Assembly (NCBI GenBank): GCA_018970725.1
Contig: JAGWVU010000028.1
Span: 1 to 64,000 of the forward strand
DNA from: Verrucomicrobiota bacterium
GTDB taxonomy: Bacteria; Verrucomicrobiota; Verrucomicrobiia; Verrucomicrobiales; DEV007
Reading direction: 5' to 3'
DNA: 64,000 nucleotides
Of the stretch, positions 1-64,000 are shown in pieces. Each line of letters begins with the position of its first letter. Within the stretch, counting starts at the first letter, position 1. The notes below the pieces were generated by a model, which was not told the origin of the DNA, ran no database searches, and saw only the letters and a list, made by a program, of their open reading frames with translations. A program made the position numbers and the translations under genes.

Positions 1-11
1 ACGTCTCACCG

Positions 12-85
12 TTTGGTGTCAGGCAAAATGACCTGGGATCATTGTGAGTTCCTGATGTTCAGCGCGCATCGAGCCTGACACCAAA
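12..85. repeat. Inverted repeat, 13-bp arms (REP-like)
   Basis: TTTGGTGTCAGGC at 12-24 is exactly complementary to GCCTGACACCAAA at 73-85, with a 48-base spacer. Similar TGTCAGG/CCTGACA palindromes are common as intergenic REP-like elements in many bacteria. No transposase lies next to it in the window. It may also act as a terminator for a gene to the left, but no T-run follows either arm. Confidence 0.6.
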
Positions 86-156
86 AACCACCACCAGCAT
101 CCTGGCGCTCACCCGGGGGCGGTTCTACTCGATCCAGCTTGCGCTTGCTTCCGGTT

Positions 157-231
157 GAACCCCCACCATCCTACACCGACCGGTGACTCGTGGGCGGGCG
201 GGCTTTAAAAGGAAGTTCCCATCAGTTCAGT
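157..231 (+). promoter_or_regulatory. Upstream region copy A, paralogous to 4011-4086
   Basis: Bases 157-200 match 4011-4054 at 41 of 44 positions. Similarity continues more loosely through an AAAAGG...TTCC...CAGTT block to about 231. Copy A lies upstream of the GntR-family regulator and copy B upstream of the first sialidase-like gene. Two duplicated upstream regions in one catabolic cluster suggest shared promoter or operator DNA. The alternative is a dispersed repeat with no regulatory role. The repeat is seen directly; its function is inferred. Confidence 0.5.
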
Positions 232-266
232 TCCGGAAAGATCAGGCATTGCACCAGGCGCATCGT

Positions 267-276
267 TGGTATACCA
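267..276. promoter_or_regulatory. TGGTATACCA palindrome, candidate GntR/NanR-type operator
   Basis: A perfect 10-bp palindrome lies 14 bases before the regulator's start codon at 291. It contains GGTATA on both strands. E. coli NanR, a GntR/FCD-family regulator of sialic acid catabolism, binds repeated GGTATA elements. The position next to a GntR/FCD gene in a sialidase and lyase cluster fits autoregulation. A related GGTATT occurs at 4064-4069 before the first sialidase-like gene. Binding is inferred. Confidence 0.4.
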
Positions 277-290
277 GTGACACACCATTG

Positions 291-1076
291 ATGTCCCAAG
301 GCACCACCACTCTCCGTCAGCGCGCCTACGCCCATCTCCAGCGCAAGCTGATCAGCGGCGAACTCCGCTCCGGCTCCATCATTTCCGAGCAATCTCTCGC
401 CTCCGAGATCGGCGTCAGCCGGACCCCGGTACGCGAGGCCATTCGCACCTTGGAACAAGAGGGCGTGCTGGAGCAAGTCCCGCGTTTTGGCACCGTGGTG
501 CGCAAGTTGGACCGGCGCGACTTGATCGAACTGTTCGAACTGCGCGAGGCCATCGAACCTTTTGCGGTCGGCCAGGCCGCCACCCGCGCCACCGCCGCGG
601 ACGTCCGGACCCTGCGAGACCTCTGTCAGGAAATCGCCCATCTCATCGCGGAGGTCTCCGCGGCCGGTGCGGCGCCGTTGGACGATCTCCAGATGCGCCG
701 CCTGCTCACCGCCGATCTGAGCTTCCACCTTACTCTGCTTCGCATGTCTGGGAATGGGCGGATGGTGAAGATCGTCTCGGATTCACGCCTCCTCACCGGC
801 ATCTTCAGCAGCCGCCGTCAGCCCCATACCGCCGCGGTGCTCAAGACCACCCTGGAGCAGCATGAAGCGATCCTCCGAGCGGTGGAGTTGGACGACCGGG
901 ATCGAGCCTCTGCCCTGATGCTCCAGCATATCCGGCACAGCAAAGCCCAGGCCCTGGAAGCCTATGACCTGGATGCCGGGATCGACCGCACCCCATCCAG
1001 CACCGAGCAGCTCCTGGCCGAACTCAACCGGCCGCCCATGAAACGCAAGACGAAGCGCCCCCCAAAATCCGCATGA
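291..1076 (+). CDS. GntR-family transcriptional regulator, FadR/FCD subfamily
   Basis: The 261-residue protein starts with a winged helix-turn-helix of GntR type; the motif GVSRTPVREAIRTLEQEG is diagnostic. A C-terminal all-helical FCD ligand domain follows. Histidines expected for the FCD metal site are visible in SFHLTLL, EQHEAI and HIRHSK. The reading frame is open upstream to 183, but the N-terminal extension is unlike the family and the ATG at 291 begins just before the HTH. FCD regulators usually sense carboxylic or sugar acids. Next to a sialate-lyase-like gene and three sialidase-like genes, a NanR-like role is the most likely one. The next gene can start in an ATGA overlap with its stop. 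Confidence 0.85.
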   Translation: MSQGTTTLRQRAYAHLQRKLISGELRSGSIISEQSLASEIGVSRTPVREAIRTLEQEGVLEQVPRFGTVVRKLDRRDLIELFELREAIEPFAVGQAATRATAADVRTLRDLCQEIAHLIAEVSAAGAAPLDDLQMRRLLTADLSFHLTLLRMSGNGRMVKIVSDSRLLTGIFSSRRQPHTAAVLKTTLEQHEAILRAVELDDRDRASALMLQHIRHSKAQALEAYDLDAGIDRTPSSTEQLLAELNRPPMKRKTKRPPKSA

Positions 1077-1096
1077 TCCCTGCCGCTTACCCCATC

Positions 1097-3049
1097 ATGC
1101 AAACCCGATCCATCCTAGCCACCGTCCTGGGCCTGGCCTGCGCCGGACCCGTCAGCGCCCTGGAGCGCCTTCCCTACAACCATCCCGGCCTCGTGGTCGA
1201 TCTCGGCGTCGGTCTCTGGGCCTGGCCTGTCCCCTGCGATGCCGATGACGACGGCGATTACGATTTGATCGTCTCCTGCCCGGACAAGCCTTCGAACGGG
1301 ATCTACCTCTTTGAGAATGTGGCGGGCGACACCGCGCAAACGAAGATGCCGGTGTTCAAGGCCGGGCGGCTCCTGGGCAAGACGGAGTCCTACGTCATGC
1401 CGAGCTACGTGGATGGCCAGATGCGGATTCTCACCCCGGGCACGGAGCACCTCAATTTCACCCGGTCCGGGCTCGAGGAGCGGGTCAAACTGCCCCTGGA
1501 AGCCAAGTTCCACCGGCCCGAAGGCACCCAACCCAAGGGCCCGAAGATCCGGCACAACCAGTGGCGCTACGCCGATTGCGATGGCGATGGCGCGGTGGAC
1601 CTGATCGTCGCAGTCGAGGACTGGAGTTACTACGGTTGGGACGATGCCTGGAACAGCGCGGGCGAGTGGACGAACGGACCCCTGCACGGCTGGATTTACT
1701 TCGTCAAGAATACGGGTTCGACGGCTCGGCCGGCCTATGACAAGCCGGAGTTCCTCGAGGCGGGCGGCAAGCGGCTCGACACCTTTGGCTGTCCCTCCCC
1801 AAACTTCGAGGACTTTGACAACGATGGCGACCTCGACCTCCTCTGCGGCGAGTTCCTCGACAAGTTCACCTACTTTGAGAACACCGGGACGCGCACCGCA
1901 CCGGTCTACGCCGCAGGCCGTTGGGTCACTGACGTGGACGGGGCGCCGGTCCGGATGGACTTGGAAATGATCGTGCCCATCGCCTTCGATTGGGACAAGG
2001 ATGGGGACAAGGATCTCATCGTGGGTGATGAAGATGGCCGCGTGGCCTTGGTGGAAAACTCCGGACGTCTCAATGACGAGCGCACTCCGGCCTTCGCGCC
2101 CCCGGTTTACTTCCAGCAGGAAGCGGACACCCTGAAGTGCGGGGCCCTGGCCACTCCGGTCGGTTTTGACTGGGATGGCGATGGGGATACCGACATCGTC
2201 AGCGGCAACACCGCGGGCTACATCGAGTTTTTCGAGAACCTGAGCGGGCCGAACGTGGCCCCGCCCAAGTGGAACGCGCCGCGGCGCCTGGAGGTGGACG
2301 GCAACGCGTTCCGGGTGCTGGCGGGGAACCAGAGCATCCAAGGGCCCGCCGAAGCCAAGTGGGGGTATACCACGCTCAACATCGCCGACTGGGATGGGGA
2401 CGGTCTTCCCGACATTCTGCTGAACTCCATCACCAGCCGCGTGCAGTGGCTCAAGAACACCGGCACCCGGCAGTCGCCCAAGTTGGCCGCGCCGCAGCCC
2501 ATCGAGGTGGAATGGGAGGGGCCGCAACCCACCTTGGCCTGGGGTTGGCTCAAGCCCAACGGCAAGGAACTGCTCACCCAGTGGCGCACCACGCCGGTGG
2601 TGTTCGACTTCAACGGGGATGGCTTGGTCGATCTCGCGATGCTCGACACCGAGGGCTATTTCGCTTTCTTCGAGCGCGCGGAGCGGGACGGCAAACGCAT
2701 CCTGAAGCATCCGCGCCGCGCTTTCCTCGATGAAGCGGGCCAGCCTCTCCGGCTCAATGCGGGCAGCGCGGGCAAGAGCGGCCGCCGCAAGCTCTGCGTC
2801 ACGGATTGGGATGGGGACGGGAGATTCGATTTCCTCCTCAACTCCTCCAACGCCGATTTCCTGCGCCAAGTGGAGGCCAAGGACGGGAATTGGATCATGA
2901 AAAGTGCCGGGACCCTCGCGGATCGGAACATCGAGGGGCACGACGTCAGTCCCACCGTGGTCGACTTCGATGGCGACAAAGTGCCAGACTTCATCGGCGG
3001 CGCCGAGGACGGGCGCTTCTACTTCCTTCGCAACCCCCGTTCCAAGTAA
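1097..3049 (+). CDS. Secreted FG-GAP/VCBS repeat protein
   Basis: A signal peptide is clear from the ATG at 1097 (MQTRSILATVLGLACAGPVSA). The mature protein carries about nine Asp-rich loops such as DADDDGDYD, DFDNDGDLD, DWDGDGDTD and DFNGDGLVD. These are calcium-binding FG-GAP/VCBS repeats that build a beta-propeller, roughly spanning residues 40-650. Proteins of this kind are exported and bind polysaccharide or protein; I see no catalytic domain. An in-frame ATG at 1073 overlaps the regulator stop as ATGA and would add eight residues before the signal peptide; I prefer 1097. It sits between the regulator and the lyase, so it is probably part of the same catabolic operon. Confidence 0.75.
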   Translation: MQTRSILATVLGLACAGPVSALERLPYNHPGLVVDLGVGLWAWPVPCDADDDGDYDLIVSCPDKPSNGIYLFENVAGDTAQTKMPVFKAGRLLGKTESYVMPSYVDGQMRILTPGTEHLNFTRSGLEERVKLPLEAKFHRPEGTQPKGPKIRHNQWRYADCDGDGAVDLIVAVEDWSYYGWDDAWNSAGEWTNGPLHGWIYFVKNTGSTARPAYDKPEFLEAGGKRLDTFGCPSPNFEDFDNDGDLDLLCGEFLDKFTYFENTGTRTAPVYAAGRWVTDVDGAPVRMDLEMIVPIAFDWDKDGDKDLIVGDEDGRVALVENSGRLNDERTPAFAPPVYFQQEADTLKCGALATPVGFDWDGDGDTDIVSGNTAGYIEFFENLSGPNVAPPKWNAPRRLEVDGNAFRVLAGNQSIQGPAEAKWGYTTLNIADWDGDGLPDILLNSITSRVQWLKNTGTRQSPKLAAPQPIEVEWEGPQPTLAWGWLKPNGKELLTQWRTTPVVFDFNGDGLVDLAMLDTEGYFAFFERAERDGKRILKHPRRAFLDEAGQPLRLNAGSAGKSGRRKLCVTDWDGDGRFDFLLNSSNADFLRQVEAKDGNWIMKSAGTLADRNIEGHDVSPTVVDFDGDKVPDFIGGAEDGRFYFLRNPRSK

Positions 3050-3069
3050 TCCGTCCGCCCCAGCCGGCC

Positions 3070-3966
3070 ATGCTCAAGGGTATTGTCCCTCCGCTTGTCA
3101 CCCCGCTCTCGGATCGGGACACGCTCGACGTATCCGGGTTGGAACGCCTCATCGAACATCTCATCGCCGGCGGCGTCAGCGGGCTCTTCATTCTCGGCAC
3201 GACCGGAGAAGGCCCGAGCCTGGGCTACCGCCTGCGCCGGGAACTCATCGAGCGGGCCATCACGCTCGCCGCGGGACGCGTTCCGGTTCTCGCCGGCATC
3301 ACGGATACGGCATTCACCGAATCCTTGAATCTGGCGCGTCACGCGGCGGAGCACGGAGCCGACAGTGTCGTGCTCGCCGCGCCGTATTATTTCCCGGCAG
3401 GTCAGGCGGAACTCATCGAATACATGGGGGATCTTATCAAAGAGCTGCCCCTGCCGATGTATCTCTACAACATGCCGGGGCTGACAAAGGTGAACTTCGA
3501 ATCCAGCGTCATCCGCGCCGCCATGCAGTGGGAAAAGGTCATCGGAATCAAGGATTCGTCGTGCGACATGATTTACTTTCACAAACTGCTCCGCCTGACC
3601 AAGCAGCGTCCCGACTGGTCACTGCTCGTCGGTCCCGAAGAACTGACCGCCGAAGCGGTGCTCCTTGGGGCGCATGGTGGGGTCAACGGTGGGGCGAACA
3701 TCCATCCGCGCCTTTACGTGGATCTCTATGAGGCGGCGGTGGCCCAGGATTTGGCCAAGGTGCGGGAATTGCACACCCGGGTCATCGAGCTGGCGAGCCG
3801 CATTTACGCTGTCGGACGGCACAAGTCCGCGATCATCAAGGGCATCAAGTGTTCGCTCAACCTGCTCGGGATTTGCAGCGACGTCATGGCCGAGCCTTTC
3901 CACCGCTTCGAGGCACCGGAACGCGAACAAATCCGGGACCACCTTCACGCCCTTCACTTACTCTGA
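3070..3966 (+). CDS. nanA: N-acetylneuraminate lyase / dihydrodipicolinate synthase family aldolase
   Basis: This 298-residue TIM-barrel class I aldolase has the GTTGEG substrate-carboxylate loop at residues 43-48, the catalytic Tyr133 in YNMPG and the Schiff-base Lys161 in GIKDSS. True DHDPS enzymes have Arg138 to hold aspartate semialdehyde; here the residue is Leu (YNMPGLTK), which is typical of the sialate-lyase and related branches. Together with the regulator and three sialidase-like genes, this points to cleavage of N-acetylneuraminate or a similar keto-acid sugar. KDG aldolase or hydroxyproline-pathway relatives cannot be excluded. It starts 20 bases after the FG-GAP gene, in the same direction. 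Confidence 0.75.
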   Translation: MLKGIVPPLVTPLSDRDTLDVSGLERLIEHLIAGGVSGLFILGTTGEGPSLGYRLRRELIERAITLAAGRVPVLAGITDTAFTESLNLARHAAEHGADSVVLAAPYYFPAGQAELIEYMGDLIKELPLPMYLYNMPGLTKVNFESSVIRAAMQWEKVIGIKDSSCDMIYFHKLLRLTKQRPDWSLLVGPEELTAEAVLLGAHGGVNGGANIHPRLYVDLYEAAVAQDLAKVRELHTRVIELASRIYAVGRHKSAIIKGIKCSLNLLGICSDVMAEPFHRFEAPEREQIRDHLHALHLL

Positions 3967-4010
3967 CGGAACATGAAAACGCTTTTACAAAGCAGGCCCG
4001 AATCCGGAAT

Positions 4011-4086
4011 GAACCCCCACCATCCCACGCCGACCGTTGACTCGTGGGCGGGCGCGGCGAAAAGGTATTTCCTGTCAGTTAGTTAG
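4011..4086 (+). promoter_or_regulatory. Upstream region copy B, paralogous to 157-231
   Basis: This is the second copy of the 44-bp conserved block, followed by AAAAGGTATTTCC at 4060-4072 and a CAGTTAGTT tail just before the start at 4095. The GGTATT core resembles the GGTATA of the palindrome before the regulator gene. It fills the 128-base gap between the lyase and the first sialidase-like gene, so the sialidases may have their own co-regulated promoter. Confidence 0.45.
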
Positions 4087-4094
4087 AGAACAAA

Positions 4095-5225
4095 ATGAAA
4101 CCCACCCTCACACTCTTCACCACCCTCCTTCTCGCTCCGTCGGCCTTCGCCGAAGCCGCTTCCGATGTCCGCGACGTGTGCGTTGTCCGCACCGCTGACC
4201 AAGAGCCACGTGCATCCTTGCTTGGGCAGCCCAGCATCGCACTGTGGAAGGAAAAGCATCTCGTCGTGGCCTACCAGAGAGGCATCGCGGGCAAGACCGA
4301 CATGGGCAGCATCGACGCCATCGTTTCCAGCAGCGACGGCGACTCCTGGAGCATTCCGAGCACGATCTTTGACCACCAGCAGCGGCATGGCGCGATGCAG
4401 TTCGGCTATTGCAATGCGGTGCTCTACCATCCGCCGGGGCAGGAGGTGCTGTGGTGCTTTGCCATGCGCTGCCCGCTGAACTATGCCGACAGCGAGGACT
4501 CGCACCTCGCCGCTGCCTACAGTGGGGATGGCGGACGCTCGTGGAATCCCGTCGAACTGGCCATGCACTACACGGGGCCGCTTGTCATTCTCGGTGAAAT
4601 CCAGCGCATCATCGAAAACGGCCAGCCGGTCTATCTGCTGCCCACGCATCGCAACACGAAGCGGGCCGATCCGCTCGGTCAGCGCGAGCAGTTTGTGCTG
4701 CGCAGCACCAGCCTGCTTGATTGGAGCCTCGGCGGTTATGTGCCGCAGCCGGAGCCGGGGAAAATCTTCCTGCACGAAGGCCAGATCGCCGTCATCAACG
4801 AGCAGCAGCATCTCAAGATGGTCATGCGGACCGCCGAGGGACGAAAGGAGGGCGGCGCGCTCAATCCTCCCCGCGCCTGGTCCAGCACCAGCACCGATGG
4901 CGGCAAGACGTGGAGCATCGCCCAGGAGGAGCCGGAGCTTTGGAACACCGTGTCGGAAGGATGGTTCGGCCAATCGAGCACCGGCACACAGCTCTACGTT
5001 TACAATGACGGCCCCGCATGGAGCCGCATGGCGCTGCGCTACAAAGTGAAGCCCGCGAGCGGCGCATGGAGCGCCGAGCGCAGCTTCTTCGACGCTGGCA
5101 TCCACAACTCCTATCCCACGCTCATCGAAACAGCGCCCGGCGAGTTCCGCGCCGTATGGGACAGCGGTGACGAGAAGCATGGCCGGCGTTCGATTCGCTT
5201 TGGAAAGCTCACTCTCACAAACTAA
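4095..5225 (+). CDS. Secreted sialidase-like protein (BNR/Asp-box propeller) 1
   Basis: The 376-residue precursor has a signal peptide (MKPTLTLFTTLLLAPSAFA). Asp-boxes SSDGDSWS, SGDGGRSW and STDGGKTW lie on strand turns of a six-bladed propeller, as in exo-alpha-sialidases (GH33-like, BNR_2). An obvious RIP motif is absent, and many PVC proteins of this fold are annotated as sialidases without proof. A glycosidase acting outside the cytoplasm on sialylated or related sugars is therefore likely but not certain. The next gene begins one base after its stop. The first 21 coding bases are identical to those of that neighbour. Confidence 0.7.
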   Translation: MKPTLTLFTTLLLAPSAFAEAASDVRDVCVVRTADQEPRASLLGQPSIALWKEKHLVVAYQRGIAGKTDMGSIDAIVSSSDGDSWSIPSTIFDHQQRHGAMQFGYCNAVLYHPPGQEVLWCFAMRCPLNYADSEDSHLAAAYSGDGGRSWNPVELAMHYTGPLVILGEIQRIIENGQPVYLLPTHRNTKRADPLGQREQFVLRSTSLLDWSLGGYVPQPEPGKIFLHEGQIAVINEQQHLKMVMRTAEGRKEGGALNPPRAWSSTSTDGGKTWSIAQEEPELWNTVSEGWFGQSSTGTQLYVYNDGPAWSRMALRYKVKPASGAWSAERSFFDAGIHNSYPTLIETAPGEFRAVWDSGDEKHGRRSIRFGKLTLTN

Positions 5226-5226
5226 C

Positions 5227-6330
5227 ATGAAACCCACCCTCACACTCCTCACCGCCCTGCTGCTGGCACCGCTGGCATCATTGCACGCTGCTGAGCCGCC
5301 TTTTCCCGCTGGCATCGAGCATATGCGCGTCGAGCGCAGTGATTCGGATCGTTACCAGTTCCTCCATGATCCGGCCATCGAGTTTCACAAAGGTGAGCTT
5401 TTCGCTGCATGGTATAACTGTCCGGAGCAGGAAATTGTCGGCGAATCGCTCATCCGCTGCCGTCGCTCGAAGGACGGCGGCAAGACGTGGTCCGCGCTGG
5501 AGGTCATCGCCGAGGACACGCGCAGGGACGGCACCTACTTCGTGCCCGCGCAACTGCTCTCGCATGGCGGCGTGCTCCACGCGTTCGTCGGAAAGATGAA
5601 AGGGCACGACCTCATCAGCACCTGCGCGGTTTATGTGCTCGATGAGGCGACCAACCGCTGGCAGCCGCGCGGCGACATCGCCGACCTCTTTCTGCCGCTT
5701 TGCCAACCGGTGAAGATGGCCGATGGTAACTGGATCATGGCGGGCCGGGTGGCGAGCCGCTTCGGCGTGAAGCCTTACCTTCCCGCGGTCGCCATCAGCC
5801 GGAGCGATGACATCACTGGCCGCTGGCAGATCGTGCGATTGCAGGCGGAGGAACTTTCCAAAGCGCATTGCCCCGAAACTGCCGTGTGGGTGGAAGGTCG
5901 CGAGTTGCTGGCGATCACGCGCAACAACACGAGCGCGGTGCCTTTCGTGTTTGCCAGTCACGACTATGGTCGCACCTGGAGCGTGGTGAAGGATCACACG
6001 TTGACCGCCTCCACCTCGAAGCTGTATGCCGGCCATCTTTCCACAGGCCAGCGTTACCTGGTCTTCAATCAGCCCAAGGACGGTGAGAAAGGTTTCAACA
6101 GCCGCGAAACGCTTGTCATTGGCGTGAGCCGTCCAGGCGAGACTGCGCTGGCGAAGAGCTGGTGCGTGCAGAACCACAGCGCCCCCGACCGCCCGACCGC
6201 GTCGCATTACCCGTGCGCCATCGAGCATGATGGCCGCCTGTTCGTGCTCTACACGGCAGGCTTCAGTGGCCGCAGACAATGCGAGTTGGCGATCATTCCC
6301 ATCACGTCCCTGCAAGTCACCACGAAGTGA
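5227..6330 (+). CDS. Secreted sialidase-like protein (BNR propeller) 2
   Basis: The 367-residue precursor begins MKPTLTLLTALLLAPLASL and ends its signal peptide at HAA. Asp-box-like turns are RSKDGGKTWS and SHDYGRTWS. The start at 5227 is chosen because it begins the signal peptide and lies one base after the previous stop; the frame is open to 5167 but that extension overlaps the upstream gene. It is the middle member of a three-gene array and probably shares substrate class with its neighbours. The substrate is unproven. Confidence 0.7.
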   Translation: MKPTLTLLTALLLAPLASLHAAEPPFPAGIEHMRVERSDSDRYQFLHDPAIEFHKGELFAAWYNCPEQEIVGESLIRCRRSKDGGKTWSALEVIAEDTRRDGTYFVPAQLLSHGGVLHAFVGKMKGHDLISTCAVYVLDEATNRWQPRGDIADLFLPLCQPVKMADGNWIMAGRVASRFGVKPYLPAVAISRSDDITGRWQIVRLQAEELSKAHCPETAVWVEGRELLAITRNNTSAVPFVFASHDYGRTWSVVKDHTLTASTSKLYAGHLSTGQRYLVFNQPKDGEKGFNSRETLVIGVSRPGETALAKSWCVQNHSAPDRPTASHYPCAIEHDGRLFVLYTAGFSGRRQCELAIIPITSLQVTTK

Positions 6331-6350
6331 AAGAAGCCTGGAGCCAACTC

Positions 6351-8627
6351 ATGAAACTCGCCCTCACACTTATCACCGTCCTCCTGCTCGGATCGCTGGC
6401 CGCGCTGCACGCTGCTGAACCTGTCACCATCGACCTCGCCAAGCGCACCTGGCAGGGCATCCCCGGCCTCGAACGCACGGCGAAGGGCCGCGTGTTTGTC
6501 TCGTGGTTCACGGGTGGAACGCATGAGCCACAACCGGAGAACACGGTCGTGCTTTCGCAAAGCGACGATGGCGGCAAGACCTTCTCCGCGCCGCAGGCGA
6601 TGGGTTTGCCTCTGAATGATGGCACGCGCTGCTACGACCCGTGCCTGTGGATGGATCCGAAAGGGCGGCTCTGGTATCTCTTCAACCGCAGCGTCAAGGA
6701 CAGCACCCGGCACGGAGTCTATGCACGCATCTGCGATGCCCCGGATGCTTCGCCGCCGGTCTGGGGCGCAGAGTTCCGTGTCGGATTCGACAGTCCGTTC
6801 AGCTTCCGGATGAACAAGCCCACGGTGCTCTCGTCCGGTGAGTGGGTGCTGCCGGTGGTGCACGCGCTGGAACCTCTGGCAGGCTGGGCGGGATTCGATC
6901 CGAAACAGGTTTTTGGCGCAGCGATCTCCACCGATGAAGGCAAGACCTGGAAGCTGCATGGTGCGGTGAAGACGGAGAAGGCGGGACTCGAGAACATGAT
7001 CGTGGAACTCAAGGACGGACGTCTGTGGATGCTCATCCGCACTGAGAAGGTTCTGTGGGAGAGTCATTCCTCTGACAAAGGTCGCACCTGGACGAAAGGC
7101 AGGCCGACCACCATCGCCACGCCGCATTCGCGCTTCTTCATCCGGCGTCTCGCCTCGGGCCATCTGCTGCTGGTGAACCACTACAAGTTCACCGGACGCA
7201 GCCACCTCACCGCGCAGCTTTCCACCGACGACGGCGCGACGTGGAACGAGGGCCTGTTGCTCGATGAACGCAGCGGCGTGTCTTATCCCGACGGCGTGCA
7301 GGACAAGGACGGCCTCATCTGGGTCACTTATGATCGTGATCGCGGTGGCGCAGGCGAGATCTTGCTCGCGAAGTTCAAAGAAAAAGACGTGGCTGCAGGC
7401 AAGAACGTCTCCGGTGCCGTGAGCCTGAAGCAGGTGGTGAACAAGCTCAACAAGCCTGCCAGTGCACCGAAGCTCGTTCCCGCGAACTGGAACCCCAAGG
7501 CGGCAGCCGACAAGGTGATCGCCGGGTTGATCAAAGTCACCGCGCCCGAGGTGAAAGGGGCGCACGGATCCAAGCTTACCTTGATCGGCGGCCGGGCTTA
7601 TGTCGCCACGCTGGCTGACAATACGGCATCAGGGGAAACGCACGACAGGGCCTCCATTTACTCCGCCCTGTCCGTCGTGAACTTGAAGGCGATGACGGTC
7701 GAAGCGTTCTTGACCACGGCCAAGTCAGGGCAGGCCTTCACAAACGAAACCCTGCCGCGTGGTGCGTGCTACGCCTCCGGAACCCTCCTGATGAATGACC
7801 ACACGCTGCGCTGCTTCTTTTGCAGCGAGCAGCCAGGACGCGGCCAGTCACAGATGTATTACCGCGATTTTGATCTCCGCACCCGAGCCTTCGCCAATGA
7901 CGTCCATCGCGTGAAGCTCAAAACGTCGATCGGCGTCTTCGACCTTCAGCCGCAGTATTTGCATGCTGATGCGGTCAAGCATGGCTTCACGAAACCGGCC
8001 AAAGACTACTCGTTGGAACTGCTCGACGCATTCAAGAAGTTCGACGGCAGGACCTATTCGGTGCTCAACAGCTACATCAACGCGCTCAACGCGCTGACCG
8101 TGTTCAATGATGCGGGCGACACGCTGGAGGTTGTCGGTCGCTATAACGAGCCTTTTGATTTGAACCTCACTGAATCCGCCGTGAACCGGATGCCCGACGG
8201 CACCTGGATGGCCATCTGCCGCCAAGAGGGTGGCACGCGAAACTACCTCTTCACCACCAGCCGCGATGGCCGGACTTGGACGAAGGCCGAGCCGCGGGGC
8301 TGGGTGCCCAATGGCACGAGTTCGAAGCCCACCTTCGACAAGTTTGGCGGCGTCTATTACCTCGGCTGGCAGGAAGCGACCCGGATCGGGAACGCGGGGC
8401 GTAGCGTCTTCAATGTGGACGTCTCGATGGACTGCGTGACATGGGAGCGCAAATACCGCTTTGAAAGCACGCAAACCTTTCAATACCCAGCCTTCGCCGA
8501 GCACGATGGTGCGGTCTGGCTCACCGTGAGTCAGGCCCGGGAGGGTGGTGGCGGACCGGATCGCATCATGTTCGGCAAGCTGGAGAATCTGCCAAAATCC
8601 AAACCCGCCGTCAAAGTCACCCCGTAG
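6351..8627 (+). CDS. Secreted double-propeller sialidase-like protein
   Basis: The 758-residue precursor has a signal peptide (MKLALTLITVLLLGSLAALHA). Residues about 25-365 form a sialidase-like propeller with a series of Asp-boxes (SDDGGKTF, STDEGKTW, SSDKGRTW, STDDGATW). Residues about 385-750 look like a second, more divergent propeller with SRDGRTWTK. The two halves are joined by a KP-rich stretch near residue 370. This is a tandem or fused architecture about twice the usual size. Start 6351 is chosen for the signal peptide; the gap to the upstream gene is 20 bases. No further catabolic gene follows; a REP region begins within 60 bases. Confidence 0.7.
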   Translation: MKLALTLITVLLLGSLAALHAAEPVTIDLAKRTWQGIPGLERTAKGRVFVSWFTGGTHEPQPENTVVLSQSDDGGKTFSAPQAMGLPLNDGTRCYDPCLWMDPKGRLWYLFNRSVKDSTRHGVYARICDAPDASPPVWGAEFRVGFDSPFSFRMNKPTVLSSGEWVLPVVHALEPLAGWAGFDPKQVFGAAISTDEGKTWKLHGAVKTEKAGLENMIVELKDGRLWMLIRTEKVLWESHSSDKGRTWTKGRPTTIATPHSRFFIRRLASGHLLLVNHYKFTGRSHLTAQLSTDDGATWNEGLLLDERSGVSYPDGVQDKDGLIWVTYDRDRGGAGEILLAKFKEKDVAAGKNVSGAVSLKQVVNKLNKPASAPKLVPANWNPKAAADKVIAGLIKVTAPEVKGAHGSKLTLIGGRAYVATLADNTASGETHDRASIYSALSVVNLKAMTVEAFLTTAKSGQAFTNETLPRGACYASGTLLMNDHTLRCFFCSEQPGRGQSQMYYRDFDLRTRAFANDVHRVKLKTSIGVFDLQPQYLHADAVKHGFTKPAKDYSLELLDAFKKFDGRTYSVLNSYINALNALTVFNDAGDTLEVVGRYNEPFDLNLTESAVNRMPDGTWMAICRQEGGTRNYLFTTSRDGRTWTKAEPRGWVPNGTSSKPTFDKFGGVYYLGWQEATRIGNAGRSVFNVDVSMDCVTWERKYRFESTQTFQYPAFAEHDGAVWLTVSQAREGGGGPDRIMFGKLENLPKSKPAVKVTP

Positions 8628-8681
8628 CTGCTCAATAGCCTCCACGTCATACCGATGCTCATCTTCACAGATTATGGAGGC

Positions 8682-8947
8682 GGTCGGACAGGAATGTCCA
8701 ACCCACCTTACGACGGCGCGCAGTGCAGCGGGATGAGGAGCGTTTTGCCGGCGGGACGCCTGCAACCCTCACAGCCGGGACGGCTGTGTCCCAACCAGGC
8801 CGGCAAGGGAGCAACCATCATCCCGCTTTCCTGCGCGCTTGTAGGTTAGGCATTCCTGCCTGACCATAGATCATGGAACAGGTCGGACAGGAATGTCCAA
8901 CCTACGCAAAGAATGATTTGCCGGTCGGACAGGAATGTCCAACCTAC
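8682..8947. repeat. REP/BIME cluster, 5' side of the RAYT gene
   Basis: GGTCGGACAGGAATGTCC units occur at 8682, 8881 and 8923, two of them followed by AACCTAC. Each contains the hairpin GGACA-GGAA-TGTCC with a GNRA-type loop. A divergent inverted unit, GTAGGTTAGGCATTCCTGCC, starts at 8841 and pairs imperfectly with the unit at 8881. A second hairpin type, GGGACGGCTGTGTCCC, sits at 8777-8792. A 30-base block at 8728-8757 recurs at 9725-9754. This covers almost all of the gap after the sialidase genes. Confidence 0.8.
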
Positions 8948-8961
8948 AAAGGATGAGATGG

Positions 8962-9645
8962 ATGTTGCCGACACCGGAGGGATTTCAGGGGTTTGATCCT
9001 CTCAAACCCGTGACCGTCACTCATCGCCACCTGCCGCATTGGCGCCAGGATGGGGCCACCTACGCGGTCACCTTCCGACAGGCCGATTCCCTTCCGCAAA
9101 GCCGTCTGGAGGAACTCCGGATTTTGCGCCGGAACTGGGAAGACCGCCACCCGGAACCTCGAGGCGAGGCAGATTGGGAGGAATACGCGCGCACCTTCAC
9201 CCGGCGCGTCGATGGCTGGCTGGATGAAGGATCGGGAAGTTGCGTGTTTCACGACCGGGCCAACGTGGAAATCCTCGCCGCGGCGTTACGCAAGTTTCAC
9301 GGGAACCGGTATCACACCGGAGCCTACGCGATCATGCCCAACCACTGCCACGTTGTGATCCGGCCTTACCCCAATGAGGATTTGGGAAGGTTGCTCAAAG
9401 GCATCAAGGGATCCGCGTCCCGGGAAATCCAGCGGCGCGCCGGAGCGACTGGAGGTCTTCTGTGGGAACAGGAAAGCTACGACCGGATCATTCGCGACGA
9501 GGAACACCTCGCCCATGCCATTGCCTATACCGGAGCCAACCCCAAGAAGGCCGGATTGGAAACGGACGGGGCGTGGCGTTGCTGGGTCGCGGAGGATTGG
9601 GTCCAAGCCGGGTGGCACTTTGATGCCTTCCATGAGCGGTGGTAG
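8962..9645 (+). CDS. REP-associated tyrosine transposase (RAYT, Y1/HUH family)
   Basis: The protein has the N-terminal RAYT signature (TVTHRHLPHWRQDGATYAV), the HUH metal motif in MPNHCHVVI, and the candidate nucleophile Tyr in QESYDRIIRD. It is a single-strand DNA endonuclease of the IS200/IS605-related Y1 superfamily that acts on REP hairpins. AAAGGA at 8948-8953 is a fair ribosome binding site for the ATG at 8962 (8-base spacing, 227 residues). ATGs at 8953 and 8935 are in frame, the latter inside a REP unit. The stop codon lies at the edge of the 3' REP. It is probably domesticated rather than freely mobile, as is usual for RAYTs. Confidence 0.88.
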   Translation: MLPTPEGFQGFDPLKPVTVTHRHLPHWRQDGATYAVTFRQADSLPQSRLEELRILRRNWEDRHPEPRGEADWEEYARTFTRRVDGWLDEGSGSCVFHDRANVEILAAALRKFHGNRYHTGAYAIMPNHCHVVIRPYPNEDLGRLLKGIKGSASREIQRRAGATGGLLWEQESYDRIIRDEEHLAHAIAYTGANPKKAGLETDGAWRCWVAEDWVQAGWHFDAFHERW

Positions 9646-9765
9646 GTTAGGCATTCCTGCCTGACCATAGATCATGGACCCGGTCGGACAGGAATGTCCA
9701 ACCTACCTGCCGACACGCAGTGAAGCGGGATGAGGAGCGTTTTGCCGGCGGGACGGCTGTGTCCC
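9642..9765. repeat. REP/BIME unit, 3' side of the RAYT gene
   Basis: Bases 9642-9706 repeat the 8841-8905 arrangement: an inverted GTAGGTTAGGCATTCCTGCC unit, a short ATAGATCATGG spacer, then GGTCGGACAGGAATGTCC and AACCTAC. GGGACGGCTGTGTCCC recurs at 9750-9765. The transposase gene is thus bracketed by directly repeated BIMEs. Confidence 0.8.
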
Positions 9766-9799
9766 GACCTCCCCTACGTTGCTCTGTGGGAAACCAAGC

Positions 9800-12490
9800 T
9801 CACTGTTTAAAGCGATCGTCCTCCGGATTTCCGCCGCTGAGGACGTAGGCGACGAGATTGAGGATCTCCTCTTTCTTCAGCATGCCGAGCAGCATCGGGG
9901 GCATCGGCGAGACCTTGGAGACTTCCATGCTTTTCACCGTCTTGCGATCCACGTTGACCCGCTGGTTCGGGTCGGAAAGGTCGGTGTTGAGGGTGACGCC
10001 GTCCCCGTTCAGGTTGACGACCACGCCGCTGACCACGGAACCGTCATTCAGGGTCACGACCACGGGGGCGAACTGCTCGTTGATCTCCTTGCTCGGGTTG
10101 ATGATCTGGTCGAGGAAGTCGTGGGGTGAATAGCGACCGCCCGCTCCGGTGAGATCGGGTCCGTTCATCCCGCCCCCGTCCCGGAAGCGGTGACAGGCGG
10201 AGCAAGCCGCGGCGGCGAACATCCGGCGGCCGTTTTCAAAGTCGCGCCCGGTCAGACCGGTTTCCGCGGCCTTGCTGAGTTCCTCGAGCGTCCACATCAC
10301 CGGAGTCCGCCCCACGAACATGGTGCCGACGTTTTCAATCGCGGAAAGACGTTCCGGTTTCTTCGCGATCAGGTCGGCGAGTTCCGTCTTTTCTGTGTCG
10401 GTGAAGGTGGCGAGGGCATCGTTGCGGATGAACTCGATGAATTTTTCGAAACTCGCTCCGCCCCGGTAGTTCGCGGCCTTGAGGAACCACTCGAGGTAAG
10501 CGGTGCGCAGTTCCCGGGTCCAGCCGGTTTTGACGAACCGGAGGCTGCGGGCGTATTCCAGTTGTTCTTCCTGGGACACGGCTTCCTTGATCAGCGCAAT
10601 CCCCTCGGCGGCGATGTTGGGGGACTGGAGGTAAGCGAGGGTTTCGCCGAGAAGCCAGTTCATCGGGAAGGACGACGCCGGGAAGGCGGGATCGAGATCG
10701 GCGATGAGTTCGCCGGATAGATCCCCCGCCCCGTCGAAGCGGTTCAGGGTGATCTGGACGGTGCGCACGAGCGTCCGTTGCGACTCCGGGGCAAGCGCGG
10801 CGAAGTCAACCGCGATGAGTGCCCGGAGAATCCGGTCGCGCAGGACGGTATCGACCGGCGGGGTGGGCGTGGCTCCCTCGGGGATCGGGAGCCTCTTGAT
10901 CTGGGGTTCCCCGGCGGGCACACCGAGCGGCTTGGCGGGGACGCGGTGGTAGGGACAGATGCCCCCGGCGCGGGCCAGTGCGAGGAGAGCCTCGACCTGC
11001 CTGGCGGGATCTTTCTCGGAAAGGGCACGCTCCTTCCAAACGTCGATCGGCTGGTGCTCGATCGCGGTGCGCGCGGCCCAGCGGACGTGGCGGTCGGCAT
11101 GGGCGAGGTGGGGCCAGGCGACATCGACGGCTTTCGGATCGGGCTTGCCGTGACAGGCCTCGAGTTCGTGACGCAGCTTTGCGGCCTCGGTCAGGGAAGT
11201 TTCAGGTGCCGCGGCGGCGGTCGACTCGCTTCCCGTGTAGGTGACCCGATAGAGCCCCGACTGGACACGGCGGCCGCCGATCGCGAAATACATCGCGCCG
11301 TCCTTGGGATGGATGAAGACATCGGTCACCGGCAGCGGGGCCCCGGAAATGAAGTCCTCCTTCACACCGGTGTAGCTCGCGCCCTCCGGCTCGAGGTGGA
11401 TCGCGTAAATCTTGCCCCAGCTCCAGTCGAGGATGTAGAGGGCGTTCTGGAACTTCGCGGGAAACTTAGCGCCATAACCGAACGTCGTTCCAGTCGGCGA
11501 ACCGGGACCGATGTTGACGGTGGCGGGCAGGTTGTCAGGGTAAAACTCCGGATACTTCCCGGCCCCGTTGCGCCATCCGAACTCACCCCCGCTGACCACG
11601 TGATTCACGCGGGTGGGCCGATACCAAGGCGTGTTGAAGTCATACTCCATGTCCGCGTCATAAGTGAACAGCTCTCCGGCGCGATTGACGGAAGCGTCGT
11701 AGATGTTGCGGAAGCCCGAGGCGATGCGGGAGAACGTTTTGCCGTCGCGCGAGACGCGGTAGATGATCCCGCCGGGCGCGAGGACGTGGCGGTTGTGGCC
11801 GCGACCGTCAGGCATGCGCTGGAGGAGGTGATCCTCGCCCCAAATCGCCGGGACCGGAGAGGCGGGATCGGCCTCGGCCGGGATCGTGTTGTTGCCGGAG
11901 ATGAGATAAAAATCCTCGCTGCCGGGCACGGGGACGATGGCATGGACCCCGTGGTCGCCCTTGGAATCCATCGCGCGGAGGACTTCGACGTGCTCGAGTC
12001 GGTCATCGCCATCGCGGTCGGTCACCTTGTAAAAGCCGCTCGAAATCTTCTGCTCGTAATCGTTCACCCCGACGTAAAGGGCGCCGTCGGCGAAGTGCAT
12101 TCCGTTGACCGCGCGGATGGGGGCGGGCACCTTTTCAACGGCCTTGGGATCGAGCGGCTGACCGGCCGGAGGGGCCGGGAAGCGGTAGAGACCACCGTAT
12201 TGGTCGCTGGCGTAGATGCGGCCCTTGTCATCGGCGCAAAGCGCCACCCACGAACCCTGCCCCTCCCCGGGAACGGAGTAGAGGAGTTCCACCCGGAACC
12301 CTTCGGGTGCCTTGATCCGCGAAACGGGCGTGGCCACGTTGGCTCCGACGGCGGGGCCGACCTGCGCCTGGGGCGGCGGACCGGGAGGCTTGGCCTTCGC
12401 CTTGCCCTTGCCGCCTTCCTGCCCGGACGCGGACAGGCAGGTGAAAAGGATCGCCGGAAGGCACAGAAACGAACCGAGGGGAAATTTCAT
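9800..12490 (-). CDS. PVC-type haem-binding dehydrogenase, exported
   Basis: The 896-residue protein has a signal peptide (MKFPLGSFLCLPAILFTCLS) and a GK/AK/P-rich linker. Residues about 60-420 form a propeller like membrane-bound or sorbosone-type dehydrogenases (YASDQYGGLYRFP, WSWGKIYAI). Residues about 430-690 are helical and HEAT-like. The C-terminal cytochrome module carries CSACH near residue 763 and the downstream NPSKEIN and LNDGSVVSGVV motifs of the Pirellula/Verrucomicrobium haem domain. Such proteins are thought to oxidise sugars or related compounds in the periplasm, but the substrate is unknown. It stands alone, 71 bases downstream of the pseudopilin-like gene. Confidence 0.85.
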   Translation of the reverse strand: MKFPLGSFLCLPAILFTCLSASGQEGGKGKAKAKPPGPPPQAQVGPAVGANVATPVSRIKAPEGFRVELLYSVPGEGQGSWVALCADDKGRIYASDQYGGLYRFPAPPAGQPLDPKAVEKVPAPIRAVNGMHFADGALYVGVNDYEQKISSGFYKVTDRDGDDRLEHVEVLRAMDSKGDHGVHAIVPVPGSEDFYLISGNNTIPAEADPASPVPAIWGEDHLLQRMPDGRGHNRHVLAPGGIIYRVSRDGKTFSRIASGFRNIYDASVNRAGELFTYDADMEYDFNTPWYRPTRVNHVVSGGEFGWRNGAGKYPEFYPDNLPATVNIGPGSPTGTTFGYGAKFPAKFQNALYILDWSWGKIYAIHLEPEGASYTGVKEDFISGAPLPVTDVFIHPKDGAMYFAIGGRRVQSGLYRVTYTGSESTAAAAPETSLTEAAKLRHELEACHGKPDPKAVDVAWPHLAHADRHVRWAARTAIEHQPIDVWKERALSEKDPARQVEALLALARAGGICPYHRVPAKPLGVPAGEPQIKRLPIPEGATPTPPVDTVLRDRILRALIAVDFAALAPESQRTLVRTVQITLNRFDGAGDLSGELIADLDPAFPASSFPMNWLLGETLAYLQSPNIAAEGIALIKEAVSQEEQLEYARSLRFVKTGWTRELRTAYLEWFLKAANYRGGASFEKFIEFIRNDALATFTDTEKTELADLIAKKPERLSAIENVGTMFVGRTPVMWTLEELSKAAETGLTGRDFENGRRMFAAAACSACHRFRDGGGMNGPDLTGAGGRYSPHDFLDQIINPSKEINEQFAPVVVTLNDGSVVSGVVVNLNGDGVTLNTDLSDPNQRVNVDRKTVKSMEVSKVSPMPPMLLGMLKKEEILNLVAYVLSGGNPEDDRFKQ

Positions 12491-12561
12491 GGGCTAAGAT
12501 GGTGCCTTTTCAACTCCGGCGCACGTCGGAAGTCGCGCGGGTTCCGGCGGAGTTTGAGCGA

Positions 12562-13095
12562 TCAGGGCGGAGGCGGTTCCACGACGTCATCGGCGGTGAA
12601 CAGGGTGCCGTCCGGACCGGCAGAGCGCACTTCGATCCAACGGCCGCTGATCGCGTGAATGTGAAACGGCCGTCCCCAGCGATCACAGAGGCGTCCCCGG
12701 GCATCGAGGCGTGCATGATCCGGCGGGAGCAGCGCGCGCTTCAGCGGATTCCTCCCGGTCAGCACCTTGACGAGATCCTCGTTGTCCCCGACCGGCGGCC
12801 CGGGGCGGTTCTGCAAGGCGGAGGTGTATTGGGAAAAGAGCTGCCTGACCAGCCGGACTTCTTCCTGCGGAGCCATCGCCGGATCGGCAAGCAGGTCCGC
12901 CAGCGGTGAATGAGGCCCCGCGGAGGATGAGGATCGCGCCGGAACCGATGGCGGCGCAGCGACCGCGACGGGTGGCCAGGGACGGGATGCAGTGGATCCG
13001 GGCTCCGCGCTCCCGCTGCCCTCCGGCCCTTGGATGCGCCCCGGGATGATCACCGCGACCGCGACGAGGACGACGCCGGCAGCGCCCCATTTCAA
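12562..13095 (-). CDS. Membrane-anchored pseudopilin-like protein of the DUF1501 operon
   Basis: Nothing ATG-initiated fits here without overlapping the DUF1501 gene. The best start is TTG at 13095, eight bases after the DUF1501 stop, giving 177 residues that open directly into a membrane segment (KWGAAGVVLVAVAVIIPG). A Pro/Ser/Ala-rich linker follows. The C-terminus CDRWGRPFHIHAIS...SAGPDGTLFTADDV resembles the DPWG...SxGPDG..GTxDDI end of GspG-type pseudopilins. No prepilin peptidase motif is seen, so it is not a classical pilin. It is the third gene after DUF1800 and DUF1501 and probably co-transcribed. Its function is unknown. Confidence 0.6.
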   Translation of the reverse strand: MKWGAAGVVLVAVAVIIPGRIQGPEGSGSAEPGSTASRPWPPVAVAAPPSVPARSSSSAGPHSPLADLLADPAMAPQEEVRLVRQLFSQYTSALQNRPGPPVGDNEDLVKVLTGRNPLKRALLPPDHARLDARGRLCDRWGRPFHIHAISGRWIEVRSAGPDGTLFTADDVVEPPPP

Positions 13096-13103
13096 AGCAA
13101 CGC

Positions 13104-14501
13104 TCAAAGCAGGAATCCGAGGGGGGCTCCGCCGGAAGCCGGATCGAAGAAGGAGGCGACGTTCGGCAGCACGAGCGGAAGATTGGTTCGGGAAACGCCC
13201 AACCACAACGCCAACTCGGCGAAGTAGCTGTCCACGCTGGTGGTCGGGATGAGGCGACCGCGGCCGACGTCGTATGGGTTGTCCGCATACAATGGCGGAA
13301 ACGCTCCATAAATCCGGTTGCCCCGGACCGCGCCGCCCATGACGAAGGCGTTGCCCCCCCAGGCATGATCACTGCCCGCGCCATTGGAGGTGAGGGTGCG
13401 CGCGAAGTCGGAAGCGGTGAACAGGGTCACCTGATCGCCCACCCCGAGCGCCTCGAGGCAACGCTGAAACGCCAGCAACCCGGCGCTCAGCCCGGCCACC
13501 TGACCCGCCATGTTGGTGAGGACCTCGTCATGATGATCCCACCCCCCATATTGCACGAAAAACGTCTGACGCTTCTGCCCCAAAGCTCCGCGCCCGGCAA
13601 TGGCCTTGGCAATCATTTGCAGTTTCCCGGAAAAGTCACCGGCCGGCCAGACGACCGATCCTGGCAAGGTCACGTCCGTGGCGGAATTGAAGAGTCCATA
13701 GGCGCCGATCGCCTTGACGCGCTTCGTTTGGAACGCCTGCTGCAGCAGGTGATCATAGGTCAGGCCAAGCTGCTCACCAATCGCCACGGTGCGCTTCGGT
13801 GTCAGGCTCCATGGATCGGTTGATTCCGGATCATAGCCTTGAAGCTCCTCCGCACCCTCCGGACCGATCGCATACTCCACCGTGGAATCCCCGCTTTGCC
13901 AGAGGTTCGTTCCGGAAAGCGAGATGTTCATGGAAACGTCCTGCTGACCGTTGAGATCACGCAACAGATCGGCCGCCCGGCCCGCCCAACCCCGGGCGGA
14001 GCGCGCATTGGGAATGGATGTCTGCCATTGTTCGATTTGATCGGAATGCGAGAACAGCCCCAGCGGCAGCGCCCTGCTTGCGTCGTTGACCTGTTGTTTG
14101 GTCACCGGTTCGATCAAGGTTCCGACATTGGCGACGCACGCGGCTTTCCCCTCACCGAACAACGTCTGGATTCCGCTCATCCCGGGATGCAATCCCAAAT
14201 CCAATCCCGGCGAAACGTCCGGTGTGATCGGCAGCAAACTTGCCTGAGGCAAGGCGAGGTCCTGACGAATCGTCCGATACTCCGTGTATTCGGCGCCCCC
14301 CCGCGGGACAAGCAGATTGAACGAGTCGATTCCGCCCGGCAAAAAGACACAAACCAGGGCCCGGTATTCCCCGGAAGCCGGCTCCGCCGCCGCGAGGCTT
14401 CCCGCCAAACGCAGGTTCACGATGGTGTTGAGCACCGGCAGGGAGGCGGCACCGCCCCGGACACGGCTCAAAAAATGGCGACGTGAAAGGCGGGGCTTCA
14501 T
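13104..14501 (-). CDS. DUF1501 domain protein, Tat-type signal
   Basis: The 465-residue protein opens with a twin-Arg signal, SRRHFLSRVRGGAASLPVL, followed by the family start RALVCVFLPGGIDSFNLLVP. FVQYGGWDHHDE and FTASDFARTLTSNGAGSDHAW are typical DUF1501 motifs; the family is distantly related to the alkaline phosphatase/sulfatase superfamily. Its role is unknown but it is nearly always paired with a DUF1800 protein, as here, where the two genes overlap by four bases (ATGA). It is probably folded in the cytoplasm and exported by Tat. Confidence 0.9.
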   Translation of the reverse strand: MKPRLSRRHFLSRVRGGAASLPVLNTIVNLRLAGSLAAAEPASGEYRALVCVFLPGGIDSFNLLVPRGGAEYTEYRTIRQDLALPQASLLPITPDVSPGLDLGLHPGMSGIQTLFGEGKAACVANVGTLIEPVTKQQVNDASRALPLGLFSHSDQIEQWQTSIPNARSARGWAGRAADLLRDLNGQQDVSMNISLSGTNLWQSGDSTVEYAIGPEGAEELQGYDPESTDPWSLTPKRTVAIGEQLGLTYDHLLQQAFQTKRVKAIGAYGLFNSATDVTLPGSVVWPAGDFSGKLQMIAKAIAGRGALGQKRQTFFVQYGGWDHHDEVLTNMAGQVAGLSAGLLAFQRCLEALGVGDQVTLFTASDFARTLTSNGAGSDHAWGGNAFVMGGAVRGNRIYGAFPPLYADNPYDVGRGRLIPTTSVDSYFAELALWLGVSRTNLPLVLPNVASFFDPASGGAPLGFLL

Positions 14502-16561
14502 CGTTGGACTGCGTATTCAGGCAGGGTGCAAATCAGATAAATGGCATTCCAGACACGCTCTTTTTTCCACTCCCAAACCGTGTTGTCGATCGATTCGACG
14601 AATTCCCGGATGATGCGGTGTTGCTCCGGGTCCAGGGTGCCTCCGGTCAGGACCAGGTCGAGGCGTCGCATCAGCGCCGGGACATCGTTCACCAAGGACA
14701 TCTCCACCCGGAGCCCTGGCAGGACCAGATTGCGCCAATTCGCATCCCCCCATCGGTTGAAACCCTGCCGCAGCGCGTTGAAGTGGTAGTTCGGCACGGA
14801 AACAGCGCTGATGGAATGCAAAATCTGGAACTCGGGAGCCACCAGACCGGCGTCACTCAACGGTCCGGCAGGCACATAACCGGGCCGGAAAAAGTTGAAG
14901 ACACTTGGACTGGAATAGGGCTGCTGGAAATGGATCTCATCGAGATACGCCAGGGGCCAGGACCCGTTGGCGGAACGGGCGTTGAAAGCCCTCGCCAGGT
15001 TCACGGTGCGGAGATAGGGCTCTTTCATTTTGCCATACGTCGAGCTGGAAAGGTTCGTTTCCAAGCGCGCCTCCGGATCCAGCAGGATCGCCTTGATCAC
15101 CGCCTTCATATCTCCCCGGACCCCGGACCCGTTGTTGGCGAAGGCTTGGGCCACCCGGCTTATATAATCCGGAGAAGGATTGGAGGTCACGAGGCGCTGG
15201 ATCAACTGCCTGCCAATGAACGGGCCGGTGTTGGGATGGTGGAACAAACAATCGATGGCCGCCTCGACATCCAACATCCCTGACACTCCGCGGTCGGGCG
15301 ACGCCGGATCAAAAGCGGGCCGGGCCGGGAGCACCACCCCGTTGAGCAACACCTTTGGCGCCATGTCATGGTATTCATCCCACATCCGCATCGGCGCCGT
15401 GTAGTTCTCCGGAGGCCACCAGAACTCCGTTCCACGTTTTCCACCAAAACTCAGCCCCGTGAACACCCGGGCGAAAGCGGTGATCGTGTTGTTGTCATAA
15501 GCCGGCACCGGCTGTCCTCCCGACAACACCCGTGTCCCGTCGGGATTCAGCTCCCAGAGACCGATGCTGAAGAGTTGCATCACTTCCCGCGCGAAGTTTT
15601 CGTCCGGAAAGGTTCCCGCCTCCGGATCCGCCTTGCGGTTCTTCAAATGGCTCAGGTAAGTGCCCATGCAGGGATGGAGCGCCACGCCGCGGAGCAGGCC
15701 GCGGAAATTCCCGAAGGCTCCCGTGACCAGCATATCATAATACGAGGTCATGCCCTGCGGCTGGTTGCTCAAGTCGTCCAACCGATCGGAGACCACAAAA
15801 ATCTCACTCAGCGCGAAGGCCACCCGCTGCCGCAACGGATCGATGGCCGACGGCCCGATGGCCCGTTCCCACCATGGCCGGACTTTGCTATCCCAAGAGA
15901 CCGGCTTCCTCGCCCGCACCATGGCATCGAGCGTTGGCGTGTGCAGGCCCGGTTTTGTCCGGAACTGCCCATCGATCCACCGTGCGAACCCCAGCGACAT
16001 GACCGATTCCACGTTTTCCGGAACCATGTCCCGGTCCGAGATCGAGTCCGCCGACGGGCCGAAGGCGGCTTGGAACAAAAACCGGGCCGCCTCCTTCGCC
16101 CCCGGCTTTGTCCCGGAATCACTCAGCGTCAAGGTGACGGCCCGCCGTTTCGCTTCCGCCGGCAAGCTGTAGCCGGGGTCCGCCTGCAAGGTCACCACCA
16201 TCGTTTCCGGCCGCTCCACCACCGCATCCTGCAGAGGAGCGAACGACAGCGTCACCTCACGTTCCCCGTCCGGGATCACGATCGCGTTGCCGGGGTTCAC
16301 CGCATAATCCACCCCGGAGACCGCCGTGCCCGAGAGGGCGAACCGCACCGTCAGGCTTCCGGTGGTTCCCGCCCGGCGGAAAGCCACCACGCCCGGGTCC
16401 CGCCAGTTCTCGGAGAGGAGGTCGTCCACCGCGATCACATCGATTCCTTCCGCCCGGGCGCCCGGGGCGGTCCAGAGGGACAAAGCCAAGGCCAGCACCA
16501 CAAGGAGCGGAAGCCTCGCCTCTCCCACCCGCGCCCCGCGCCCGCAGGAGTTTCCGGTCAT
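14498..16561 (-). CDS. DUF1800 protein with N-terminal Calx-beta domain
   Basis: The 687-residue precursor has a signal peptide (LPLLVVLALALSLWTAPGARA). Residues about 45-150 form a Calx-beta-like domain (GTAVSGVDY, IPDGEREVTLSFAPLQDAV). The remainder is DUF1800, with ARFLFQAAFGPS, FAREVMQLFSIGLWEL and the C-terminal FNFFRPGY. DUF1800/DUF1501 pairs are abundant in Planctomycetes and Verrucomicrobia and are presumed to work together outside the cytoplasm; no reaction is established. It is first in a three-gene operon with DUF1501 and the pseudopilin-like gene. Confidence 0.88.
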   Translation of the reverse strand: MTGNSCGRGARVGEARLPLLVVLALALSLWTAPGARAEGIDVIAVDDLLSENWRDPGVVAFRRAGTTGSLTVRFALSGTAVSGVDYAVNPGNAIVIPDGEREVTLSFAPLQDAVVERPETMVVTLQADPGYSLPAEAKRRAVTLTLSDSGTKPGAKEAARFLFQAAFGPSADSISDRDMVPENVESVMSLGFARWIDGQFRTKPGLHTPTLDAMVRARKPVSWDSKVRPWWERAIGPSAIDPLRQRVAFALSEIFVVSDRLDDLSNQPQGMTSYYDMLVTGAFGNFRGLLRGVALHPCMGTYLSHLKNRKADPEAGTFPDENFAREVMQLFSIGLWELNPDGTRVLSGGQPVPAYDNNTITAFARVFTGLSFGGKRGTEFWWPPENYTAPMRMWDEYHDMAPKVLLNGVVLPARPAFDPASPDRGVSGMLDVEAAIDCLFHHPNTGPFIGRQLIQRLVTSNPSPDYISRVAQAFANNGSGVRGDMKAVIKAILLDPEARLETNLSSSTYGKMKEPYLRTVNLARAFNARSANGSWPLAYLDEIHFQQPYSSPSVFNFFRPGYVPAGPLSDAGLVAPEFQILHSISAVSVPNYHFNALRQGFNRWGDANWRNLVLPGLRVEMSLVNDVPALMRRLDLVLTGGTLDPEQHRIIREFVESIDNTVWEWKKERVWNAIYLICTLPEYAVQR

Positions 16562-16633
16562 GGCCTGCAGACTAGAGGAAAAAGAGCCGCGAGGTCAATT
16601 CCGTTTTCAGGGATCCCGCCTCACCCCGCCCCG

Positions 16634-17533
16634 TCAGGCGCCGCTCCGCGGGGGGGTGCGGGCGTCGTAGGGGCGCAACAAATCCCGCAACACGAGGTTG
16701 GGGAAACGCCGCGTGATGGTGATGGCGTGGAAGGTCTCACGGATCTCCACGATCCGATGGCGCTCAACCAGGAGGCCTTGGTCCAACTCGCGCCGCACCA
16801 CCACCGGCGGGACCAGCGCCAATCCGGCCCCTTCCGAGGCAAGGAGACGCAACATCGCCATGTCATCCACTTCCGCGGCGATCATCGGCCGAACGCCGAG
16901 GCGCTCCATCAAGCCATCGAACGCCGCCCGCAAGTTGCTGTCGTGCCCCGGCAGGACGAGCGGGGTCGTGGCGAGATCCTCGGGAAAGCGAAAGCGCTCG
17001 CGCCGCCGCGAGGCCAGTTCCACGAGGCTGACCGGTTGTTCATCAAGCAAGCGGGAATGCCAGGGGGTCTCGCCATCCCGCGGCACCGCCAGATTGGAGA
17101 GCACCACGTCGAGCAGGTGCGCCTTGAGCATCGCCAAAAGCTCGCGCAAATTTCCGGAGCGCAGCACCAATTCCACATCTTCCCGGCCGACCAGGGGACG
17201 CAACAGGCCCGCCTGGAAGTTCCGTGAAAGGGTGGCGACCGCTCCGACCCGGAGAACCGTTCTGCGGCCGGACCCGCGATGCCGGAGGACATCGATCATC
17301 TCCTCCCCGGTCTGGAAAATGGTTTCCGCGTAATCCAGGGTGATCCGTCCGGCCTCGGTCAGGACGAGCGATTTGTTTTCCCGGCGGAAGAGGGGCTGGC
17401 CGATGCTCTCCTCCAACTGCCGCAACTGGATGCTGAGAGAGGATTGGGAAAGATTGAGGACCTTGGAAGCGGCGGTGACACTCCCCTCTCTGGCAATGGC
17501 ACGAAAATATCGCAGATGATGGTAATTCAACAT
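16634..17533 (-). CDS. LysR-family regulator, probable regulator of dabBA
   Basis: The 299-residue protein has the LysR winged HTH at residues 1-60 (MLNYHHLRYFRAIAREGSV, LNLSQSSLSIQLRQLEE) and a periplasmic-binding-like effector domain after residue 90. It is divergent from dabB, with about 100 bases between the start codons, the usual layout for a LysR regulator and its target. LysR genes often accompany DAB inorganic-carbon accumulation operons, so sensing of inorganic-carbon or pH status is plausible. The N-terminus also resembles NhaR-type proteins. The effector is unknown. Confidence 0.85.
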   Translation of the reverse strand: MLNYHHLRYFRAIAREGSVTAASKVLNLSQSSLSIQLRQLEESIGQPLFRRENKSLVLTEAGRITLDYAETIFQTGEEMIDVLRHRGSGRRTVLRVGAVATLSRNFQAGLLRPLVGREDVELVLRSGNLRELLAMLKAHLLDVVLSNLAVPRDGETPWHSRLLDEQPVSLVELASRRRERFRFPEDLATTPLVLPGHDSNLRAAFDGLMERLGVRPMIAAEVDDMAMLRLLASEGAGLALVPPVVVRRELDQGLLVERHRIVEIRETFHAITITRRFPNLVLRDLLRPYDARTPPRSGA

Positions 17534-17634
17534 GGAACCGCCTCGCAGATTTCCTCATCCATTGATAAAAGCGAACGATTTTTCGTAGAACATATATTGG
17601 AAGAACCTCTTCTCCGGGTGGATGCGTGAGGGAG
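17534..17634. promoter_or_regulatory. Divergent LysR / dabB intergenic promoter region
   Basis: The region is distinctly AT-rich compared with its surroundings. It contains an ACGA-TTTT-TCGT dyad near 17570-17585 and a CATATATTGG tract near 17591-17600 that could form part of a dabB promoter. A LysR box would be expected here. No exact T-N11-A palindrome can be singled out with confidence. Confidence 0.4.
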
Positions 17635-19209
17635 ATGATCGAGAATGAACTCGCGGAATCGTTATCGCTCCAGCCGGAATCCATCCTGACGGCCGCCCCC
17701 GCGCTCCTCGCCCCCTTGTTCCCCTTGGCCGCCGCGCTGCTCCCCGGCTTCTCACAGGGCGGGAAGCGGACCGTCCTGATGGTTCGGGCCTCGCTTCTTT
17801 CCCTGGCGGCGGCGCTTTCCGCCTCCGTGCTGGTGATGCTGCGTGGGGAAAGCCACCTTGCCTGTTTTCAAGTGGATGCCCTTACCGCGGTGATGCTGCC
17901 GCTGGTCTGTTTTCTTGCCGCGGTGGTGACCCGTTACAGCGGTCCCTACCTTGCGGGCGACCCCGGCCAGAACCGTTTCACGAAGTGGCTCGGACTGACA
18001 TTTTGCTCGGTCCTGACGCTGATTTTGGCCGGGAACCTCCTCCTTTTTGCGCTGGCCTGGGCAGCCACCAGCCTATCCCTCCACCGGCTCCTGACATTCT
18101 ACCGGGACCGCCCGGCCGCCCGGCTGGCCGCGAACAAGAAATTCCTCTCCAGCCGGCTGGGGGACCTCTGCCTGGCGGCCAGCTTGGTACCGGCCTGGCA
18201 GAGCTTCGGCACCTGGGACTTCCGCGAAATGTTCGCGGCGTCCGCCGGGAGCGGGGTGAGTCCGACCATGCTCGCCTTTCTCCTCGTCTTCGCGGCCCTC
18301 CTCAAATCCGCCCAATTCCCCTTTCACACCTGGCTCCCGGATACCATGGAAACGCCGACACCGGTCTCCGCGCTGATGCATGCGGGGATCATCAACGCCG
18401 GCGGCTTTCTGGTGCTCCGGCTCAGTCCGCTGCTCGTGCAGGTCCCCGTCGTGATGGACGTGCTGGCCATCACCGGGGCGTTCACCGCCCTCTTCGCCTC
18501 CCTGGTGATGCTGCCGCAGACGAGTGTGAAGCGTTCCCTGGCGTATTCGACGATCGCCCAAATGGGATTCATGATGCTGGAATGTGGGCTCGGGGCGTTC
18601 GCTTTGGCCGCGCTCCACATCGTGGCCCACTCGCTTTACAAGGCGCACGCCTTTCTCTCCTCGGGAAGCGTCGTGGCCGCGCAGAAAACGGCGTGGAAGC
18701 CGACGGAACGCCGGGGCGGATTTCCGATCATCCTCCCCGCGATTCTGGCCGCCGCCAGCCTCACCTGGGCCGCGGCCGCGTGGTTCCGGCCGCATCCGCC
18801 GTCCGACCCCGGCGTGTGGCTGCTCGGTTCCATTTTTGTGATGGGGCTGGCGTCCTTCCTGCGAAACGTCTGGTCCGCCAGCCGTGACCCGGTCCTCATC
18901 GCGCACGGACTGCTTGCCGGGGGGGCGGCGGCCGTGGCCTGCTTCGGTGCCCATGCCTTGTTCGAGCGGATGCTCGCCGGCGTCCTGCCGGACCATGCAC
19001 CACAGCGTTCCCCGTTTGAAATTCTGGTTCTGGCCGGGATCGCGGTCTTGTTCCTCACGGTGATGGCGTTGCAGGCGCGACTCGCTTCCGGAACGGGGAA
19101 CCGCCATCTGCGCGCCCTCCATGTGCACCTCGCCAATGGCTTTTACTTGGGCGAGCAGGCCAACCGCTGGACCGCGCGAATCTTTAGAACCCGAGCCCGC
19201 CCCCTCTGA
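17635..19209 (+). CDS. dabB: DabB: proton-conducting membrane subunit of inorganic carbon transporter
   Basis: This integral membrane protein of the NuoL/MrpA proton-conducting family has many helices. Family motifs include the Lys/His-bearing AALLKSAQFPFHTWLPDTME, TPVSALMHAGIINAGGF and HIVAHSLYKAHAFLSSGSVV. DabB couples the proton gradient to CO2 hydration and bicarbonate trapping by DabA. It is followed after four bases by dabA. ATG 17635 gives 524 residues; GTG 17626 in the same frame is an alternative with three more. A stand-alone NuoL-like gene directly before DUF2309 is diagnostic of the DAB pair, rather than of complex I. Confidence 0.88.
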   Translation: MIENELAESLSLQPESILTAAPALLAPLFPLAAALLPGFSQGGKRTVLMVRASLLSLAAALSASVLVMLRGESHLACFQVDALTAVMLPLVCFLAAVVTRYSGPYLAGDPGQNRFTKWLGLTFCSVLTLILAGNLLLFALAWAATSLSLHRLLTFYRDRPAARLAANKKFLSSRLGDLCLAASLVPAWQSFGTWDFREMFAASAGSGVSPTMLAFLLVFAALLKSAQFPFHTWLPDTMETPTPVSALMHAGIINAGGFLVLRLSPLLVQVPVVMDVLAITGAFTALFASLVMLPQTSVKRSLAYSTIAQMGFMMLECGLGAFALAALHIVAHSLYKAHAFLSSGSVVAAQKTAWKPTERRGGFPIILPAILAAASLTWAAAAWFRPHPPSDPGVWLLGSIFVMGLASFLRNVWSASRDPVLIAHGLLAGGAAAVACFGAHALFERMLAGVLPDHAPQRSPFEILVLAGIAVLFLTVMALQARLASGTGNRHLRALHVHLANGFYLGEQANRWTARIFRTRARPL

Positions 19210-19213
19210 AATC

Positions 19214-21754
19214 ATGAACCGTCCCCCGACATCCCGGACCAGCGCTCCCGACGTCCTCTCCGCCCCACCGGCCCGCGGCAAGACCCGTTGGCGGACCGCC
19301 ACCGCGGCCAAGGCGGCCCGGGAAGCCTGTCTCCGGGTGGCCCCGCTCTGGCCCTTGAAGAATTTCGTGGCGGCAAATCCCTGCCTCGGGTTGACCGCGG
19401 AAACGTTTCTTTCCGCTGCCGAGCGGCTCGGGCGGGTGGCCCCGGGCGGGTTGCGGATGGACCCGGCGTTCTACCGGGAGAAAATCCGCTGCGGGGAGAT
19501 CACCGGGCGGGATTTGGAGGCGGCTTGGCGACGGGCCACGCGCCTGCCGGGCATCGATCCCCGCGTTTGGGAGGACCTGCGCCCGGAGCGTCTCCGTTCC
19601 GCCCTGATCCGGAACGAGCCCGGAACGGACTTGCCCCGGGAAATCCTGACCCTTGCCGAAACCTTCGATCTCCGCCATGGCACCGCCTGGCACGCCAACC
19701 TCCGGGAAGCCGCCGCGGACTTCTGCGCCGCGTATTTCGACGAGGGCCAAAGTCTCTGGCGGATGCCGTGGCAGGGTGAATCCCTCTTCACCGCGTGGAA
19801 GGAGTGGAGTTCGATCGATCGAAAGTTGGAAATCGCAGGACTGAAACGCTTCCGGACCCGGGTCCGCGTCTTGCCGGATGATCCGGCGGCCGCGATCGCG
19901 GTCTGTCTTCACGCCCTGCGGGTTGAACCGGAGGCGGCGGCGGATTATCTCCACCGCCTGCTGCTCTCGATCCGCGGTTGGGCAGGGCACGGGCAATATC
20001 TGGCGCGGGAAGCCTCGATGCGGGGCGAAGAGGACACCCGGCTTTTGGAGCTTCTGGCCATCCGGGTGGGTCAAGAGGCCGCCCTGCTCGAACTGGCGGC
20101 GGCACCGGATCTGCTGGAGTTCCGCCGTCTCCAAAGGGTCCGCCCGGACGGGTTGTCCCGGGCCACCGCGATCAGCCATCTTGGCCAACTGGCCCTGGAG
20201 CACGCCTGGGAACGGCGGATCCTCCGTGCGATCGCCGCCGGCGGCTCGGTCAAGCCCTCGCCCGGAGCGTCGCGCCCTGAGGTCCAGGCCGTCTTCTGCA
20301 TCGATGTCCGCTCGGAAATCTTCCGCCGGGCGCTGGAAGCGACGTCTCCGGGGATCGAGACCCGTGGTTTCGCCGGCTTCTTCGGCCTTCCGATCGAATA
20401 CCGTCCCATGAACCGGGACCAAGGAGGCGCCCGCTGCCCGGTCCTCCTGCAGCCCCAAGCGGTGGTCCACGAGTGCCATCGGGACCCTTCCGAACACGCG
20501 GCCCTCCAGCGCAGGGCGGGCCTCGCGGATGTGCTGGCCCACGGCTGGAAGATGTTCAAGCAGTCCGCGGTCTCATGTTTCTCCTTCGTGGAAACCGCCG
20601 GGCTGCTGTTCGGGGCCGCGCTGTTGCGGGATGGACTGCTCCCCTTCGGCCGCCCGGGAAAAGGGGCGTTCCGGGACCGCGGCGCCTCGCTTGATTGGGG
20701 CGGAGGAATTCCCCGCGAGACCCGCCCGGCCACGGCCTTCGGCATGCTGAAAAACATGGGCATGACGGACCGCTTCGGCCGTCTCGTCCTGCTTTGCGGC
20801 CATGGGAGCGAAACCAGGAACAACCCTTACGCCGCCGGTCTCGATTGCGGTGCCTGCGGCGGTCATCCGGGCGATGTCAATGCGCGGGTCGGTGCCGGGC
20901 TGCTCAACGACCCGGAGGTTCGCGCCGCCCTGAGCCGGGAACATGGGATCGCAATCCCCGAAGACACCTGGTTCCTCGCCGGTCTGCACAACACGACGAC
21001 GGACGATGTCACCCTCTTTGACCTTCCGGACCTGCCCGCCTCCCATGCCGCCGAAGTCGCGGCGTTGCGCCGGCATCTCGCCCGGGCGGGTGCCACGGCC
21101 CGTCGGGAACGGTCTGAACTCCTCGGCCTGAGCGCCGCCGATCCCGCGCTCGACTCCCGCATCCGCTCGCGGGCCGCCGACTGGTCCCAGGTCCGCCCGG
21201 AATGGGGTCTGGCGGGCAATGCGGCCTTCATTGCCGCCCCCCGGGCGCGCACGGTCGGGGCCAACCTCGGCGGCCGCGTCTTCCTGCACGACTACGAGGC
21301 GCAGCGGGACCCGGACAACTCGATCCTCGAATTGATCATGACCGCGCCGATGGTGGTGGCGAACTGGATCAACCTGCAGTATTACGGATCCACGGTGAAC
21401 AACACCGTCTTCGGCAGCGGGAACAAGGTCTTGCACAATGTCGTCGGCCATCTGGGGGTCTGTCTCGGCAACGGCGGCGACCTCGAGACCGGCTTGCCCC
21501 TGCAGTCGGTCCACGACGGCACCCGGTTCATCCACGAGCCGCTCCGCCTGCACGTCTTCCTCGAGGCCCCGACCGGGAGGATCGACGCCGTGCTCGCCAA
21601 GCATGCGGCGGTCCGGGAACTGGTCGAGAACGGTTGGCTCCTGCTCTTTGCCACCGACGCGGCAGGCCGGGTCTGCCGGTATCTGGGCCACGGCGTTTGG
21701 GAGGAGAGGCGGGAACCCGGTTCCGCGGAATCGGCTGCAGGCCGCGACGAGTGA
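19214..21754 (+). CDS. dabA: DabA: zinc-binding inorganic carbon hydration subunit (DUF2309)
   Basis: The 846-residue protein is a divergent beta-carbonic-anhydrase-like subunit. The zinc-site residues expected for DabA are visible: Cys362 and Asp364 in VFCIDVRSE, His530 in LCGHGSETRNN, and Cys545 in LDCGACGGHPGD. The N-terminal PLWPLKNFVAANP and C-terminal APMVVANWINLQYYGSTV are also typical. With DabB it forms a membrane-associated pump that converts CO2 to bicarbonate irreversibly. ATG 19214 is chosen because the longer frame to 19121 overlaps dabB. The presence of DAB in a probable heterotroph suggests anaplerotic CO2 supply at low inorganic carbon. Confidence 0.92.
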   Translation: MNRPPTSRTSAPDVLSAPPARGKTRWRTATAAKAAREACLRVAPLWPLKNFVAANPCLGLTAETFLSAAERLGRVAPGGLRMDPAFYREKIRCGEITGRDLEAAWRRATRLPGIDPRVWEDLRPERLRSALIRNEPGTDLPREILTLAETFDLRHGTAWHANLREAAADFCAAYFDEGQSLWRMPWQGESLFTAWKEWSSIDRKLEIAGLKRFRTRVRVLPDDPAAAIAVCLHALRVEPEAAADYLHRLLLSIRGWAGHGQYLAREASMRGEEDTRLLELLAIRVGQEAALLELAAAPDLLEFRRLQRVRPDGLSRATAISHLGQLALEHAWERRILRAIAAGGSVKPSPGASRPEVQAVFCIDVRSEIFRRALEATSPGIETRGFAGFFGLPIEYRPMNRDQGGARCPVLLQPQAVVHECHRDPSEHAALQRRAGLADVLAHGWKMFKQSAVSCFSFVETAGLLFGAALLRDGLLPFGRPGKGAFRDRGASLDWGGGIPRETRPATAFGMLKNMGMTDRFGRLVLLCGHGSETRNNPYAAGLDCGACGGHPGDVNARVGAGLLNDPEVRAALSREHGIAIPEDTWFLAGLHNTTTDDVTLFDLPDLPASHAAEVAALRRHLARAGATARRERSELLGLSAADPALDSRIRSRAADWSQVRPEWGLAGNAAFIAAPRARTVGANLGGRVFLHDYEAQRDPDNSILELIMTAPMVVANWINLQYYGSTVNNTVFGSGNKVLHNVVGHLGVCLGNGGDLETGLPLQSVHDGTRFIHEPLRLHVFLEAPTGRIDAVLAKHAAVRELVENGWLLLFATDAAGRVCRYLGHGVWEERREPGSAESAAGRDE

Positions 21755-21801
21755 ACTTGCCTTCGTGGCCGCCGGTGCTATGGGACGGCAGTCCTTTGAT
21801 C

Positions 21802-22755
21802 ATGGCTCCCCTCCCCCAACGCGCCTTGCCGGCCTTTTTCACCGCGCTCCTCACGCTGCTCCTGCCGACCTCCTGCCAGACCGTGAGCATCGCCCCACGC
21901 CCCGGCAAACCTCTGGCACCGGGGCAATTTGAGTGGGAGCCGAGGTTGAGCCCTTCGGGTCCGGTCCTCATGGTGGTGAGCCTGGACGACCAAACCGCTT
22001 ACGTTTACCGGAATGGCATCCAGATCGGGCGGAGTCGCGTCAACGTGGAGGGAACGGTATCGACGGGAGTGTTCAGCATCCCGCCGGGGCGGACCTCCTC
22101 CGCTTCCGCCGGCTCTTGGACGGGCATGACGCTGGTGGGAGCCCCGGGGAAAGGAGTGGCGCCACGGCTCCCCCAAGCCTTCAACCAACTTCTCGACGAG
22201 GCCATGGGCCTCGGGGCCACCGTCGTCATCACCCGGCGGAACACGCCCCCCGTGCCCTCGGACAAACCCACCTCCGTGCTCCTTGCCAGCGACGTCCGCC
22301 TCCGTCCGGAAGACGTGGCCGGGGAGGGCGACTTCTGGGACCCGTCATCGAGCGAGGACGGCCCGGTGGCCATTCTGCTGAGCGTGGCGGACCGGATGCT
22401 CTATGTTTATCGGAGCGGAACGCTTATCGGCAAGACCCGGGTGAACATTCTGCCCGGAGTGGACAGTGGCGCGCGAAGTGCCGTATTCATCCTCTTGGAG
22501 GGCGAACTGCCGGAAGAGAGCGAGGTCCTGCCCGGCGTCAAACAGAGGCCTTGGGCGGTGCTCAATCTGGATGGACCGGGAAACCTCACGGATCCCGTGG
22601 CGGAACTGCGCAAGCGTCTCCGCATCCCGAAAGCCTTCGGGACGAAGGTTTACCCGCTTCTCCAACCGGGTGCCCTCCTCATCGTCACCCGCCAATCGGT
22701 GGCCCCGGCGGACCGCATGGGAGCGGATTTCGCGATCTTCGGACCCGGTCTCTGA
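21802..22755 (+). CDS. YkuD-like lipoprotein without catalytic motif
   Basis: The 317-residue protein has a lipoprotein signal (LLTLLLPTSC). Two similar segments follow: residues about 55-150 (VVSLDDQTAYVYRNGIQIG, STGVFSIPPG) and about 190-300 (LSVADRMLYVYRSGTLIG). Both match the N-terminal strand-rich half of an L,D-transpeptidase domain. The catalytic HGT...SHGC stretch of active enzymes is absent in both. It is probably a cell-wall-associated, non-catalytic relative. It starts 47 bases after dabA in the same direction, though a functional link is not evident. Confidence 0.6.
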   Translation: MAPLPQRALPAFFTALLTLLLPTSCQTVSIAPRPGKPLAPGQFEWEPRLSPSGPVLMVVSLDDQTAYVYRNGIQIGRSRVNVEGTVSTGVFSIPPGRTSSASAGSWTGMTLVGAPGKGVAPRLPQAFNQLLDEAMGLGATVVITRRNTPPVPSDKPTSVLLASDVRLRPEDVAGEGDFWDPSSSEDGPVAILLSVADRMLYVYRSGTLIGKTRVNILPGVDSGARSAVFILLEGELPEESEVLPGVKQRPWAVLNLDGPGNLTDPVAELRKRLRIPKAFGTKVYPLLQPGALLIVTRQSVAPADRMGADFAIFGPGL

Positions 22756-22779
22756 TCCCGCTCAACGGAGCCCTTGCCC

Positions 22780-23472
22780 TCAGCCTTTCACAAACACAAA
22801 GAAATGCTGCAGGGGCAGGAAATCACGGGTCTCTTTCCAGGTTAATCCGACCGCGGCCATTTCCCGCTTCACCTGCCACTGCGTCATTTTATGCAGCGGT
22901 TTGATGGCGACTCCGGGATCTTCCCCCCGATACTCCAACTGGATCAGCCGCCCGCCGGGTTTCAGCGCCCTGACAATCGATTCCATCATCTCCCTGGGAT
23001 GGGAAAATTCATGATAGGCATCGACCATGAGCACGACGTCGAGGCTGTTTTCGGGCAGCTTGGTGTCCTCGATGGTGCCTTTGTGAGGAATCACGTTCCC
23101 CAGCTTCGCCGCCGTGGCGCGGACCTGGATGAAGTTGAGCATTTCGTCCTGGATATCGACGGCATAAACCTTGCCACCGGTCACCAGTTTCGCGAGTCGC
23201 AAGCTGAAATAGCCGCTCCCGGCGCCGATGTCCGCCACCACATCCGCCGGCTTGATCTCCATGTTGCGAACCACCTCATCGGGCAACTCTTCCCCGTCGC
23301 GCTCCGGGCGCTCCAGCCAAGTGATCGCCTGATGCCCCACCACATGGGAAATCTCCCGGCCCATATACACCTTTCCGGTGCCTCCCGGGCCGGGGGTTTT
23401 GGCGGTGTAGACCGCTTCTTGGGCGGGCAGGACGCAAAGAAGGATCCAGGTGAGAAGACTTACGAGGCGCAT
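22780..23472 (-). CDS. Exported class I SAM-dependent methyltransferase
   Basis: The 230-residue protein has a signal peptide (MRLVSLLTWILLCVLPAQ). A Rossmann-fold methyltransferase core follows with motif I VVADIGAGSGYFSLRLA and the acidic residue in VYAVDIQDEM. The ATG at 23472 is preferred because GGGAGG lies six bases upstream; ATG 23478 also fits the frame. Exported SAM-dependent methyltransferases are odd, because SAM is cytoplasmic, yet this type (with GREISHVVGHQ) recurs in PVC bacteria. It lies downstream of the DinB-like gene on the same strand, with a 64-base gap, and may be the tail of that operon. Confidence 0.75.
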   Translation of the reverse strand: MRLVSLLTWILLCVLPAQEAVYTAKTPGPGGTGKVYMGREISHVVGHQAITWLERPERDGEELPDEVVRNMEIKPADVVADIGAGSGYFSLRLAKLVTGGKVYAVDIQDEMLNFIQVRATAAKLGNVIPHKGTIEDTKLPENSLDVVLMVDAYHEFSHPREMMESIVRALKPGGRLIQLEYRGEDPGVAIKPLHKMTQWQVKREMAAVGLTWKETRDFLPLQHFFVFVKG

Positions 23473-23536
23473 CGTCATCCTCCCATTGAAGCAGATGCGC
23501 CCACCTCCTCAACCACGGATTCTCCCCGGTCCGCGG

Positions 23537-24085
23537 TCAACCTCCGGGATCCGACATCCGGCGGACCACTTCTTCCGCCTGCCAAAGGTGGATCTGGAGG
23601 TGCAGGGCGAACATGGCATGCCAGTCGTGGGCATCCAGCCTCCCGAAGACCGGGTGCTCCTTGCGTCGCGTGCCTCGCAGCTGCGGCAGCGCGGCCACGA
23701 CTTCCAAATGGCGCTCCACCGACTCCCGGAACGCCCCCAACTGCTCCGGGCCGGGGTCTTCCGATGGCAGGACGCCGCGCTTGGGATCGATGGCCCCCTC
23801 GCCACCCGGCTCCTCCCCGAGCGAGAGGGCGCGGACGATGGCGGTGATGCTGCGATTGACGATCACCTGGTGCTCCAAAATCTGGAAGAGGGACCAGGAG
23901 CGCATCTCCTCGTCGATTCCGGTCATGGGGGGAACGCGGACCCGACGCCGGGCCTCCTCTTGACCCACGCCGGCGTAGAGGCCGCGGTATTCGAGGAGGA
24001 AGCGCCGGATTTGACGCGAAGCACTCTCCCGCGAGGTGAGGACCATCCGGGTGCGGATCAGCGGCCGGAGCAGGAGGTTCTTCAT
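23537..24085 (-). CDS. DinB-like four-helix-bundle protein
   Basis: The 182-residue protein has the pattern of the DinB/YfiT superfamily: a helix with ILEHQVIVN, a long middle helix, and a C-terminal HDWHAMFALHLQIHLWQ that supplies His ligands for a divalent metal. Members are metal-dependent thiol transferases or have unknown function. The ATG at 24085 overlaps the upstream stop as ATGA, so it is translationally coupled to the DUF2007 gene; an in-frame ATG at 24127 would intrude further into that gene. It is a late gene of the WXG100/EccC-like operon, possibly only a passenger. Confidence 0.65.
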   Translation of the reverse strand: MKNLLLRPLIRTRMVLTSRESASRQIRRFLLEYRGLYAGVGQEEARRRVRVPPMTGIDEEMRSWSLFQILEHQVIVNRSITAIVRALSLGEEPGGEGAIDPKRGVLPSEDPGPEQLGAFRESVERHLEVVAALPQLRGTRRKEHPVFGRLDAHDWHAMFALHLQIHLWQAEEVVRRMSDPGG

Positions 24086-24408
24086 TCCTCGGAGAGCCCG
24101 GGGCGCAGCGCGCCACAATTCCAACATGAACCGAAATTGGCCGGGACCGCTTCCTCACAACCGGTGCAGTTCCAATCCCGTTCCTCCGTGGAAGGCGCGT
24201 TCAGGAGGTCGTCGAGGATTTCGCGGGCGCGTTCCTCATCGTGATCGTGGAGCACACAGAGGGCCGGGGAGAAAAAGATCGATTTGCGGCTCGCGAGCGA
24301 GGTGCTCCCGAATTCGCCACGGATGAAACAGGGAATCCCGGCCTCCTCGAGGACCGACCGGAAAAAGCCGACGCGGGTCGGATCACGATGCACGAAAACC
24401 TCTTTCAT
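24082..24408 (-). CDS. DUF2007 protein with C-terminal zinc ribbon
   Basis: The 108-residue protein starts with a DUF2007-like fold (MKEVFVHRDPTRVGFFRSVL, GIPCFIRGE), a small ferredoxin-like domain often called a putative signal-transducing protein. The tail has paired Cys motifs, CTGCE and CWNCG, forming a zinc ribbon. The gene is nine bases after the YbjN-like gene and overlaps the DinB-like gene by ATGA. It is probably cytoplasmic. Its partner or role is unknown. Confidence 0.7.
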   Translation of the reverse strand: MKEVFVHRDPTRVGFFRSVLEEAGIPCFIRGEFGSTSLASRKSIFFSPALCVLHDHDEERAREILDDLLNAPSTEERDWNCTGCEEAVPANFGSCWNCGALRPGLSEE

Positions 24409-24417
24409 GGGCTCTCC

Positions 24418-24909
24418 TCACCAATCATCGCCCTCGGACAATTCCTCTTCCATGTCATCCGCCGTCTCCGCCACCGCCTGGATGACCGTGACGAGGGAAT
24501 CGACATCGGTGTCGGCCGCGATCTGGGCGGAAAAGACGGCCGCGAAGTCGTCACCCATTTTGCGCATTTGCCAGGCCCCGATCTTGGTCTGGCCGTTCTG
24601 TTCCAGAAGGAGATGGCCCACCTTGGCACTGAAGGGTTCGGGAGATTTGAAGGCGATGGACCAGACCTCGCGGATTTCCAGATCCCCCAGCCCGGACGTT
24701 TTGGAGAGGATCCAAATCAACTGGCTCCTTCCATCGGAAACTTCGTTGTGGAGCCGGAAGTCACCCTCCGGATCCACGGTGAATTTGAGACCGGCCTGAT
24801 CCAGCAGAACCCCGACCCGGGGATCACCCGCCGACTTTTTGCCAACCTGCGCTTGGCCGGAAATCATCAATCCGCAAATGACCGATCCAGTGAGAAGTAT
24901 TGTTTTCAT
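24418..24909 (-). CDS. Exported YbjN-like (secretion-chaperone fold) protein
   Basis: The 163-residue protein from ATG 24909 has a signal peptide (MKTILLTGSVICGLMISGQA). The mature part, with FTVDPEGDFRL, QLIWILS, DLEIREVWSIA and an acidic tail EEELSEGDD, resembles the YbjN/type III secretion chaperone fold. The start overlaps the ATPase stop as ATGA; the frame is open to 24933 but coupling and the signal peptide favour 24909. A chaperone-like fold next to a secretion ATPase is suggestive. The family call is moderate because YbjN similarity is low and eye-judged. Confidence 0.5.
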   Translation of the reverse strand: MKTILLTGSVICGLMISGQAQVGKKSAGDPRVGVLLDQAGLKFTVDPEGDFRLHNEVSDGRSQLIWILSKTSGLGDLEIREVWSIAFKSPEPFSAKVGHLLLEQNGQTKIGAWQMRKMGDDFAAVFSAQIAADTDVDSLVTVIQAVAETADDMEEELSEGDDW

Positions 24910-27900
24910 ATCGCCTGCAAATCCGCAAACCACGCCGCGTCGGGCAACGCATAGGGACGAAAGATTTCCCCGGTGCCTTCCTGCTCATGATGCAACAGGG
25001 CGCGGTGTCTGCCAAGCGAGACCGCTTTGGGAGAATCGATCAAGGCAGCGGAATCGTCGGCGCTCATTTGGAAGACGACGCGCATCCCCACCTCCGCCAA
25101 AGCCTTGCGGGGCAATGAACGCTTCAAGTTGCCTCCGGTATCGCAATGCATCACCAGATGCACCCCGACGGCGGCCCCTTCCTCCAACAACGTGAGCAGA
25201 TCCCGGGAGGGTCTGGCGGCTTCTTCCGTCCCGGAGGAAAAGCTGAATTCCTCCCCGGGTCGCAGCTTTTTGAACTGCTGCAGGCCGAGAATGAAAACAA
25301 AGAGCGGCGGAAAATCGGTTCCCCGCTCCCTCTCACTCCGTTTGCGGACCTCGGCCGCCCAGGCCGCGAAGCTGGGTTCGATCTCCGCCGCCCCGATCCG
25401 GACCGCCGTGCCCGCCGAACCCGCTATGGCTTGATCGAGCCACCAGCGCTCCCGGGATTCCGGAGAGAAAGCATCCAGCACCACGGAACGAAGACCGGCT
25501 CCGGCCCCTTGGGCACCCAGCGTCACCAGCCCGATCAAGGTGAAAGCGAGCACGGCTTCGTCCTGTGGCCCCACCAGCAGCAGGTGACTGCCACTCCGCT
25601 GCCGGAAAAGCGCGGTCACCGGCCCCCGGACCGCGTTGGGCGCTCCCAAAAACAGATGGATTCCACCGGGCAACGGACCGGGTCGGGCCAGGAGGTGCCG
25701 CAACGGCTCGTTCTCCCGGACCTCGGCCGCCGTGTTCCCCTCGAACACGAAGGGCGCGGAACCGCCATAACCTTCCACATCAGCCCGCGCCCGCAGGAAG
25801 GCCAACCAGACGTCCCGGACCTCATCCGGCAACCAGACCACTTGAAACGGACTGTTCCCCTCGGACGCACCGGTTTGGTCGTTGTAAATGCCCTCGCCCG
25901 GGCGCCCCAACAGCCGGGCCGCCGGATTGCCCTCGTCCAAAATGAGGTAGGAATCCGCCTCGTTGCATTGCAAGGCGATCCGCACCGCCATTTGCCCCAG
26001 GGTCGGCCGAGCCAGAGTGAAGGCCCCTCCCAAGGTTTGCGAGCCGAGCAGGACGTGCATCCCGAACGCGCGCCCCTGCCGGACGATGCGGTCGAGCAAA
26101 AGCGCGGCAGTTTGCGCCACCCGGTCGTCCTCGGTGAAGAACTCCTGGAATTCATCGATCACCAAGAGGCAGCGAGGCATCGGCTCCCCACTGCCCATTC
26201 TCGAATATCCGGCCAGATCCTGGACGCCCTTTTCCCGGAACACATCTCCCCGGCGACGCAATTCGTCATCCAACCGCTGCAGCACGCTGAGGCCGAACTC
26301 GCGGTCGCTCTCGATCGCCACCACGCGGGCGTGGGGCAGCCGATGCCGGGCGTAAGCTTGGAACTCCACTCCTTTCTTGAAGTCGATCAGATAAAACTCG
26401 ACCCGGCGCGGATCCGCCCACAAGGCGAGGTTGGTGATGATCACATGAAAGAGCGTGGACTTCCCCGAACCGGTCTTGCCCGCGATCAAGGCGTGCTGCC
26501 GGGTCCCCTTGCCCAGCACCAACTCCTGGAGCCTGCCCGCTCCCGTCCGGCCGATGGGCACCCGCAACTCGTGGATCGTGTCCAGGCTCCAGAAAGCTGT
26601 TTCCGGAGGCGCGATCTGGGCAAAGGGCACTTCCACCCGGTTGCTCTCGAGGCTGGCCTTGCCGACCCGGTCCAGAAAAGCCGCGGCCGTTTCCCCCGTG
26701 GGCGGGCGATCGAAGCGGAAAGCGACGCCCTCCGGCTGGCCAAGCAGGACCGGGACGTCGCCACGAAAACTCAAGGAGACGGCGTGGGGCCACGGATCCA
26801 ACCCGTCCAGGCCGGGGGGCAGCGGCTTGGCGGCATCCCGGTGGAGCAAGAGGTGGACCCCGCAACGCGGTCCCGTCAGGGCGATGGAACCGAGCCGTTG
26901 CAGGGCGGCCGTGGAGAACCCGTTGGGAAAATCCGCAATGACCACGAAACGATAGGCCTCCGGAAGGCTGCCGGGATGCGCATTGTAATCCGCGATGGTG
27001 GCAAATTCGTCGCGCAGATCCATCCGGATGACTTTTTCCATGTGCTCGCCCAGCTCGGCGAGCCGCTTTTCAATCTGCTCCGGCTGCGTCCAAACCCTGC
27101 CGTTGATCAGAGCCTCCCCGGAGTCGGACAATCGCATCAGGCTGGAAAAGGATTCCCCCAGCGCCAACGGGTCGATCAAAGTGAAGACGACCCGGCCCGG
27201 AGGCTGACTGGCGAGCAGCCGGTAAACCGCCAGATTCAGCGCCGCCAGCGCCCCGGCCCGGCCCGCCCGGTCGGCCTCGATCACGAGGGAGGCCTGGTCC
27301 GGAATCCGCAAACAAGCCGGGGCCTCGAAGGATTGGCGGGAAATCAAAAACGCATCCCCCTGCGGCCAAACCCCGGCCAACCCGTCCCACCGCCCCTCGA
27401 GCCCCCCGAGGGGAATGGCCAAGGTTCCTTCTTCCGGAGGCCGCCATTGCGCCAGCCCCCGCTCCTGCCGGATCCCGTTCCACCCGGCCGCAAGCTCATT
27501 CACCGCCTCCAGATCTGCAAGGAGCGAAGGCAGTTCCGCCTGCCAACTCCGGACCAAGGCTTCCCAATCCTGCTCGAAGACGGCTTGAAAGTTCCGCAAC
27601 CGCGTTTCGAGGTCGGTCGCAATCGCCTCCTCCCGCCCACGGGCTTCCTCGTGCAACCGCTTCAGGCTTTCCTCATGAGAATGCGCCAACCGCGCCGCTT
27701 TGAGGCCCCCGAGACGCTCGTGCCGCTCCAAGGATCCGCGGCGGCGTTGCTCCAAATCCAACGGCGCCGTCGCCCGCAAACGGTCCGCCTCTTCCATCAG
27801 GCATCGGAAATTCTGCTGCAACCCGGCAAGATCCTGCCGGTGCCGGTCCGCGATCCGCGCAAACTCCGCCTCCTCCTCCCGCTCGATCTCACGGGCGGCC

Positions 27901-28787
27901 GCAGATAGCGCCGCGCGCGCCTCCGCCAAACCGGATCGGATCCCGATCACCAGCGGCCGGGCCTGCCCTCCCCCGATCAGGTGGAAGACAAGCGCCAATC
28001 CGGCAAAGCCCAGGGCGGAAAGGGAAACCTGAAGCGCCTGCTGCCCACCCAACTCCGGGGGGAGAAGAAAAAAACCGGCCCCATGTGCCCCACCGATCAA
28101 GATCAATCCGATCGAAAGAGGGAGGAGCCGGAACAGGCTGACCAAGGGCAGTTCCTCGAGGTCTTCCAAGGCGTCTTCCGCGGCATCCAATTCCCTCTTC
28201 GTGCTTTCCAACAAGCCGGAAACATCCCGCTCCCCCACCGGATCCGCCGTCAGCGTGAGCGCATGGTGCAGCCGGCGGGAGAACCCTCCGAACCCGCGCA
28301 CCGCCCGCCGCGCCCTCTTCTCCACCTCGGATTGCCTCCGTTGGGAATCGCCCAAGGTCACCCGCAGGTCGTCGAAGAAGGTTCGGGCCCGCAGGGAATC
28401 CTCCTCGCGTTGCCGGTCGATCTGGATGAGGGATTTTTGACGGTCGTATTGCGCCTGCCCTTCCAACGCCTGGAACTTCTCCTCGAGAACCGCACCGACG
28501 GCCCGGAAGGCTCGCTCCAACCGGGCCCGGCGCAGCCGCTGGCCTTCCTCCAATGCTTCCACCGCAAGGCCACGCCCGGTCTCCGCCGCGGCCAGATCCC
28601 CTTCCAACCGCCGCCGCGATTCCGCCAGCGCCTCCTCGGCATCCACCCGGCGCCGCGAATGATTGAGCCGACGCCCGTGGTTCAGGGTTTCCTCCCGCCT
28701 GGCCACGGCCCGGACCAGTTCCCGGATCACCCCCAGGTGGGCGAGCAACTCGCCCGCTGACGGCAGGCTGTTATTCACAGTCGGCAT
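24906..28787 (-). CDS. EccC-like FtsK/SpoIIIE-family ATPase with coiled coils and two membrane segments
   Basis: The 1293-residue protein has an N-terminal coiled coil (about 20-215), two membrane helices (about 216-238 and 250-272), and a second coiled coil (about 275-450). Three ATPase-like modules follow. Module 1 (about 480-740) is degenerate (DRAGRAGALAALN, VFTLIDPLA). Module 2 is canonical, with Walker A GKTGSGKST at 770-778 and Walker B LLVIDEFQEF around Asp878. Module 3 (about 1030-1293) is degenerate (GPQDEAVLAFTLIG). Three tandem modules with WXG100-like neighbours match EccC, the motor of type VII secretion, rather than chromosome-segregating FtsK; no gamma domain is seen. ATG 28787 overlaps the upstream gene by 17 bases. 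Confidence 0.8.
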   Translation of the reverse strand: MPTVNNSLPSAGELLAHLGVIRELVRAVARREETLNHGRRLNHSRRRVDAEEALAESRRRLEGDLAAAETGRGLAVEALEEGQRLRRARLERAFRAVGAVLEEKFQALEGQAQYDRQKSLIQIDRQREEDSLRARTFFDDLRVTLGDSQRRQSEVEKRARRAVRGFGGFSRRLHHALTLTADPVGERDVSGLLESTKRELDAAEDALEDLEELPLVSLFRLLPLSIGLILIGGAHGAGFFLLPPELGGQQALQVSLSALGFAGLALVFHLIGGGQARPLVIGIRSGLAEARAALSAAAREIEREEEAEFARIADRHRQDLAGLQQNFRCLMEEADRLRATAPLDLEQRRRGSLERHERLGGLKAARLAHSHEESLKRLHEEARGREEAIATDLETRLRNFQAVFEQDWEALVRSWQAELPSLLADLEAVNELAAGWNGIRQERGLAQWRPPEEGTLAIPLGGLEGRWDGLAGVWPQGDAFLISRQSFEAPACLRIPDQASLVIEADRAGRAGALAALNLAVYRLLASQPPGRVVFTLIDPLALGESFSSLMRLSDSGEALINGRVWTQPEQIEKRLAELGEHMEKVIRMDLRDEFATIADYNAHPGSLPEAYRFVVIADFPNGFSTAALQRLGSIALTGPRCGVHLLLHRDAAKPLPPGLDGLDPWPHAVSLSFRGDVPVLLGQPEGVAFRFDRPPTGETAAAFLDRVGKASLESNRVEVPFAQIAPPETAFWSLDTIHELRVPIGRTGAGRLQELVLGKGTRQHALIAGKTGSGKSTLFHVIITNLALWADPRRVEFYLIDFKKGVEFQAYARHRLPHARVVAIESDREFGLSVLQRLDDELRRRGDVFREKGVQDLAGYSRMGSGEPMPRCLLVIDEFQEFFTEDDRVAQTAALLLDRIVRQGRAFGMHVLLGSQTLGGAFTLARPTLGQMAVRIALQCNEADSYLILDEGNPAARLLGRPGEGIYNDQTGASEGNSPFQVVWLPDEVRDVWLAFLRARADVEGYGGSAPFVFEGNTAAEVRENEPLRHLLARPGPLPGGIHLFLGAPNAVRGPVTALFRQRSGSHLLLVGPQDEAVLAFTLIGLVTLGAQGAGAGLRSVVLDAFSPESRERWWLDQAIAGSAGTAVRIGAAEIEPSFAAWAAEVRKRSERERGTDFPPLFVFILGLQQFKKLRPGEEFSFSSGTEEAARPSRDLLTLLEEGAAVGVHLVMHCDTGGNLKRSLPRKALAEVGMRVVFQMSADDSAALIDSPKAVSLGRHRALLHHEQEGTGEIFRPYALPDAAWFADLQAI

Positions 28788-28983
28788 GGATTTGCCGGAG
28801 CACCCGGTCCAGTTCTTCCGCCGCCACCCCCATCGAACCAACGGAGTCCACGACGGGGGCGAGGTGGCCTCGGAAGAATTCGGCAGCCTTGGCATCCCGC
28901 CACGAAGCCCCGGTCTCATCCCAAACCCGCATCAGGTCTTTGGTCAGGCCGGCCAACCCGGCGGCGGAGGCGGTGATGTTCAT
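28771..28983 (-). CDS. Small WXG100-like protein 2
   Basis: The 70-residue helical-hairpin protein has GASWRDAKAAEFF in its centre, so Trp28 sits at the expected turn with W-x-D in place of W-x-G. It is shorter than a standard WXG100 protein (about 100 residues). The start overlaps the coiled-coil gene as ATGA and the end overlaps the ATPase gene by 17 bases. It could be a second secreted substrate or a partner of the 90-residue WXG100-like protein, since ESX substrates are usually dimers. Confidence 0.6.
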   Translation of the reverse strand: MNITASAAGLAGLTKDLMRVWDETGASWRDAKAAEFFRGHLAPVVDSVGSMGVAAEELDRVLRQIHADCE

Positions 28984-29483
28984 GCGGGTGGTGGCGCGTT
29001 TTCCCCGGACGCCTCGAGTTCGGTGTAACTCTCCAAGGCCCGGATCATCCGGCCCAGCTCCTCGATGGCGCGCGGCAATCCGTCATCGACCAAAACCCGC
29101 AAGTTGTCCACTTGCTTGGCGGGCGGACTCACAGTCGCCTCAAAATTCCGGTCCCATTTCCCCGCGGCAGCCAATTTTTCCTCCGCCTCCCGCACCGCCT
29201 CACGACAGCGCAGGACCTGCCGTTTTTCCTCTCCGGCTTCATCCCGGAACTCCGAGAGCCCGGCACTGAACAGACGCTGCCGTGCCTCTTCCAAACGCAG
29301 TTCCCTCCGGGACAACTCCCGGTGCCAATGAGGGATCCGGTCCTGCTGCAGCCAGACCCGGGTCCGGCGGACCTCGTCCCCCATCTCGTGCAAGGCCGCC
29401 GCGGCTCGCTCCCGGTAAAGGATCAGGGCAACCCGCAGCCGCTCCAAAGCCTCGATCGAAAGCAGATGGGCGCGCTCAGCCAT
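28980..29483 (-). CDS. Coiled-coil protein of the WXG100/EccC-like operon
   Basis: The 167-residue protein is almost entirely helical, with heptad-like stretches such as ELSRRELRLEEARQRLF and CREAVREAEEKLAAAG. It has no signal peptide and no recognisable domain. The ATG at 29483 lies 16 bases after the first WXG100-like gene. A longer frame to 29756 exists but would run through that gene. Its position between two WXG100-like genes suggests a structural or adaptor role; this is inferred from context only. Confidence 0.6.
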   Translation of the reverse strand: MAERAHLLSIEALERLRVALILYRERAAAALHEMGDEVRRTRVWLQQDRIPHWHRELSRRELRLEEARQRLFSAGLSEFRDEAGEEKRQVLRCREAVREAEEKLAAAGKWDRNFEATVSPPAKQVDNLRVLVDDGLPRAIEELGRMIRALESYTELEASGENAPPPA

Positions 29484-29499
29484 GGCCAACGATCCCCGC

Positions 29500-29772
29500 T
29501 CACCGCCGCCCGAGATACGCATCGATCTTCTCCGCCTTGCGCAGCAGGTAGGGCGCGTGCCGGCCCGAAGCTTCCAGAAAGCGACGCAGGATCTTGGTCG
29601 CTTCCGCAAACTCTTCCGCGAACTTCGCCTGCTCCTGATCCTGCCACGTCTCCCCAAGCCCGGCGAAACGGGCCTGCAACGCCCCCAACCGGTTCCGCAA
29701 CTCGGCATCGAACCGATGCAGCTCTTCCGCAAACCGACGCAATTCTTCCGGATCAACGATCGCCTGGGCCAT
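29500..29772 (-). CDS. WXG100-family-like protein 1, first gene of the operon
   Basis: The 90-residue helical hairpin has LGETWQDQEQAKFAEEF with Trp43 at the position and length usual for WXG100 proteins. The turn reads W-Q-D instead of W-x-G, a common variant. Two amphipathic helices flank it. A C-terminal YxxxD/E export signal is not evident (YLLRKAEK). It is the first gene of a seven-gene minus-strand run ending near 23537. The family is the secreted substrate and co-effector of type VII/ESX systems. Confidence 0.7.
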   Translation of the reverse strand: MAQAIVDPEELRRFAEELHRFDAELRNRLGALQARFAGLGETWQDQEQAKFAEEFAEATKILRRFLEASGRHAPYLLRKAEKIDAYLGRR

Positions 29773-29904
29773 GATCCCTGCAGTCTAACAGAGCCGATCC
29801 CGGAAAGCCAACGGGAGTCGCTGGAAAGGGAAAACCGGGTCCGAAGGCCTGGGCGATGAAACTTTTACTTTCCATATTCGCAAAATTTGTCATGTTTGCG
29901 ACTC

Positions 29905-30447
29905 ATGAGGAATCTTCACCACTCCCTTTTCCTGGTTCCCGGCCTGCTCTGGCTCACCGCCGTCACCCCGGTCACGGGCGCTGAAACGCCGCCGAGGGAA
30001 CTCCCCGTGCTCATGACCGAAGACGGTCGCGACTACGTGGACGTGAAAATCCTCCGGTTTGATCCCGAAGGCCCCATCTTCCGGCATCGGGACGGCATGG
30101 CCAAAATCCCCTTCCGGCAAATCAAGGAGAAGACGCGCAAGCTGCTCGGCTATCCAATGGCGCTTCAGGCCAAACCGGCGCAGCCCGCCGCCGGAAAGGC
30201 CGCGAAGGTTTCGCCAGAGGCGACGGCTCCGCTCATCCCGGTCCGGATCACCACGCGCTGGGCCGTTTTCCAACCGGTTCAGCCCCGGGCCACCCCCTGC
30301 CGCCACCGCCCCCTTCATCCTTGGTTCCATCATCAGGCCGCCTGGCCGTTCGAGGATCCATTCCGCCCCTTCGCGGCCGTGGATTTCCTGGTGGTCGGAG
30401 GCGTCGTCCCCCACCACGGCTGGCCCGGACCGGGCTGGAGATGGTGA
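29905..30447 (+). CDS. Exported hypothetical protein, His/Pro/Trp-rich tail
   Basis: The 180-residue precursor from ATG 29905 has a signal peptide (LFLVPGLLWLTAVTPVTGA). A short domain, DGRDYVDVKILRFDPEG...FRHRDGMAKIPF, is of a type seen repeatedly in secreted verrucomicrobial proteins and probably forms a small beta fold. The last 60 residues are rich in His, Pro and Trp (PCRHRPLHPWFHHQ). A TTG at 29887 is in frame. It is divergent from the WXG100-like operon. No function is assigned. Confidence 0.5.
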   Translation: MRNLHHSLFLVPGLLWLTAVTPVTGAETPPRELPVLMTEDGRDYVDVKILRFDPEGPIFRHRDGMAKIPFRQIKEKTRKLLGYPMALQAKPAQPAAGKAAKVSPEATAPLIPVRITTRWAVFQPVQPRATPCRHRPLHPWFHHQAAWPFEDPFRPFAAVDFLVVGGVVPHHGWPGPGWRW

Positions 30448-30510
30448 ATCCGCCCCGGGTGCCCGCCTTTTTCTTGGACGGGCCGGGCCAACTGGCTTTT
30501 CGTCTCCCGC

Positions 30511-31023
30511 ATGGCCAGACTGCCCCCGGCCCTCGCCGAATTGGTTGCCTTCTTCGAAGGTCTCACCGAGACCCAACGAAGGGAAACCCTCTGGAGCTTC
30601 GCGGAAGAATCGAACCACCTCGCGCCGCGCGAAGGGGAACTCTCCGCCGTGATCGACGATCGGACCGAACCGGATTGCGTCGATGCGGTGACGCTGTTTC
30701 TCGGCATCGGCCCGAACGGCGGCCTGCGTCTTCGCGCCACTTTCGGGGCCGGCACCCAAACCCTGACGCGTGCGCTCGTGGCGATTCTCTGCCGCGGGCT
30801 CGATGGCGCGGACCTCGCCCTGGCGGCTGAACTGCCGGATGACTTCATCCCGCGGATTGTCGGGGAACCCTTGCTCCGATCCCGCTCCAGGAGCGTCCAC
30901 AGGCTGACCGGCCGGCTGCGGGAAGCGGTCCGGCGGCTTGCGGGCGGAGTGCCGGGATCACTCTCCGGGATGGATCCCGTAAGCCCTCAGCTTTTCACGG
31001 AACGTCAACCGGGAAACGCCTAA
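30511..31023 (+). CDS. SufE-like Fe-S cluster assembly protein
   Basis: The 170-residue protein follows the SufE pattern: LVAFFEGLTETQRRETLWSF at the start, the candidate sulfur-accepting Cys56 in EPDCVDAVTLFL (VxGCxSxVW in classical SufE), then the RALVAILCRGLDG and DDFI...LLRSRS blocks. SufE carries persulfide from SufS to SufB. No suf operon is nearby. The C-terminal 22 codons overlap the sigma-54 activator gene on the other strand, and this tail is outside the conserved domain. Divergence around the Cys makes this a likely but not certain SufE. Confidence 0.65.
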   Translation: MARLPPALAELVAFFEGLTETQRRETLWSFAEESNHLAPREGELSAVIDDRTEPDCVDAVTLFLGIGPNGGLRLRATFGAGTQTLTRALVAILCRGLDGADLALAAELPDDFIPRIVGEPLLRSRSRSVHRLTGRLREAVRRLAGGVPGSLSGMDPVSPQLFTERQPGNA

Positions 31024-32370
31024 CCAGCGCGCCGCTTTGGCCTGGTTCCCGCCGGAACGGGAGATCGCCTGACTGTAGACTTCCCGCTCGAAGATCCGCT
31101 CCAGTTCGGGCAACGCCGCTTCCAATTCCCCCGCAATCACCCGGCTCAACGTCGCCCGGACCAAATCACGCAACCCCGGAGACTCCACCGCGCCCAAATC
31201 ACTTTGCTCGAGGATGGCCCGACAATCCTGCCACCCGATGGTGTAGCCGCGGGATAGCAGGAGGGCCCGGCGGATCACGTTCTGCAACTGACGGATGTTT
31301 CCGGGCCAATCCTGATGCGCCAGAAACTCCATCGCCGCCGGGGCGATCGAGGGTCCCTCGATCTTGTATTCGGCACCGTGGCGGCGCAGGAAATAGTCCA
31401 CCAAAAGGGGAATGTCATCCCTTCGCTCCCGGAGCGGCGGAATCGCGATCGAGGCCACGTTCAACCGATAAAAAAGATCTTCCCGGAACTCTCCGGCACG
31501 CACCATCTGCTCGAGGTTCCGGTGCGTCGCCGCAATCACGCGCACATCCACCGGGATCTCGCGGTCGCCCCCCACCCGGTGAATCAGCTTCTCCTGCAGG
31601 ACCCGGAGCAACTTCACCTGCATCGGAGCGTTGAGATCACCGATCTCATCGAGAAAAAGCGTCCCCCCGTGCGCCTGCTCAAAGCGGCCGATCCGCACCC
31701 GGTCCGCCCCGGTGAACGCACCTTTCTCATGGCCGAACAACTCGCTCTCCAGCAACGCCTCGGGGATCGCCGCGCAGTTCACCGCCACAAACGCTTTGTG
31801 CGCCCGGTGACCATGCTGGAAAATGGCGCGGGCGATCAATTCTTTCCCGGTCCCCGTCTCCCCCCGGATCAGGACGTTCACCGGCTGGGCACTGATCCGC
31901 CCGAGCTGTTTGTAGATGTCCCGCATCTCCCGGCTCCGTCCCACGATGGTATCCTGCTCCGGATACACTTCGCCAATCTCCACCGGCTTGGAGACACGCC
32001 GCGCGTCTTCGCAGGCCTTCTGCGCCGCCGCCACCACCTCGCCCGGATCCGCCGGCCTCAGAAAGAAATCGTAGGCCCCGGCCTTGATCGTCTCAATGGC
32101 AAAACCACTTTCCGCACAGGAACTGACACAAATCACCGGCAGCCCCCGCCGCGCCTCACGCATTTCCCGGAGCAGTTCAAATCCCGCACCGCCCTTGTCA
32201 GGAACCTCGCAAACCAACACGTCCATCCCCCCTTTCGCCAAAACCGCCCGCGCCTGACTCACCGAACGACACCACTCCACCCTCACCCCGGCCCCGCGGA
32301 GCCGATCCGCGAAGTCTTCCGCGGCGGCATCGCCATCCAAAAGAAGCAGATGGATCGGTCGGGAATCCAT
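30958..32370 (-). CDS. Sigma-54-dependent NtrC-family activator with degenerate receiver
   Basis: The 470-residue protein has a receiver-like domain (1-120), an AAA+ domain with Walker A GETGTGKEL and the sigma-54 loop KGAFTGAD, and a Fis-type HTH (QAKAARWLGVSRLTFREKL). The receiver lacks key residues: the phospho-acceptor position is Glu55 (VLVCEVPD), the acidic pair is reduced to LDGD, and the conserved Lys is Arg105 (FFLRPAD). D-to-E at this site mimics phosphorylation in NtrC, so the protein is probably constitutively active or controlled otherwise. No histidine kinase is adjacent. A hairpin with terminator features lies in its upstream region. Confidence 0.9.
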   Translation of the reverse strand: MDSRPIHLLLLDGDAAAEDFADRLRGAGVRVEWCRSVSQARAVLAKGGMDVLVCEVPDKGGAGFELLREMREARRGLPVICVSSCAESGFAIETIKAGAYDFFLRPADPGEVVAAAQKACEDARRVSKPVEIGEVYPEQDTIVGRSREMRDIYKQLGRISAQPVNVLIRGETGTGKELIARAIFQHGHRAHKAFVAVNCAAIPEALLESELFGHEKGAFTGADRVRIGRFEQAHGGTLFLDEIGDLNAPMQVKLLRVLQEKLIHRVGGDREIPVDVRVIAATHRNLEQMVRAGEFREDLFYRLNVASIAIPPLRERRDDIPLLVDYFLRRHGAEYKIEGPSIAPAAMEFLAHQDWPGNIRQLQNVIRRALLLSRGYTIGWQDCRAILEQSDLGAVESPGLRDLVRATLSRVIAGELEAALPELERIFEREVYSQAISRSGGNQAKAARWLGVSRLTFREKLRAYGIHPGE

Positions 32371-32446
32371 GGGGTCACCTTAGCCTGCCCGACGGAATCC
32401 GCATCACGGGATCACCCTTTTCCACCGCGCGCCCCGACTGACACAC

Positions 32447-32477
32447 AAAAAAACCAGGCCCGACGTATCGGGCCTGG
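32447..32477 (-). terminator. Rho-independent terminator (minus strand)
   Basis: CCAGGCCCGA at 32454-32463 pairs perfectly with TCGGGCCTGG at 32468-32477 around a CGTA loop. Seven A residues at 32447-32453 become a T-run after the stem when read on the minus strand. No protein gene ends upstream of it on that strand, so it terminates a short RNA or attenuates the sigma-54 activator transcript. Confidence 0.8.
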
Positions 32478-32562
32478 CTGAAACCTAGAAACATGAAACA
32501 CAAACAACATAGCCGCGCGAAGCAGCTATGACCCAGCTTAACAGAGCCTGAATATTCGTCAA
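32447..32562 (-). ncRNA. Candidate small RNA or attenuator leader upstream of the sigma-54 activator
   Basis: On the minus strand TTGACG (32562-32557) is followed after 16 bases by TAAGCT (32540-32535), a weak -10. The predicted RNA would begin near 32530 with an 8-bp hairpin (CATAGCTG with CGGCTATG, one G-U pair; 32530-32508), then a U-rich single-stranded stretch, then the terminator ending at 32447. The total is about 85 nucleotides. No coding potential is convincing. It is either an independent small RNA or the attenuated 5' leader of the gene that starts at 32370. Confidence 0.4.
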
Positions 32563-32683
32563 TTGAGAAAATCCCTTGCCAGAGAATTTTCTGGAAACCG
32601 ATTGAAATCCTCCGGGCCGCCACCCACGGCTTTCACCCGGACGGTTTGACAGTCCGCCGCTTCAAGCGGAAATTCCCGCCGTC

Positions 32684-33358
32684 ATGATTCTCCCGCTCGT
32701 CCGCCGTCTGGCGCTCCTCCTCCCCGCGCTCCTCGCCAGCTGCTCTTCCATCTCCACCAAACCCTACGACTGCAAGGCTTACCGCCCCGCCAACCCCTCC
32801 GCGGTGGAGATCAAGGTCAGTCTCGCCAACAGCATGATTTACGTCGTCGAGGGCAAGCGGCTCCTCCTCGCCACCGCGACGACGATCGGCACTCCGGAGA
32901 ATCCGACGCCGAAGGGCCATTTCAAGGTGTTCCAAAAAATCGCGGACAAGCGCTCCAACACCTATGGCTTCCACGCCACGTCCGATGCCATCCGGCCCGG
33001 CACCCGCGCCCAGACTCCCTCCGGGGCCCGTTACGTGGGTTACCCCATGCCTTACTGGGTCGAGTTTTCTCCCGGTTACGGCTTTCACGCGGGTTGCGTC
33101 TGGCCCATGCCCCGTTCCCACGGCTGTCTGAGAGTCCACAAGAACGTTGCCCCGAAATTCTTTCAACTGGCCAGGGACGGCACCCCGGTCCACATCGCCG
33201 ACCATCACCCCGAGGATGCCACTGTGGGACGGAACTTTCCCCGACCCACGGACTACGCCGATCCCGATCCACCGGCTTCCTTCCTCATCAGCGATCAATT
33301 TTTCGCGCAACAGCCCCAAGCCCTCTTCGAGGTCGATCCCGCGCCCCTCATCCCTTGA
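32684..33358 (+). CDS. L,D-transpeptidase (YkuD) lipoprotein
   Basis: The 224-residue protein has a lipobox (LLPALLASC) and a YkuD domain. LANSMIYVVEGKRLL begins the domain, TPKGHFKVFQK marks the core strand, and the catalytic FHAGCVWPMPRSHGCLRV carries the His and the active Cys of SHGC. Such enzymes make 3-3 or protein-peptidoglycan crosslinks in the periplasm. Its stop overlaps a TTG that can serve as the start of ispH, so the pair may be translationally coupled. Confidence 0.88.
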   Translation: MILPLVRRLALLLPALLASCSSISTKPYDCKAYRPANPSAVEIKVSLANSMIYVVEGKRLLLATATTIGTPENPTPKGHFKVFQKIADKRSNTYGFHATSDAIRPGTRAQTPSGARYVGYPMPYWVEFSPGYGFHAGCVWPMPRSHGCLRVHKNVAPKFFQLARDGTPVHIADHHPEDATVGRNFPRPTDYADPDPPASFLISDQFFAQQPQALFEVDPAPLIP

Positions 33359-34596
33359 ACTCATCTTCCTCCCCTCCGCCCTCACCGGCCCGGCCTTCCA
33401 GGGTCAATCTCCGTCGGCCCGATGTCATGGAACAGGTCCAGGCGGAGGTCGAAAATCACTACCGCAGCCAGATCGTCGACAAGGTCAGGACCAGGGACGG
33501 ATGCCTCACCATCGGGAACACCACGGTCCGCCTCGCCCAGGCTTTCGGATTCTGTTATGGCGTGGAACGGGCCATTGATTTGGCCTACGCCGCCCGCCGG
33601 GTCTTCAGTGACCGGGAGATTTATCTCATCGGCGAGATCATCCACAATCCGGAGGTCAACCGGCAACTCCAGGCCATGGGCATCAAGAATGTGGATGGCC
33701 CCACCCCGGACAAGCAGATCCATGAACTTACGGCCGAGGACGTCGTGATCGTTCCCGCTTTCGGCACCACGGCCGAGCTGATGACCAAACTCCAGGAGCG
33801 CGGTTGTCAGGTGATCGATACCACCTGTGGCGATGTCATGACGGTCTGGAAACGGGTCCGCAAATACGCCGAAGAGGGCGTGACCTCAATCATCCACGGC
33901 AAGTCTTATCACGAGGAAACCAAGGCGACGGCCTCCCGCTCAACCGGCCCCGACGGAAGGGGGCATTACCTCGTGGTCCTCGACCTTGAGGAGACGGATT
34001 ACGTCTGTCGCTACATCGAACACGGCGGCGACCGGGAGGAATTTCTCCGCAAGTTCGCCCATGCCCACTCGGAAGGCTTCGATCCGGACCGGGACCTCCA
34101 GCGCATCGGCGTGGCCAACCAGACCACCATGCTGAAGTCCGAGACCGAAGAAATGCAGCGGCGCCTCGGAGCCTCCGTGCAACGCCGCGACCACGGCTCC
34201 ACGGAAAACTTCCGGCTCTTCGAAACCATCTGTGGAGCCACCCAGGAACGACAGGACGCTCTCTTCAAGATGCTGGAACATCCGATGGACCTGCTCCTCG
34301 TGGTGGGCGGTTACAACTCTTCCAACACCAGTCAGTTGGTCAAAATCGGCGGCAAACACCTGCCCACATTTTTCATCCGGGATGCGGACTGTCTCCACTC
34401 GCTGGAGGAAATCGTCCACTACGATCTGGGCCGGAAGCACGAGGTCACGAGCTACTCCAGCGCCCTGCTGGGCGATGGCCCGGCCACCGTCGGCATCACC
34501 GCCGGCGCTTCCTGCCCGAACAACCTGATCGAGCAAACCATCCTCAAGATCTTTTCACTCAGGGGCATTGCGCCCGAGATCGTGGCTGAGTCCTGA
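33355..34596 (+). CDS. ispH: 4-hydroxy-3-methylbut-2-enyl diphosphate reductase
   Basis: The last enzyme of the MEP isoprenoid pathway reduces HMBPP to IPP and DMAPP with a [4Fe-4S] cluster. Cluster cysteines appear in FGFCYGVERAID, DTTCGDVM and AGASCPNNLIEQ; the proton-relay region is HGKSYHEETKAT. The segment RVNLRRPDVM before the ATG at 33427 belongs to the conserved N-terminus of this branch, which argues for TTG 33355 (413 residues) in a TTGA overlap with the previous stop. The long insert typical of the PVC/Bacteroidetes form is present. A terminator hairpin follows. Confidence 0.93.
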   Translation: MNSSSSPPPSPARPSRVNLRRPDVMEQVQAEVENHYRSQIVDKVRTRDGCLTIGNTTVRLAQAFGFCYGVERAIDLAYAARRVFSDREIYLIGEIIHNPEVNRQLQAMGIKNVDGPTPDKQIHELTAEDVVIVPAFGTTAELMTKLQERGCQVIDTTCGDVMTVWKRVRKYAEEGVTSIIHGKSYHEETKATASRSTGPDGRGHYLVVLDLEETDYVCRYIEHGGDREEFLRKFAHAHSEGFDPDRDLQRIGVANQTTMLKSETEEMQRRLGASVQRRDHGSTENFRLFETICGATQERQDALFKMLEHPMDLLLVVGGYNSSNTSQLVKIGGKHLPTFFIRDADCLHSLEEIVHYDLGRKHEVTSYSSALLGDGPATVGITAGASCPNNLIEQTILKIFSLRGIAPEIVAES

Positions 34597-34618
34597 GCCA
34601 CCTCTCACCAACCGGAAC

Positions 34619-34645
34619 GGGGGGATGAAGTCCTTCCATCCCCCC
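34619..34645. terminator. Terminator hairpin between convergent ispH and nrdA
   Basis: GGGGGGATG at 34619-34627 pairs with CATCCCCCC at 34637-34645 around a nine-base loop. Only a short GTTTTG follows on the plus strand. Its place between two convergent genes fits a bidirectional terminator. Confidence 0.65.
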
Positions 34646-34660
34646 TCCGCGTTTTGAACT

Positions 34661-37600
34661 TCAGGTGCAGCTGATGCACTCCTCACCGGTCATGTCGGCG
34701 TTGAGCCGGCAGACCCTGGCCGCTTCAGCCTCAGCCTCCGGGGCACGGACGGCGGACTCTTCGGCGGCACTCCCATCCCCGGCCACCACGCCGCGGAGTT
34801 TCTTGGAAGTGTCCACACTGATCTTGTCGATCCCCGATGCCCCCAAGGTGCGCAAATAATAGGTCGTCTTCAACCCCTTGCGCCATGCCGCCCGATACAT
34901 GTGCGACAACACCTTGAGGTCCGGCTTCGCGAGGAACAGGTTCACCGACTGGGATTGGTCGATCCACTTCTGGCGCCGGGCCGCTGCATCGATCACGAAA
35001 TCATAGGGAATCGCGAAGGCCGTGGCATACTTCTCCTTCAGACTAGCCGGAATCCCGACGATCTCCCCGAGCTCGCCGTCGTGATACTTCAGCCGGTCGA
35101 TCATCGCCTGATTCCACAGCCCGAGTTTCTGCAGGTCACGCACGAGGAACGGATTGAGCACGGTGAACTCACCGCCCAGGTTCGACTTGCTGAACAAGTT
35201 CTTGTAGAGCGGCTCGATGCACGGCGTGCTGCCCATGATATTGGAAATCGTCGCCGTCGGCGCGATCGCGATGACGTTGGAATTCCGCATTCCCTGACGG
35301 GCGATTTTCTCACGAAGGGAGCTCCAATCCATGCGCCCGCCCCGGGCCACGTCCACCGGGAGACCACGCTCCTCCTCCAGCAGATCGAGCGTGTCCTGCG
35401 GCAGGAGACCCCGATCCCACTTCGATCCCTTGTATGTTGAGTAAGTCCCTTTCTCGCCCGCCAGATCACTGGACGCCTCGTAGGCGAAGAATGCAATGGC
35501 CTCCATCATCTCGTCGTTGAAGTCCACCGCCGCCTGCGAGGCGAAGGAGACGTCCCGGAGATAAAGGACATTCTGCAAGCCCATCACGCCCAACCCGATC
35601 GGACGATGGCGCATGTTGGCCGTCTCCGCCGCCTTGGTGGGGTAGAAATTGATGTCGATCACATTGTCCAGAGCGCGCACCGCGATCCGGATCGTCTCCC
35701 GCAGCTTCTCCAGGTCCAGCTGACCGTGCTCGTCGACGTGTTGGTCGAGCACCACCGAACCCAGATTGCAGACCGCAGTCTCGTCCGCCCCGGTGTTCAG
35801 CGTGATCTCGGTGCAGAGATTGGAACTGTGGATCACCCCGACGTGGTCCTGGGGACTCCTCACGTTACAGGGATCCTTGAAGGTGATCCAGGGATGCCCG
35901 GTCTCGAAGAGATTGCGCAGCATCGACTTCCAGAGATCGATCGCCGGCATCGAATGCCCGAAAATCTCCCCGCGCCGCGCCATCGCCTCATACTGGAGGT
36001 AGCGGGCCTCGAATTCCCGGCCGTAGGTCTCGTGCAGGTCCGGCACCTCGTTGGCCCGGAACAGGGTCCAATTGGCCCGGTCCTCCATCCGCTTCATGAA
36101 CAGGTCGGGAACCCAGTTTGCCGTATTCATGTCGTGCGTCCGGCGCCGGTCATCCCCCACGTTGCGCCGCAACTCGAGGAAATCGAGGATGTCATTGTGC
36201 CAGGTCTCCAGGTAGGCGCAGCCGGAGCCCTTGCGCTTCCCGCCCTGGTTCACAGCCACCAACTGGTCGTTGTGCAACTTGAGGAACGGAATCACCCCCT
36301 GGCTCTCCCCGTTGGTGCCCTTGATGTAACTGCCCGTGCCCCGGACCGAAGTCCAGCTCCCGCCCAGACCACCCGCCCACTTCGACAGGCTCGCGTTCTC
36401 CGCGACCCCGCGCATCATGATCGACTCAAGGCTGTCGTCCACCTTGTAAAGGTAACAAGACGACAGCTGCGAGTGCACGGTGCCCGCATTGAACAGGGTG
36501 GGGGTCGAAGAACAAAACCGCCGGCTCTTGTAGAGGCCATACAGCTCCAGAACCCGCTGGGTGCTGTTCTCCTCATGGCAGAAGATCCCCATCGCCACCC
36601 GCATCCAGAAAAACTGGGGGGTCTCCAGGCGCCGGTGGGTGGAAGCGGTCTTGTCCACCAGCAGATACCGGTCGTAAAGCGACTGGATCCCGAGGTAGTC
36701 GAAGTCCATGTCCGCGCTCGGATCCAAGCGCTCCGCCAGCGCGCCCAGATCCATCTTCGCCAAGTCCGGATTCAAGCGCTCGATCTCAATCGCACGCTCC
36801 AGATTCCGGCGGAAGGCCTCCCGATGAAACCGCGCAATCTCGTCCGGCCCGTTGACCAGGATATTCCAGCCCAGCACCTCCTCATAGATGAAGGTGCAGA
36901 GAATCCGCCCGGCAAACCGCGAAAAATCAGCGTCCTTCTCGATCAAACTCTTCGCGTTGAGGATGATCGTCTTGTCGAGATCCTCCTGGCTCATCTCCGG
37001 GAAGACCGAACGGCGCAACTCGAACTCGACCTCGTCATTGCGCAAATTCAACGATAGGCCCCGGCGGGCAAACGCAATGCGATGGCGCAGGTCGCTGCCG
37101 TCCCACAGATAAGTCGTGCCATCGGACCGCTTGACCAGAACCATCTCCCCTTGCGCGGAGTCCTCGAACAGGGTGGGCTGGGAACGGTCCTCCTCCTGCC
37201 CCCGCATCTCCCGCCGGTGCTGCCGGAACAAAATGTAACTTTCGGCCGCTTTGTAGTGCCCCTGGCGCATCAACTCTTCCTGGACCCGGTCCTGGATGTC
37301 CTCGATCTCCATGTATTCGGCACGCAGTTCCCCGATCTGCCGGGTCACCGCTTCCGCGATCTCCGTCGCCGCCGAGCTATCACTCGGCACCGCCAGAAAT
37401 GCCTTCTTCACCGCAAGCGCAATCTTCTCCTGGTTCCAAGCCACGATGTCCCCGTTGCGCCGGATCACCCGGGTCGCGATTTGCGGGACTCTTCCCCCGT
37501 GGGGGTTGACTTGGGCCCGGGTCGTCCCGAGGCGCATGTTCTGCTGGATGATGAAGCTCCGGGCCACATCGTAAGCATGGTGCTTTTCCAAGGCGGATTC

Positions 37601-37972
37601 AATCGCGTGAATCAACTCCTCCTCCGTGAGGACGATGCCCCCGTCCGGGCCCGGCGCCTTGCGCTCCAGCAATTGCCCCAACACCGCGCCGGTAACCCGG
37701 GCCACGAGGCTCCGGTTCGACTCCGAATAAATGTCATCCCGGTTCTGCGACAAGCAGAGGTCCGTCACCGCGGAACCGACCGTGTCCGCAATGTCCCCAT
37801 GACGTAGGTCCCGCACCCCCTGGTGCCCCTTGACCCGGATCGGGAGTCCCGCCGCGGCATCGGCCGCAACCTTGGCGACGTGACGCCAATCAAAACGAGG
37901 CTTGTGATCGGGCGGCTGGGCGGCAAGCCGCTTCAAGGCCATATCCTCCTCGTAGAGATTCCTGCTAGTCAT
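34661..37972 (-). CDS. nrdA: Ribonucleoside-diphosphate reductase, large subunit (class I)
   Basis: The 1103-residue protein is long because of its N-terminal regulatory region. A clear ATP-cone occupies about residues 160-260 (RVIRRNGDIVAWNQEKIA), a degenerate one lies before it, and VKRSDGTTYLWDGSDLRHRI begins a third. Catalytic cysteines are visible: LSSCYL, SNLCTEI and AVCNLGSV, plus the C-terminal redox pair in EECISCT. It reduces ribonucleotides to deoxyribonucleotides using the radical initiated by NrdB. It follows nrdB by 86 bases. Multiple ATP-cones are known in large subunits that partner radical-Tyr-less class Ic small subunits. Confidence 0.95.
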   Translation of the reverse strand: MTSRNLYEEDMALKRLAAQPPDHKPRFDWRHVAKVAADAAAGLPIRVKGHQGVRDLRHGDIADTVGSAVTDLCLSQNRDDIYSESNRSLVARVTGAVLGQLLERKAPGPDGGIVLTEEELIHAIESALEKHHAYDVARSFIIQQNMRLGTTRAQVNPHGGRVPQIATRVIRRNGDIVAWNQEKIALAVKKAFLAVPSDSSAATEIAEAVTRQIGELRAEYMEIEDIQDRVQEELMRQGHYKAAESYILFRQHRREMRGQEEDRSQPTLFEDSAQGEMVLVKRSDGTTYLWDGSDLRHRIAFARRGLSLNLRNDEVEFELRRSVFPEMSQEDLDKTIILNAKSLIEKDADFSRFAGRILCTFIYEEVLGWNILVNGPDEIARFHREAFRRNLERAIEIERLNPDLAKMDLGALAERLDPSADMDFDYLGIQSLYDRYLLVDKTASTHRRLETPQFFWMRVAMGIFCHEENSTQRVLELYGLYKSRRFCSSTPTLFNAGTVHSQLSSCYLYKVDDSLESIMMRGVAENASLSKWAGGLGGSWTSVRGTGSYIKGTNGESQGVIPFLKLHNDQLVAVNQGGKRKGSGCAYLETWHNDILDFLELRRNVGDDRRRTHDMNTANWVPDLFMKRMEDRANWTLFRANEVPDLHETYGREFEARYLQYEAMARRGEIFGHSMPAIDLWKSMLRNLFETGHPWITFKDPCNVRSPQDHVGVIHSSNLCTEITLNTGADETAVCNLGSVVLDQHVDEHGQLDLEKLRETIRIAVRALDNVIDINFYPTKAAETANMRHRPIGLGVMGLQNVLYLRDVSFASQAAVDFNDEMMEAIAFFAYEASSDLAGEKGTYSTYKGSKWDRGLLPQDTLDLLEEERGLPVDVARGGRMDWSSLREKIARQGMRNSNVIAIAPTATISNIMGSTPCIEPLYKNLFSKSNLGGEFTVLNPFLVRDLQKLGLWNQAMIDRLKYHDGELGEIVGIPASLKEKYATAFAIPYDFVIDAAARRQKWIDQSQSVNLFLAKPDLKVLSHMYRAAWRKGLKTTYYLRTLGASGIDKISVDTSKKLRGVVAGDGSAAEESAVRAPEAEAEAARVCRLNADMTGEECISCT

Positions 37973-38058
37973 GTGTGTGGTTATTTGAGTGCGTGTGGTT
38001 GTTATGAGAAGGAAGGTGTCAAGCAGCCGGAACGACCGCGGAACGGGAGGACAACGTG

Positions 38059-39144
38059 TCAGAGCTCGGAATCATCGACGGCTTCCAGGGAAGACGCCTT
38101 CTGGTATTCCGTGACCCGGCCCTCGAAGAAATTCTGCTCTTTCTTGATGTCCATCATCTCCGCCAACCACGGGAAGGGATTGGAAATCCCCGGGTTCAGC
38201 GGAGCCAGACCGACTCCGGTCAAGCGCCGGTCGGCGATGTAATCGATGTATTGGATGAAATCCGCGGCGCTGAGCCCGATGGAATTCACCGGGAGGCAGT
38301 CGCGGATGAACTCTTTCTCGAGGTTTACCGCCTCCACCATGAGTTCGGTCAACTCCTCCTTGAAAGCGGGCGTCCACACCGCGGGATTCTCCTCGACCAG
38401 ATCCATGAGGAGATTGCGGAAGACTTCGATGTGGTTCGACTCGTCCCGCAGGGTGTAGCGGAACATTTGCCCGATCCCGGGAAACTTGTTGTTCCGGTAA
38501 AGACTCAGGATCATCCCGAACAATCCGTAGAACTGGGTCCCCTCCATGCATTGGCCGAAGACGAAGATGTTCTTCGCCAGCAGCTGCTTGTTTTCCAGCC
38601 TGGTCATGTCCAGATCCCGGCGCAACGTCCGGGAAATCCGCGTCACGAACTCGTTCTTGCGACGCACCGTGTCGATCTGTTCGAACATCGCCTCGCACTC
38701 GTGCGGATTGATGCCGAGACTCGAGATCATATAAAGAAGGCTGTCCGCGTGGATGTTCTCCTCATGCGCATGGCGGCCCAGCACCAGCTTCAGCTCCGGA
38801 GCCGTGACCAACTCCCGGACCACGTGCTGGATGTTGTCCCCCACGATTCCCTCGGCCGCTGAAAAGTAGCCGATCCCCATCCGGATGATCCAGCGCTCAT
38901 TCTCCGAGACCTCGGCCCCCGAACGCCACTGCTCGAGATCCTTCCCCATCGGGATGTCCTCGGGCTCCCAGTGGTTGGCCTTCATCGTGCGGTAGAGGTC
39001 GTAGGCCCACTGGTACCGCAACGGCAACAGGTTGAAGGCCATCGAAGGCCGGCCGTTGATGACCCGCTTCCCGGCGAACGCTTCCTCGGCCTTTTTCTGG
39101 TCCAGAACGAACGAACGGCCCCCGATTTCAAAAGTCTTTTCCAT
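38059..39144 (-). CDS. nrdB: Ribonucleotide reductase small subunit, class Ic-like
   Basis: The 361-residue ferritin-like protein carries all metal ligands: Glu98 (FSAAEG), Glu129 and His132 (HEENIHAD), Glu200 (CMEGTQFY), Glu234 and His237 (LRDESNH). The residue that holds the stable tyrosyl radical in class Ia/Ib is Leu136 here, and the first ligand is Glu instead of Asp. Both are marks of class Ic (chlamydial-type) subunits that use a Mn(IV)/Fe(III) cofactor. Upstream is a 525-base region with a candidate NrdR-like box. It is first in the nrdB-nrdA operon. Confidence 0.93.
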   Translation of the reverse strand: MEKTFEIGGRSFVLDQKKAEEAFAGKRVINGRPSMAFNLLPLRYQWAYDLYRTMKANHWEPEDIPMGKDLEQWRSGAEVSENERWIIRMGIGYFSAAEGIVGDNIQHVVRELVTAPELKLVLGRHAHEENIHADSLLYMISSLGINPHECEAMFEQIDTVRRKNEFVTRISRTLRRDLDMTRLENKQLLAKNIFVFGQCMEGTQFYGLFGMILSLYRNNKFPGIGQMFRYTLRDESNHIEVFRNLLMDLVEENPAVWTPAFKEELTELMVEAVNLEKEFIRDCLPVNSIGLSAADFIQYIDYIADRRLTGVGLAPLNPGISNPFPWLAEMMDIKKEQNFFEGRVTEYQKASSLEAVDDSEL

Positions 39145-39669
39145 GGATGATGTGCGCGAAATTACTTAATTTACGTTAGAGTTCAATGCTCAGGATTCGC
39201 TCCAGGCAAGCGATCGGACGCTTTTCCCGTGGGGAAAAGCGCGGTCCGCTTGCTGCAGTTTGCCGTAGCTGGCCATTCGTGATTTCCCTAAGATCGTTTT
39301 CCCGTCCAACACCATATGTGGTGGCTCGGTCTGAGAAATAGCCCAACATCTAGTATCCAAGCAAGCTGAAATTCTTTCTTTGTGCGGAGCGACGGGGCGA
39401 CCCCGTAAAGAAATCCGCCTGAGAATCAGGGCTGCGAACCGCTCCGGCGAGAGACCGGTGGTTTGAGGAGCAAAAATGATCGATTTCCCAAATATTCAAC
39501 GAATCTAAATCAAAGTTGGGCATGTTAGGAGGGCCTTCCACCCAACCCGGGGATGGCTTTTGCGCAAGTCCGGATGTCGTCGGTTTTTTCGCTCCGGGGT
39601 TGCCAAGAGGTCCGGACGGAGGCATGCTATGCGCACGGTGGGTCGTTCATGACGACAGGGCCGCTCCAA
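39145..39669. promoter_or_regulatory. Upstream region of nrdB with hairpins and a NrdR-like box
   Basis: This stretch holds no convincing gene. ACACCATATGTGGTGG at 39309-39324 matches about 12 of 16 positions of the NrdR consensus; a second box with proper spacing is not evident. A strong hairpin GCTTTTCCC/GGGAAAAGC lies at 39220-39240, extended by shorter paired segments to about 39206-39252. ACGGGG-CGA-CCCCGT is another near 39389-39403, and an imperfect stem around CCGG lies near 39430-39467. The hairpins could belong to the nrd leader or to an unrecognised RNA. Confidence 0.4.
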
Positions 39670-39758
39670 GGAAGGATGGCTGAGCTTGGTTGAAGGCGCT
39701 CGACTCGAAATCGAGTTTGCGGGGAACCGCAACGTGGGTTCGAATCCCACTCCTTCCG
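39670..39758 (+). tRNA. tRNA-Ser (anticodon CGA)
   Basis: The 89-base gene has the acceptor stem GGAAGGA/TCCTTCC and discriminator G, as serine tRNAs require. The anticodon stem CTCGA/TCGAG encloses a CTCGAAA loop with CGA in the centre. A long variable arm (about TGCGGGGAACCGCA) marks it as a class II tRNA. The T-arm reads GTGGGTTCGAATCCCAC. CCA is not encoded. It is oriented opposite to nrdB and ahead of the gene pair at 39864. Confidence 0.95.
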
Positions 39759-39863
39759 TTCCTTTCCGCCCCGGCCTTCCCTTCGGGATCCGGGCTTTCC
39801 TCCGCTCCCCTTGCATTTGCCACTGGCGCCTCGCGGTGGCTGTGTTAGGATCACGGACGCGCC

Positions 39864-40415
39864 ATGGATTCGAGCCCGCTTGATCAACCCCTGCTCACCG
39901 TGCTGCAACGGGCCGGTTCCCGGGGCGAGTTGACCCTGGGCGCGCTTCGGGGGCGGGTCGCCCGTTGCCTCGGCGGCTCCCCGCTTTCCTCCGCCGACCT
40001 CCAGAACAGGGTCCATGCCTTGTGGCGGCAGGGAAGGCTCACGATCGAACCTCCTCCTCCGGGGCGCCGCGGGATTCGCATCCGGCCCGCCGCAACGTCC
40101 GCGGTCCCCACGCCGCCCGCCTCTTCCCACCCGGGCCGCAGCGAGGAGTTCCTCCACGTCTGCAGCCAACTCGCGTCTGCCTACCATCGGTTCGAGCAAA
40201 CCGCCGCCAAGGAGGAAATCGCCCGCCTCCTGTTCAACCTCGGGGTGGTGCGGAGCGATTCCGAGGGAGCCCTCACCTCTTTTCTCGGGCGCCGCCACCT
40301 CTGTGAAGTTCCCCTCCTGCCGGGAGACCGGGTCAAAGTGCTGGAAAGCGGCTGGCTTCTGCGCGACTGCCCCGGCGACCACCTTCTTTCCAAGTCACGG
40401 GTGATCCCCGCCTGA
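39864..40415 (+). CDS. Unknown protein paired with the actin-like ATPase
   Basis: The 183-residue protein is not recognised. The N-terminal 65 residues (LLTVLQRAGSRGELTLGALR, LQNRVHALWRQGRLTI) look like a winged-helix fold. A Pro/Arg-rich linker and a second helical part follow, with EEFLHVCSQLASAYHRFEQ and KEEIARLLFNLGVV. The end, LLPGDRVKVLESGWLLRDC, is strand-like. It ends 11 bases before the actin/Hsp70-like gene, so the two are probably co-expressed. It may be a DNA-binding or adaptor partner. Confidence 0.6.
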   Translation: MDSSPLDQPLLTVLQRAGSRGELTLGALRGRVARCLGGSPLSSADLQNRVHALWRQGRLTIEPPPPGRRGIRIRPAATSAVPTPPASSHPGRSEEFLHVCSQLASAYHRFEQTAAKEEIARLLFNLGVVRSDSEGALTSFLGRRHLCEVPLLPGDRVKVLESGWLLRDCPGDHLLSKSRVIPA

Positions 40416-40426
40416 TCCTCTTCTGA

Positions 40427-41791
40427 ATGAGTCACGACCCCTGTCTCTCCATCGATTTCGGAAACGCCTTCACCAAGGTGGCCCTGCGCTCCGGTCTCTC
40501 GACCCCGACCAAGCCAGTCTCCGATCCACTCCTCCAGTTCGACCGCGGCCTCAACGTTTGCATCCCCACCCTGGCCGTGAAGGTCGGTGTCGGCGGCGTC
40601 GCCCGTTGGTATTTCGGAGCCGATGCCATGGACGTTCCCTTCAACCGTCCCGGATGTCATTTCTTCCACGATTGGAAGCGTGACTTCTTCCAAGCGGCGG
40701 AACGCAACACGGAGGGCGGGGTCCTCGGGGCCGCTTCCCAAGTGGCCCACTCCGGCCCGGCGCGTCATTCCGCCATCTCGCCGGACGAACTGGACCGTGT
40801 GGCCCGCGGATTCTTCGACTGGCTCCGCTTGTTTTTGGACGACCGGCTGGCCGAACAGAATCTGCCCCAAGTCCGGGACTGCATCACCCGCGTCGCCATT
40901 CCGGCGTTCGCGATCGACAGCGAACCGGAAGGCCGCCTCCTCGCGATTCTCGGCGAGGCCGGATTCCGGACCGCTTCCAGCCAACCCACCCTTCCCGAGC
41001 CCCTCGCCAATGCGATCGGGATCTTCACCGGAGGCAGGAACGAAGCCGGCGACCCCTTGACCCCGGATCACGCCTTGCTTTTTGAAGGCACCCGGATGGT
41101 GGAAGCCATGCGGGCCCGCGCCCTCCATCGCTCCGGCCCACTGACCTTCTGGACCCTCGTCGCGGATCTGGGGGCCTACACGCTCGACATGGCCGTCATC
41201 GGCTTCAGCACGAGCGATCCGGCCCGCAGCCTGATGGACACTTACTATGGCAAGGAGCGTTTCGCCCTCTGCTCCGAACCGATCGGCGTCTCCGGGCTGA
41301 CCCACCGGATCCGCTCCGTTCTCGAACCGGCCAACCGGGCCGCGTTCGACGCCATTCTCCGCGGCTCGGACGCCGGGGAACTCCACCTCCTCCAGGACAA
41401 TCTTCTGCACTGGCGCCGTCCTTTCCTCCCCGGCGGCACCTCCCAACCCATCGGCGAAGGCCGCGAGGGAGAGCGGATCCATCGGGAAGTGGATCAGTTT
41501 GCCGAGGAAGCCGGCTCCATCCTGCGCCGTTTCCTCAAGAAATACCATTACAACCGGATCGACGAAGTCATCCTCACCGGCGGAGGCATGTTTCTCCCGG
41601 CGGTGCGCGACTCCGTGTTCCGGGTCGCGGAGAAACTGGGCGCCACCCACGCCTACGTGCCCGCCCGCGCCGGAGACCCGCCGGCCCACCATGTCTATAC
41701 CCCGCTCCCCGGTCTTCAGGCCCGCGCCGGAACCGCCACCGGAGGCGCCTCCGTCTTCTTCGATCTCGCCCCGGAGATTCTCAACCGGTAG
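40427..41791 (+). CDS. Actin/Hsp70-superfamily ATPase
   Basis: The 454-residue protein has the three nucleotide-binding motifs of the actin-Hsp70 fold: phosphate-1 LSIDFGNAFTKVAL (about 7-20), phosphate-2 TLVADLGAYTLDMAVIGF (about 243-260), and the adenosine motif VILTGGGMFLPAVRDS (about 381-396). No C-terminal Hsp70 substrate domain follows. It could be a chaperone-like ATPase or a ParM/MamK-like filament protein. The partner upstream is unknown and I do not recognise the pair. A stem-loop follows at 41801. Confidence 0.75.
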   Translation: MSHDPCLSIDFGNAFTKVALRSGLSTPTKPVSDPLLQFDRGLNVCIPTLAVKVGVGGVARWYFGADAMDVPFNRPGCHFFHDWKRDFFQAAERNTEGGVLGAASQVAHSGPARHSAISPDELDRVARGFFDWLRLFLDDRLAEQNLPQVRDCITRVAIPAFAIDSEPEGRLLAILGEAGFRTASSQPTLPEPLANAIGIFTGGRNEAGDPLTPDHALLFEGTRMVEAMRARALHRSGPLTFWTLVADLGAYTLDMAVIGFSTSDPARSLMDTYYGKERFALCSEPIGVSGLTHRIRSVLEPANRAAFDAILRGSDAGELHLLQDNLLHWRRPFLPGGTSQPIGEGREGERIHREVDQFAEEAGSILRRFLKKYHYNRIDEVILTGGGMFLPAVRDSVFRVAEKLGATHAYVPARAGDPPAHHVYTPLPGLQARAGTATGGASVFFDLAPEILNR

Positions 41792-41800
41792 CCCGGGGTA

Positions 41801-41820
41801 AGGACCTCTTTGGAGGTTCT
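41801..41820 (+). terminator. Stem-loop after the actin-like gene
   Basis: AGGACCTC (41801-41808) pairs with GAGGTTCT (41813-41820) with one G-U pair and a TTTG loop. No T-run follows, so termination is uncertain. The rest of the 237-base gap up to 42029 turns AT-rich after 41890 and probably contains the promoter of the next gene. Confidence 0.4.
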
Positions 41821-42028
41821 CATCAGCTCCCCAAAGCCCGGGTCGACTCGCCCCGGCGGTGCGGAATCATGGGCTGCGCACGAAGCCGTCATCGACCCTC
41901 CATAAATTCAAATTCTAGTTTTTAAACTTTTTGATTGTCATTTTCGAGACCTTGCTCATATTTGAGGAAAGAACGGCACCGCCATTGCCAAGGAAATTCC
42001 CAGAACAAGACCTGCACCGATTTTTCCC

Positions 42029-42583
42029 ATGACCAAGCTCTCCACCGCCCTCATTACCGCTTGCTTGATCGGATCCGGCCTCGCTTCCGCCGAAACCAAC
42101 CTGCGCGATGTCATCAAACCCGGTGACGTTCTCTCCCTGGTGGTGTTCGACGAACCCGATCTCTCGTTCAACGAACAAAGGGTGGATCAGGAGGGACGGG
42201 TGACGATCTCCCTGCTCGGCCGCGTGCAACTGGCCGGGAAAAGCGTGCAGGAGGCGAACGTGGAAATTTCCAGTGCCTTGGCGAAGGATTATCTGGTCAA
42301 CCCCGGAGTGACCCTGAACATCGTGGCCTACGGCGAATATCAAACGGTTTCCGTGCAAGGCCGGGTCAGCCAGCCCGGGACGGTGAGCTTTCAGAAAGGC
42401 GAGTGGATCGACGCTCTCCGCGCCATCGAGCGCGCCGGGGGACTGACCCAACCGGAGGCCCGCACCTTGGTGCTGAAGCGGGAAGGCGCGGCCGATCTCA
42501 AGGGGGACATCGTGATGATCCGCACCGGCAAGCAGTCCCGGATGACGCTGCGCGACGGCGACACCCTCGTGGTGGGTGAATGA
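42029..42583 (+). CDS. Polysaccharide export protein, small OPX type
   Basis: The 184-residue protein has a signal peptide (LSTALITACLIGSGLASA). The poly-export motif IKPGDVLSLVVFDEPDLS and a SLBB-like domain (VSVQGRVSQPGTVSFQKG) follow. It is a Wza-like outer-membrane or periplasmic export component but is short and lacks a lipobox. It converges with the longer OPX gene (5-base gap). It belongs to the exopolysaccharide gene block that continues to 50.8 kb. Confidence 0.85.
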   Translation: MTKLSTALITACLIGSGLASAETNLRDVIKPGDVLSLVVFDEPDLSFNEQRVDQEGRVTISLLGRVQLAGKSVQEANVEISSALAKDYLVNPGVTLNIVAYGEYQTVSVQGRVSQPGTVSFQKGEWIDALRAIERAGGLTQPEARTLVLKREGAADLKGDIVMIRTGKQSRMTLRDGDTLVVGE

Positions 42584-42588
42584 ACGGA

Positions 42589-43755
42589 TCAGTTGCTGGT
42601 CACCGCCGCGGCTGTGGCGAATGAGGCGGCCACACCGAGGACGGGGATCACATTTTCCGTTGCCCTCTGCCACTGGGCCGTCGGGGTTTCGCTGATGTAG
42701 ACCACATCGTTCGGCCTGAGTTGGAAGCTTTGGGCCAGAAAGACGCCGTTCGGCTTGGAAACATCGATCCCGAACACATAGTTCCCTCCCTTGCCATCCG
42801 CCCGGAAGACAAACACGCCGCGGGCATCGGACTTGCCGGGATCCAAGCCCTCCGCCGCGGAGAGCGCGTCCATGACGGTGGATTGCTCGCCCGGGAAGGG
42901 GTAACGACCGGGTTTTCCGATGACCCCGGTGACTTGAAACGCCAGCGACGGATTCTCTTCCACCTTGAGCACATCGGCGTCCTGAGCCTGAATGCGCCCC
43001 TCGGCGAGGGATTTCACGTTCGTGCGGTAAGTGGCCCCGTCGCGGTGCAAGACGTAGGTGAACAGGTGCGGCGCACCGGATGGCCCCCCGCTGGAGGCGA
43101 GCGCTTCGAGCAGCGTGAAATCCTCCCGGTCAATCACCGCGCTTCCGCCTTCGTTGACTTCACCATAAACGAAAACCCGGCGTTCCAAACGGCCGGTCCG
43201 GCGAACGGTCGCTTCCGCGCTGGGCGAAACTTCGCGCGCCGCTTCCGTCACCTCCTGGGAGAGAGCCGTCAAACTCTTCCCCAAGGCCCGGATGTCCCGG
43301 AGATAGGGGAGCCGGAGGATGCCTTCACGATCCACCTCGACCGGACCCACCATAAACCCGGTCCTCCCCCCTTTGTCGCTGATCGTCTGGTAAAACGGAC
43401 TGTTCACGTCCACGTCATTGATCGAGATCTCCAGCTCGTCCCGCAACGTCACCAAATCAGTGTAGACCCGCTCCTCATCCACCGGCGGAATCGGATCGCC
43501 TTGCGGCAGCTTGAAGGGCGGAGGCAGCCGGGAGGTGTCGCTGACTTCAATAAAGTGAAACCCGTTCCGCGAAGGGGCCAGCGACCGGAGCCGGAGCGGA
43601 TTGGCAATCTTTCCGGAGGCGACCCCAGGGTGGTTGCCAATCGCGGCCGAACCACTCACCGGCCTCAGTTCATGCCGTTGCGGGCCGGGCGATGAATTGC
43701 TGCAGGCGGAAACGAGAAGACCAAGTCCCGAGACGAAGGCGAACTGCTTGTGCAC
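42589..43755 (-). CDS. Polysaccharide export lipoprotein (Wza/OPX-like)
   Basis: The 388-residue protein has a lipobox (GLGLLVSAC). A DSSP-like poly-export segment with EVDREGILRLPYL and at least two SLBB-like domains (VFVYGEVNEGGSAVIDRED, VTGVIGKPGRYPFPGEQ) follow. The C-terminal AAASFATAAAVTSN may form the membrane-spanning helix. It is the likely outer-membrane pore of a Wzx/Wzy-type export system. It is divergent from the Wzc-like kinase across a 179-base AT-rich promoter region. Confidence 0.88.
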   Translation of the reverse strand: MHKQFAFVSGLGLLVSACSNSSPGPQRHELRPVSGSAAIGNHPGVASGKIANPLRLRSLAPSRNGFHFIEVSDTSRLPPPFKLPQGDPIPPVDEERVYTDLVTLRDELEISINDVDVNSPFYQTISDKGGRTGFMVGPVEVDREGILRLPYLRDIRALGKSLTALSQEVTEAAREVSPSAEATVRRTGRLERRVFVYGEVNEGGSAVIDREDFTLLEALASSGGPSGAPHLFTYVLHRDGATYRTNVKSLAEGRIQAQDADVLKVEENPSLAFQVTGVIGKPGRYPFPGEQSTVMDALSAAEGLDPGKSDARGVFVFRADGKGGNYVFGIDVSKPNGVFLAQSFQLRPNDVVYISETPTAQWQRATENVIPVLGVAASFATAAAVTSN

Positions 43756-43934
43756 GTCTACTCACTAACCCTGATAATCAAGACATACAAACTTTTTTCT
43801 GCGGGATTTTCCGTGCTTTATGGATTTCTCACATGCGAGTTTTCCTGATTTTTTATACTGAATTTGCGAAACATCATTTTTGGCTAGACCAACCCCCCGA
43901 TCGAGTTTAAATTCCATAGTAAGGATCAAATTTC
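43756..43934. promoter_or_regulatory. AT-rich divergent promoter region of OPX and Wzc-like genes
   Basis: This stretch is much more AT-rich than the genes around it, with T-tracts (ACTTTTTTCTG, GATTTTTTATACTG). Promoters for both divergent genes must lie here. No operator palindrome is obvious. Confidence 0.4.
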
Positions 43935-45935
43935 ATGGCTCCGTCTTTCCTCTCCCCTCCTAGCGTTGATTCGGCTCCGGATGCGTCATCGGATTTGAAC
44001 CGCCCTCAGGATATCGATCTGGCCGCCCTTTGGCGCGTCATTTGGAAGCATCGGTCGCTCGTCGGGCTCGTCCTCTTGGCCACCATCGCCATGGCCCTGG
44101 TCTTCCTCAAGGTGGCGACGCCCCTCTATCAAGCCACCGCGACTCTCGAGGCCCGGCCGTTTTCTCCTGAAGTTCAGGAGCAGGATCTCTTCGGCAAAGT
44201 GATCACCGACGGATCGGTCAATGTCTTGACCGAGGAGGATATCGCCACAACGGCGGCCAAGCTGTTGCGCCATGAGTTTTTGTCGAAGGTGGCGGGGGAC
44301 AAGCAGCTTCAGGCGGCGCTCCAGCCGGAATTGGCCCGGGCCGCCCGGGAACAACCCCCGGGCAAGGCGCTTCCCTTGGAGGACGCCATCATCGAATTCC
44401 TCAAAGACTCCGTCACGGTGGAACCGGTCAAGAAAACGCGCCTGATCGACGTGGTGGCGGTGCATTCCGATCCGGCGGTGGCCGCCTTGATCGCCGACAC
44501 GTTTGTCAACGTGGTGATCACCGATGGCATTTCGAGCCGGGCCGCCTTCGCCGGGAAGAAAATCGAGGACCTCGAGGGTGACTTCCGGGATGTGAACAGC
44601 CGGATGGTCGAGTCCCAGCGGCGGATCGCCCTCTACACCCGGCCGGAAGAACTGCGCACGGCGTTGACCGCGTCCCGCAACGAAGCGAAGACCTTGGCCG
44701 GGCGCTACAAGGAGAAGCACCCCAAAATGATCGAGGCGCTGGAAGTGGTCGGCAGGCAGGAGGATGCCCTGGCCCAGGAATTCGAGAAAATCCGTAGCAA
44801 CCCGATCGAGAGTGCCCACTGGCTCGAAGCCTTGGGCAGCGCCAAACCGAGCGAGATCTCCCGCAGCCAGATCGAGAACCTCCTCGCCGCCCGCTATCTC
44901 TTCCTCAGCTCGGAACTCGAGGGAATGCGCAGCCTGCACACCAGCCTCAGCGTCCGGCTCAACGAAGTGCGGATCGCCAACAACGACACCGATCTCGATC
45001 TCCGCCTGTTTCAGAAGGCCGTGATTCCCCGTCTGGACGAAGAGGTCTTCCCGAACAAGCCCCTCGTCATCGCGGGCTCCATCGTGCTCGGCCTCAGCTT
45101 CGGCTCGGTCGCCGCGCTGCTCCTCGCCCTGTTCCGCCCCAGACTCCAAAGCGTCTCGGACTGGCAGGCCGCCACCTCCATCCCCCTCCTCGGGATGATC
45201 AACGAGTTCCCCTCTCCGGAGACCACCCCCTACGAGATGGTGGACGCCACCAAGGGTTTCAATCCACTGATGGAGCAGATCCGCAACCTGCGCATCCGGC
45301 TCGGCTGCCCCAACGCGGGACCTTCCGGATCCCTTCTGATCACCAGCGCCCTGCCCCAGGAAGGCAAGACCTCGGTCGCTTCCGCCCTGGCCCTGTCCAT
45401 GGTCAGGGGCAATCCCGGCAGCGTGGTGCTGGTCGACCTCGACCTGCAACGCCCCTCCGTGCACCGGGACCTCCGGCTCGCCAACGACCTCGGCGTCTCG
45501 GATATTCTCCTCGGCCGGACATCGATCGAAGACGCCCTGATCGAAACCGACGGCCTCATGGTCCTCACCGCCGGCAGCTCCGCCTTCCAAGCCCATGACC
45601 GCCTCAGCAGCAGCGCCTTGGCAGCCTTGATCGCCAACCTCAAGGCGAAGTTCCCCCGGGTCGTGATCGACAGCGCGCCGGTCCTGCCCGCGGCGGATAC
45701 CCTCCTGATCGGAGCCCTTTGCGATGAGGTTCTGCTCCTCGCCAATACCAAGTCCACCCCGGTGCCGTCCTTCCGCCAGGCCGAACAGGAACTCACCGCG
45801 GCCGGAGCCAGAATCCGCGGCGGCATTCTGAACCAACTGCCGATGCGCAACCACAAAGCCTCCCCCCAATACAAGTATTTGCTCAAGGCTTACGATCAGT
45901 TGTCGCGGCGCCTCATTCCCCAACCGTCCCGGTAA
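43935..45935 (+). CDS. Wzc-like polysaccharide co-polymerase / BY-kinase
   Basis: The 666-residue protein has a Wzz domain between two membrane segments (about 35-55, VLLATIAMALVFL; about 375-397). A coiled coil lies between them. A cytoplasmic BY-kinase follows, with Walker A ALPQEGKTSVAS near 470-482, Walker A' VVLVDLDLQRPS near 497-508 and Walker B VVIDSAPVLP near 576. The C-terminal tail has only Tyr in YKYLLKAYDQ, fewer than the usual Tyr cluster. It regulates chain length and export with the OPX proteins. Confidence 0.9.
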   Translation: MAPSFLSPPSVDSAPDASSDLNRPQDIDLAALWRVIWKHRSLVGLVLLATIAMALVFLKVATPLYQATATLEARPFSPEVQEQDLFGKVITDGSVNVLTEEDIATTAAKLLRHEFLSKVAGDKQLQAALQPELARAAREQPPGKALPLEDAIIEFLKDSVTVEPVKKTRLIDVVAVHSDPAVAALIADTFVNVVITDGISSRAAFAGKKIEDLEGDFRDVNSRMVESQRRIALYTRPEELRTALTASRNEAKTLAGRYKEKHPKMIEALEVVGRQEDALAQEFEKIRSNPIESAHWLEALGSAKPSEISRSQIENLLAARYLFLSSELEGMRSLHTSLSVRLNEVRIANNDTDLDLRLFQKAVIPRLDEEVFPNKPLVIAGSIVLGLSFGSVAALLLALFRPRLQSVSDWQAATSIPLLGMINEFPSPETTPYEMVDATKGFNPLMEQIRNLRIRLGCPNAGPSGSLLITSALPQEGKTSVASALALSMVRGNPGSVVLVDLDLQRPSVHRDLRLANDLGVSDILLGRTSIEDALIETDGLMVLTAGSSAFQAHDRLSSSALAALIANLKAKFPRVVIDSAPVLPAADTLLIGALCDEVLLLANTKSTPVPSFRQAEQELTAAGARIRGGILNQLPMRNHKASPQYKYLLKAYDQLSRRLIPQPSR

Positions 45936-46030
45936 CGGACCGCTGGGGACCTCCCTCCGAATCCGGATTGCGTCTTCTTTCTTCCGAGGCTTAAGTCGCC
46001 GCTCGTGCGCGGACGACCGCGCTTGGATCC

Positions 46031-46993
46031 ATGCAAAAGCCGGACAAAATTTACGTGGCGGGTCACCGCGGGATGGTGGGCAACGCCATCGTGCGCGCCC
46101 TGCGCCAACAGGGACCCCACGAAATCATCACCGCGACCCATGCCGAGCTCGATCTGACCCGCCAGAGCGCAGTGGAGGATTTCATGAGGCATCACCGGCC
46201 CGATGTGGTCGTGCTCGCCGCGGCCAAGGTCGGAGGCATCCACGCCAACGCCACTTACCCCGCGGATTTCATTTACGAGAATCTGCTGATCGCCTCCAAC
46301 CTCGTTCACGCGGCCCATCTCACGGAGGCGCGGCGCTTGCTGTTCCTTGGCAGTTCCTGCATTTACCCGAAATTCGCGCCTCAACCGCTCACCGAGGAAA
46401 GCCTCCTCACCGGCCCCCTGGAACCGACCAACGAGGCCTATGCCTTGGCCAAGATCGCCGGACTGAAATTGTGCGAACACTATCGCACCCAATATGGCCG
46501 CCTCTTCCATTCGGCCATGCCCTGCAACCTCTACGGTCCCGGGGACAATTACCACCCCGAAAACTCCCACGTCATCCCCGCCCTCATCCGCCGGTTCCAC
46601 GAAGCCACCCAAGCCCGCCTCCCCCAAGTCGTCGTCTGGGGCTCAGGCACCCCGCTCCGGGAATTCCTCCACGTGGACGATCTCGCCTCCGGGTGCCTTC
46701 ATCTCCTTGGTCTGGAAAATCCCCCTTCCCTCGTGAACGTCGGTTCAGGAAGCGAAATCTCCATTGCCGCTCTGGCCCGGTTGGTGGCCGACACCGTCGG
46801 CTACCCGGGTGAAATCGTCTTCGACTCCTCCAAACCGGATGGCACCCCGCGGAAAGTCCTCGACTCCTCCCGCATGGAATCCCTCGGTTGGGCTCCGGCC
46901 GTCGATCTCCCTTCCGGGCTCGCCGCCGTCTATCCGGATTTTCTCCGGATCGAGTCCGCACGCGCCGCCGCGGCTCACTTGCCGATTCCGTAG
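46031..46993 (+). CDS. fcl: GDP-L-fucose synthase
   Basis: The 320-residue extended SDR epimerase/reductase has the nucleotide motif AGHRGMVG. The catalytic residues lie in GSSCIYPK (Ser) and [11 protein letters not shown] (Tyr and Lys), and [19 protein letters not shown] is diagnostic. It converts GDP-4-keto-6-deoxy-mannose to GDP-L-fucose. The partner GDP-mannose dehydratase (gmd) is not in this window. Its end overlaps the UDP-glucose dehydrogenase gene by 19 bases in convergent orientation. Confidence 0.93.
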
Positions 46994-48336
46994 GCCCGGA
47001 AGCCGATCTCCCGCAATTTCTCCAAGTTCAGGATGTTCCGGCCGTCGAAGAGAAACGCCGGCTTCGGCATGGTCGCGAAGATCGACCCATAATCCAGGGT
47101 GCGGAACTCGTCCCACTCGGTCACCACGGCGATCGCGTGCGCTCCGGAGCAGGCCTCGGCCGCGCTCCGCGCCACGCTGAGCCGCGGGTTGCGCGCCTCC
47201 TTGCCGAAAAGGTCCGCCACGATTTGCTCCTCACCGACCTTGGGATCGTAGACGACCACGTTGGCGTGCTCCGACAACAAATCCCGGCAGACCTGGATGG
47301 CCGCGGATTCCCGGGTGTCGTTGGTGTCCTTTTTGAAGGCAAATCCGAGCACCGCGATCCGCTTGTCCGCGACCGTGTTGTAAAGGGTTTTCACCAGCGT
47401 GCTGGAGAAGCGGCCCTTTTGCCAGTCGTTCATCCGGATCACGCTCTCCCAATAATCCGCCACCTCCGGCAGCCCGAAGTGCTCGCACAGGTAGACCAGA
47501 TTCAACACGTCTTTCTGGAAGCAGGACCCCCCGAAGCCCACCGATGCCTTGAGAAACTTTGGTCCGATCCGGCTGTCCCGCCCGATGGCGTGCGCCACCT
47601 CGTCCACATCCGCCCCGGTGGCCTCGCAGAGCGCCGAGATGGCGTTGATCGAGGAAATCCGCTGCGCGAGGAACGCGTTGGCCACCAACTTGGAAAGCTC
47701 CGATGACCAGAGATTCGTCGTGATGATCCGCTCCCGGGGCACCCAGCGGGCGTAAATCCCGGCCAAGGCCTCGATCGCCGCCGATCCCTCGGGAGTCCGT
47801 TCCCCACCGATCAAGACGCGGTCCGGATTCAAAAGGTCAGCCACTGCCGTACCTTCCGCCAAAAATTCCGGGTTCGAGAGCACCTGACACTTCGCCGCCG
47901 ACGGATGCGCCTCCAGAATCTCCTGGATCGTCGTCGCCGTCCGCACCGGCACCGTCGATTTCTCCACGATGATCTTCGGCGTGGTCGCCACTTCCGCGAT
48001 GGTCCGGGCCACCGACTCCACATACCGCAAATCCGCCGCCCGTCCGGCCCCGATCCCGTTCATCTTCGTCGGCGTGTTCACCGACACAAAAATGATGTCC
48101 GCCTCGCGAATCGCTCCGGTCACATCCGTCGAAAAAAACAGGTTCCGCCCCCGGGCCTCACGGACCAGATCATCCAGTCCCGGCTCGTAAATCGGGAGTT
48201 TGTCGGAATTCCAAGCCGCGATCCTCTTTTCGTTGAGATCGACCACCGTGACCCGGACATCCGGGGCCTTGCAGGCGATCATGGCCATGGTCGGTCCGCC
48301 GACGTAGCCGGCTCCGATGCAACAGATTTTGCTCAT
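46975..48336 (-). CDS. ugd: UDP-glucose 6-dehydrogenase, eukaryote-like type
   Basis: The 453-residue enzyme oxidises UDP-glucose to UDP-glucuronate. The N-terminal [17 protein letters not shown] is the NAD motif and the catalytic Cys is in [12 protein letters not shown]. Long stretches ([40 protein letters not shown]) are much closer to the animal-type enzyme than to short bacterial Ugd proteins. It is followed on the same strand by nothing; upstream (same strand) is the UDP-glucuronate decarboxylase, 21 bases away, so both form UDP-xylose in sequence. Confidence 0.95.
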
Positions 48337-48357
48337 GGTAGGCTGGGAAAATTCGGT

Positions 48358-49287
48358 TCAGATCTGTGTCTTGAAATAGGCGATGGTCCGGCCCAAGCCT
48401 TCCTCCAACGGGATCGATGGCGCCCATCCTCCGAGATACTTGTGGGCCACGCTGATGTCCGGCCGACGTTGCTTCGGATCGTCTCCCGGCAGCGGGCGAT
48501 GCGTGATCTTGGACCGGCTGCCCGTCAGTCGGATCGTCAACTCGGCCAACTCAAGCATCGTGAATTCATCCGGGTTCCCGATGTTCACCGGACCGATCGT
48601 GCCGGTCTGGTTCATCGTCCGCGTCATCGCCTCCAAAAGATCGTCGACGAAGCAAAACGAGCGGGTCTGCGTGCCGTCCCCGTAGATCGTGAGGTCTTCC
48701 CCGCGCAGGGCCTGGACAATGAAATTCGACACCACCCGCCCGTCGTTCGGGTGCATCCGGGGCCCGTAGGTGTTGAAGATCCGGACGATCCGGACATCGA
48801 CGCCGTTCTGGCGGTGGTAATCCATGAAAAGGGTCTCCGCGACCCGCTTGCCCTCATCGTAACAGGAGCGGATCCCGATCGGGTTCACGTTCCCCCAGTA
48901 GCTTTCCGGCTGCGGATGCACCGCCGGATCCCCGTAGACCTCGGAGGTGCTCGCCTGCAGGATCCGGGCCCGGATCCGCTTCGCCAGCCCCAGCGAATTG
49001 ATCGCCCCCATCACCGAAGTCTTCACCGTCTTGATCGCATTGTATTGGTAGTGGGGCGGCGAAGCCGGGCAGGCCAGATTGTAGATCTGATCCACCTCGC
49101 ACTTGAAAGGATCGATGACATCATGGCGCACCAGCTCGAAGTCCGGCCGCCCCAAGAGATGGGAGATGTTGTCCTTACGCCCCGTGAAAAAGTTGTCGAG
49201 GCAGATCACCTCGTGCCCCTCACCCAAAAGTCGGTCACAGAGGTGGGAACCAAGGAATCCGGCACCGCCGGTGATGAGAATGCGCAT
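48358..49287 (-). CDS. uxs: UDP-glucuronate decarboxylase (UDP-xylose synthase)
   Basis: The 309-residue SDR enzyme has [15 protein letters not shown] at its start. [31 protein letters not shown] and [10 protein letters not shown] are characteristic of Uxs. It converts UDP-glucuronate to UDP-xylose. It is co-oriented with and just upstream of ugd, so UDP-glucose is turned into UDP-xylose by two consecutive gene products. Together with fcl, it suggests an exopolysaccharide containing fucose and xylose or glucuronate. Confidence 0.93.
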
Positions 49288-49404
49288 GGGATCGAGTCTG
49301 GTTTTCTAATCGTCAATTTTGCGGGAAATTCAACCGAATTGAATCTGTTTCCTCGGGCCTCCCGCGCCAAGGCGGCGTCACCCGCCTCCGCGCGCGGAGC
49401 CGGT

Positions 49405-50814
49405 TCAATAGGCTCTCTCGGACGGCGCGATCGCTTCCTTCACCGTCATGAAGATGATGCCGATATCCAGAAGGATCGACCATTGGCGGATGTAGGCGAT
49501 GTCCCAACGAACCCGGTTCCGCACATCGCGCGGATGGATCGCCTCACCCCGGCAGCCCTTGACCTGAGCCAACCCCGTGATCCCCGGCTTGGCAAACCGG
49601 CGCACCGGATAGTTCTTGCTGACGTTGGTGAAAATCTCGTCGTGGCTCGGCAAATGCGGCCGGGGCCCCACCACGCTCATGTCCCCCACCAGCACGTTGT
49701 AGAACTGCGGCAGCTCGTCCAAGCTGAACCGGCGCAGGAACGCCCCTCCTTTGAACACCCGGGGGTCGTGCTTCCGGGCTTGCACCGACTCGTCCCGCGG
49801 AGCCGCGGTCATGGTCCGGAACTTGACGATCGGGAACGAACGCCCGCCCCGTCCCGTGCGACGCTGCACGAAGAACAGAGGACCCGGGGAGTGCAGGCGA
49901 TGGATGATCGAAACCATCAGCGCCACCGGCGGCAGCACGAAGGCGAGCGCCACCAGGGCGATCCCGACGTCCAGCACCCGCTTCATCATCTGGTTCACCG
50001 GATTCTCCAAAGGCTCCGGCATCGTGAACACCAGGTCCGTGGAACCGAGGCAATGGGGCACCAGTTTGCGTCCGTAGCGCGAAGTCAGATCCTCGTAGAG
50101 CATGAAACGGATGGAGCGATGGTCACAAAACTGGGACAGCGCAAGGATGATGTCGTCATGCCAGTGCGCATTGACCACGATCACTCCTTCCACCTCCTGC
50201 TCGGCACAAATGGCGTCCAAGTCTCCGATCGTCCCGAGCTTGCGCACCCCGCAATCCTCGGAATCCCCCTGTGCGAAGTCCACATAACCGGCCACCCGGA
50301 TCCCCTGGAATTCCCCCTTGCGGACCCGGGTCCGGAAACGGCGGGCGTCGCGGGCATTGGCGATGAGGAGGACCGGAGCGGCGTCCTCCCTTTTGGTGGA
50401 GTAAAACCACCGGCTCAAAAGCGCCGGCATCTGCGCGTTGGTCCAGAAAACCCAGCCGCCGTAGATGGCGAACCAAGTGATCAAAAGGGCGCGCGAGAGG
50501 TCGGGCTCCCCTGACAGGAACAAGGAACCGAGAACCGCGACCAACGGGAAGGTGAACTGCCTCTGACTGAGCGAGAACTTGCGGCGGTCCGTCAGGGTGA
50601 AGAGATTGCCCCGGTTGCGCGAACGAGTGATATACTCGATGAGCACGGCTCCATAAAAGATCCCTGCATATTTCGCGTAGACCATCCATTCCGCATGGAT
50701 TTGCGGCTGGATCACTTGGAAGAAGAGAAAGACCAATCCCATGAGAATCAAGGTAATTCCCCCTTGGATCAGAACATGAAAGCGCAGCAGACCGTTGGGA
50801 CGTTCAATAAACAT
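49405..50814 (-). CDS. Polyprenyl-phosphate glycosyl-1-phosphate transferase (WcaJ-like)
   Basis: The 469-residue protein has about four N-terminal membrane helices (LFFQVIQPQIHAEW precedes one), a CoA-binding-like middle part (APVLLIANARDARRF), and a catalytic domain starting KRVLDVGIALVALAFVLPP. VKFRTM, FSLDELPQFYNVLVGDMSVVG and PRPHLP are family motifs. It transfers a hexose-1-phosphate to undecaprenyl phosphate, the first step of repeat-unit assembly. It is the initiating enzyme of the exopolysaccharide locus. The N-terminal domain is shorter than in E. coli WcaJ. Confidence 0.9.
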   Translation of the reverse strand: MFIERPNGLLRFHVLIQGGITLILMGLVFLFFQVIQPQIHAEWMVYAKYAGIFYGAVLIEYITRSRNRGNLFTLTDRRKFSLSQRQFTFPLVAVLGSLFLSGEPDLSRALLITWFAIYGGWVFWTNAQMPALLSRWFYSTKREDAAPVLLIANARDARRFRTRVRKGEFQGIRVAGYVDFAQGDSEDCGVRKLGTIGDLDAICAEQEVEGVIVVNAHWHDDIILALSQFCDHRSIRFMLYEDLTSRYGRKLVPHCLGSTDLVFTMPEPLENPVNQMMKRVLDVGIALVALAFVLPPVALMVSIIHRLHSPGPLFFVQRRTGRGGRSFPIVKFRTMTAAPRDESVQARKHDPRVFKGGAFLRRFSLDELPQFYNVLVGDMSVVGPRPHLPSHDEIFTNVSKNYPVRRFAKPGITGLAQVKGCRGEAIHPRDVRNRVRWDIAYIRQWSILLDIGIIFMTVKEAIAPSERAY

Positions 50815-50857
50815 GGCTGTGTTTTTCTAGGGTTGAAATTCAGATTTCTTCAGGTGA

Positions 50858-53800
50858 TCAGCGGGGCAGGATCCTCACCATGCCACGTTCCGCCAATCCA
50901 TCGTCGAAATAGCCTCCAAGCAGATTCTGCTCTTGGAAATAGACCGCGCGGATCGTGATCGCCCGTCCGTTGCCGTCGGTGACATTCCAGACCAGGAATC
51001 CGGTGGTCGCATCAAAGATTCCCGGGGCGTCGGACAGACCCCAGACGATGGAATTGCCGCCAATCGCCGCCTCCAACTCGAGATCGGTCGGCGCCCCCAA
51101 CAGATCCACGGTGGCCTCCGCCTTCTTGATCTGTCCTTGCAGGGTTCCCGGCGTGTAGCGGCATCCGATGGCCTGGAGATCGATCCCGGCTCCCAGGTCG
51201 CCCAGGCTCCACTTGAGAGAGCCGTTGAACTCACTGATCCCTGGATTGGCCACCCAGGCGACCGTCCCTTTCAGGGTATCCACTTTGCCGCCCGCCACGG
51301 CGGACGTCGCATCAATCACCAGCTGGCGGTTGCTCACCTTCACAGACTGCGTGAAGCGGGTGCCGTCCCCCATCGTGAGCTCAAGGTGCCCGTTGAGCTT
51401 GGTGTCCAGGGTCAGGAATCCAAAACCGTTCCCCACTCCGCTCACCCCCTCGGGCGCGGGAATCAGGATGGTGTGGCGGCCCGCCCCACGGCTCGCTGCC
51501 GACACCGGAAAGAGGTCGGCGTTGTCACCCAGGCCATCCCCATCCGTGTCCACGCTCTCGGACGGATCGTTCGGGAAGGCGTCCGCATCGTCCGCCACGC
51601 CATCCCCATCCAGGTCGCCCACCGGGCCCGGGGCGTTCGCCAAAGCGGGCACTGGCGCCGGAAGATGCTTGAAGAGCGCGAGACCGCTGACCTTGGCGCG
51701 ACCCGTGACCGAAGTGAACTGGATGGAGATCACCCCGGCAGGGCTCGGTTTCAGCGTGAAGACGCGCTGCACCGCTTTGCTGAGACCGCCGGCCGCCACC
51801 ACGATGTCGAAGTTATCCAGCACCAGCGCCCCGTTGACACGGACATCAAAGACCCGCTTCCCGGCCCCCATGGAAACCACTTCGGCAAAGTAGAGCTCCA
51901 ATTTGTGATAAGCGGCCGGATCCAACCCGTTCAAGGTGTAGCCAAAGTTCCCGTTGCGATCCGTGCGGAACAGCGGGGCGGGCACCCCGGACGGCACTCC
52001 CGTCACCGTGGCCGAAGAGGAGGAGGTGCTCCCCCCGCTGAAACTCGCATCCGCCCCGAAACCTCCGATGGGCCCGCCGCCCGCATTGATCGAACGCACG
52101 ATCTGGAGCGGTCCGAGAACGGTGTTGTCGCCCACCCCGTTCCCATCCGCGTCCGCCCACTCTGCTGGATTGGCCGGGAAGGCATCGCCGTTATCCCCGT
52201 AACCATCCCCGTCCGCGTCCGCCCACTCCGCCGGATTGGCCGGGAAAACGTCGGCACCGTTGTTCACCCCATCCCCATCACTATCGAAAGCGGTGATCGC
52301 GATCTGCCGGAAGATCCCGATTCCATCCAGCTTGGCCTCTCCCTTGACCGAAACAAAACGGAGGGTCGCCCGGCCCGACGCGTCCGCCCGGAAAATCACT
52401 CCCCGCAGCACGGCCTTGTTGCGCCCGCCCGCGGCGGCAAACACGTCGAGGTCGTTGAGACGAAGCACATTGTTGAACCACACGTCAAAGAGACGATCCC
52501 CGGGGCGGGTCCCAGTGTCTTCCGAGAGATAAAGTTCCGCCTTGTGATAACCAAACGGCACCAGCCCCGTGAGAGTGTAGGCGAAGTTACCCGTCCTCGA
52601 GGTCCGGTGGATGTTCACGGAAACCCCGGGCAACCCCTTCACCGCGAACGATTTCACCGACTTCACGGAGCCGCCGGAGAATCCGGAGTCCCCCTTGAAA
52701 GCGCCCGTCGCGGCGCCGCCGGCGTTGGTCAAACGGATCGGAAGGACGCCTCCGAGCGTGACATTGTCTCCGGCGCCGTCTCCGTTCGAATCTTTCCAAT
52801 CCAACGGATCGTTGGGGAAAAGATCGGCATTGTCCCCATATCCATCTCCATCCGTGTCTTTCCAATCCTTCGGATCGGCCGGGAACAAGTCTTGTTCGTT
52901 GGGGACACCGTCACCATCGCTGTCCGCCACCGTCACGGCGGACTGTTGATGGAGCACGAGCCCCCGCAGGTTGGCCCCTCCCACGACCGAGACAAAACGG
53001 ATCGTGGCCTTGCCGGTGGCGTCCGATTTGAAAATCAGGCTCCGTGAGATGGCCTTCTTCTGCCCTCCGGCGGAAGCGAAGATATCAAAGTCGTTGAGCC
53101 GCAGGACATCGTTGGTGAAGACATCAAAGCGACGGGCTCCGGTCTTGGTCATGGAAGTCTCCGCCAAATGAAGATCCACCCGGTGGTAGGCGGAGGGCAT
53201 CAGCCCGCTGAAGACGTAACTGAAACTGCCACTGCGCGAAGTCCGGAAAACATCGGAAGGCACCGAGCCCGGAATGCCTTTGATATCGAGGCGCCTCAGG
53301 GAACCCGCCGTTCCGCCGGTGAAGTTCGAGTCCTGGATATAAGAGCCCACGGTGCCCCCGCCGGCGTTGACGGCACGGATCAAGCGCACCGCTCCCAACC
53401 GCACATTGTCCCCCACGCCATCCCGGTTCGTGTCGGCCCACTCCGCCGGGTCCGCCGGAAAAACATCCGCCGCGTCCGGCACGCCGTCGCCATCGGTGTC
53501 GGCCACCGTGACCGAAAGATGCTTCGAGAGGGTGATGGCGTTGACCTTGGCCGTGCCGGTCACCCCGGTGAACTGAATGAGGATCTTGCCGGCGGCGTCG
53601 GGCTTCACCGTGACGGTCTTGGTCCACGCCTTGTTCGCCCCGGCCGCGACCACGAAAAGATCCACGTCATCGAGGACCGGTTTTCCATTCACCGCGACAT
53701 CGAATTTGCGCTTTCCGGCCTCCGTCCACGCCGTTTCCGCAAAGTGAAGATCCACGCTATGATAGGAGGCGGACGTCAAACCCGCGAACGTATAACTGAA

Positions 53801-56800
53801 ATTCCCCTGACGCTCGCTCTGGTAGACCTTCGCCGGGATTCCGGCCGGTGCGCCGCTCACCAGGGCGGCGTTGGTCGCAACGCTGCCGCCGCTGAAGAAC
53901 CCGTCGGCGGCCAGCGTCCCCACGGCCGGGCCGCCAGCGTTCACCGCGAGGACATTGAACTTCGGTCCCAACACCGTGTTGTCACCCACTCCATCCCCGT
54001 TGGCATCCGCCCACTCCAGAGGATCGTTCGGGAAAAGATCCGCGCCATCCGGAATCCCATCCCCATCCGCGTCACCCGGCGAACCGCCTCCCATCGTGTT
54101 GATCCAGCTCGTGAGCAGGGCCAGATACTTCGAGTCCACGGCCCGCGTACCGAGCGGCGGCATCTGGATCAACGGATTGCGACTGCCGTCACGAAAGGCA
54201 AAGACCGAGTTCGCGGGGTCACCCGGCTTGATCAGCTTCGCATTCACCAGCCCGACGTCGTCCGCCAGGGGCGTCGCATTGACCAATTGTGCCAGCGCCA
54301 GGGGGGTGGTCATCCGCGCGTCGAAGGTGGCCCGGCCCGCCACGCCTCCGGGCATGTGACAATGCGAGCAGTTCATGTCTATATAGGACCTCACACGATC
54401 CTCCACCGTGGCACTGGTATCCCCGAGCCCCTTGGCCGCCATGAACCCGGCCACCGCACCACTGGTCAGCGATGCCGGGAACAGCCCTTTGGAGCTGAGA
54501 TGGAGAAGCTGGTTCTGGGCCGGCGAGTCCGCGTAGTTGTAAGTCCAGTTCAACGAGCGCGTCTTCACGCCCAGGACACGCCCCGCCGCCGCCTGATGGC
54601 AATCCATGCAGGCGGCCCGGCTCGGAAAATCCCACACCTGATTCACCGTCGTCCCCGCACCGTTCACCACCTTGAAGGAAGCGGATGATCCGTCATTCAA
54701 GAGATAGGCTTCCGTCCCGTCGTCATTCCATCGGTAGGTGAACGCGAAATACCCGTCCTCACCATGGACCATGAACCTCGTCTCCAAACGATAGACACTG
54801 CCCGGGTTCGAAGCACTAGCCGCCAGCTCAAAATGCTTCACGAACACGGAACCGACCGGGAAGGTCCAGTTGTCATTCTCCGAGAACGCGATCTTCTCCG
54901 CCGCGGTGTTGCGCACCCCGTCATTCGGAATCACGATCCAGCGCTGCTTGGAGGCGTTGTCACTCCACAAGGGGGATGCCGGCGCCACCGGAATCATCCC
55001 CGGGGCCGGGGTCAGGTTCGCGAGGTTGGTGAACGCCCCGGTTTCCGAAAGACGCGCCGGAGGCTGTGGGTTGGGAAGCCCGACGCTTTGCAGCTTGAGG
55101 ATTTCCCCGCCGTTGTAGTAGATAATGTAAATCGATTCACCGTTGGAACTGGAATCGATTCCTGACACCCCACCGTCGCCATCGAACAACACCGCGCTGG
55201 TCTTGGCCGGACCGGATGGATCAAGCGACCAGATCTTGCCGGAAGTGAAATCAGCGAAGATCATCTTGCCCTGAAGCTCCGCCAGGGACGTCCCGCGGTA
55301 AAACTCGCCGTCCGCAATGGCATTTCCATTGCCGTTGAGGTGATCGTAATGCCAGTAATCCGTCCCCCCCAAAAAGGCTCCGGCCGGCGGCTGGATGCCC
55401 GTCTCATAGGTTTTGGCGACCGGACCTTCCCAGTAAGGCCATCCGTAGTCCTTGCCCGCCTCCAGAAGATTGATCTCCTCGTATTTCGGATCTTGGTTCG
55501 AACCGGCATCGAACATGAAAAGAGCATCCGTCAGCGGATCCTTCGTCATATTCCAGGGATTCCTCACCCCTTTGGCATAATGCTCCTTCAACACCTTGTT
55601 GTAGGGGGCGGCGTTGTCGTCCGCATCAAAGGCACCGTCCTTGTCCTCGTCGTTATAAGGATTTGTCTTCGGAATATAATAACCGATTCCGGAAAAACTG
55701 TTCCCCCCGTCATAACGCCCGCCCACCAGGCTTTTCTCGGTTGCCACACCGTTCACCAAACCGCCCTGCAGGGTCCGCGTGGCCGGGAAACCCTTCACCG
55801 GGTCCATGTTGACATCGATCCGGATCACGGAGCATTGGAAAAGCGTATCCAGCGTCAGGGCTTCGGCGTATTCCTCGTCCGTCCACTCAAGATCGCCAAT
55901 CGCGAGGACGAGGAAGCCGTCCTTGTCAAAACACATGCCGCCACCCGTGTGATCAAACGGAGCCTGATCCTTCTGCTGGATCATGATCAACTCGCTGGCG
56001 TTGTCCACCACACCGGTGGCCGGGTTCCGGGTGAAGCGGGACAAGCGGTTGTACATCACCCCGCCCTGGATTGTTTGATACCAGGCGTAGACGAAATCCT
56101 TGTTCGGCGAGCCCTCGAGGTTGAAGTCCGGGTGGAAGGCGAGGCTGCTGATGCCCCCGTTTCCCTGGGTGGACACCACGCCGGTCAGATTCAGAAAGAC
56201 TTTCACTTCGCCCATCGTCACATCGGGCTTTTCCGGACAGACGCTGACCATCCCACCCCGCTGCCGGAGCACCATCTGCACCGGGTTGGTGCGCGGCACG
56301 TAATCGATGTCCATCAACTCGTTGAAATTCCCCGCAAGATTCGGAAAGGCGGGAACCGCCGCCCAACCTTCCGACCCGGAAAGCTTGGACGGATTCAGGA
56401 ACGGCAGTTTGCCGTTCAAAAACGGAGCCACCGCCCCGTCCCCTCCCTTGCCGGGCTGGATGGCCGCCCGCGCCACCGGAGAACCGGTGAACAACGGCCG
56501 CAGCTCGATCGCGCTCACCTTGGCGTTGTCCAAAACCGTGGCGAACTCGACCATGACTTTCCCGTCGCCATCGGCCACCGTGGCGATCTTCTCCACGATC
56601 GCGGTGTTCGCCCCCGCCTTGGCGAAAATGTCATAACCTGAAAGCGCCTTCTCCCCGTTGATGGTGACGTCGAACACCCGCTTCCCAATCGCGGTCCAGT
56701 AAATCTCCGCAAAGTGAAGGCGGACCTCAAACGGGGCCCCCGACGCCAGGCCCGTGAAGGTGTAGAAAAAATTGCCCCACCGCTCCGTCTTGTAGACCGC

Positions 56801-56995
56801 CGCCGGGGCCTCCACCGCGCCCGAAATGGTCGCGGCCGGGTTGGCGTAGGAGAATCCGTTGAAGAATCCGGCATCCGCCGAGAATCCGCCAACCGCGGGG
56901 CCACCGGCGTTGATGGCAAGGTTCTGCCCTGAAGCCGCGCCACCAGAAAGGAGGCCGAGACAGGCTAGGGAGCGGAGGGGAAATCGGAAGTTCAT
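50858..56995 (-). CDS. Giant secreted malectin / PQQ-type sugar dehydrogenase / di-haem protein
   Basis: The 2045-residue protein has a signal peptide (FPLRSLACLGLLSGGAASG). An N-terminal malectin-like domain (about 25-165) is followed by a PQQ-dependent glucose/sorbosone-dehydrogenase-like propeller (about 190-650; DFVYAWYQT, GVRNPWNMTKD). A region with two c-type haem motifs follows (CMDCH near 796, CSHCH near 877). Four more malectin domains then alternate with thrombospondin-type-3-like DxDGDGxxDxxDxFPxDP loops (about 1015, 1207, 1420 and 1633). A C-terminal domain of unknown type ends it. It probably binds and oxidises sugars outside the membrane. Confidence 0.85.
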   Translation of the reverse strand: MNFRFPLRSLACLGLLSGGAASGQNLAINAGGPAVGGFSADAGFFNGFSYANPAATISGAVEAPAAVYKTERWGNFFYTFTGLASGAPFEVRLHFAEIYWTAIGKRVFDVTINGEKALSGYDIFAKAGANTAIVEKIATVADGDGKVMVEFATVLDNAKVSAIELRPLFTGSPVARAAIQPGKGGDGAVAPFLNGKLPFLNPSKLSGSEGWAAVPAFPNLAGNFNELMDIDYVPRTNPVQMVLRQRGGMVSVCPEKPDVTMGEVKVFLNLTGVVSTQGNGGISSLAFHPDFNLEGSPNKDFVYAWYQTIQGGVMYNRLSRFTRNPATGVVDNASELIMIQQKDQAPFDHTGGGMCFDKDGFLVLAIGDLEWTDEEYAEALTLDTLFQCSVIRIDVNMDPVKGFPATRTLQGGLVNGVATEKSLVGGRYDGGNSFSGIGYYIPKTNPYNDEDKDGAFDADDNAAPYNKVLKEHYAKGVRNPWNMTKDPLTDALFMFDAGSNQDPKYEEINLLEAGKDYGWPYWEGPVAKTYETGIQPPAGAFLGGTDYWHYDHLNGNGNAIADGEFYRGTSLAELQGKMIFADFTSGKIWSLDPSGPAKTSAVLFDGDGGVSGIDSSSNGESIYIIYYNGGEILKLQSVGLPNPQPPARLSETGAFTNLANLTPAPGMIPVAPASPLWSDNASKQRWIVIPNDGVRNTAAEKIAFSENDNWTFPVGSVFVKHFELAASASNPGSVYRLETRFMVHGEDGYFAFTYRWNDDGTEAYLLNDGSSASFKVVNGAGTTVNQVWDFPSRAACMDCHQAAAGRVLGVKTRSLNWTYNYADSPAQNQLLHLSSKGLFPASLTSGAVAGFMAAKGLGDTSATVEDRVRSYIDMNCSHCHMPGGVAGRATFDARMTTPLALAQLVNATPLADDVGLVNAKLIKPGDPANSVFAFRDGSRNPLIQMPPLGTRAVDSKYLALLTSWINTMGGGSPGDADGDGIPDGADLFPNDPLEWADANGDGVGDNTVLGPKFNVLAVNAGGPAVGTLAADGFFSGGSVATNAALVSGAPAGIPAKVYQSERQGNFSYTFAGLTSASYHSVDLHFAETAWTEAGKRKFDVAVNGKPVLDDVDLFVVAAGANKAWTKTVTVKPDAAGKILIQFTGVTGTAKVNAITLSKHLSVTVADTDGDGVPDAADVFPADPAEWADTNRDGVGDNVRLGAVRLIRAVNAGGGTVGSYIQDSNFTGGTAGSLRRLDIKGIPGSVPSDVFRTSRSGSFSYVFSGLMPSAYHRVDLHLAETSMTKTGARRFDVFTNDVLRLNDFDIFASAGGQKKAISRSLIFKSDATGKATIRFVSVVGGANLRGLVLHQQSAVTVADSDGDGVPNEQDLFPADPKDWKDTDGDGYGDNADLFPNDPLDWKDSNGDGAGDNVTLGGVLPIRLTNAGGAATGAFKGDSGFSGGSVKSVKSFAVKGLPGVSVNIHRTSRTGNFAYTLTGLVPFGYHKAELYLSEDTGTRPGDRLFDVWFNNVLRLNDLDVFAAAGGRNKAVLRGVIFRADASGRATLRFVSVKGEAKLDGIGIFRQIAITAFDSDGDGVNNGADVFPANPAEWADADGDGYGDNGDAFPANPAEWADADGNGVGDNTVLGPLQIVRSINAGGGPIGGFGADASFSGGSTSSSSATVTGVPSGVPAPLFRTDRNGNFGYTLNGLDPAAYHKLELYFAEVVSMGAGKRVFDVRVNGALVLDNFDIVVAAGGLSKAVQRVFTLKPSPAGVISIQFTSVTGRAKVSGLALFKHLPAPVPALANAPGPVGDLDGDGVADDADAFPNDPSESVDTDGDGLGDNADLFPVSAASRGAGRHTILIPAPEGVSGVGNGFGFLTLDTKLNGHLELTMGDGTRFTQSVKVSNRQLVIDATSAVAGGKVDTLKGTVAWVANPGISEFNGSLKWSLGDLGAGIDLQAIGCRYTPGTLQGQIKKAEATVDLLGAPTDLELEAAIGGNSIVWGLSDAPGIFDATTGFLVWNVTDGNGRAITIRAVYFQEQNLLGGYFDDGLAERGMVRILPR

Positions 56996-57240
56996 CGGAT
57001 CAATCGGGTTGGAGCGTTGCAGCAGCCAGAGCGGCAATGCGAAAAATTTCCAAAAAATGACGCTTTTTTAATAAGATTCAAGGGCAAACTGGAATTTTCA
57101 TAATTTGAGAGTCGATTTTTTACGTTTTCACCAATTTTGACGCGCACCAAACGTGGATCGCGCTGGGCCGCCGCCAAGCCGGCTTCCTGACAGGGCGATC
57201 ACTTGACGTACGGGAGCGGCGGCGGCATCAGTGCCAAACC
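56996..57240. promoter_or_regulatory. AT-rich divergent upstream region
   Basis: The region between the giant malectin gene and the next gene contains T-tracts (CGCTTTTTTAATAAG, CGATTTTTTACG) and is AT-rich relative to the flanks. Promoters for the two divergent genes presumably lie here. No other structure stands out. Confidence 0.35.
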
Positions 57241-57996
57241 ATGCACACATCCGGCGGTCTTTGCGCTTGCGGACCCGGCCGGGACAGGACCCGCGCCTGT
57301 CTCCGCCCGGGAATCTTCCTTGTGGCCCTGCTCTGCGTCCTCTGGCCCCGGCCGGTCCCGGCGGACGTCGGGGAGCACAAGGGGACCCGGATTTTCCGGT
57401 GGCCGGCCCCCCCCCCCACCGACCTTGAAGGCCGCAAGAAAGCTTTGGGAGAGCAGATCAGCCAATACTCCAAATTGGCGGGGCACATGAAAAACGCTTC
57501 CCGCAGCCCCTCCGACCCCTTCTGGGCGGAGCGCAAGAAGCTGATCGCCTCGATCTGGCCCTGCGACTGTAACGGCGTCCGCAAGACCTTGATCGACACG
57601 CTCTTCAAAGAGAGCATGGACGGGTTTTACCAGTATGGGAATTGCGGGGAAGGGGCCATCGTGACCATTTGTCTGGCGAAACACTACGGATTCGCCAAGT
57701 CGGACATCCTGCACTGCCAGAACCGCTACAAATCCACCGACGCGACGAAACCTCCCCGCCTCAAGCACCAGTTCGGGGTGCTCCGCATCGGGGATTCCTG
57801 GTATCTGCTGGATCGATGGAATCGCTTTCAGGGAGGCCTAAAGCTGGAACCGATCATTCGGGACGGGAAGCACGCCCGCGCGCAGTGGGATCCCACCCGC
57901 AAGCTTTACAAGTTGACGACGCCCAGTGGCGGGAACTTCTTCGCCGGGGCCCGGGTCAGCGAGGAGATCGAAGCCAAGGAACCGACTTACTGGTGA
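57241..57996 (+). CDS. Transglutaminase-like exported protein
   Basis: The 251-residue protein has a membrane-spanning or signal segment (GIFLVALLCVLWPRPVPA). A Cys-His-Asp triad is visible: Cys in QYGNCGEGAIVTICLA, His in RLKHQFGVLRI and Asp in WYLLDRWN, the spacing of the transglutaminase-like/papain fold. It could be a protease or crosslinking enzyme. The first 20 residues are Cys- and Arg-rich and the start may be further in, but no later ATG precedes the hydrophobic segment. Its stop overlaps the Dus gene start as GTGA. Confidence 0.55.
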   Translation: MHTSGGLCACGPGRDRTRACLRPGIFLVALLCVLWPRPVPADVGEHKGTRIFRWPAPPPTDLEGRKKALGEQISQYSKLAGHMKNASRSPSDPFWAERKKLIASIWPCDCNGVRKTLIDTLFKESMDGFYQYGNCGEGAIVTICLAKHYGFAKSDILHCQNRYKSTDATKPPRLKHQFGVLRIGDSWYLLDRWNRFQGGLKLEPIIRDGKHARAQWDPTRKLYKLTTPSGGNFFAGARVSEEIEAKEPTYW

Positions 57997-59042
57997 GCCC
58001 CGCCCCGGACGGCCCCTGGCTGCCCCGCCGCACTCCCCTGCTGGCCCTGGCGCCGATGCAGGAAGTGACCGATCTGGCCTTCATGCGGGTTCTCGAGGCG
58101 CACGGGCATCCCGACCTTTACTTCACCGAATACTTCCGGGTTCACGCCCATTCCCGGCTCGACAGGCACATTCTGCGCTCCATCACGGAGAATCCGACAG
58201 GTCGTCCGGTGGTGGCGCAAATGATCGGGGAGGATATCGAACGCCTGGTGGCCACCGCGGAGGAATTGCAGCGGTATGAGGTGGCGGGCATCGACCTCAA
58301 TCTCGGTTGCCCGGCCCCCTGCGTCTGCAGCAAACACTCCGGCGGGGGGCTCTTGCGAAACCCGGCCAAGGTGGACGCGATCCTCGCCGCGCTCCGTTCC
58401 TCCATCCGGGTGGCCTTCACCGTGAAAACGAGGATCGGCTACGAGAGCCCGGAGGAGTTCGACAATCTGCTGGAGATCTTTGCCAGGCACCGGATTGATC
58501 TGTTGTCCGTGCACGGCCGCACCGTGGCGGAGCGCTACCACTCCGCTATTCATTACGATCGGATCCGTTCCGCGGTGGAACGCCTCCCCTGCCCCGTCCT
58601 CGCCAACGGCAATGTGGTCTCCCTCCGGACCGCCCTCCTCACCTTGGAAAAAACCGGGGCCGCCGGGTTGATGATCGGACGGGGCGCGATCCGTCACCCA
58701 TGGATTTTCGCCCATCTCCGGCATTACTTCGATACCGGGACAGCCCTCCCGCTCCCGGATTCCCGGGAACTCCGGAAGTATATCGAGCGGCTCTATCGGG
58801 AGACCCGCGACGATGAGGCCACTCCCTTCCAGCACGTCACCCGGATGAAACGCTACCTGAATTTCATCGCCCCCGGACTGGGCCAGGAGGAACGTTTTCT
58901 TTACGAGATGAAGCGGGTGCGGGAGGAAGCCGGGTTCTTTGAGATCTGCGACCGCCACCTCCGCACGGGGGAAACGGTTCCCGCCGAACCTCCGCCGGAA
59001 TCCGTCTTTGCTGGCCTTGCGGCTCTGGATCTGGCAGAGTGA
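57993..59042 (+). CDS. dus: tRNA-dihydrouridine synthase
   Basis: The 349-residue FMN enzyme reduces uridine in the D-loop of tRNA. TPLLALAPMQEVTDLAFMRV starts the barrel, GIDLNLGCPAPCV carries the catalytic Cys, and VKTRIGYES, SVHGRTVAERY, ANGNV and LMIGRGAI are conserved family blocks. The start is GTG 57993 in a GTGA overlap; the frame is open upstream but that lies inside the previous gene. The subclass (DusA/B/C) cannot be fixed by eye. Confidence 0.92.
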   Translation: MSPAPDGPWLPRRTPLLALAPMQEVTDLAFMRVLEAHGHPDLYFTEYFRVHAHSRLDRHILRSITENPTGRPVVAQMIGEDIERLVATAEELQRYEVAGIDLNLGCPAPCVCSKHSGGGLLRNPAKVDAILAALRSSIRVAFTVKTRIGYESPEEFDNLLEIFARHRIDLLSVHGRTVAERYHSAIHYDRIRSAVERLPCPVLANGNVVSLRTALLTLEKTGAAGLMIGRGAIRHPWIFAHLRHYFDTGTALPLPDSRELRKYIERLYRETRDDEATPFQHVTRMKRYLNFIAPGLGQEERFLYEMKRVREEAGFFEICDRHLRTGETVPAEPPPESVFAGLAALDLAE

Positions 59043-59046
59043 CCGC

Positions 59047-60027
59047 ATGAAGGGTCTTTGCCGGCTCGCCGTTTTTCTCTTTCTGGGTTCGGGCCTCGCG
59101 CCAGCCGGGGAGACGGTCCGCCGCGAAATTTTCACCAACTTCGCTCCTGTCCCGCTCCTCAAGGAAACCGTCCGGGATACCCTCTCCCCGGAGGGCCGCT
59201 TTGTCATTCTCCCCGACAAAGGAGCCGTTCTGGTGATCGACCAACCGGAGCGCGTCGCCGCCGCGGAGCAGGCCATCCGGTCTCTGGATCTTCCCGCGCC
59301 CCAGCTGGAACTGCAGGTCGGCGTGCGCACCGGAGGCAGCGTGACCCGCCCACCGGCCCCGGCCCGGGATCCGTTCTCCGGTGGACTCGACTTCCCGGTT
59401 CCCACCGCCTTCGCGCCACCACGGGTCCTCATCCAACCGGACGGCCGGTATGTCGTCATCCCGGCCACGCCCACCCGTTTCGGCCGGCGCGCCGTCGGGA
59501 CCACCCTCGAAACGCAAGCCCTGGCCCACACGAACGGCTCCGTTCAACTCAATCTGCGGTTCGAGCAGGTCGACTTCGCCGGATTCGTCCGCTACGGCTC
59601 CCCGGTCCTCCCCTTTGGCGCCGCTTCGGTGTTGCCCTTGCAAGAACGGATCCCCCGTCCCCTCGTCATGGGCGAATACCTGCGCCACGCGGTCCCCGGG
59701 TTGCCCGTCTTCGAAACCACCCGGATCTCGACCTCGATCCTCGTTTCCCCCGCCCGGGACGCCGATACGGTTCATCTCGAGGTCTTGCCCCGGGTCACGA
59801 TCGCCGCGGAACACGGCTCGCGGGAACAGACCCACGCCTTCCGCCAATACCGCACCAAACTCGCGGTGAAGAACGGGGGAATCGCCACCCTGCGCGCCTT
59901 CCGCGATGCGCCGGACGCCTTCAACGAAGTCTTTTTCGGCGACGAAAAACACCCGGTCGGCGTCGCCGAACTGGTGCTCAAGGCCCGCATCGTCCCGGGA
60001 GCGTCCGAACGGGCAAGCCCCCGCTGA
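59047..60027 (+). CDS. Exported protein with secretin-N-like repeats
   Basis: The 326-residue precursor has a signal peptide (LCRLAVFLFLGSGLAPA). Residues about 40-85 (FVILPDKGAVLVIDQPERVA) resemble the N-domain fold of type II/III secretins, where short alpha-beta modules form the periplasmic ring. The remainder (residues 90-320) is strand-rich (SVQLNLRFEQVDF, LEVLPRVTIAAEHG) and resembles the secretin core region only loosely. No neighbouring secretion-system gene is present. It may be a stand-alone remnant or part of a dispersed type II system. ATG 59047 is four bases after the Dus stop. Confidence 0.55.
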   Translation: MKGLCRLAVFLFLGSGLAPAGETVRREIFTNFAPVPLLKETVRDTLSPEGRFVILPDKGAVLVIDQPERVAAAEQAIRSLDLPAPQLELQVGVRTGGSVTRPPAPARDPFSGGLDFPVPTAFAPPRVLIQPDGRYVVIPATPTRFGRRAVGTTLETQALAHTNGSVQLNLRFEQVDFAGFVRYGSPVLPFGAASVLPLQERIPRPLVMGEYLRHAVPGLPVFETTRISTSILVSPARDADTVHLEVLPRVTIAAEHGSREQTHAFRQYRTKLAVKNGGIATLRAFRDAPDAFNEVFFGDEKHPVGVAELVLKARIVPGASERASPR

Positions 60028-60071
60028 ACCGGAAGATGCCGTCTGTTTAGGCTGGGCGAAGCCCTAGGTTT

Positions 60072-60182
60072 GGGGCACGGATGAAACACGGAGGGGCGGG
60101 ATGACACGGATGGGGAAGAGACATTCTCTTCTTTGGATCCCTCTCCGTGCCATCCGTTTCATCCGTGTTTCATCCGTGCCCC
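60072..60182. repeat. Long inverted repeat, 21-bp perfect arms
   Basis: The 21-bp arms at 60072-60092 (beginning GGGGCACGGATGAAACACGG) and 60162-60182 (ending TTTCATCCGTGCCCC) are exact reverse complements. The 69-base loop holds further related CACGGATGG/CCATCCG segments. It lies in the 283-base gap after the secretin-N-like gene and before the toxin gene. An A7 run follows the right arm on the plus strand, so on the minus strand it could work as a terminator of a toxin-antitoxin transcript. It may equally be a dispersed repeat element. Confidence 0.7.
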
Positions 60183-60310
60183 AAAAAAAGCAACCTTCAT
60201 CCCGCTGGACCGTTAGGTGATCAAAGCACCAAGCAGGGACACTTGGCGTAGACAATGCGCGGACGTTCCCGCGACGCCGGGCCGAGCCGGGGCGGGCGGA
60301 ACTCCGCGCG

Positions 60311-60706
60311 CTACCAGATTCGGGAAGCGCCCAGGCCGGACAACGGGGTGTCGGGGGAGAGAACGGTCAGGCCAGCGTCGATGGCCTGCGCGGCCAAGAG
60401 CCGGTCAAACGGATCGTCGTGGGTCATGGGGAGTTCGCCGCTGAGAAAAATCGCATTTTGCCTGAGTGGCAGAGACTGCAATTGATGCCGCATCAGCTTG
60501 GCTGGCACCCATTTCCGGGGCGCGTCCGGCAACGGCAGCTTGCCCGCCGCATGTTTGAGGGTGATTTCCCAAAGGCTCACATCACTCACGAACAAAACGC
60601 TGTCCGGATCGTTCAGCGCGTTTGCCGCCGTGGGGGAGATCATCGCGGGCTGCTGGGCCAGCCAGAGAAACGTGCAGGTATCCAACAAATAGTTCACAGC
60701 CCCCAT
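60311..60706 (-). CDS. vapC: VapC-like PIN-domain toxin
   Basis: The 131-residue PIN-domain ribonuclease begins with NYLLDTCTFLWLA, which places the first catalytic Asp. VSDVSLWEI and the second acidic cluster in THDDPFDRLLAAQA follow. The end is short (PDTPLSG). It cleaves RNA when freed from the antitoxin. Its start overlaps the antitoxin gene by 13 bases, with the antitoxin first, the normal order for such pairs. It is at the left edge of the defence-like segment. Confidence 0.88.
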   Translation of the reverse strand: MGAVNYLLDTCTFLWLAQQPAMISPTAANALNDPDSVLFVSDVSLWEITLKHAAGKLPLPDAPRKWVPAKLMRHQLQSLPLRQNAIFLSGELPMTHDDPFDRLLAAQAIDAGLTVLSPDTPLSGLGASRIW

Positions 60707-60936
60707 TTCTCAAGCTCCCCCTTCGGAAGCGGCGCAAATGCCGAAAGCGGGAACTCGAATGGCTCGCCCTCGATGTCGCCCACCTTGGGACGGGGAAGGT
60801 GCCGGGCCTTCGTCATCGGCACCAGCATCGCCACCGGCGTCTTACCGCGAGCGATGACAAACTCGCGGCCCTTCTCCACCTCGGCGAGATATCGCGAGAG
60901 GTGCGTCTTGGCCTCGTGCGTCGTGATGGTTTCCAT
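60694..60936 (-). CDS. Phd/YefM-family antitoxin of the VapBC-type pair
   Basis: The 80-residue protein begins TITTHEAKTHLSRYLAEVEK, the DNA-binding fold of Phd/YefM antitoxins, with REFVIARGKTPVAMLVPM next. The C-terminus (SAFAPLPKGELEKWG) is the usual toxin-neutralising tail. The pair is autoregulated in typical systems. Confidence 0.9.
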   Translation of the reverse strand: METITTHEAKTHLSRYLAEVEKGREFVIARGKTPVAMLVPMTKARHLPRPKVGDIEGEPFEFPLSAFAPLPKGELEKWGL

Positions 60937-61170
60937 GACCGGTACTTTCCTCCGGCCGTTGAATTAGTCAAGTTAGTCCGCTCAAGCGAGCTGAACCCGT
61001 CCCAACTTCCAGTGACCACGAGGCCCAAGGTCTTGACGACAAATCCTTTTCCCTCGTTCCCTTGCTGACCATTACCTCCGCCCACGCCAAGTTGGAACCT
61101 TGAGCGATGGAGACAAAAACAACCATCATCCCGCTTAACCGGCTGAAGCGGGCGCCTGGAGAACTCCGCC

Positions 61171-61980
61171 TCAGCCCTCCACCGACCGGGTGAACTCCCG
61201 CAACAGCGCCTCGTCCATCTCGACCAGATGGCAACGCTCCGGGAACCGGCCCGCCTCGACGTCCGCCCGGTATTCCAAAAACGCCGTGATCCGCTCCTCC
61301 TGCAACCGCCGGGCCTCCCCGAGGAAATCCCGGTAAGCCTTGGCGTGGCGGGGCAGTCGCTCCGGATAATCCCCGAGAATATCGTCCGAAAAAAGGAACT
61401 GGGTGTCGCACCCGCTCCCGGACCCGAGCGACATCAGGATCATGCTGGTGCGGGACGAGAGAAAGGAGGCGAGATTGTGCGGCACCACCTCGAGTTCGGC
61501 GGCATAAGCCCCGGCGCTCTCCAGCGTCTTCATCCGGTCATACAATTCCCTCGCCTCCCCAAGGGTTTTGCCGATCGCCCGGTATCCGGTCCAGGTCACG
61601 TGGCGCGGCACCAGCCCGAGGTGACCGACCACCGGAATCCCCTCGCGCGCCATCGCTTCCACGATGCCCGGGCTGGCGGAGCAGTAGACGGAGCTGGCCC
61701 CGATTTCCAAGGCCCGGAAGGCGACGCGGATCGCATCTTCGGCGGAGGCCAAACCGTGCGGGGTGGCAGCGGACAAAAAACTGTGGGGTGCGGCATCGAC
61801 CAGATGGGGCAACCGGGCCTGGGATTCCGGGGTATCGAAGCTGCAACTCATGAGGTCGATGCCCGCCGCCTCCGCCGCCGCGGCCTCTTCGGGCGATTTG
61901 ACGTGGACGTGGGTGAGGCAACGTTTGCCCTTGAGTTGGCGGAGGTCGTGGACGGTGTATTTCTTGCGCGGACGAAGCAT
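61171..61980 (-). CDS. PanB-like (ketopantoate hydroxymethyltransferase family) protein, metal ligands altered
   Basis: The 269-residue TIM barrel has the PanB blocks IPVVGHLGLVPRHVTWTGYR and YAAELEVVPHNL, with the catalytic Glu kept in ELEVVP, and a FLFSDDILG block near the end. The metal-binding Asp of the VGDS motif is not visible (DLMSCSFDTPE instead), and the second Asp region reads FLSAATP. It may catalyse a different C-C aldol reaction, or be unrelated to pantothenate. ATG 61980 begins the family N-terminus. Its context is a defence-like segment, not a pan operon. Confidence 0.65.
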   Translation of the reverse strand: MLRPRKKYTVHDLRQLKGKRCLTHVHVKSPEEAAAAEAAGIDLMSCSFDTPESQARLPHLVDAAPHSFLSAATPHGLASAEDAIRVAFRALEIGASSVYCSASPGIVEAMAREGIPVVGHLGLVPRHVTWTGYRAIGKTLGEARELYDRMKTLESAGAYAAELEVVPHNLASFLSSRTSMILMSLGSGSGCDTQFLFSDDILGDYPERLPRHAKAYRDFLGEARRLQEERITAFLEYRADVEAGRFPERCHLVEMDEALLREFTRSVEG

Positions 61981-62123
61981 GGGACTCCCGCCAGCATTGC
62001 GGAGCCCGGGCCGGGAGGCAAGCTCCATACGTTCAAGGGGCTGTTGAAAACCTCCGGGTCTTGCGATGCGCTCCGCCAATTTGGCTCGATGCGAGAGCCC
62101 TTGGCCCCGTTGGCTGCCGGCCC

Positions 62124-62517
62124 GGCAGAATCCTCCTGCCGTGTCGGGCCGCTACTTGGGCCCGCAAAGCATCGCGACCTCGGCGGCCATGCCGTTCATT
62201 AGACCGATCCGGCCCACCCTTCGCAGGGAATCCGGCAAAATCTGGGTCGCTTGCTCATCGATGTGTTGCGCCAACGCCTCTGGAATGCTTTGTTCGCTTG
62301 GAGTTTTGGATGGATTGAAGGTAAACCATTCTTGAGGACTCAGCGAGTGCGGAGTCCTCACCATTCATCCAAGGATTTTCACGGTATCAGGGCCGCTTCC
62401 CACCTCATACCCGCAGACCGGCAACCACCGGCTACACAACGAACTCTAACAAACCCGGTTGGCCAAAAAACTGGCCCGGCTCGCTCCCCAATAGGCGGAA
62501 TCCTCCTGCCTTGTCGG
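62124..62517. repeat. Direct near-repeats flanking the small frame and hairpin
   Basis: GGCAGAATCCTCCTGCCGTG at 62124 and GGCGGAATCCTCCTGCCTTG at 62494 continue with TCGG, giving 22 of 24 identical bases. They lie 370 bases apart on either side of the hairpin. They could mark the boundaries of a small inserted element; no target-site duplication or transposase is visible. Confidence 0.4.
62152..62364 (-). CDS. Possible small protein, unrecognised
   Basis: A 70-codon frame reads MVRTPHSLSPQEWFTFNPSK and ends LMNGMAAEVAMLCGPK. The middle is helix-compatible (IPEALAQHIDEQATQILPD). The coding hairpin at 62333-62360 lies in its first codons. The frame could belong to a repeated intergenic element rather than a gene; no homology can be judged by eye. 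Kept only as a low-confidence candidate. Confidence 0.3.
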   Translation of the reverse strand: MVRTPHSLSPQEWFTFNPSKTPSEQSIPEALAQHIDEQATQILPDSLRRVGRIGLMNGMAAEVAMLCGPK

Positions 62518-62613
62518 TCCGAAATTCCGGCGCCCCTTACAAAGCCGCTTACAAAGCCCCTTGCCAAGCCCCTCAGCTCGTCGTATCCTCTCGACCGCCC
62601 TGGACCACCATAC

Positions 62614-63726
62614 GTGAGCGAAAGCCCTATCAAATCCTACATCGATGAACTCGAACGACGGATTCGGGAGTTTCAGGACGTCAAGGTCCGCTGCGGCCTG
62701 ATAGGCACTTCGGGATCCGGAAAATCCTCCTTAATCAATGCGATCGCGGGCGAGAAGATCGCACCGGTCGGAATCCTGGAGACCACAAACGAACCCCAGG
62801 AATTCCTCCATGGAGGATTAATGTTCGTTGATCTGCCGGGCTGTGGAACGCCATCCTGGCCTCGGGAGACCTACCTCAGTAAACTGCAGCTCGACTCCTA
62901 CGACTGTTTTATCCTCGTCACTGCGGAGCGCTTCCGGGATGACGACCTCTTTCTCTACCGGGAACTCACCTGTCGTGGCCTTGCCTGCTTTGTGGTCCAC
63001 AATAAATTCGATAGCGCCATCGCGGACGGCGCACACGATAACAGTTTGCCTGAAAAAGAGGTCCGGGCCAACATTCTCCAAAACATCACGGTTAACCTTG
63101 CGCCCGAATCTCCAGACCGAATTTACCTGGTGTCCGCCCGTCACCCAACCCGTTACGACTTGGCGGCTCTTCAGGAGGACATCGAAAAAAAGCTCGAAGG
63201 GATCAAGCGTAGCCGCTTCGTGGCGGATATGGGCGCCTACGGATCGGCGACGCTTCGCGCCAAACGCGCCGTGTCGGAAGAGCGAGTCGTTCTTTATTCT
63301 GCACTGTCTGCCGCTAACGGCCTTAATCCACTCCCCGGGCTGGACATCAGCGTCGATGCCGGAATTCTACTCAAGATGGGTCAAGAGGTTGCCCACATCT
63401 ACGGCCTGACTGGAACGCAGATCGATTTCATCAAACGCTTCCTCGGGCCGGATGCCATTCCTCTTCTCCTCGCCAAAATTGCCCAGTTCATCTCCAAATA
63501 CCTTGCTCAGGAGGGAATTATCTTTCTACTCAAGCAAATGGGACAGAAGGTCGGCGCAAAATCCGCCGCGAGGTGGATACCCTTGGTGGGCCCCGTGATC
63601 GCCACGTCGATCGGCTTCGCTGCGACCAAGGCCTTGGGGGATCAGTTGGTCCACGAAGCCGAAAAACTGACTGAGGAAATCCTCGACGGAATGCGGGACT
63701 CAATCCATGTCGGGACCCACGAATGA
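62614..63726 (+). CDS. IRG-like (immunity-related GTPase) protein, coupled to brxA
   Basis: The 370-residue protein has a P-loop GTSGSGKSSLIN at 31-42, candidate switch Thr57/58, G3 DLPGCGTPSWPRETYL beginning at Asp73, and G4 HNKFD at 129-133. The block DSYDCFILVTAERFRDDD and the overall order match interferon-inducible IRG/IIGP GTPases more than Era or dynamin. A C-terminal hydrophobic stretch (WIPLVGPVIATSIGFAATKAL, about 320-342) may associate with membrane. GTG 62614 is chosen because the domain begins just after it and no ATG lies between it and 62251. The stop overlaps the next start as ATGA, so it is coupled to the BrxA-like gene. Confidence 0.75.
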   Translation: MSESPIKSYIDELERRIREFQDVKVRCGLIGTSGSGKSSLINAIAGEKIAPVGILETTNEPQEFLHGGLMFVDLPGCGTPSWPRETYLSKLQLDSYDCFILVTAERFRDDDLFLYRELTCRGLACFVVHNKFDSAIADGAHDNSLPEKEVRANILQNITVNLAPESPDRIYLVSARHPTRYDLAALQEDIEKKLEGIKRSRFVADMGAYGSATLRAKRAVSEERVVLYSALSAANGLNPLPGLDISVDAGILLKMGQEVAHIYGLTGTQIDFIKRFLGPDAIPLLLAKIAQFISKYLAQEGIIFLLKQMGQKVGAKSAARWIPLVGPVIATSIGFAATKALGDQLVHEAEKLTEEILDGMRDSIHVGTHE

Positions 63727-64000
63727 AACAAAAGCCCGCCCCCGCTTACAGCTTTGGGTTCACCGCCCAGGGACTCGGCGTCCGACACGCTCAAACCTTC
63801 GCCACCATCTTTCTGGCGTCCGGGGATTGGAAGACGGCAAAGGCAACCGCCTTAGCCCAAAATGCCTTCCGCCAAGAGCGCAAAACCTCGCTCAACCGCC
63901 TCGAAGGGGAAATCCGGCTGCGGCTTCAGACCCTCACGCCAGCCGAACTCCAATCCCTTGCGGAAGGCGATTCCACCAGCGCCCGGATTCTCGCCTTGCT
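63723..64000 (+). CDS. brxA: BrxA-like (DUF1819) protein, partial, cut by window end
   Basis: The visible 92 codons read MKQKPAPAYSFGFTAQGLGV then FLASGDWKTAKATAL, NAFRQERKTSLNRLEGEIRL and RLQTLTPAELQSLAEG. This is the N-terminus of the DUF1819 family: a helical domain with the RL.rEI..RL..L pattern. BrxA is the first core gene of BREX phage-defence operons (brxA-brxB-brxC-pglX-pglZ and others). The remaining BREX genes would lie beyond 64000. The ATGA overlap makes the IRG-like GTPase likely to be transcribed and translated with it. Confidence 0.7.
   Translation, partial: MKQKPAPAYSFGFTAQGLGVRHAQTFATIFLASGDWKTAKATALAQNAFRQERKTSLNRLEGEIRLRLQTLTPAELQSLAEGDSTSARILAL

Follow-up and report, generated by a model that had tools for sequence, protein, structure and literature searches.

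Introduction

In mice, IRG GTPases are central to cell-autonomous defence. The vertebrate IRG/p47 proteins such as Irga6/IIGP1, Irgb6 and Irgb10 are united in the Pfam family PF05049. When the family was surveyed in 2005, its relation to bacterial GTPases could not be established by sequence comparison, as the resemblance did not reach beyond the G domain (PMC1297648). Large GTPases with a helical domain also occur in bacteria, and the dynamins LeoA and LeoBC are represented by PADLOC models.

The second system of relevance here is BREX, whose type 1 is arranged as brxA-brxB-brxC-pglX-pglZ-brxL. In relatives of the genome studied here, brxA is the first gene of this operon and shares 4 bp with brxB. 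A survey of BREX diversity from 2026 catalogues nuclease accessory effectors, while its main text mentions neither GTPase nor dynamin, interferon or DarT (PMC12839542). An earlier note on the present DNA had stated that no described BREX subtype is known to carry this gene, which fits the main text of this one large survey. A literature text search that combined BREX with 'IRG GTPase' returned no match.

Here we analyse a stretch of 64,000 nucleotides from a Verrucomicrobiota bacterium (contig JAGWVU010000028.1, hereafter the window), near the end of which an IRG-type GTPase gene runs directly into brxA. Our preferred explanation is that a prokaryotic IRG-family GTPase was recruited as accessory to BREX, a tentative reading to which we give slightly less than an even chance.

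Results

The GTPase is encoded by an intact open reading frame of 370 codons on the forward strand (62614..63726), with a GTG start at 62614 and the TGA stop at 63724-63726. The motifs G1 (GxxxxGKS), G3 (DxPG) and G4 ((N/T)KxD) are all present in the correct order, as the earlier note had described for the P-loop, DLPG and NKFD of a 370-residue protein. The P-loop GTSGSGKSS comprises residues 31-39 (62704..62730), of which G34, G36, K37, S38 and S39 are invariant in our alignment A3, and the same holds for D73, L74, P75 and G76 of the DLPG motif (residues 73-76; 62830..62841). NKFD was read from the translation at residues 130-133 (63001..63012). CGT follows DLPG and replaces the region of Ras Q61. 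The residue directly after DxPG, a position at which an IRG feature has been described (PMC1297648), is Cys in the window GTPase (DLPGC) and Tyr in the homologs of Deinococcus, Azospirillum and genome G935. The C-terminal helical domain (residues 196-370; 63199..63723) contains a conserved NGLNPLPGLDIS and a hydrophobic WIPLVGPVIATSIGFAA stretch and matches DUF697 weakly (0.0083). The maximum Kyte-Doolittle value is 1.37, and no segment reaches the hydrophobicity of a clear transmembrane helix.

Sequence comparison strongly supports the assignment of this protein to the IRG (IIGP) family. PF05049 matches with E = 1.3e-35 and 123.6 bits at a Pfam cut-off of 24. In a phmmer search with the single sequence as query, the best solved relatives are all IRGs, with the Irga6 crystal structures at 2.8e-23. 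A profile of the bacterial subfamily, built from four members, reaches IRGs in the PDB at 8e-38 and 134 bits, while the next family, Der/EngA, obtains 56 bits; IRGs outscore every other PDB family by 77 bits. We also searched with a profile confined to the C-terminal part (A4, residues 198-357 plus homologs). All eight PDB matches up to E = 10 are IRGs, the best at 0.063, and their register is the one that the G domain predicts. Taken alone this match is marginal, and it agrees with the full-length match. Judged from these alignments, homology to IRGs does not stop at the G domain and covers roughly half of the helical domain. Thus, the designation as IRG-like in the earlier note, made from motif order and spacing, stood up to profile searches in which the helical domain matches IRGs alone. 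A structure predicted with AlphaFold from two sequences gave Foldseek matches of which the top 37 are all IRGs; since the model is weak (pLDDT 51, about 70-78 in the G domain), these fold matches were used for the G domain only. Two other affiliations were rejected: the NCBIfam scores for the housekeeping GTPases Era, EngA/Der and HydF stay far under their cut-offs, and the similarity to the dynamin-like LeoA is weak and mostly restricted to the G domain.

The stop codon of the GTPase gene overlaps the start of the following gene in the tetranucleotide ATGA (63723..63726, forward strand), just as the earlier note had reported. This second gene extends from 63723 to the window end at 64000 and on to the contig end at 64087, giving 121 codons in total; its start aligns with the BrxA N-termini of relatives. 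The 92 codons within the window match PF08849 (E = 3e-10) and all 121 codons match the PADLOC BrxA model (E = 2.7e-21), so that the former description as a DUF1819/BrxA-like protein holds and the assignment of the gene to BREX is supported at the sequence level. Since the contig of 64,087 bases stops inside brxA, nothing further downstream can be read.

Relatives give a picture of the operon to be expected. BrxA occurs in 13 of 142 related genomes, the source genome counted. The four closest BrxA proteins (49-54% identity) all belong to BREX loci of the same bacterial family, and in these loci, with one representative of each protein scanned, PglX is of the BREX-1 type, PglZ is of BREX-1 type A and BrxC scores above its cut-off. 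The operon of the window would thus probably be BREX type 1. One locus of the family (L033) is complete in the order brxA-brxB-brxC-pglX-pglZ-brxL, and both it and L036 show an ATGA overlap between brxA and brxB, in the same 4-bp style as the GTPase/brxA junction. The slot that separates brxA from a LysR-type regulator varies among these loci: L036 has an MkoA-like helicase-nuclease there, L034 a metallophosphoesterase and L033 no gene. In the window the GTPase occupies the slot upstream of brxA, and the LysR gene is absent there.

PglZ and BrxC were not found across the whole assembly (96.5% complete, 108 contigs), and the sampled 1.76 Mb of the genome yielded no other BREX gene, pglX and brxL included. 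A search for the remaining BREX genes at contig starts yielded none and led to the right arm of a genomic island instead. On contig C89, a match to LysR (43%) was discarded as a lead, as no BREX genes lie beside it, and the BrxA fragment of the window had no match among plasmids.

GTPase and brxA form the left arm of this inserted defence island, which by comparison with the congener G389 begins at 62039 and runs past the window to the contig end at 64087. It is flanked by the core gene panB (ketopantoate hydroxymethyltransferase; 61171..62079, reverse strand; PF02548, 1.8e-32), which both congeners share at 86% identity. In G389, about 10 bp separate the homolog of position 62038 from that of position 3790 of contig C59. 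Consequently, the island was inserted between panB and the DUF58/MoxR operon. Both congeners show the empty site, and the middle of the island is unassembled. Its right arm (C59:1-3789, locus L160 of the same genome) has its start within an IS66 transposase gene; it comprises this IS66 element and an ATPase matching the PADLOC candidate PDC-S01 (2.7e-82). The GC content of the GTPase gene (55.8%, GC3 66%) lies below that of the window (62.8%) and the GC3 of panB (82%), which fits a recent acquisition. We considered a chimeric contig and rejected it: the congener-like sequences to which the two island arms are joined occupy adjacent positions, and GTPase and brxA have their nearest homologs in the same order and family.

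Two further features of the neighbourhood deserve mention. A Phd/YefM antitoxin and PIN toxin pair (60311-60936, reverse strand) lies between panB and the gene at 58939-60027. In G389 the corresponding stretch is absent (about 70 bp vs 1.2 kb), and G388 has a much shorter version, which makes a second recent insertion beside panB probable. In addition, a 251-aa protein (57241-57996, forward strand) is 82-84% conserved in the congeners and matches no Pfam family.

The GTPase subfamily is rare and consists mostly of solitary genes. Within a phylum sample of 388 genomes it was detected in the source genome alone, and four further strong matches were found among 387 genomes of the same order. PF05049 was represented by the seed only in 396 genomes of the Flavobacterium phylum, 72,556 plasmids gave two near-full-length matches, and a P-loop pattern scan of genome contigs provided at least one real homolog among the matches listed. 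No homologs were found in viral contigs. We compared the neighbourhoods of eight homologs, namely those of the window, Deinococcus sp. QL22, G451, G390, G912, G935, Flavobacterium and Azospirillum. The first three lie in or beside defence genes, while the other five have ordinary surroundings. The sister of the window GTPase, G451 (57% identity, branch support 89/89), adjoins the PADLOC candidate PDC-M19B. As a separate observation, in its gene (L074, 820-1797) about 44 residues, the P-loop among them, have been lost in frame, so this protein is probably inactive.

The earlier note had proposed that a GTPase was added to BREX and had suggested a search for the same adjacency in other genomes. 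No other locus found repeats the exact GTPase-brxA overlap, and none of the four strong same-order homologs lies beside brxA or BREX. The proposed addition itself gained one independent BREX-embedded homolog, on plasmid NZ_CP097151.1 of Deinococcus sp. QL22. There, a hypothetical-GTPase-GTPase cassette stands between pglZ and NADAR-DarT-pglX, with the GTPase homolog (29-30% identity) embedded among the BREX core genes. This locus differs from the window in having two GTPases plus a 515-aa unknown protein as a three-gene cassette on the strand opposite to the BREX genes, and in lacking an annotated BrxA. Because of the opposite orientation, co-expression is not conserved. Furthermore, the two GTPases belong to different clades and phyla and are separated by a branch with support 98/100; thus, their links to BREX probably arose separately. 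The chance of another homolog landing in a BREX locus was roughly estimated as about 0.002 (BrxA in 12 of 141 other relatives, about 15 genes per 4,500, seven homologs), a value that is suggestive for co-location and does not amount to a census. Directly after pglX, the Deinococcus locus also contains a DarT ADP-ribosyltransferase fusion with a NADAR antitoxin (L006, 11745-14965).

Discussion

We propose that a horizontally transferred BREX operon may have gained a prokaryotic IRG GTPase as its first gene and that translational coupling to brxA would let both proteins be made together. The GTPase would then most likely act as an accessory, backup anti-phage effector. One might envision a GDP-bound monomer as resting state, and infection, or BREX being engaged or inhibited, as trigger. 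GTP-driven assembly via the G domains could subsequently free the helical domain to bind the inner membrane and to disrupt or remodel it, by which the infected cell would be stopped. This membrane step is borrowed from what is known of IRGs and dynamins. The scenario presumes that a complete BREX operon is present and that the GTPase works together with it, both of which we infer.

Several findings argue for such an accessory role. Same-family BREX loci carry other accessory genes upstream of brxA; the window brxA falls into a clade of same-family loci with a BREX-1 PglX, BrxC and PglZ type A; and candidate defence genes occur both in the right arm of the island (PDC-S01) and beside G451 (PDC-M19B). 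The family assignment, the ATGA junction, the Deinococcus locus and the low GC and GC3 of the GTPase gene point the same way. Against it count that PglZ and BrxC were not found in the assembly, nor any other BREX gene in the 1.76 Mb sampled, same-order homologs that are not beside BREX, the Flavobacterium and Azospirillum homologs outside defence loci, the lack of a clear transmembrane helix together with the weak structure model, and the opposite strand of the Deinococcus GTPases.

In the main rival reading, the GTPase forms a defence module on its own, a single gene that moves between islands and landed before brxA without functional tie to BREX, in which case the ATGA overlap would yield shared expression and nothing functional. 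This must be taken seriously, even if we consider it less likely than the accessory reading: most homologs are solitary, the sister G451 adjoins a different candidate defence gene, the Deinococcus cassette is set within BREX on the opposite strand, and the island carries PDC-S01 as well. However, the exactness of the overlap suggests co-translation, and a position in or against BREX arose twice independently in an otherwise rare family. We regard it as quite unlikely that the protein acts at the membrane or in stress without a part in defence and adjoins brxA by coincidence. While the solitary homologs indeed neighbour ordinary genes (aminotransferase, acetyl xylan esterase, transporters) and the weak DUF697 similarity would suit such a role, the patchy distribution, the low GC content and the three of eight homologs in or beside defence genes, with the chance estimate given above, speak against it. 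A similarly small probability is assigned to brxA being a remnant cut by the IS66 element, which would leave an island of GTPase plus truncated brxA and no working BREX in the genome. The missing PglZ and BrxC and the start of the other island arm within the transposase gene would agree with this. Yet the final bases of the contig are still brxA-homologous, with the alignment reaching codon 121 and no IS66 sequence at the end, and in an assembly of 108 contigs a missing island of 15 kb is unremarkable.

If the accessory reading is correct, this GTPase would be the first of its kind for BREX, unlike the nuclease effectors catalogued so far in the main text of the recent survey (PMC12839542). 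A bacterial IRG that aligns past the G domain and occurs in phage-defence loci would add one more branch of animal immunity to those tied to phage defence, and our results suggest that IRG-type immune GTPases also act against viruses in bacteria. A bolder version, which we think doubtful, is that the IRG family represents an ancient anti-viral immunity common to bacteria and vertebrates, with bacterial members as BREX-coupled effectors or sensors and the window as a new BREX variant in which a membrane-acting GTPase backs DNA-directed exclusion.

Comparison with known systems

Compared with BREX type 1, the window locus is distinguished by an IRG-family GTPase preceding brxA, while only the 5' part of brxA is assembled from BREX itself. 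LeoA and LeoBC likewise combine a large GTPase with a helical domain. Their PADLOC models, however, span 559-601 positions vs the 370 aa of the window GTPase, their match is weak (LeoA 3.2e-7) and concerns mostly the G domain, and IRG profiles score far higher. In contrast to vertebrate IRGs, the window protein is bacterial, has an N-terminus about 40 residues shorter, lacks a myristoylation signal and interferon control, and after about residue 277, i.e., in its C-terminal third, is not alignable to solved IRGs. Nevertheless, its G domain and the first half of its helical domain are collinear with those of Irga6/IIGP1, Irgb6 and Irgb10, and it shares with them the IRG-style G1 and G3, a non-glutamine residue after DxPG and an FP/WP-x-x-x-Y stretch after G3.
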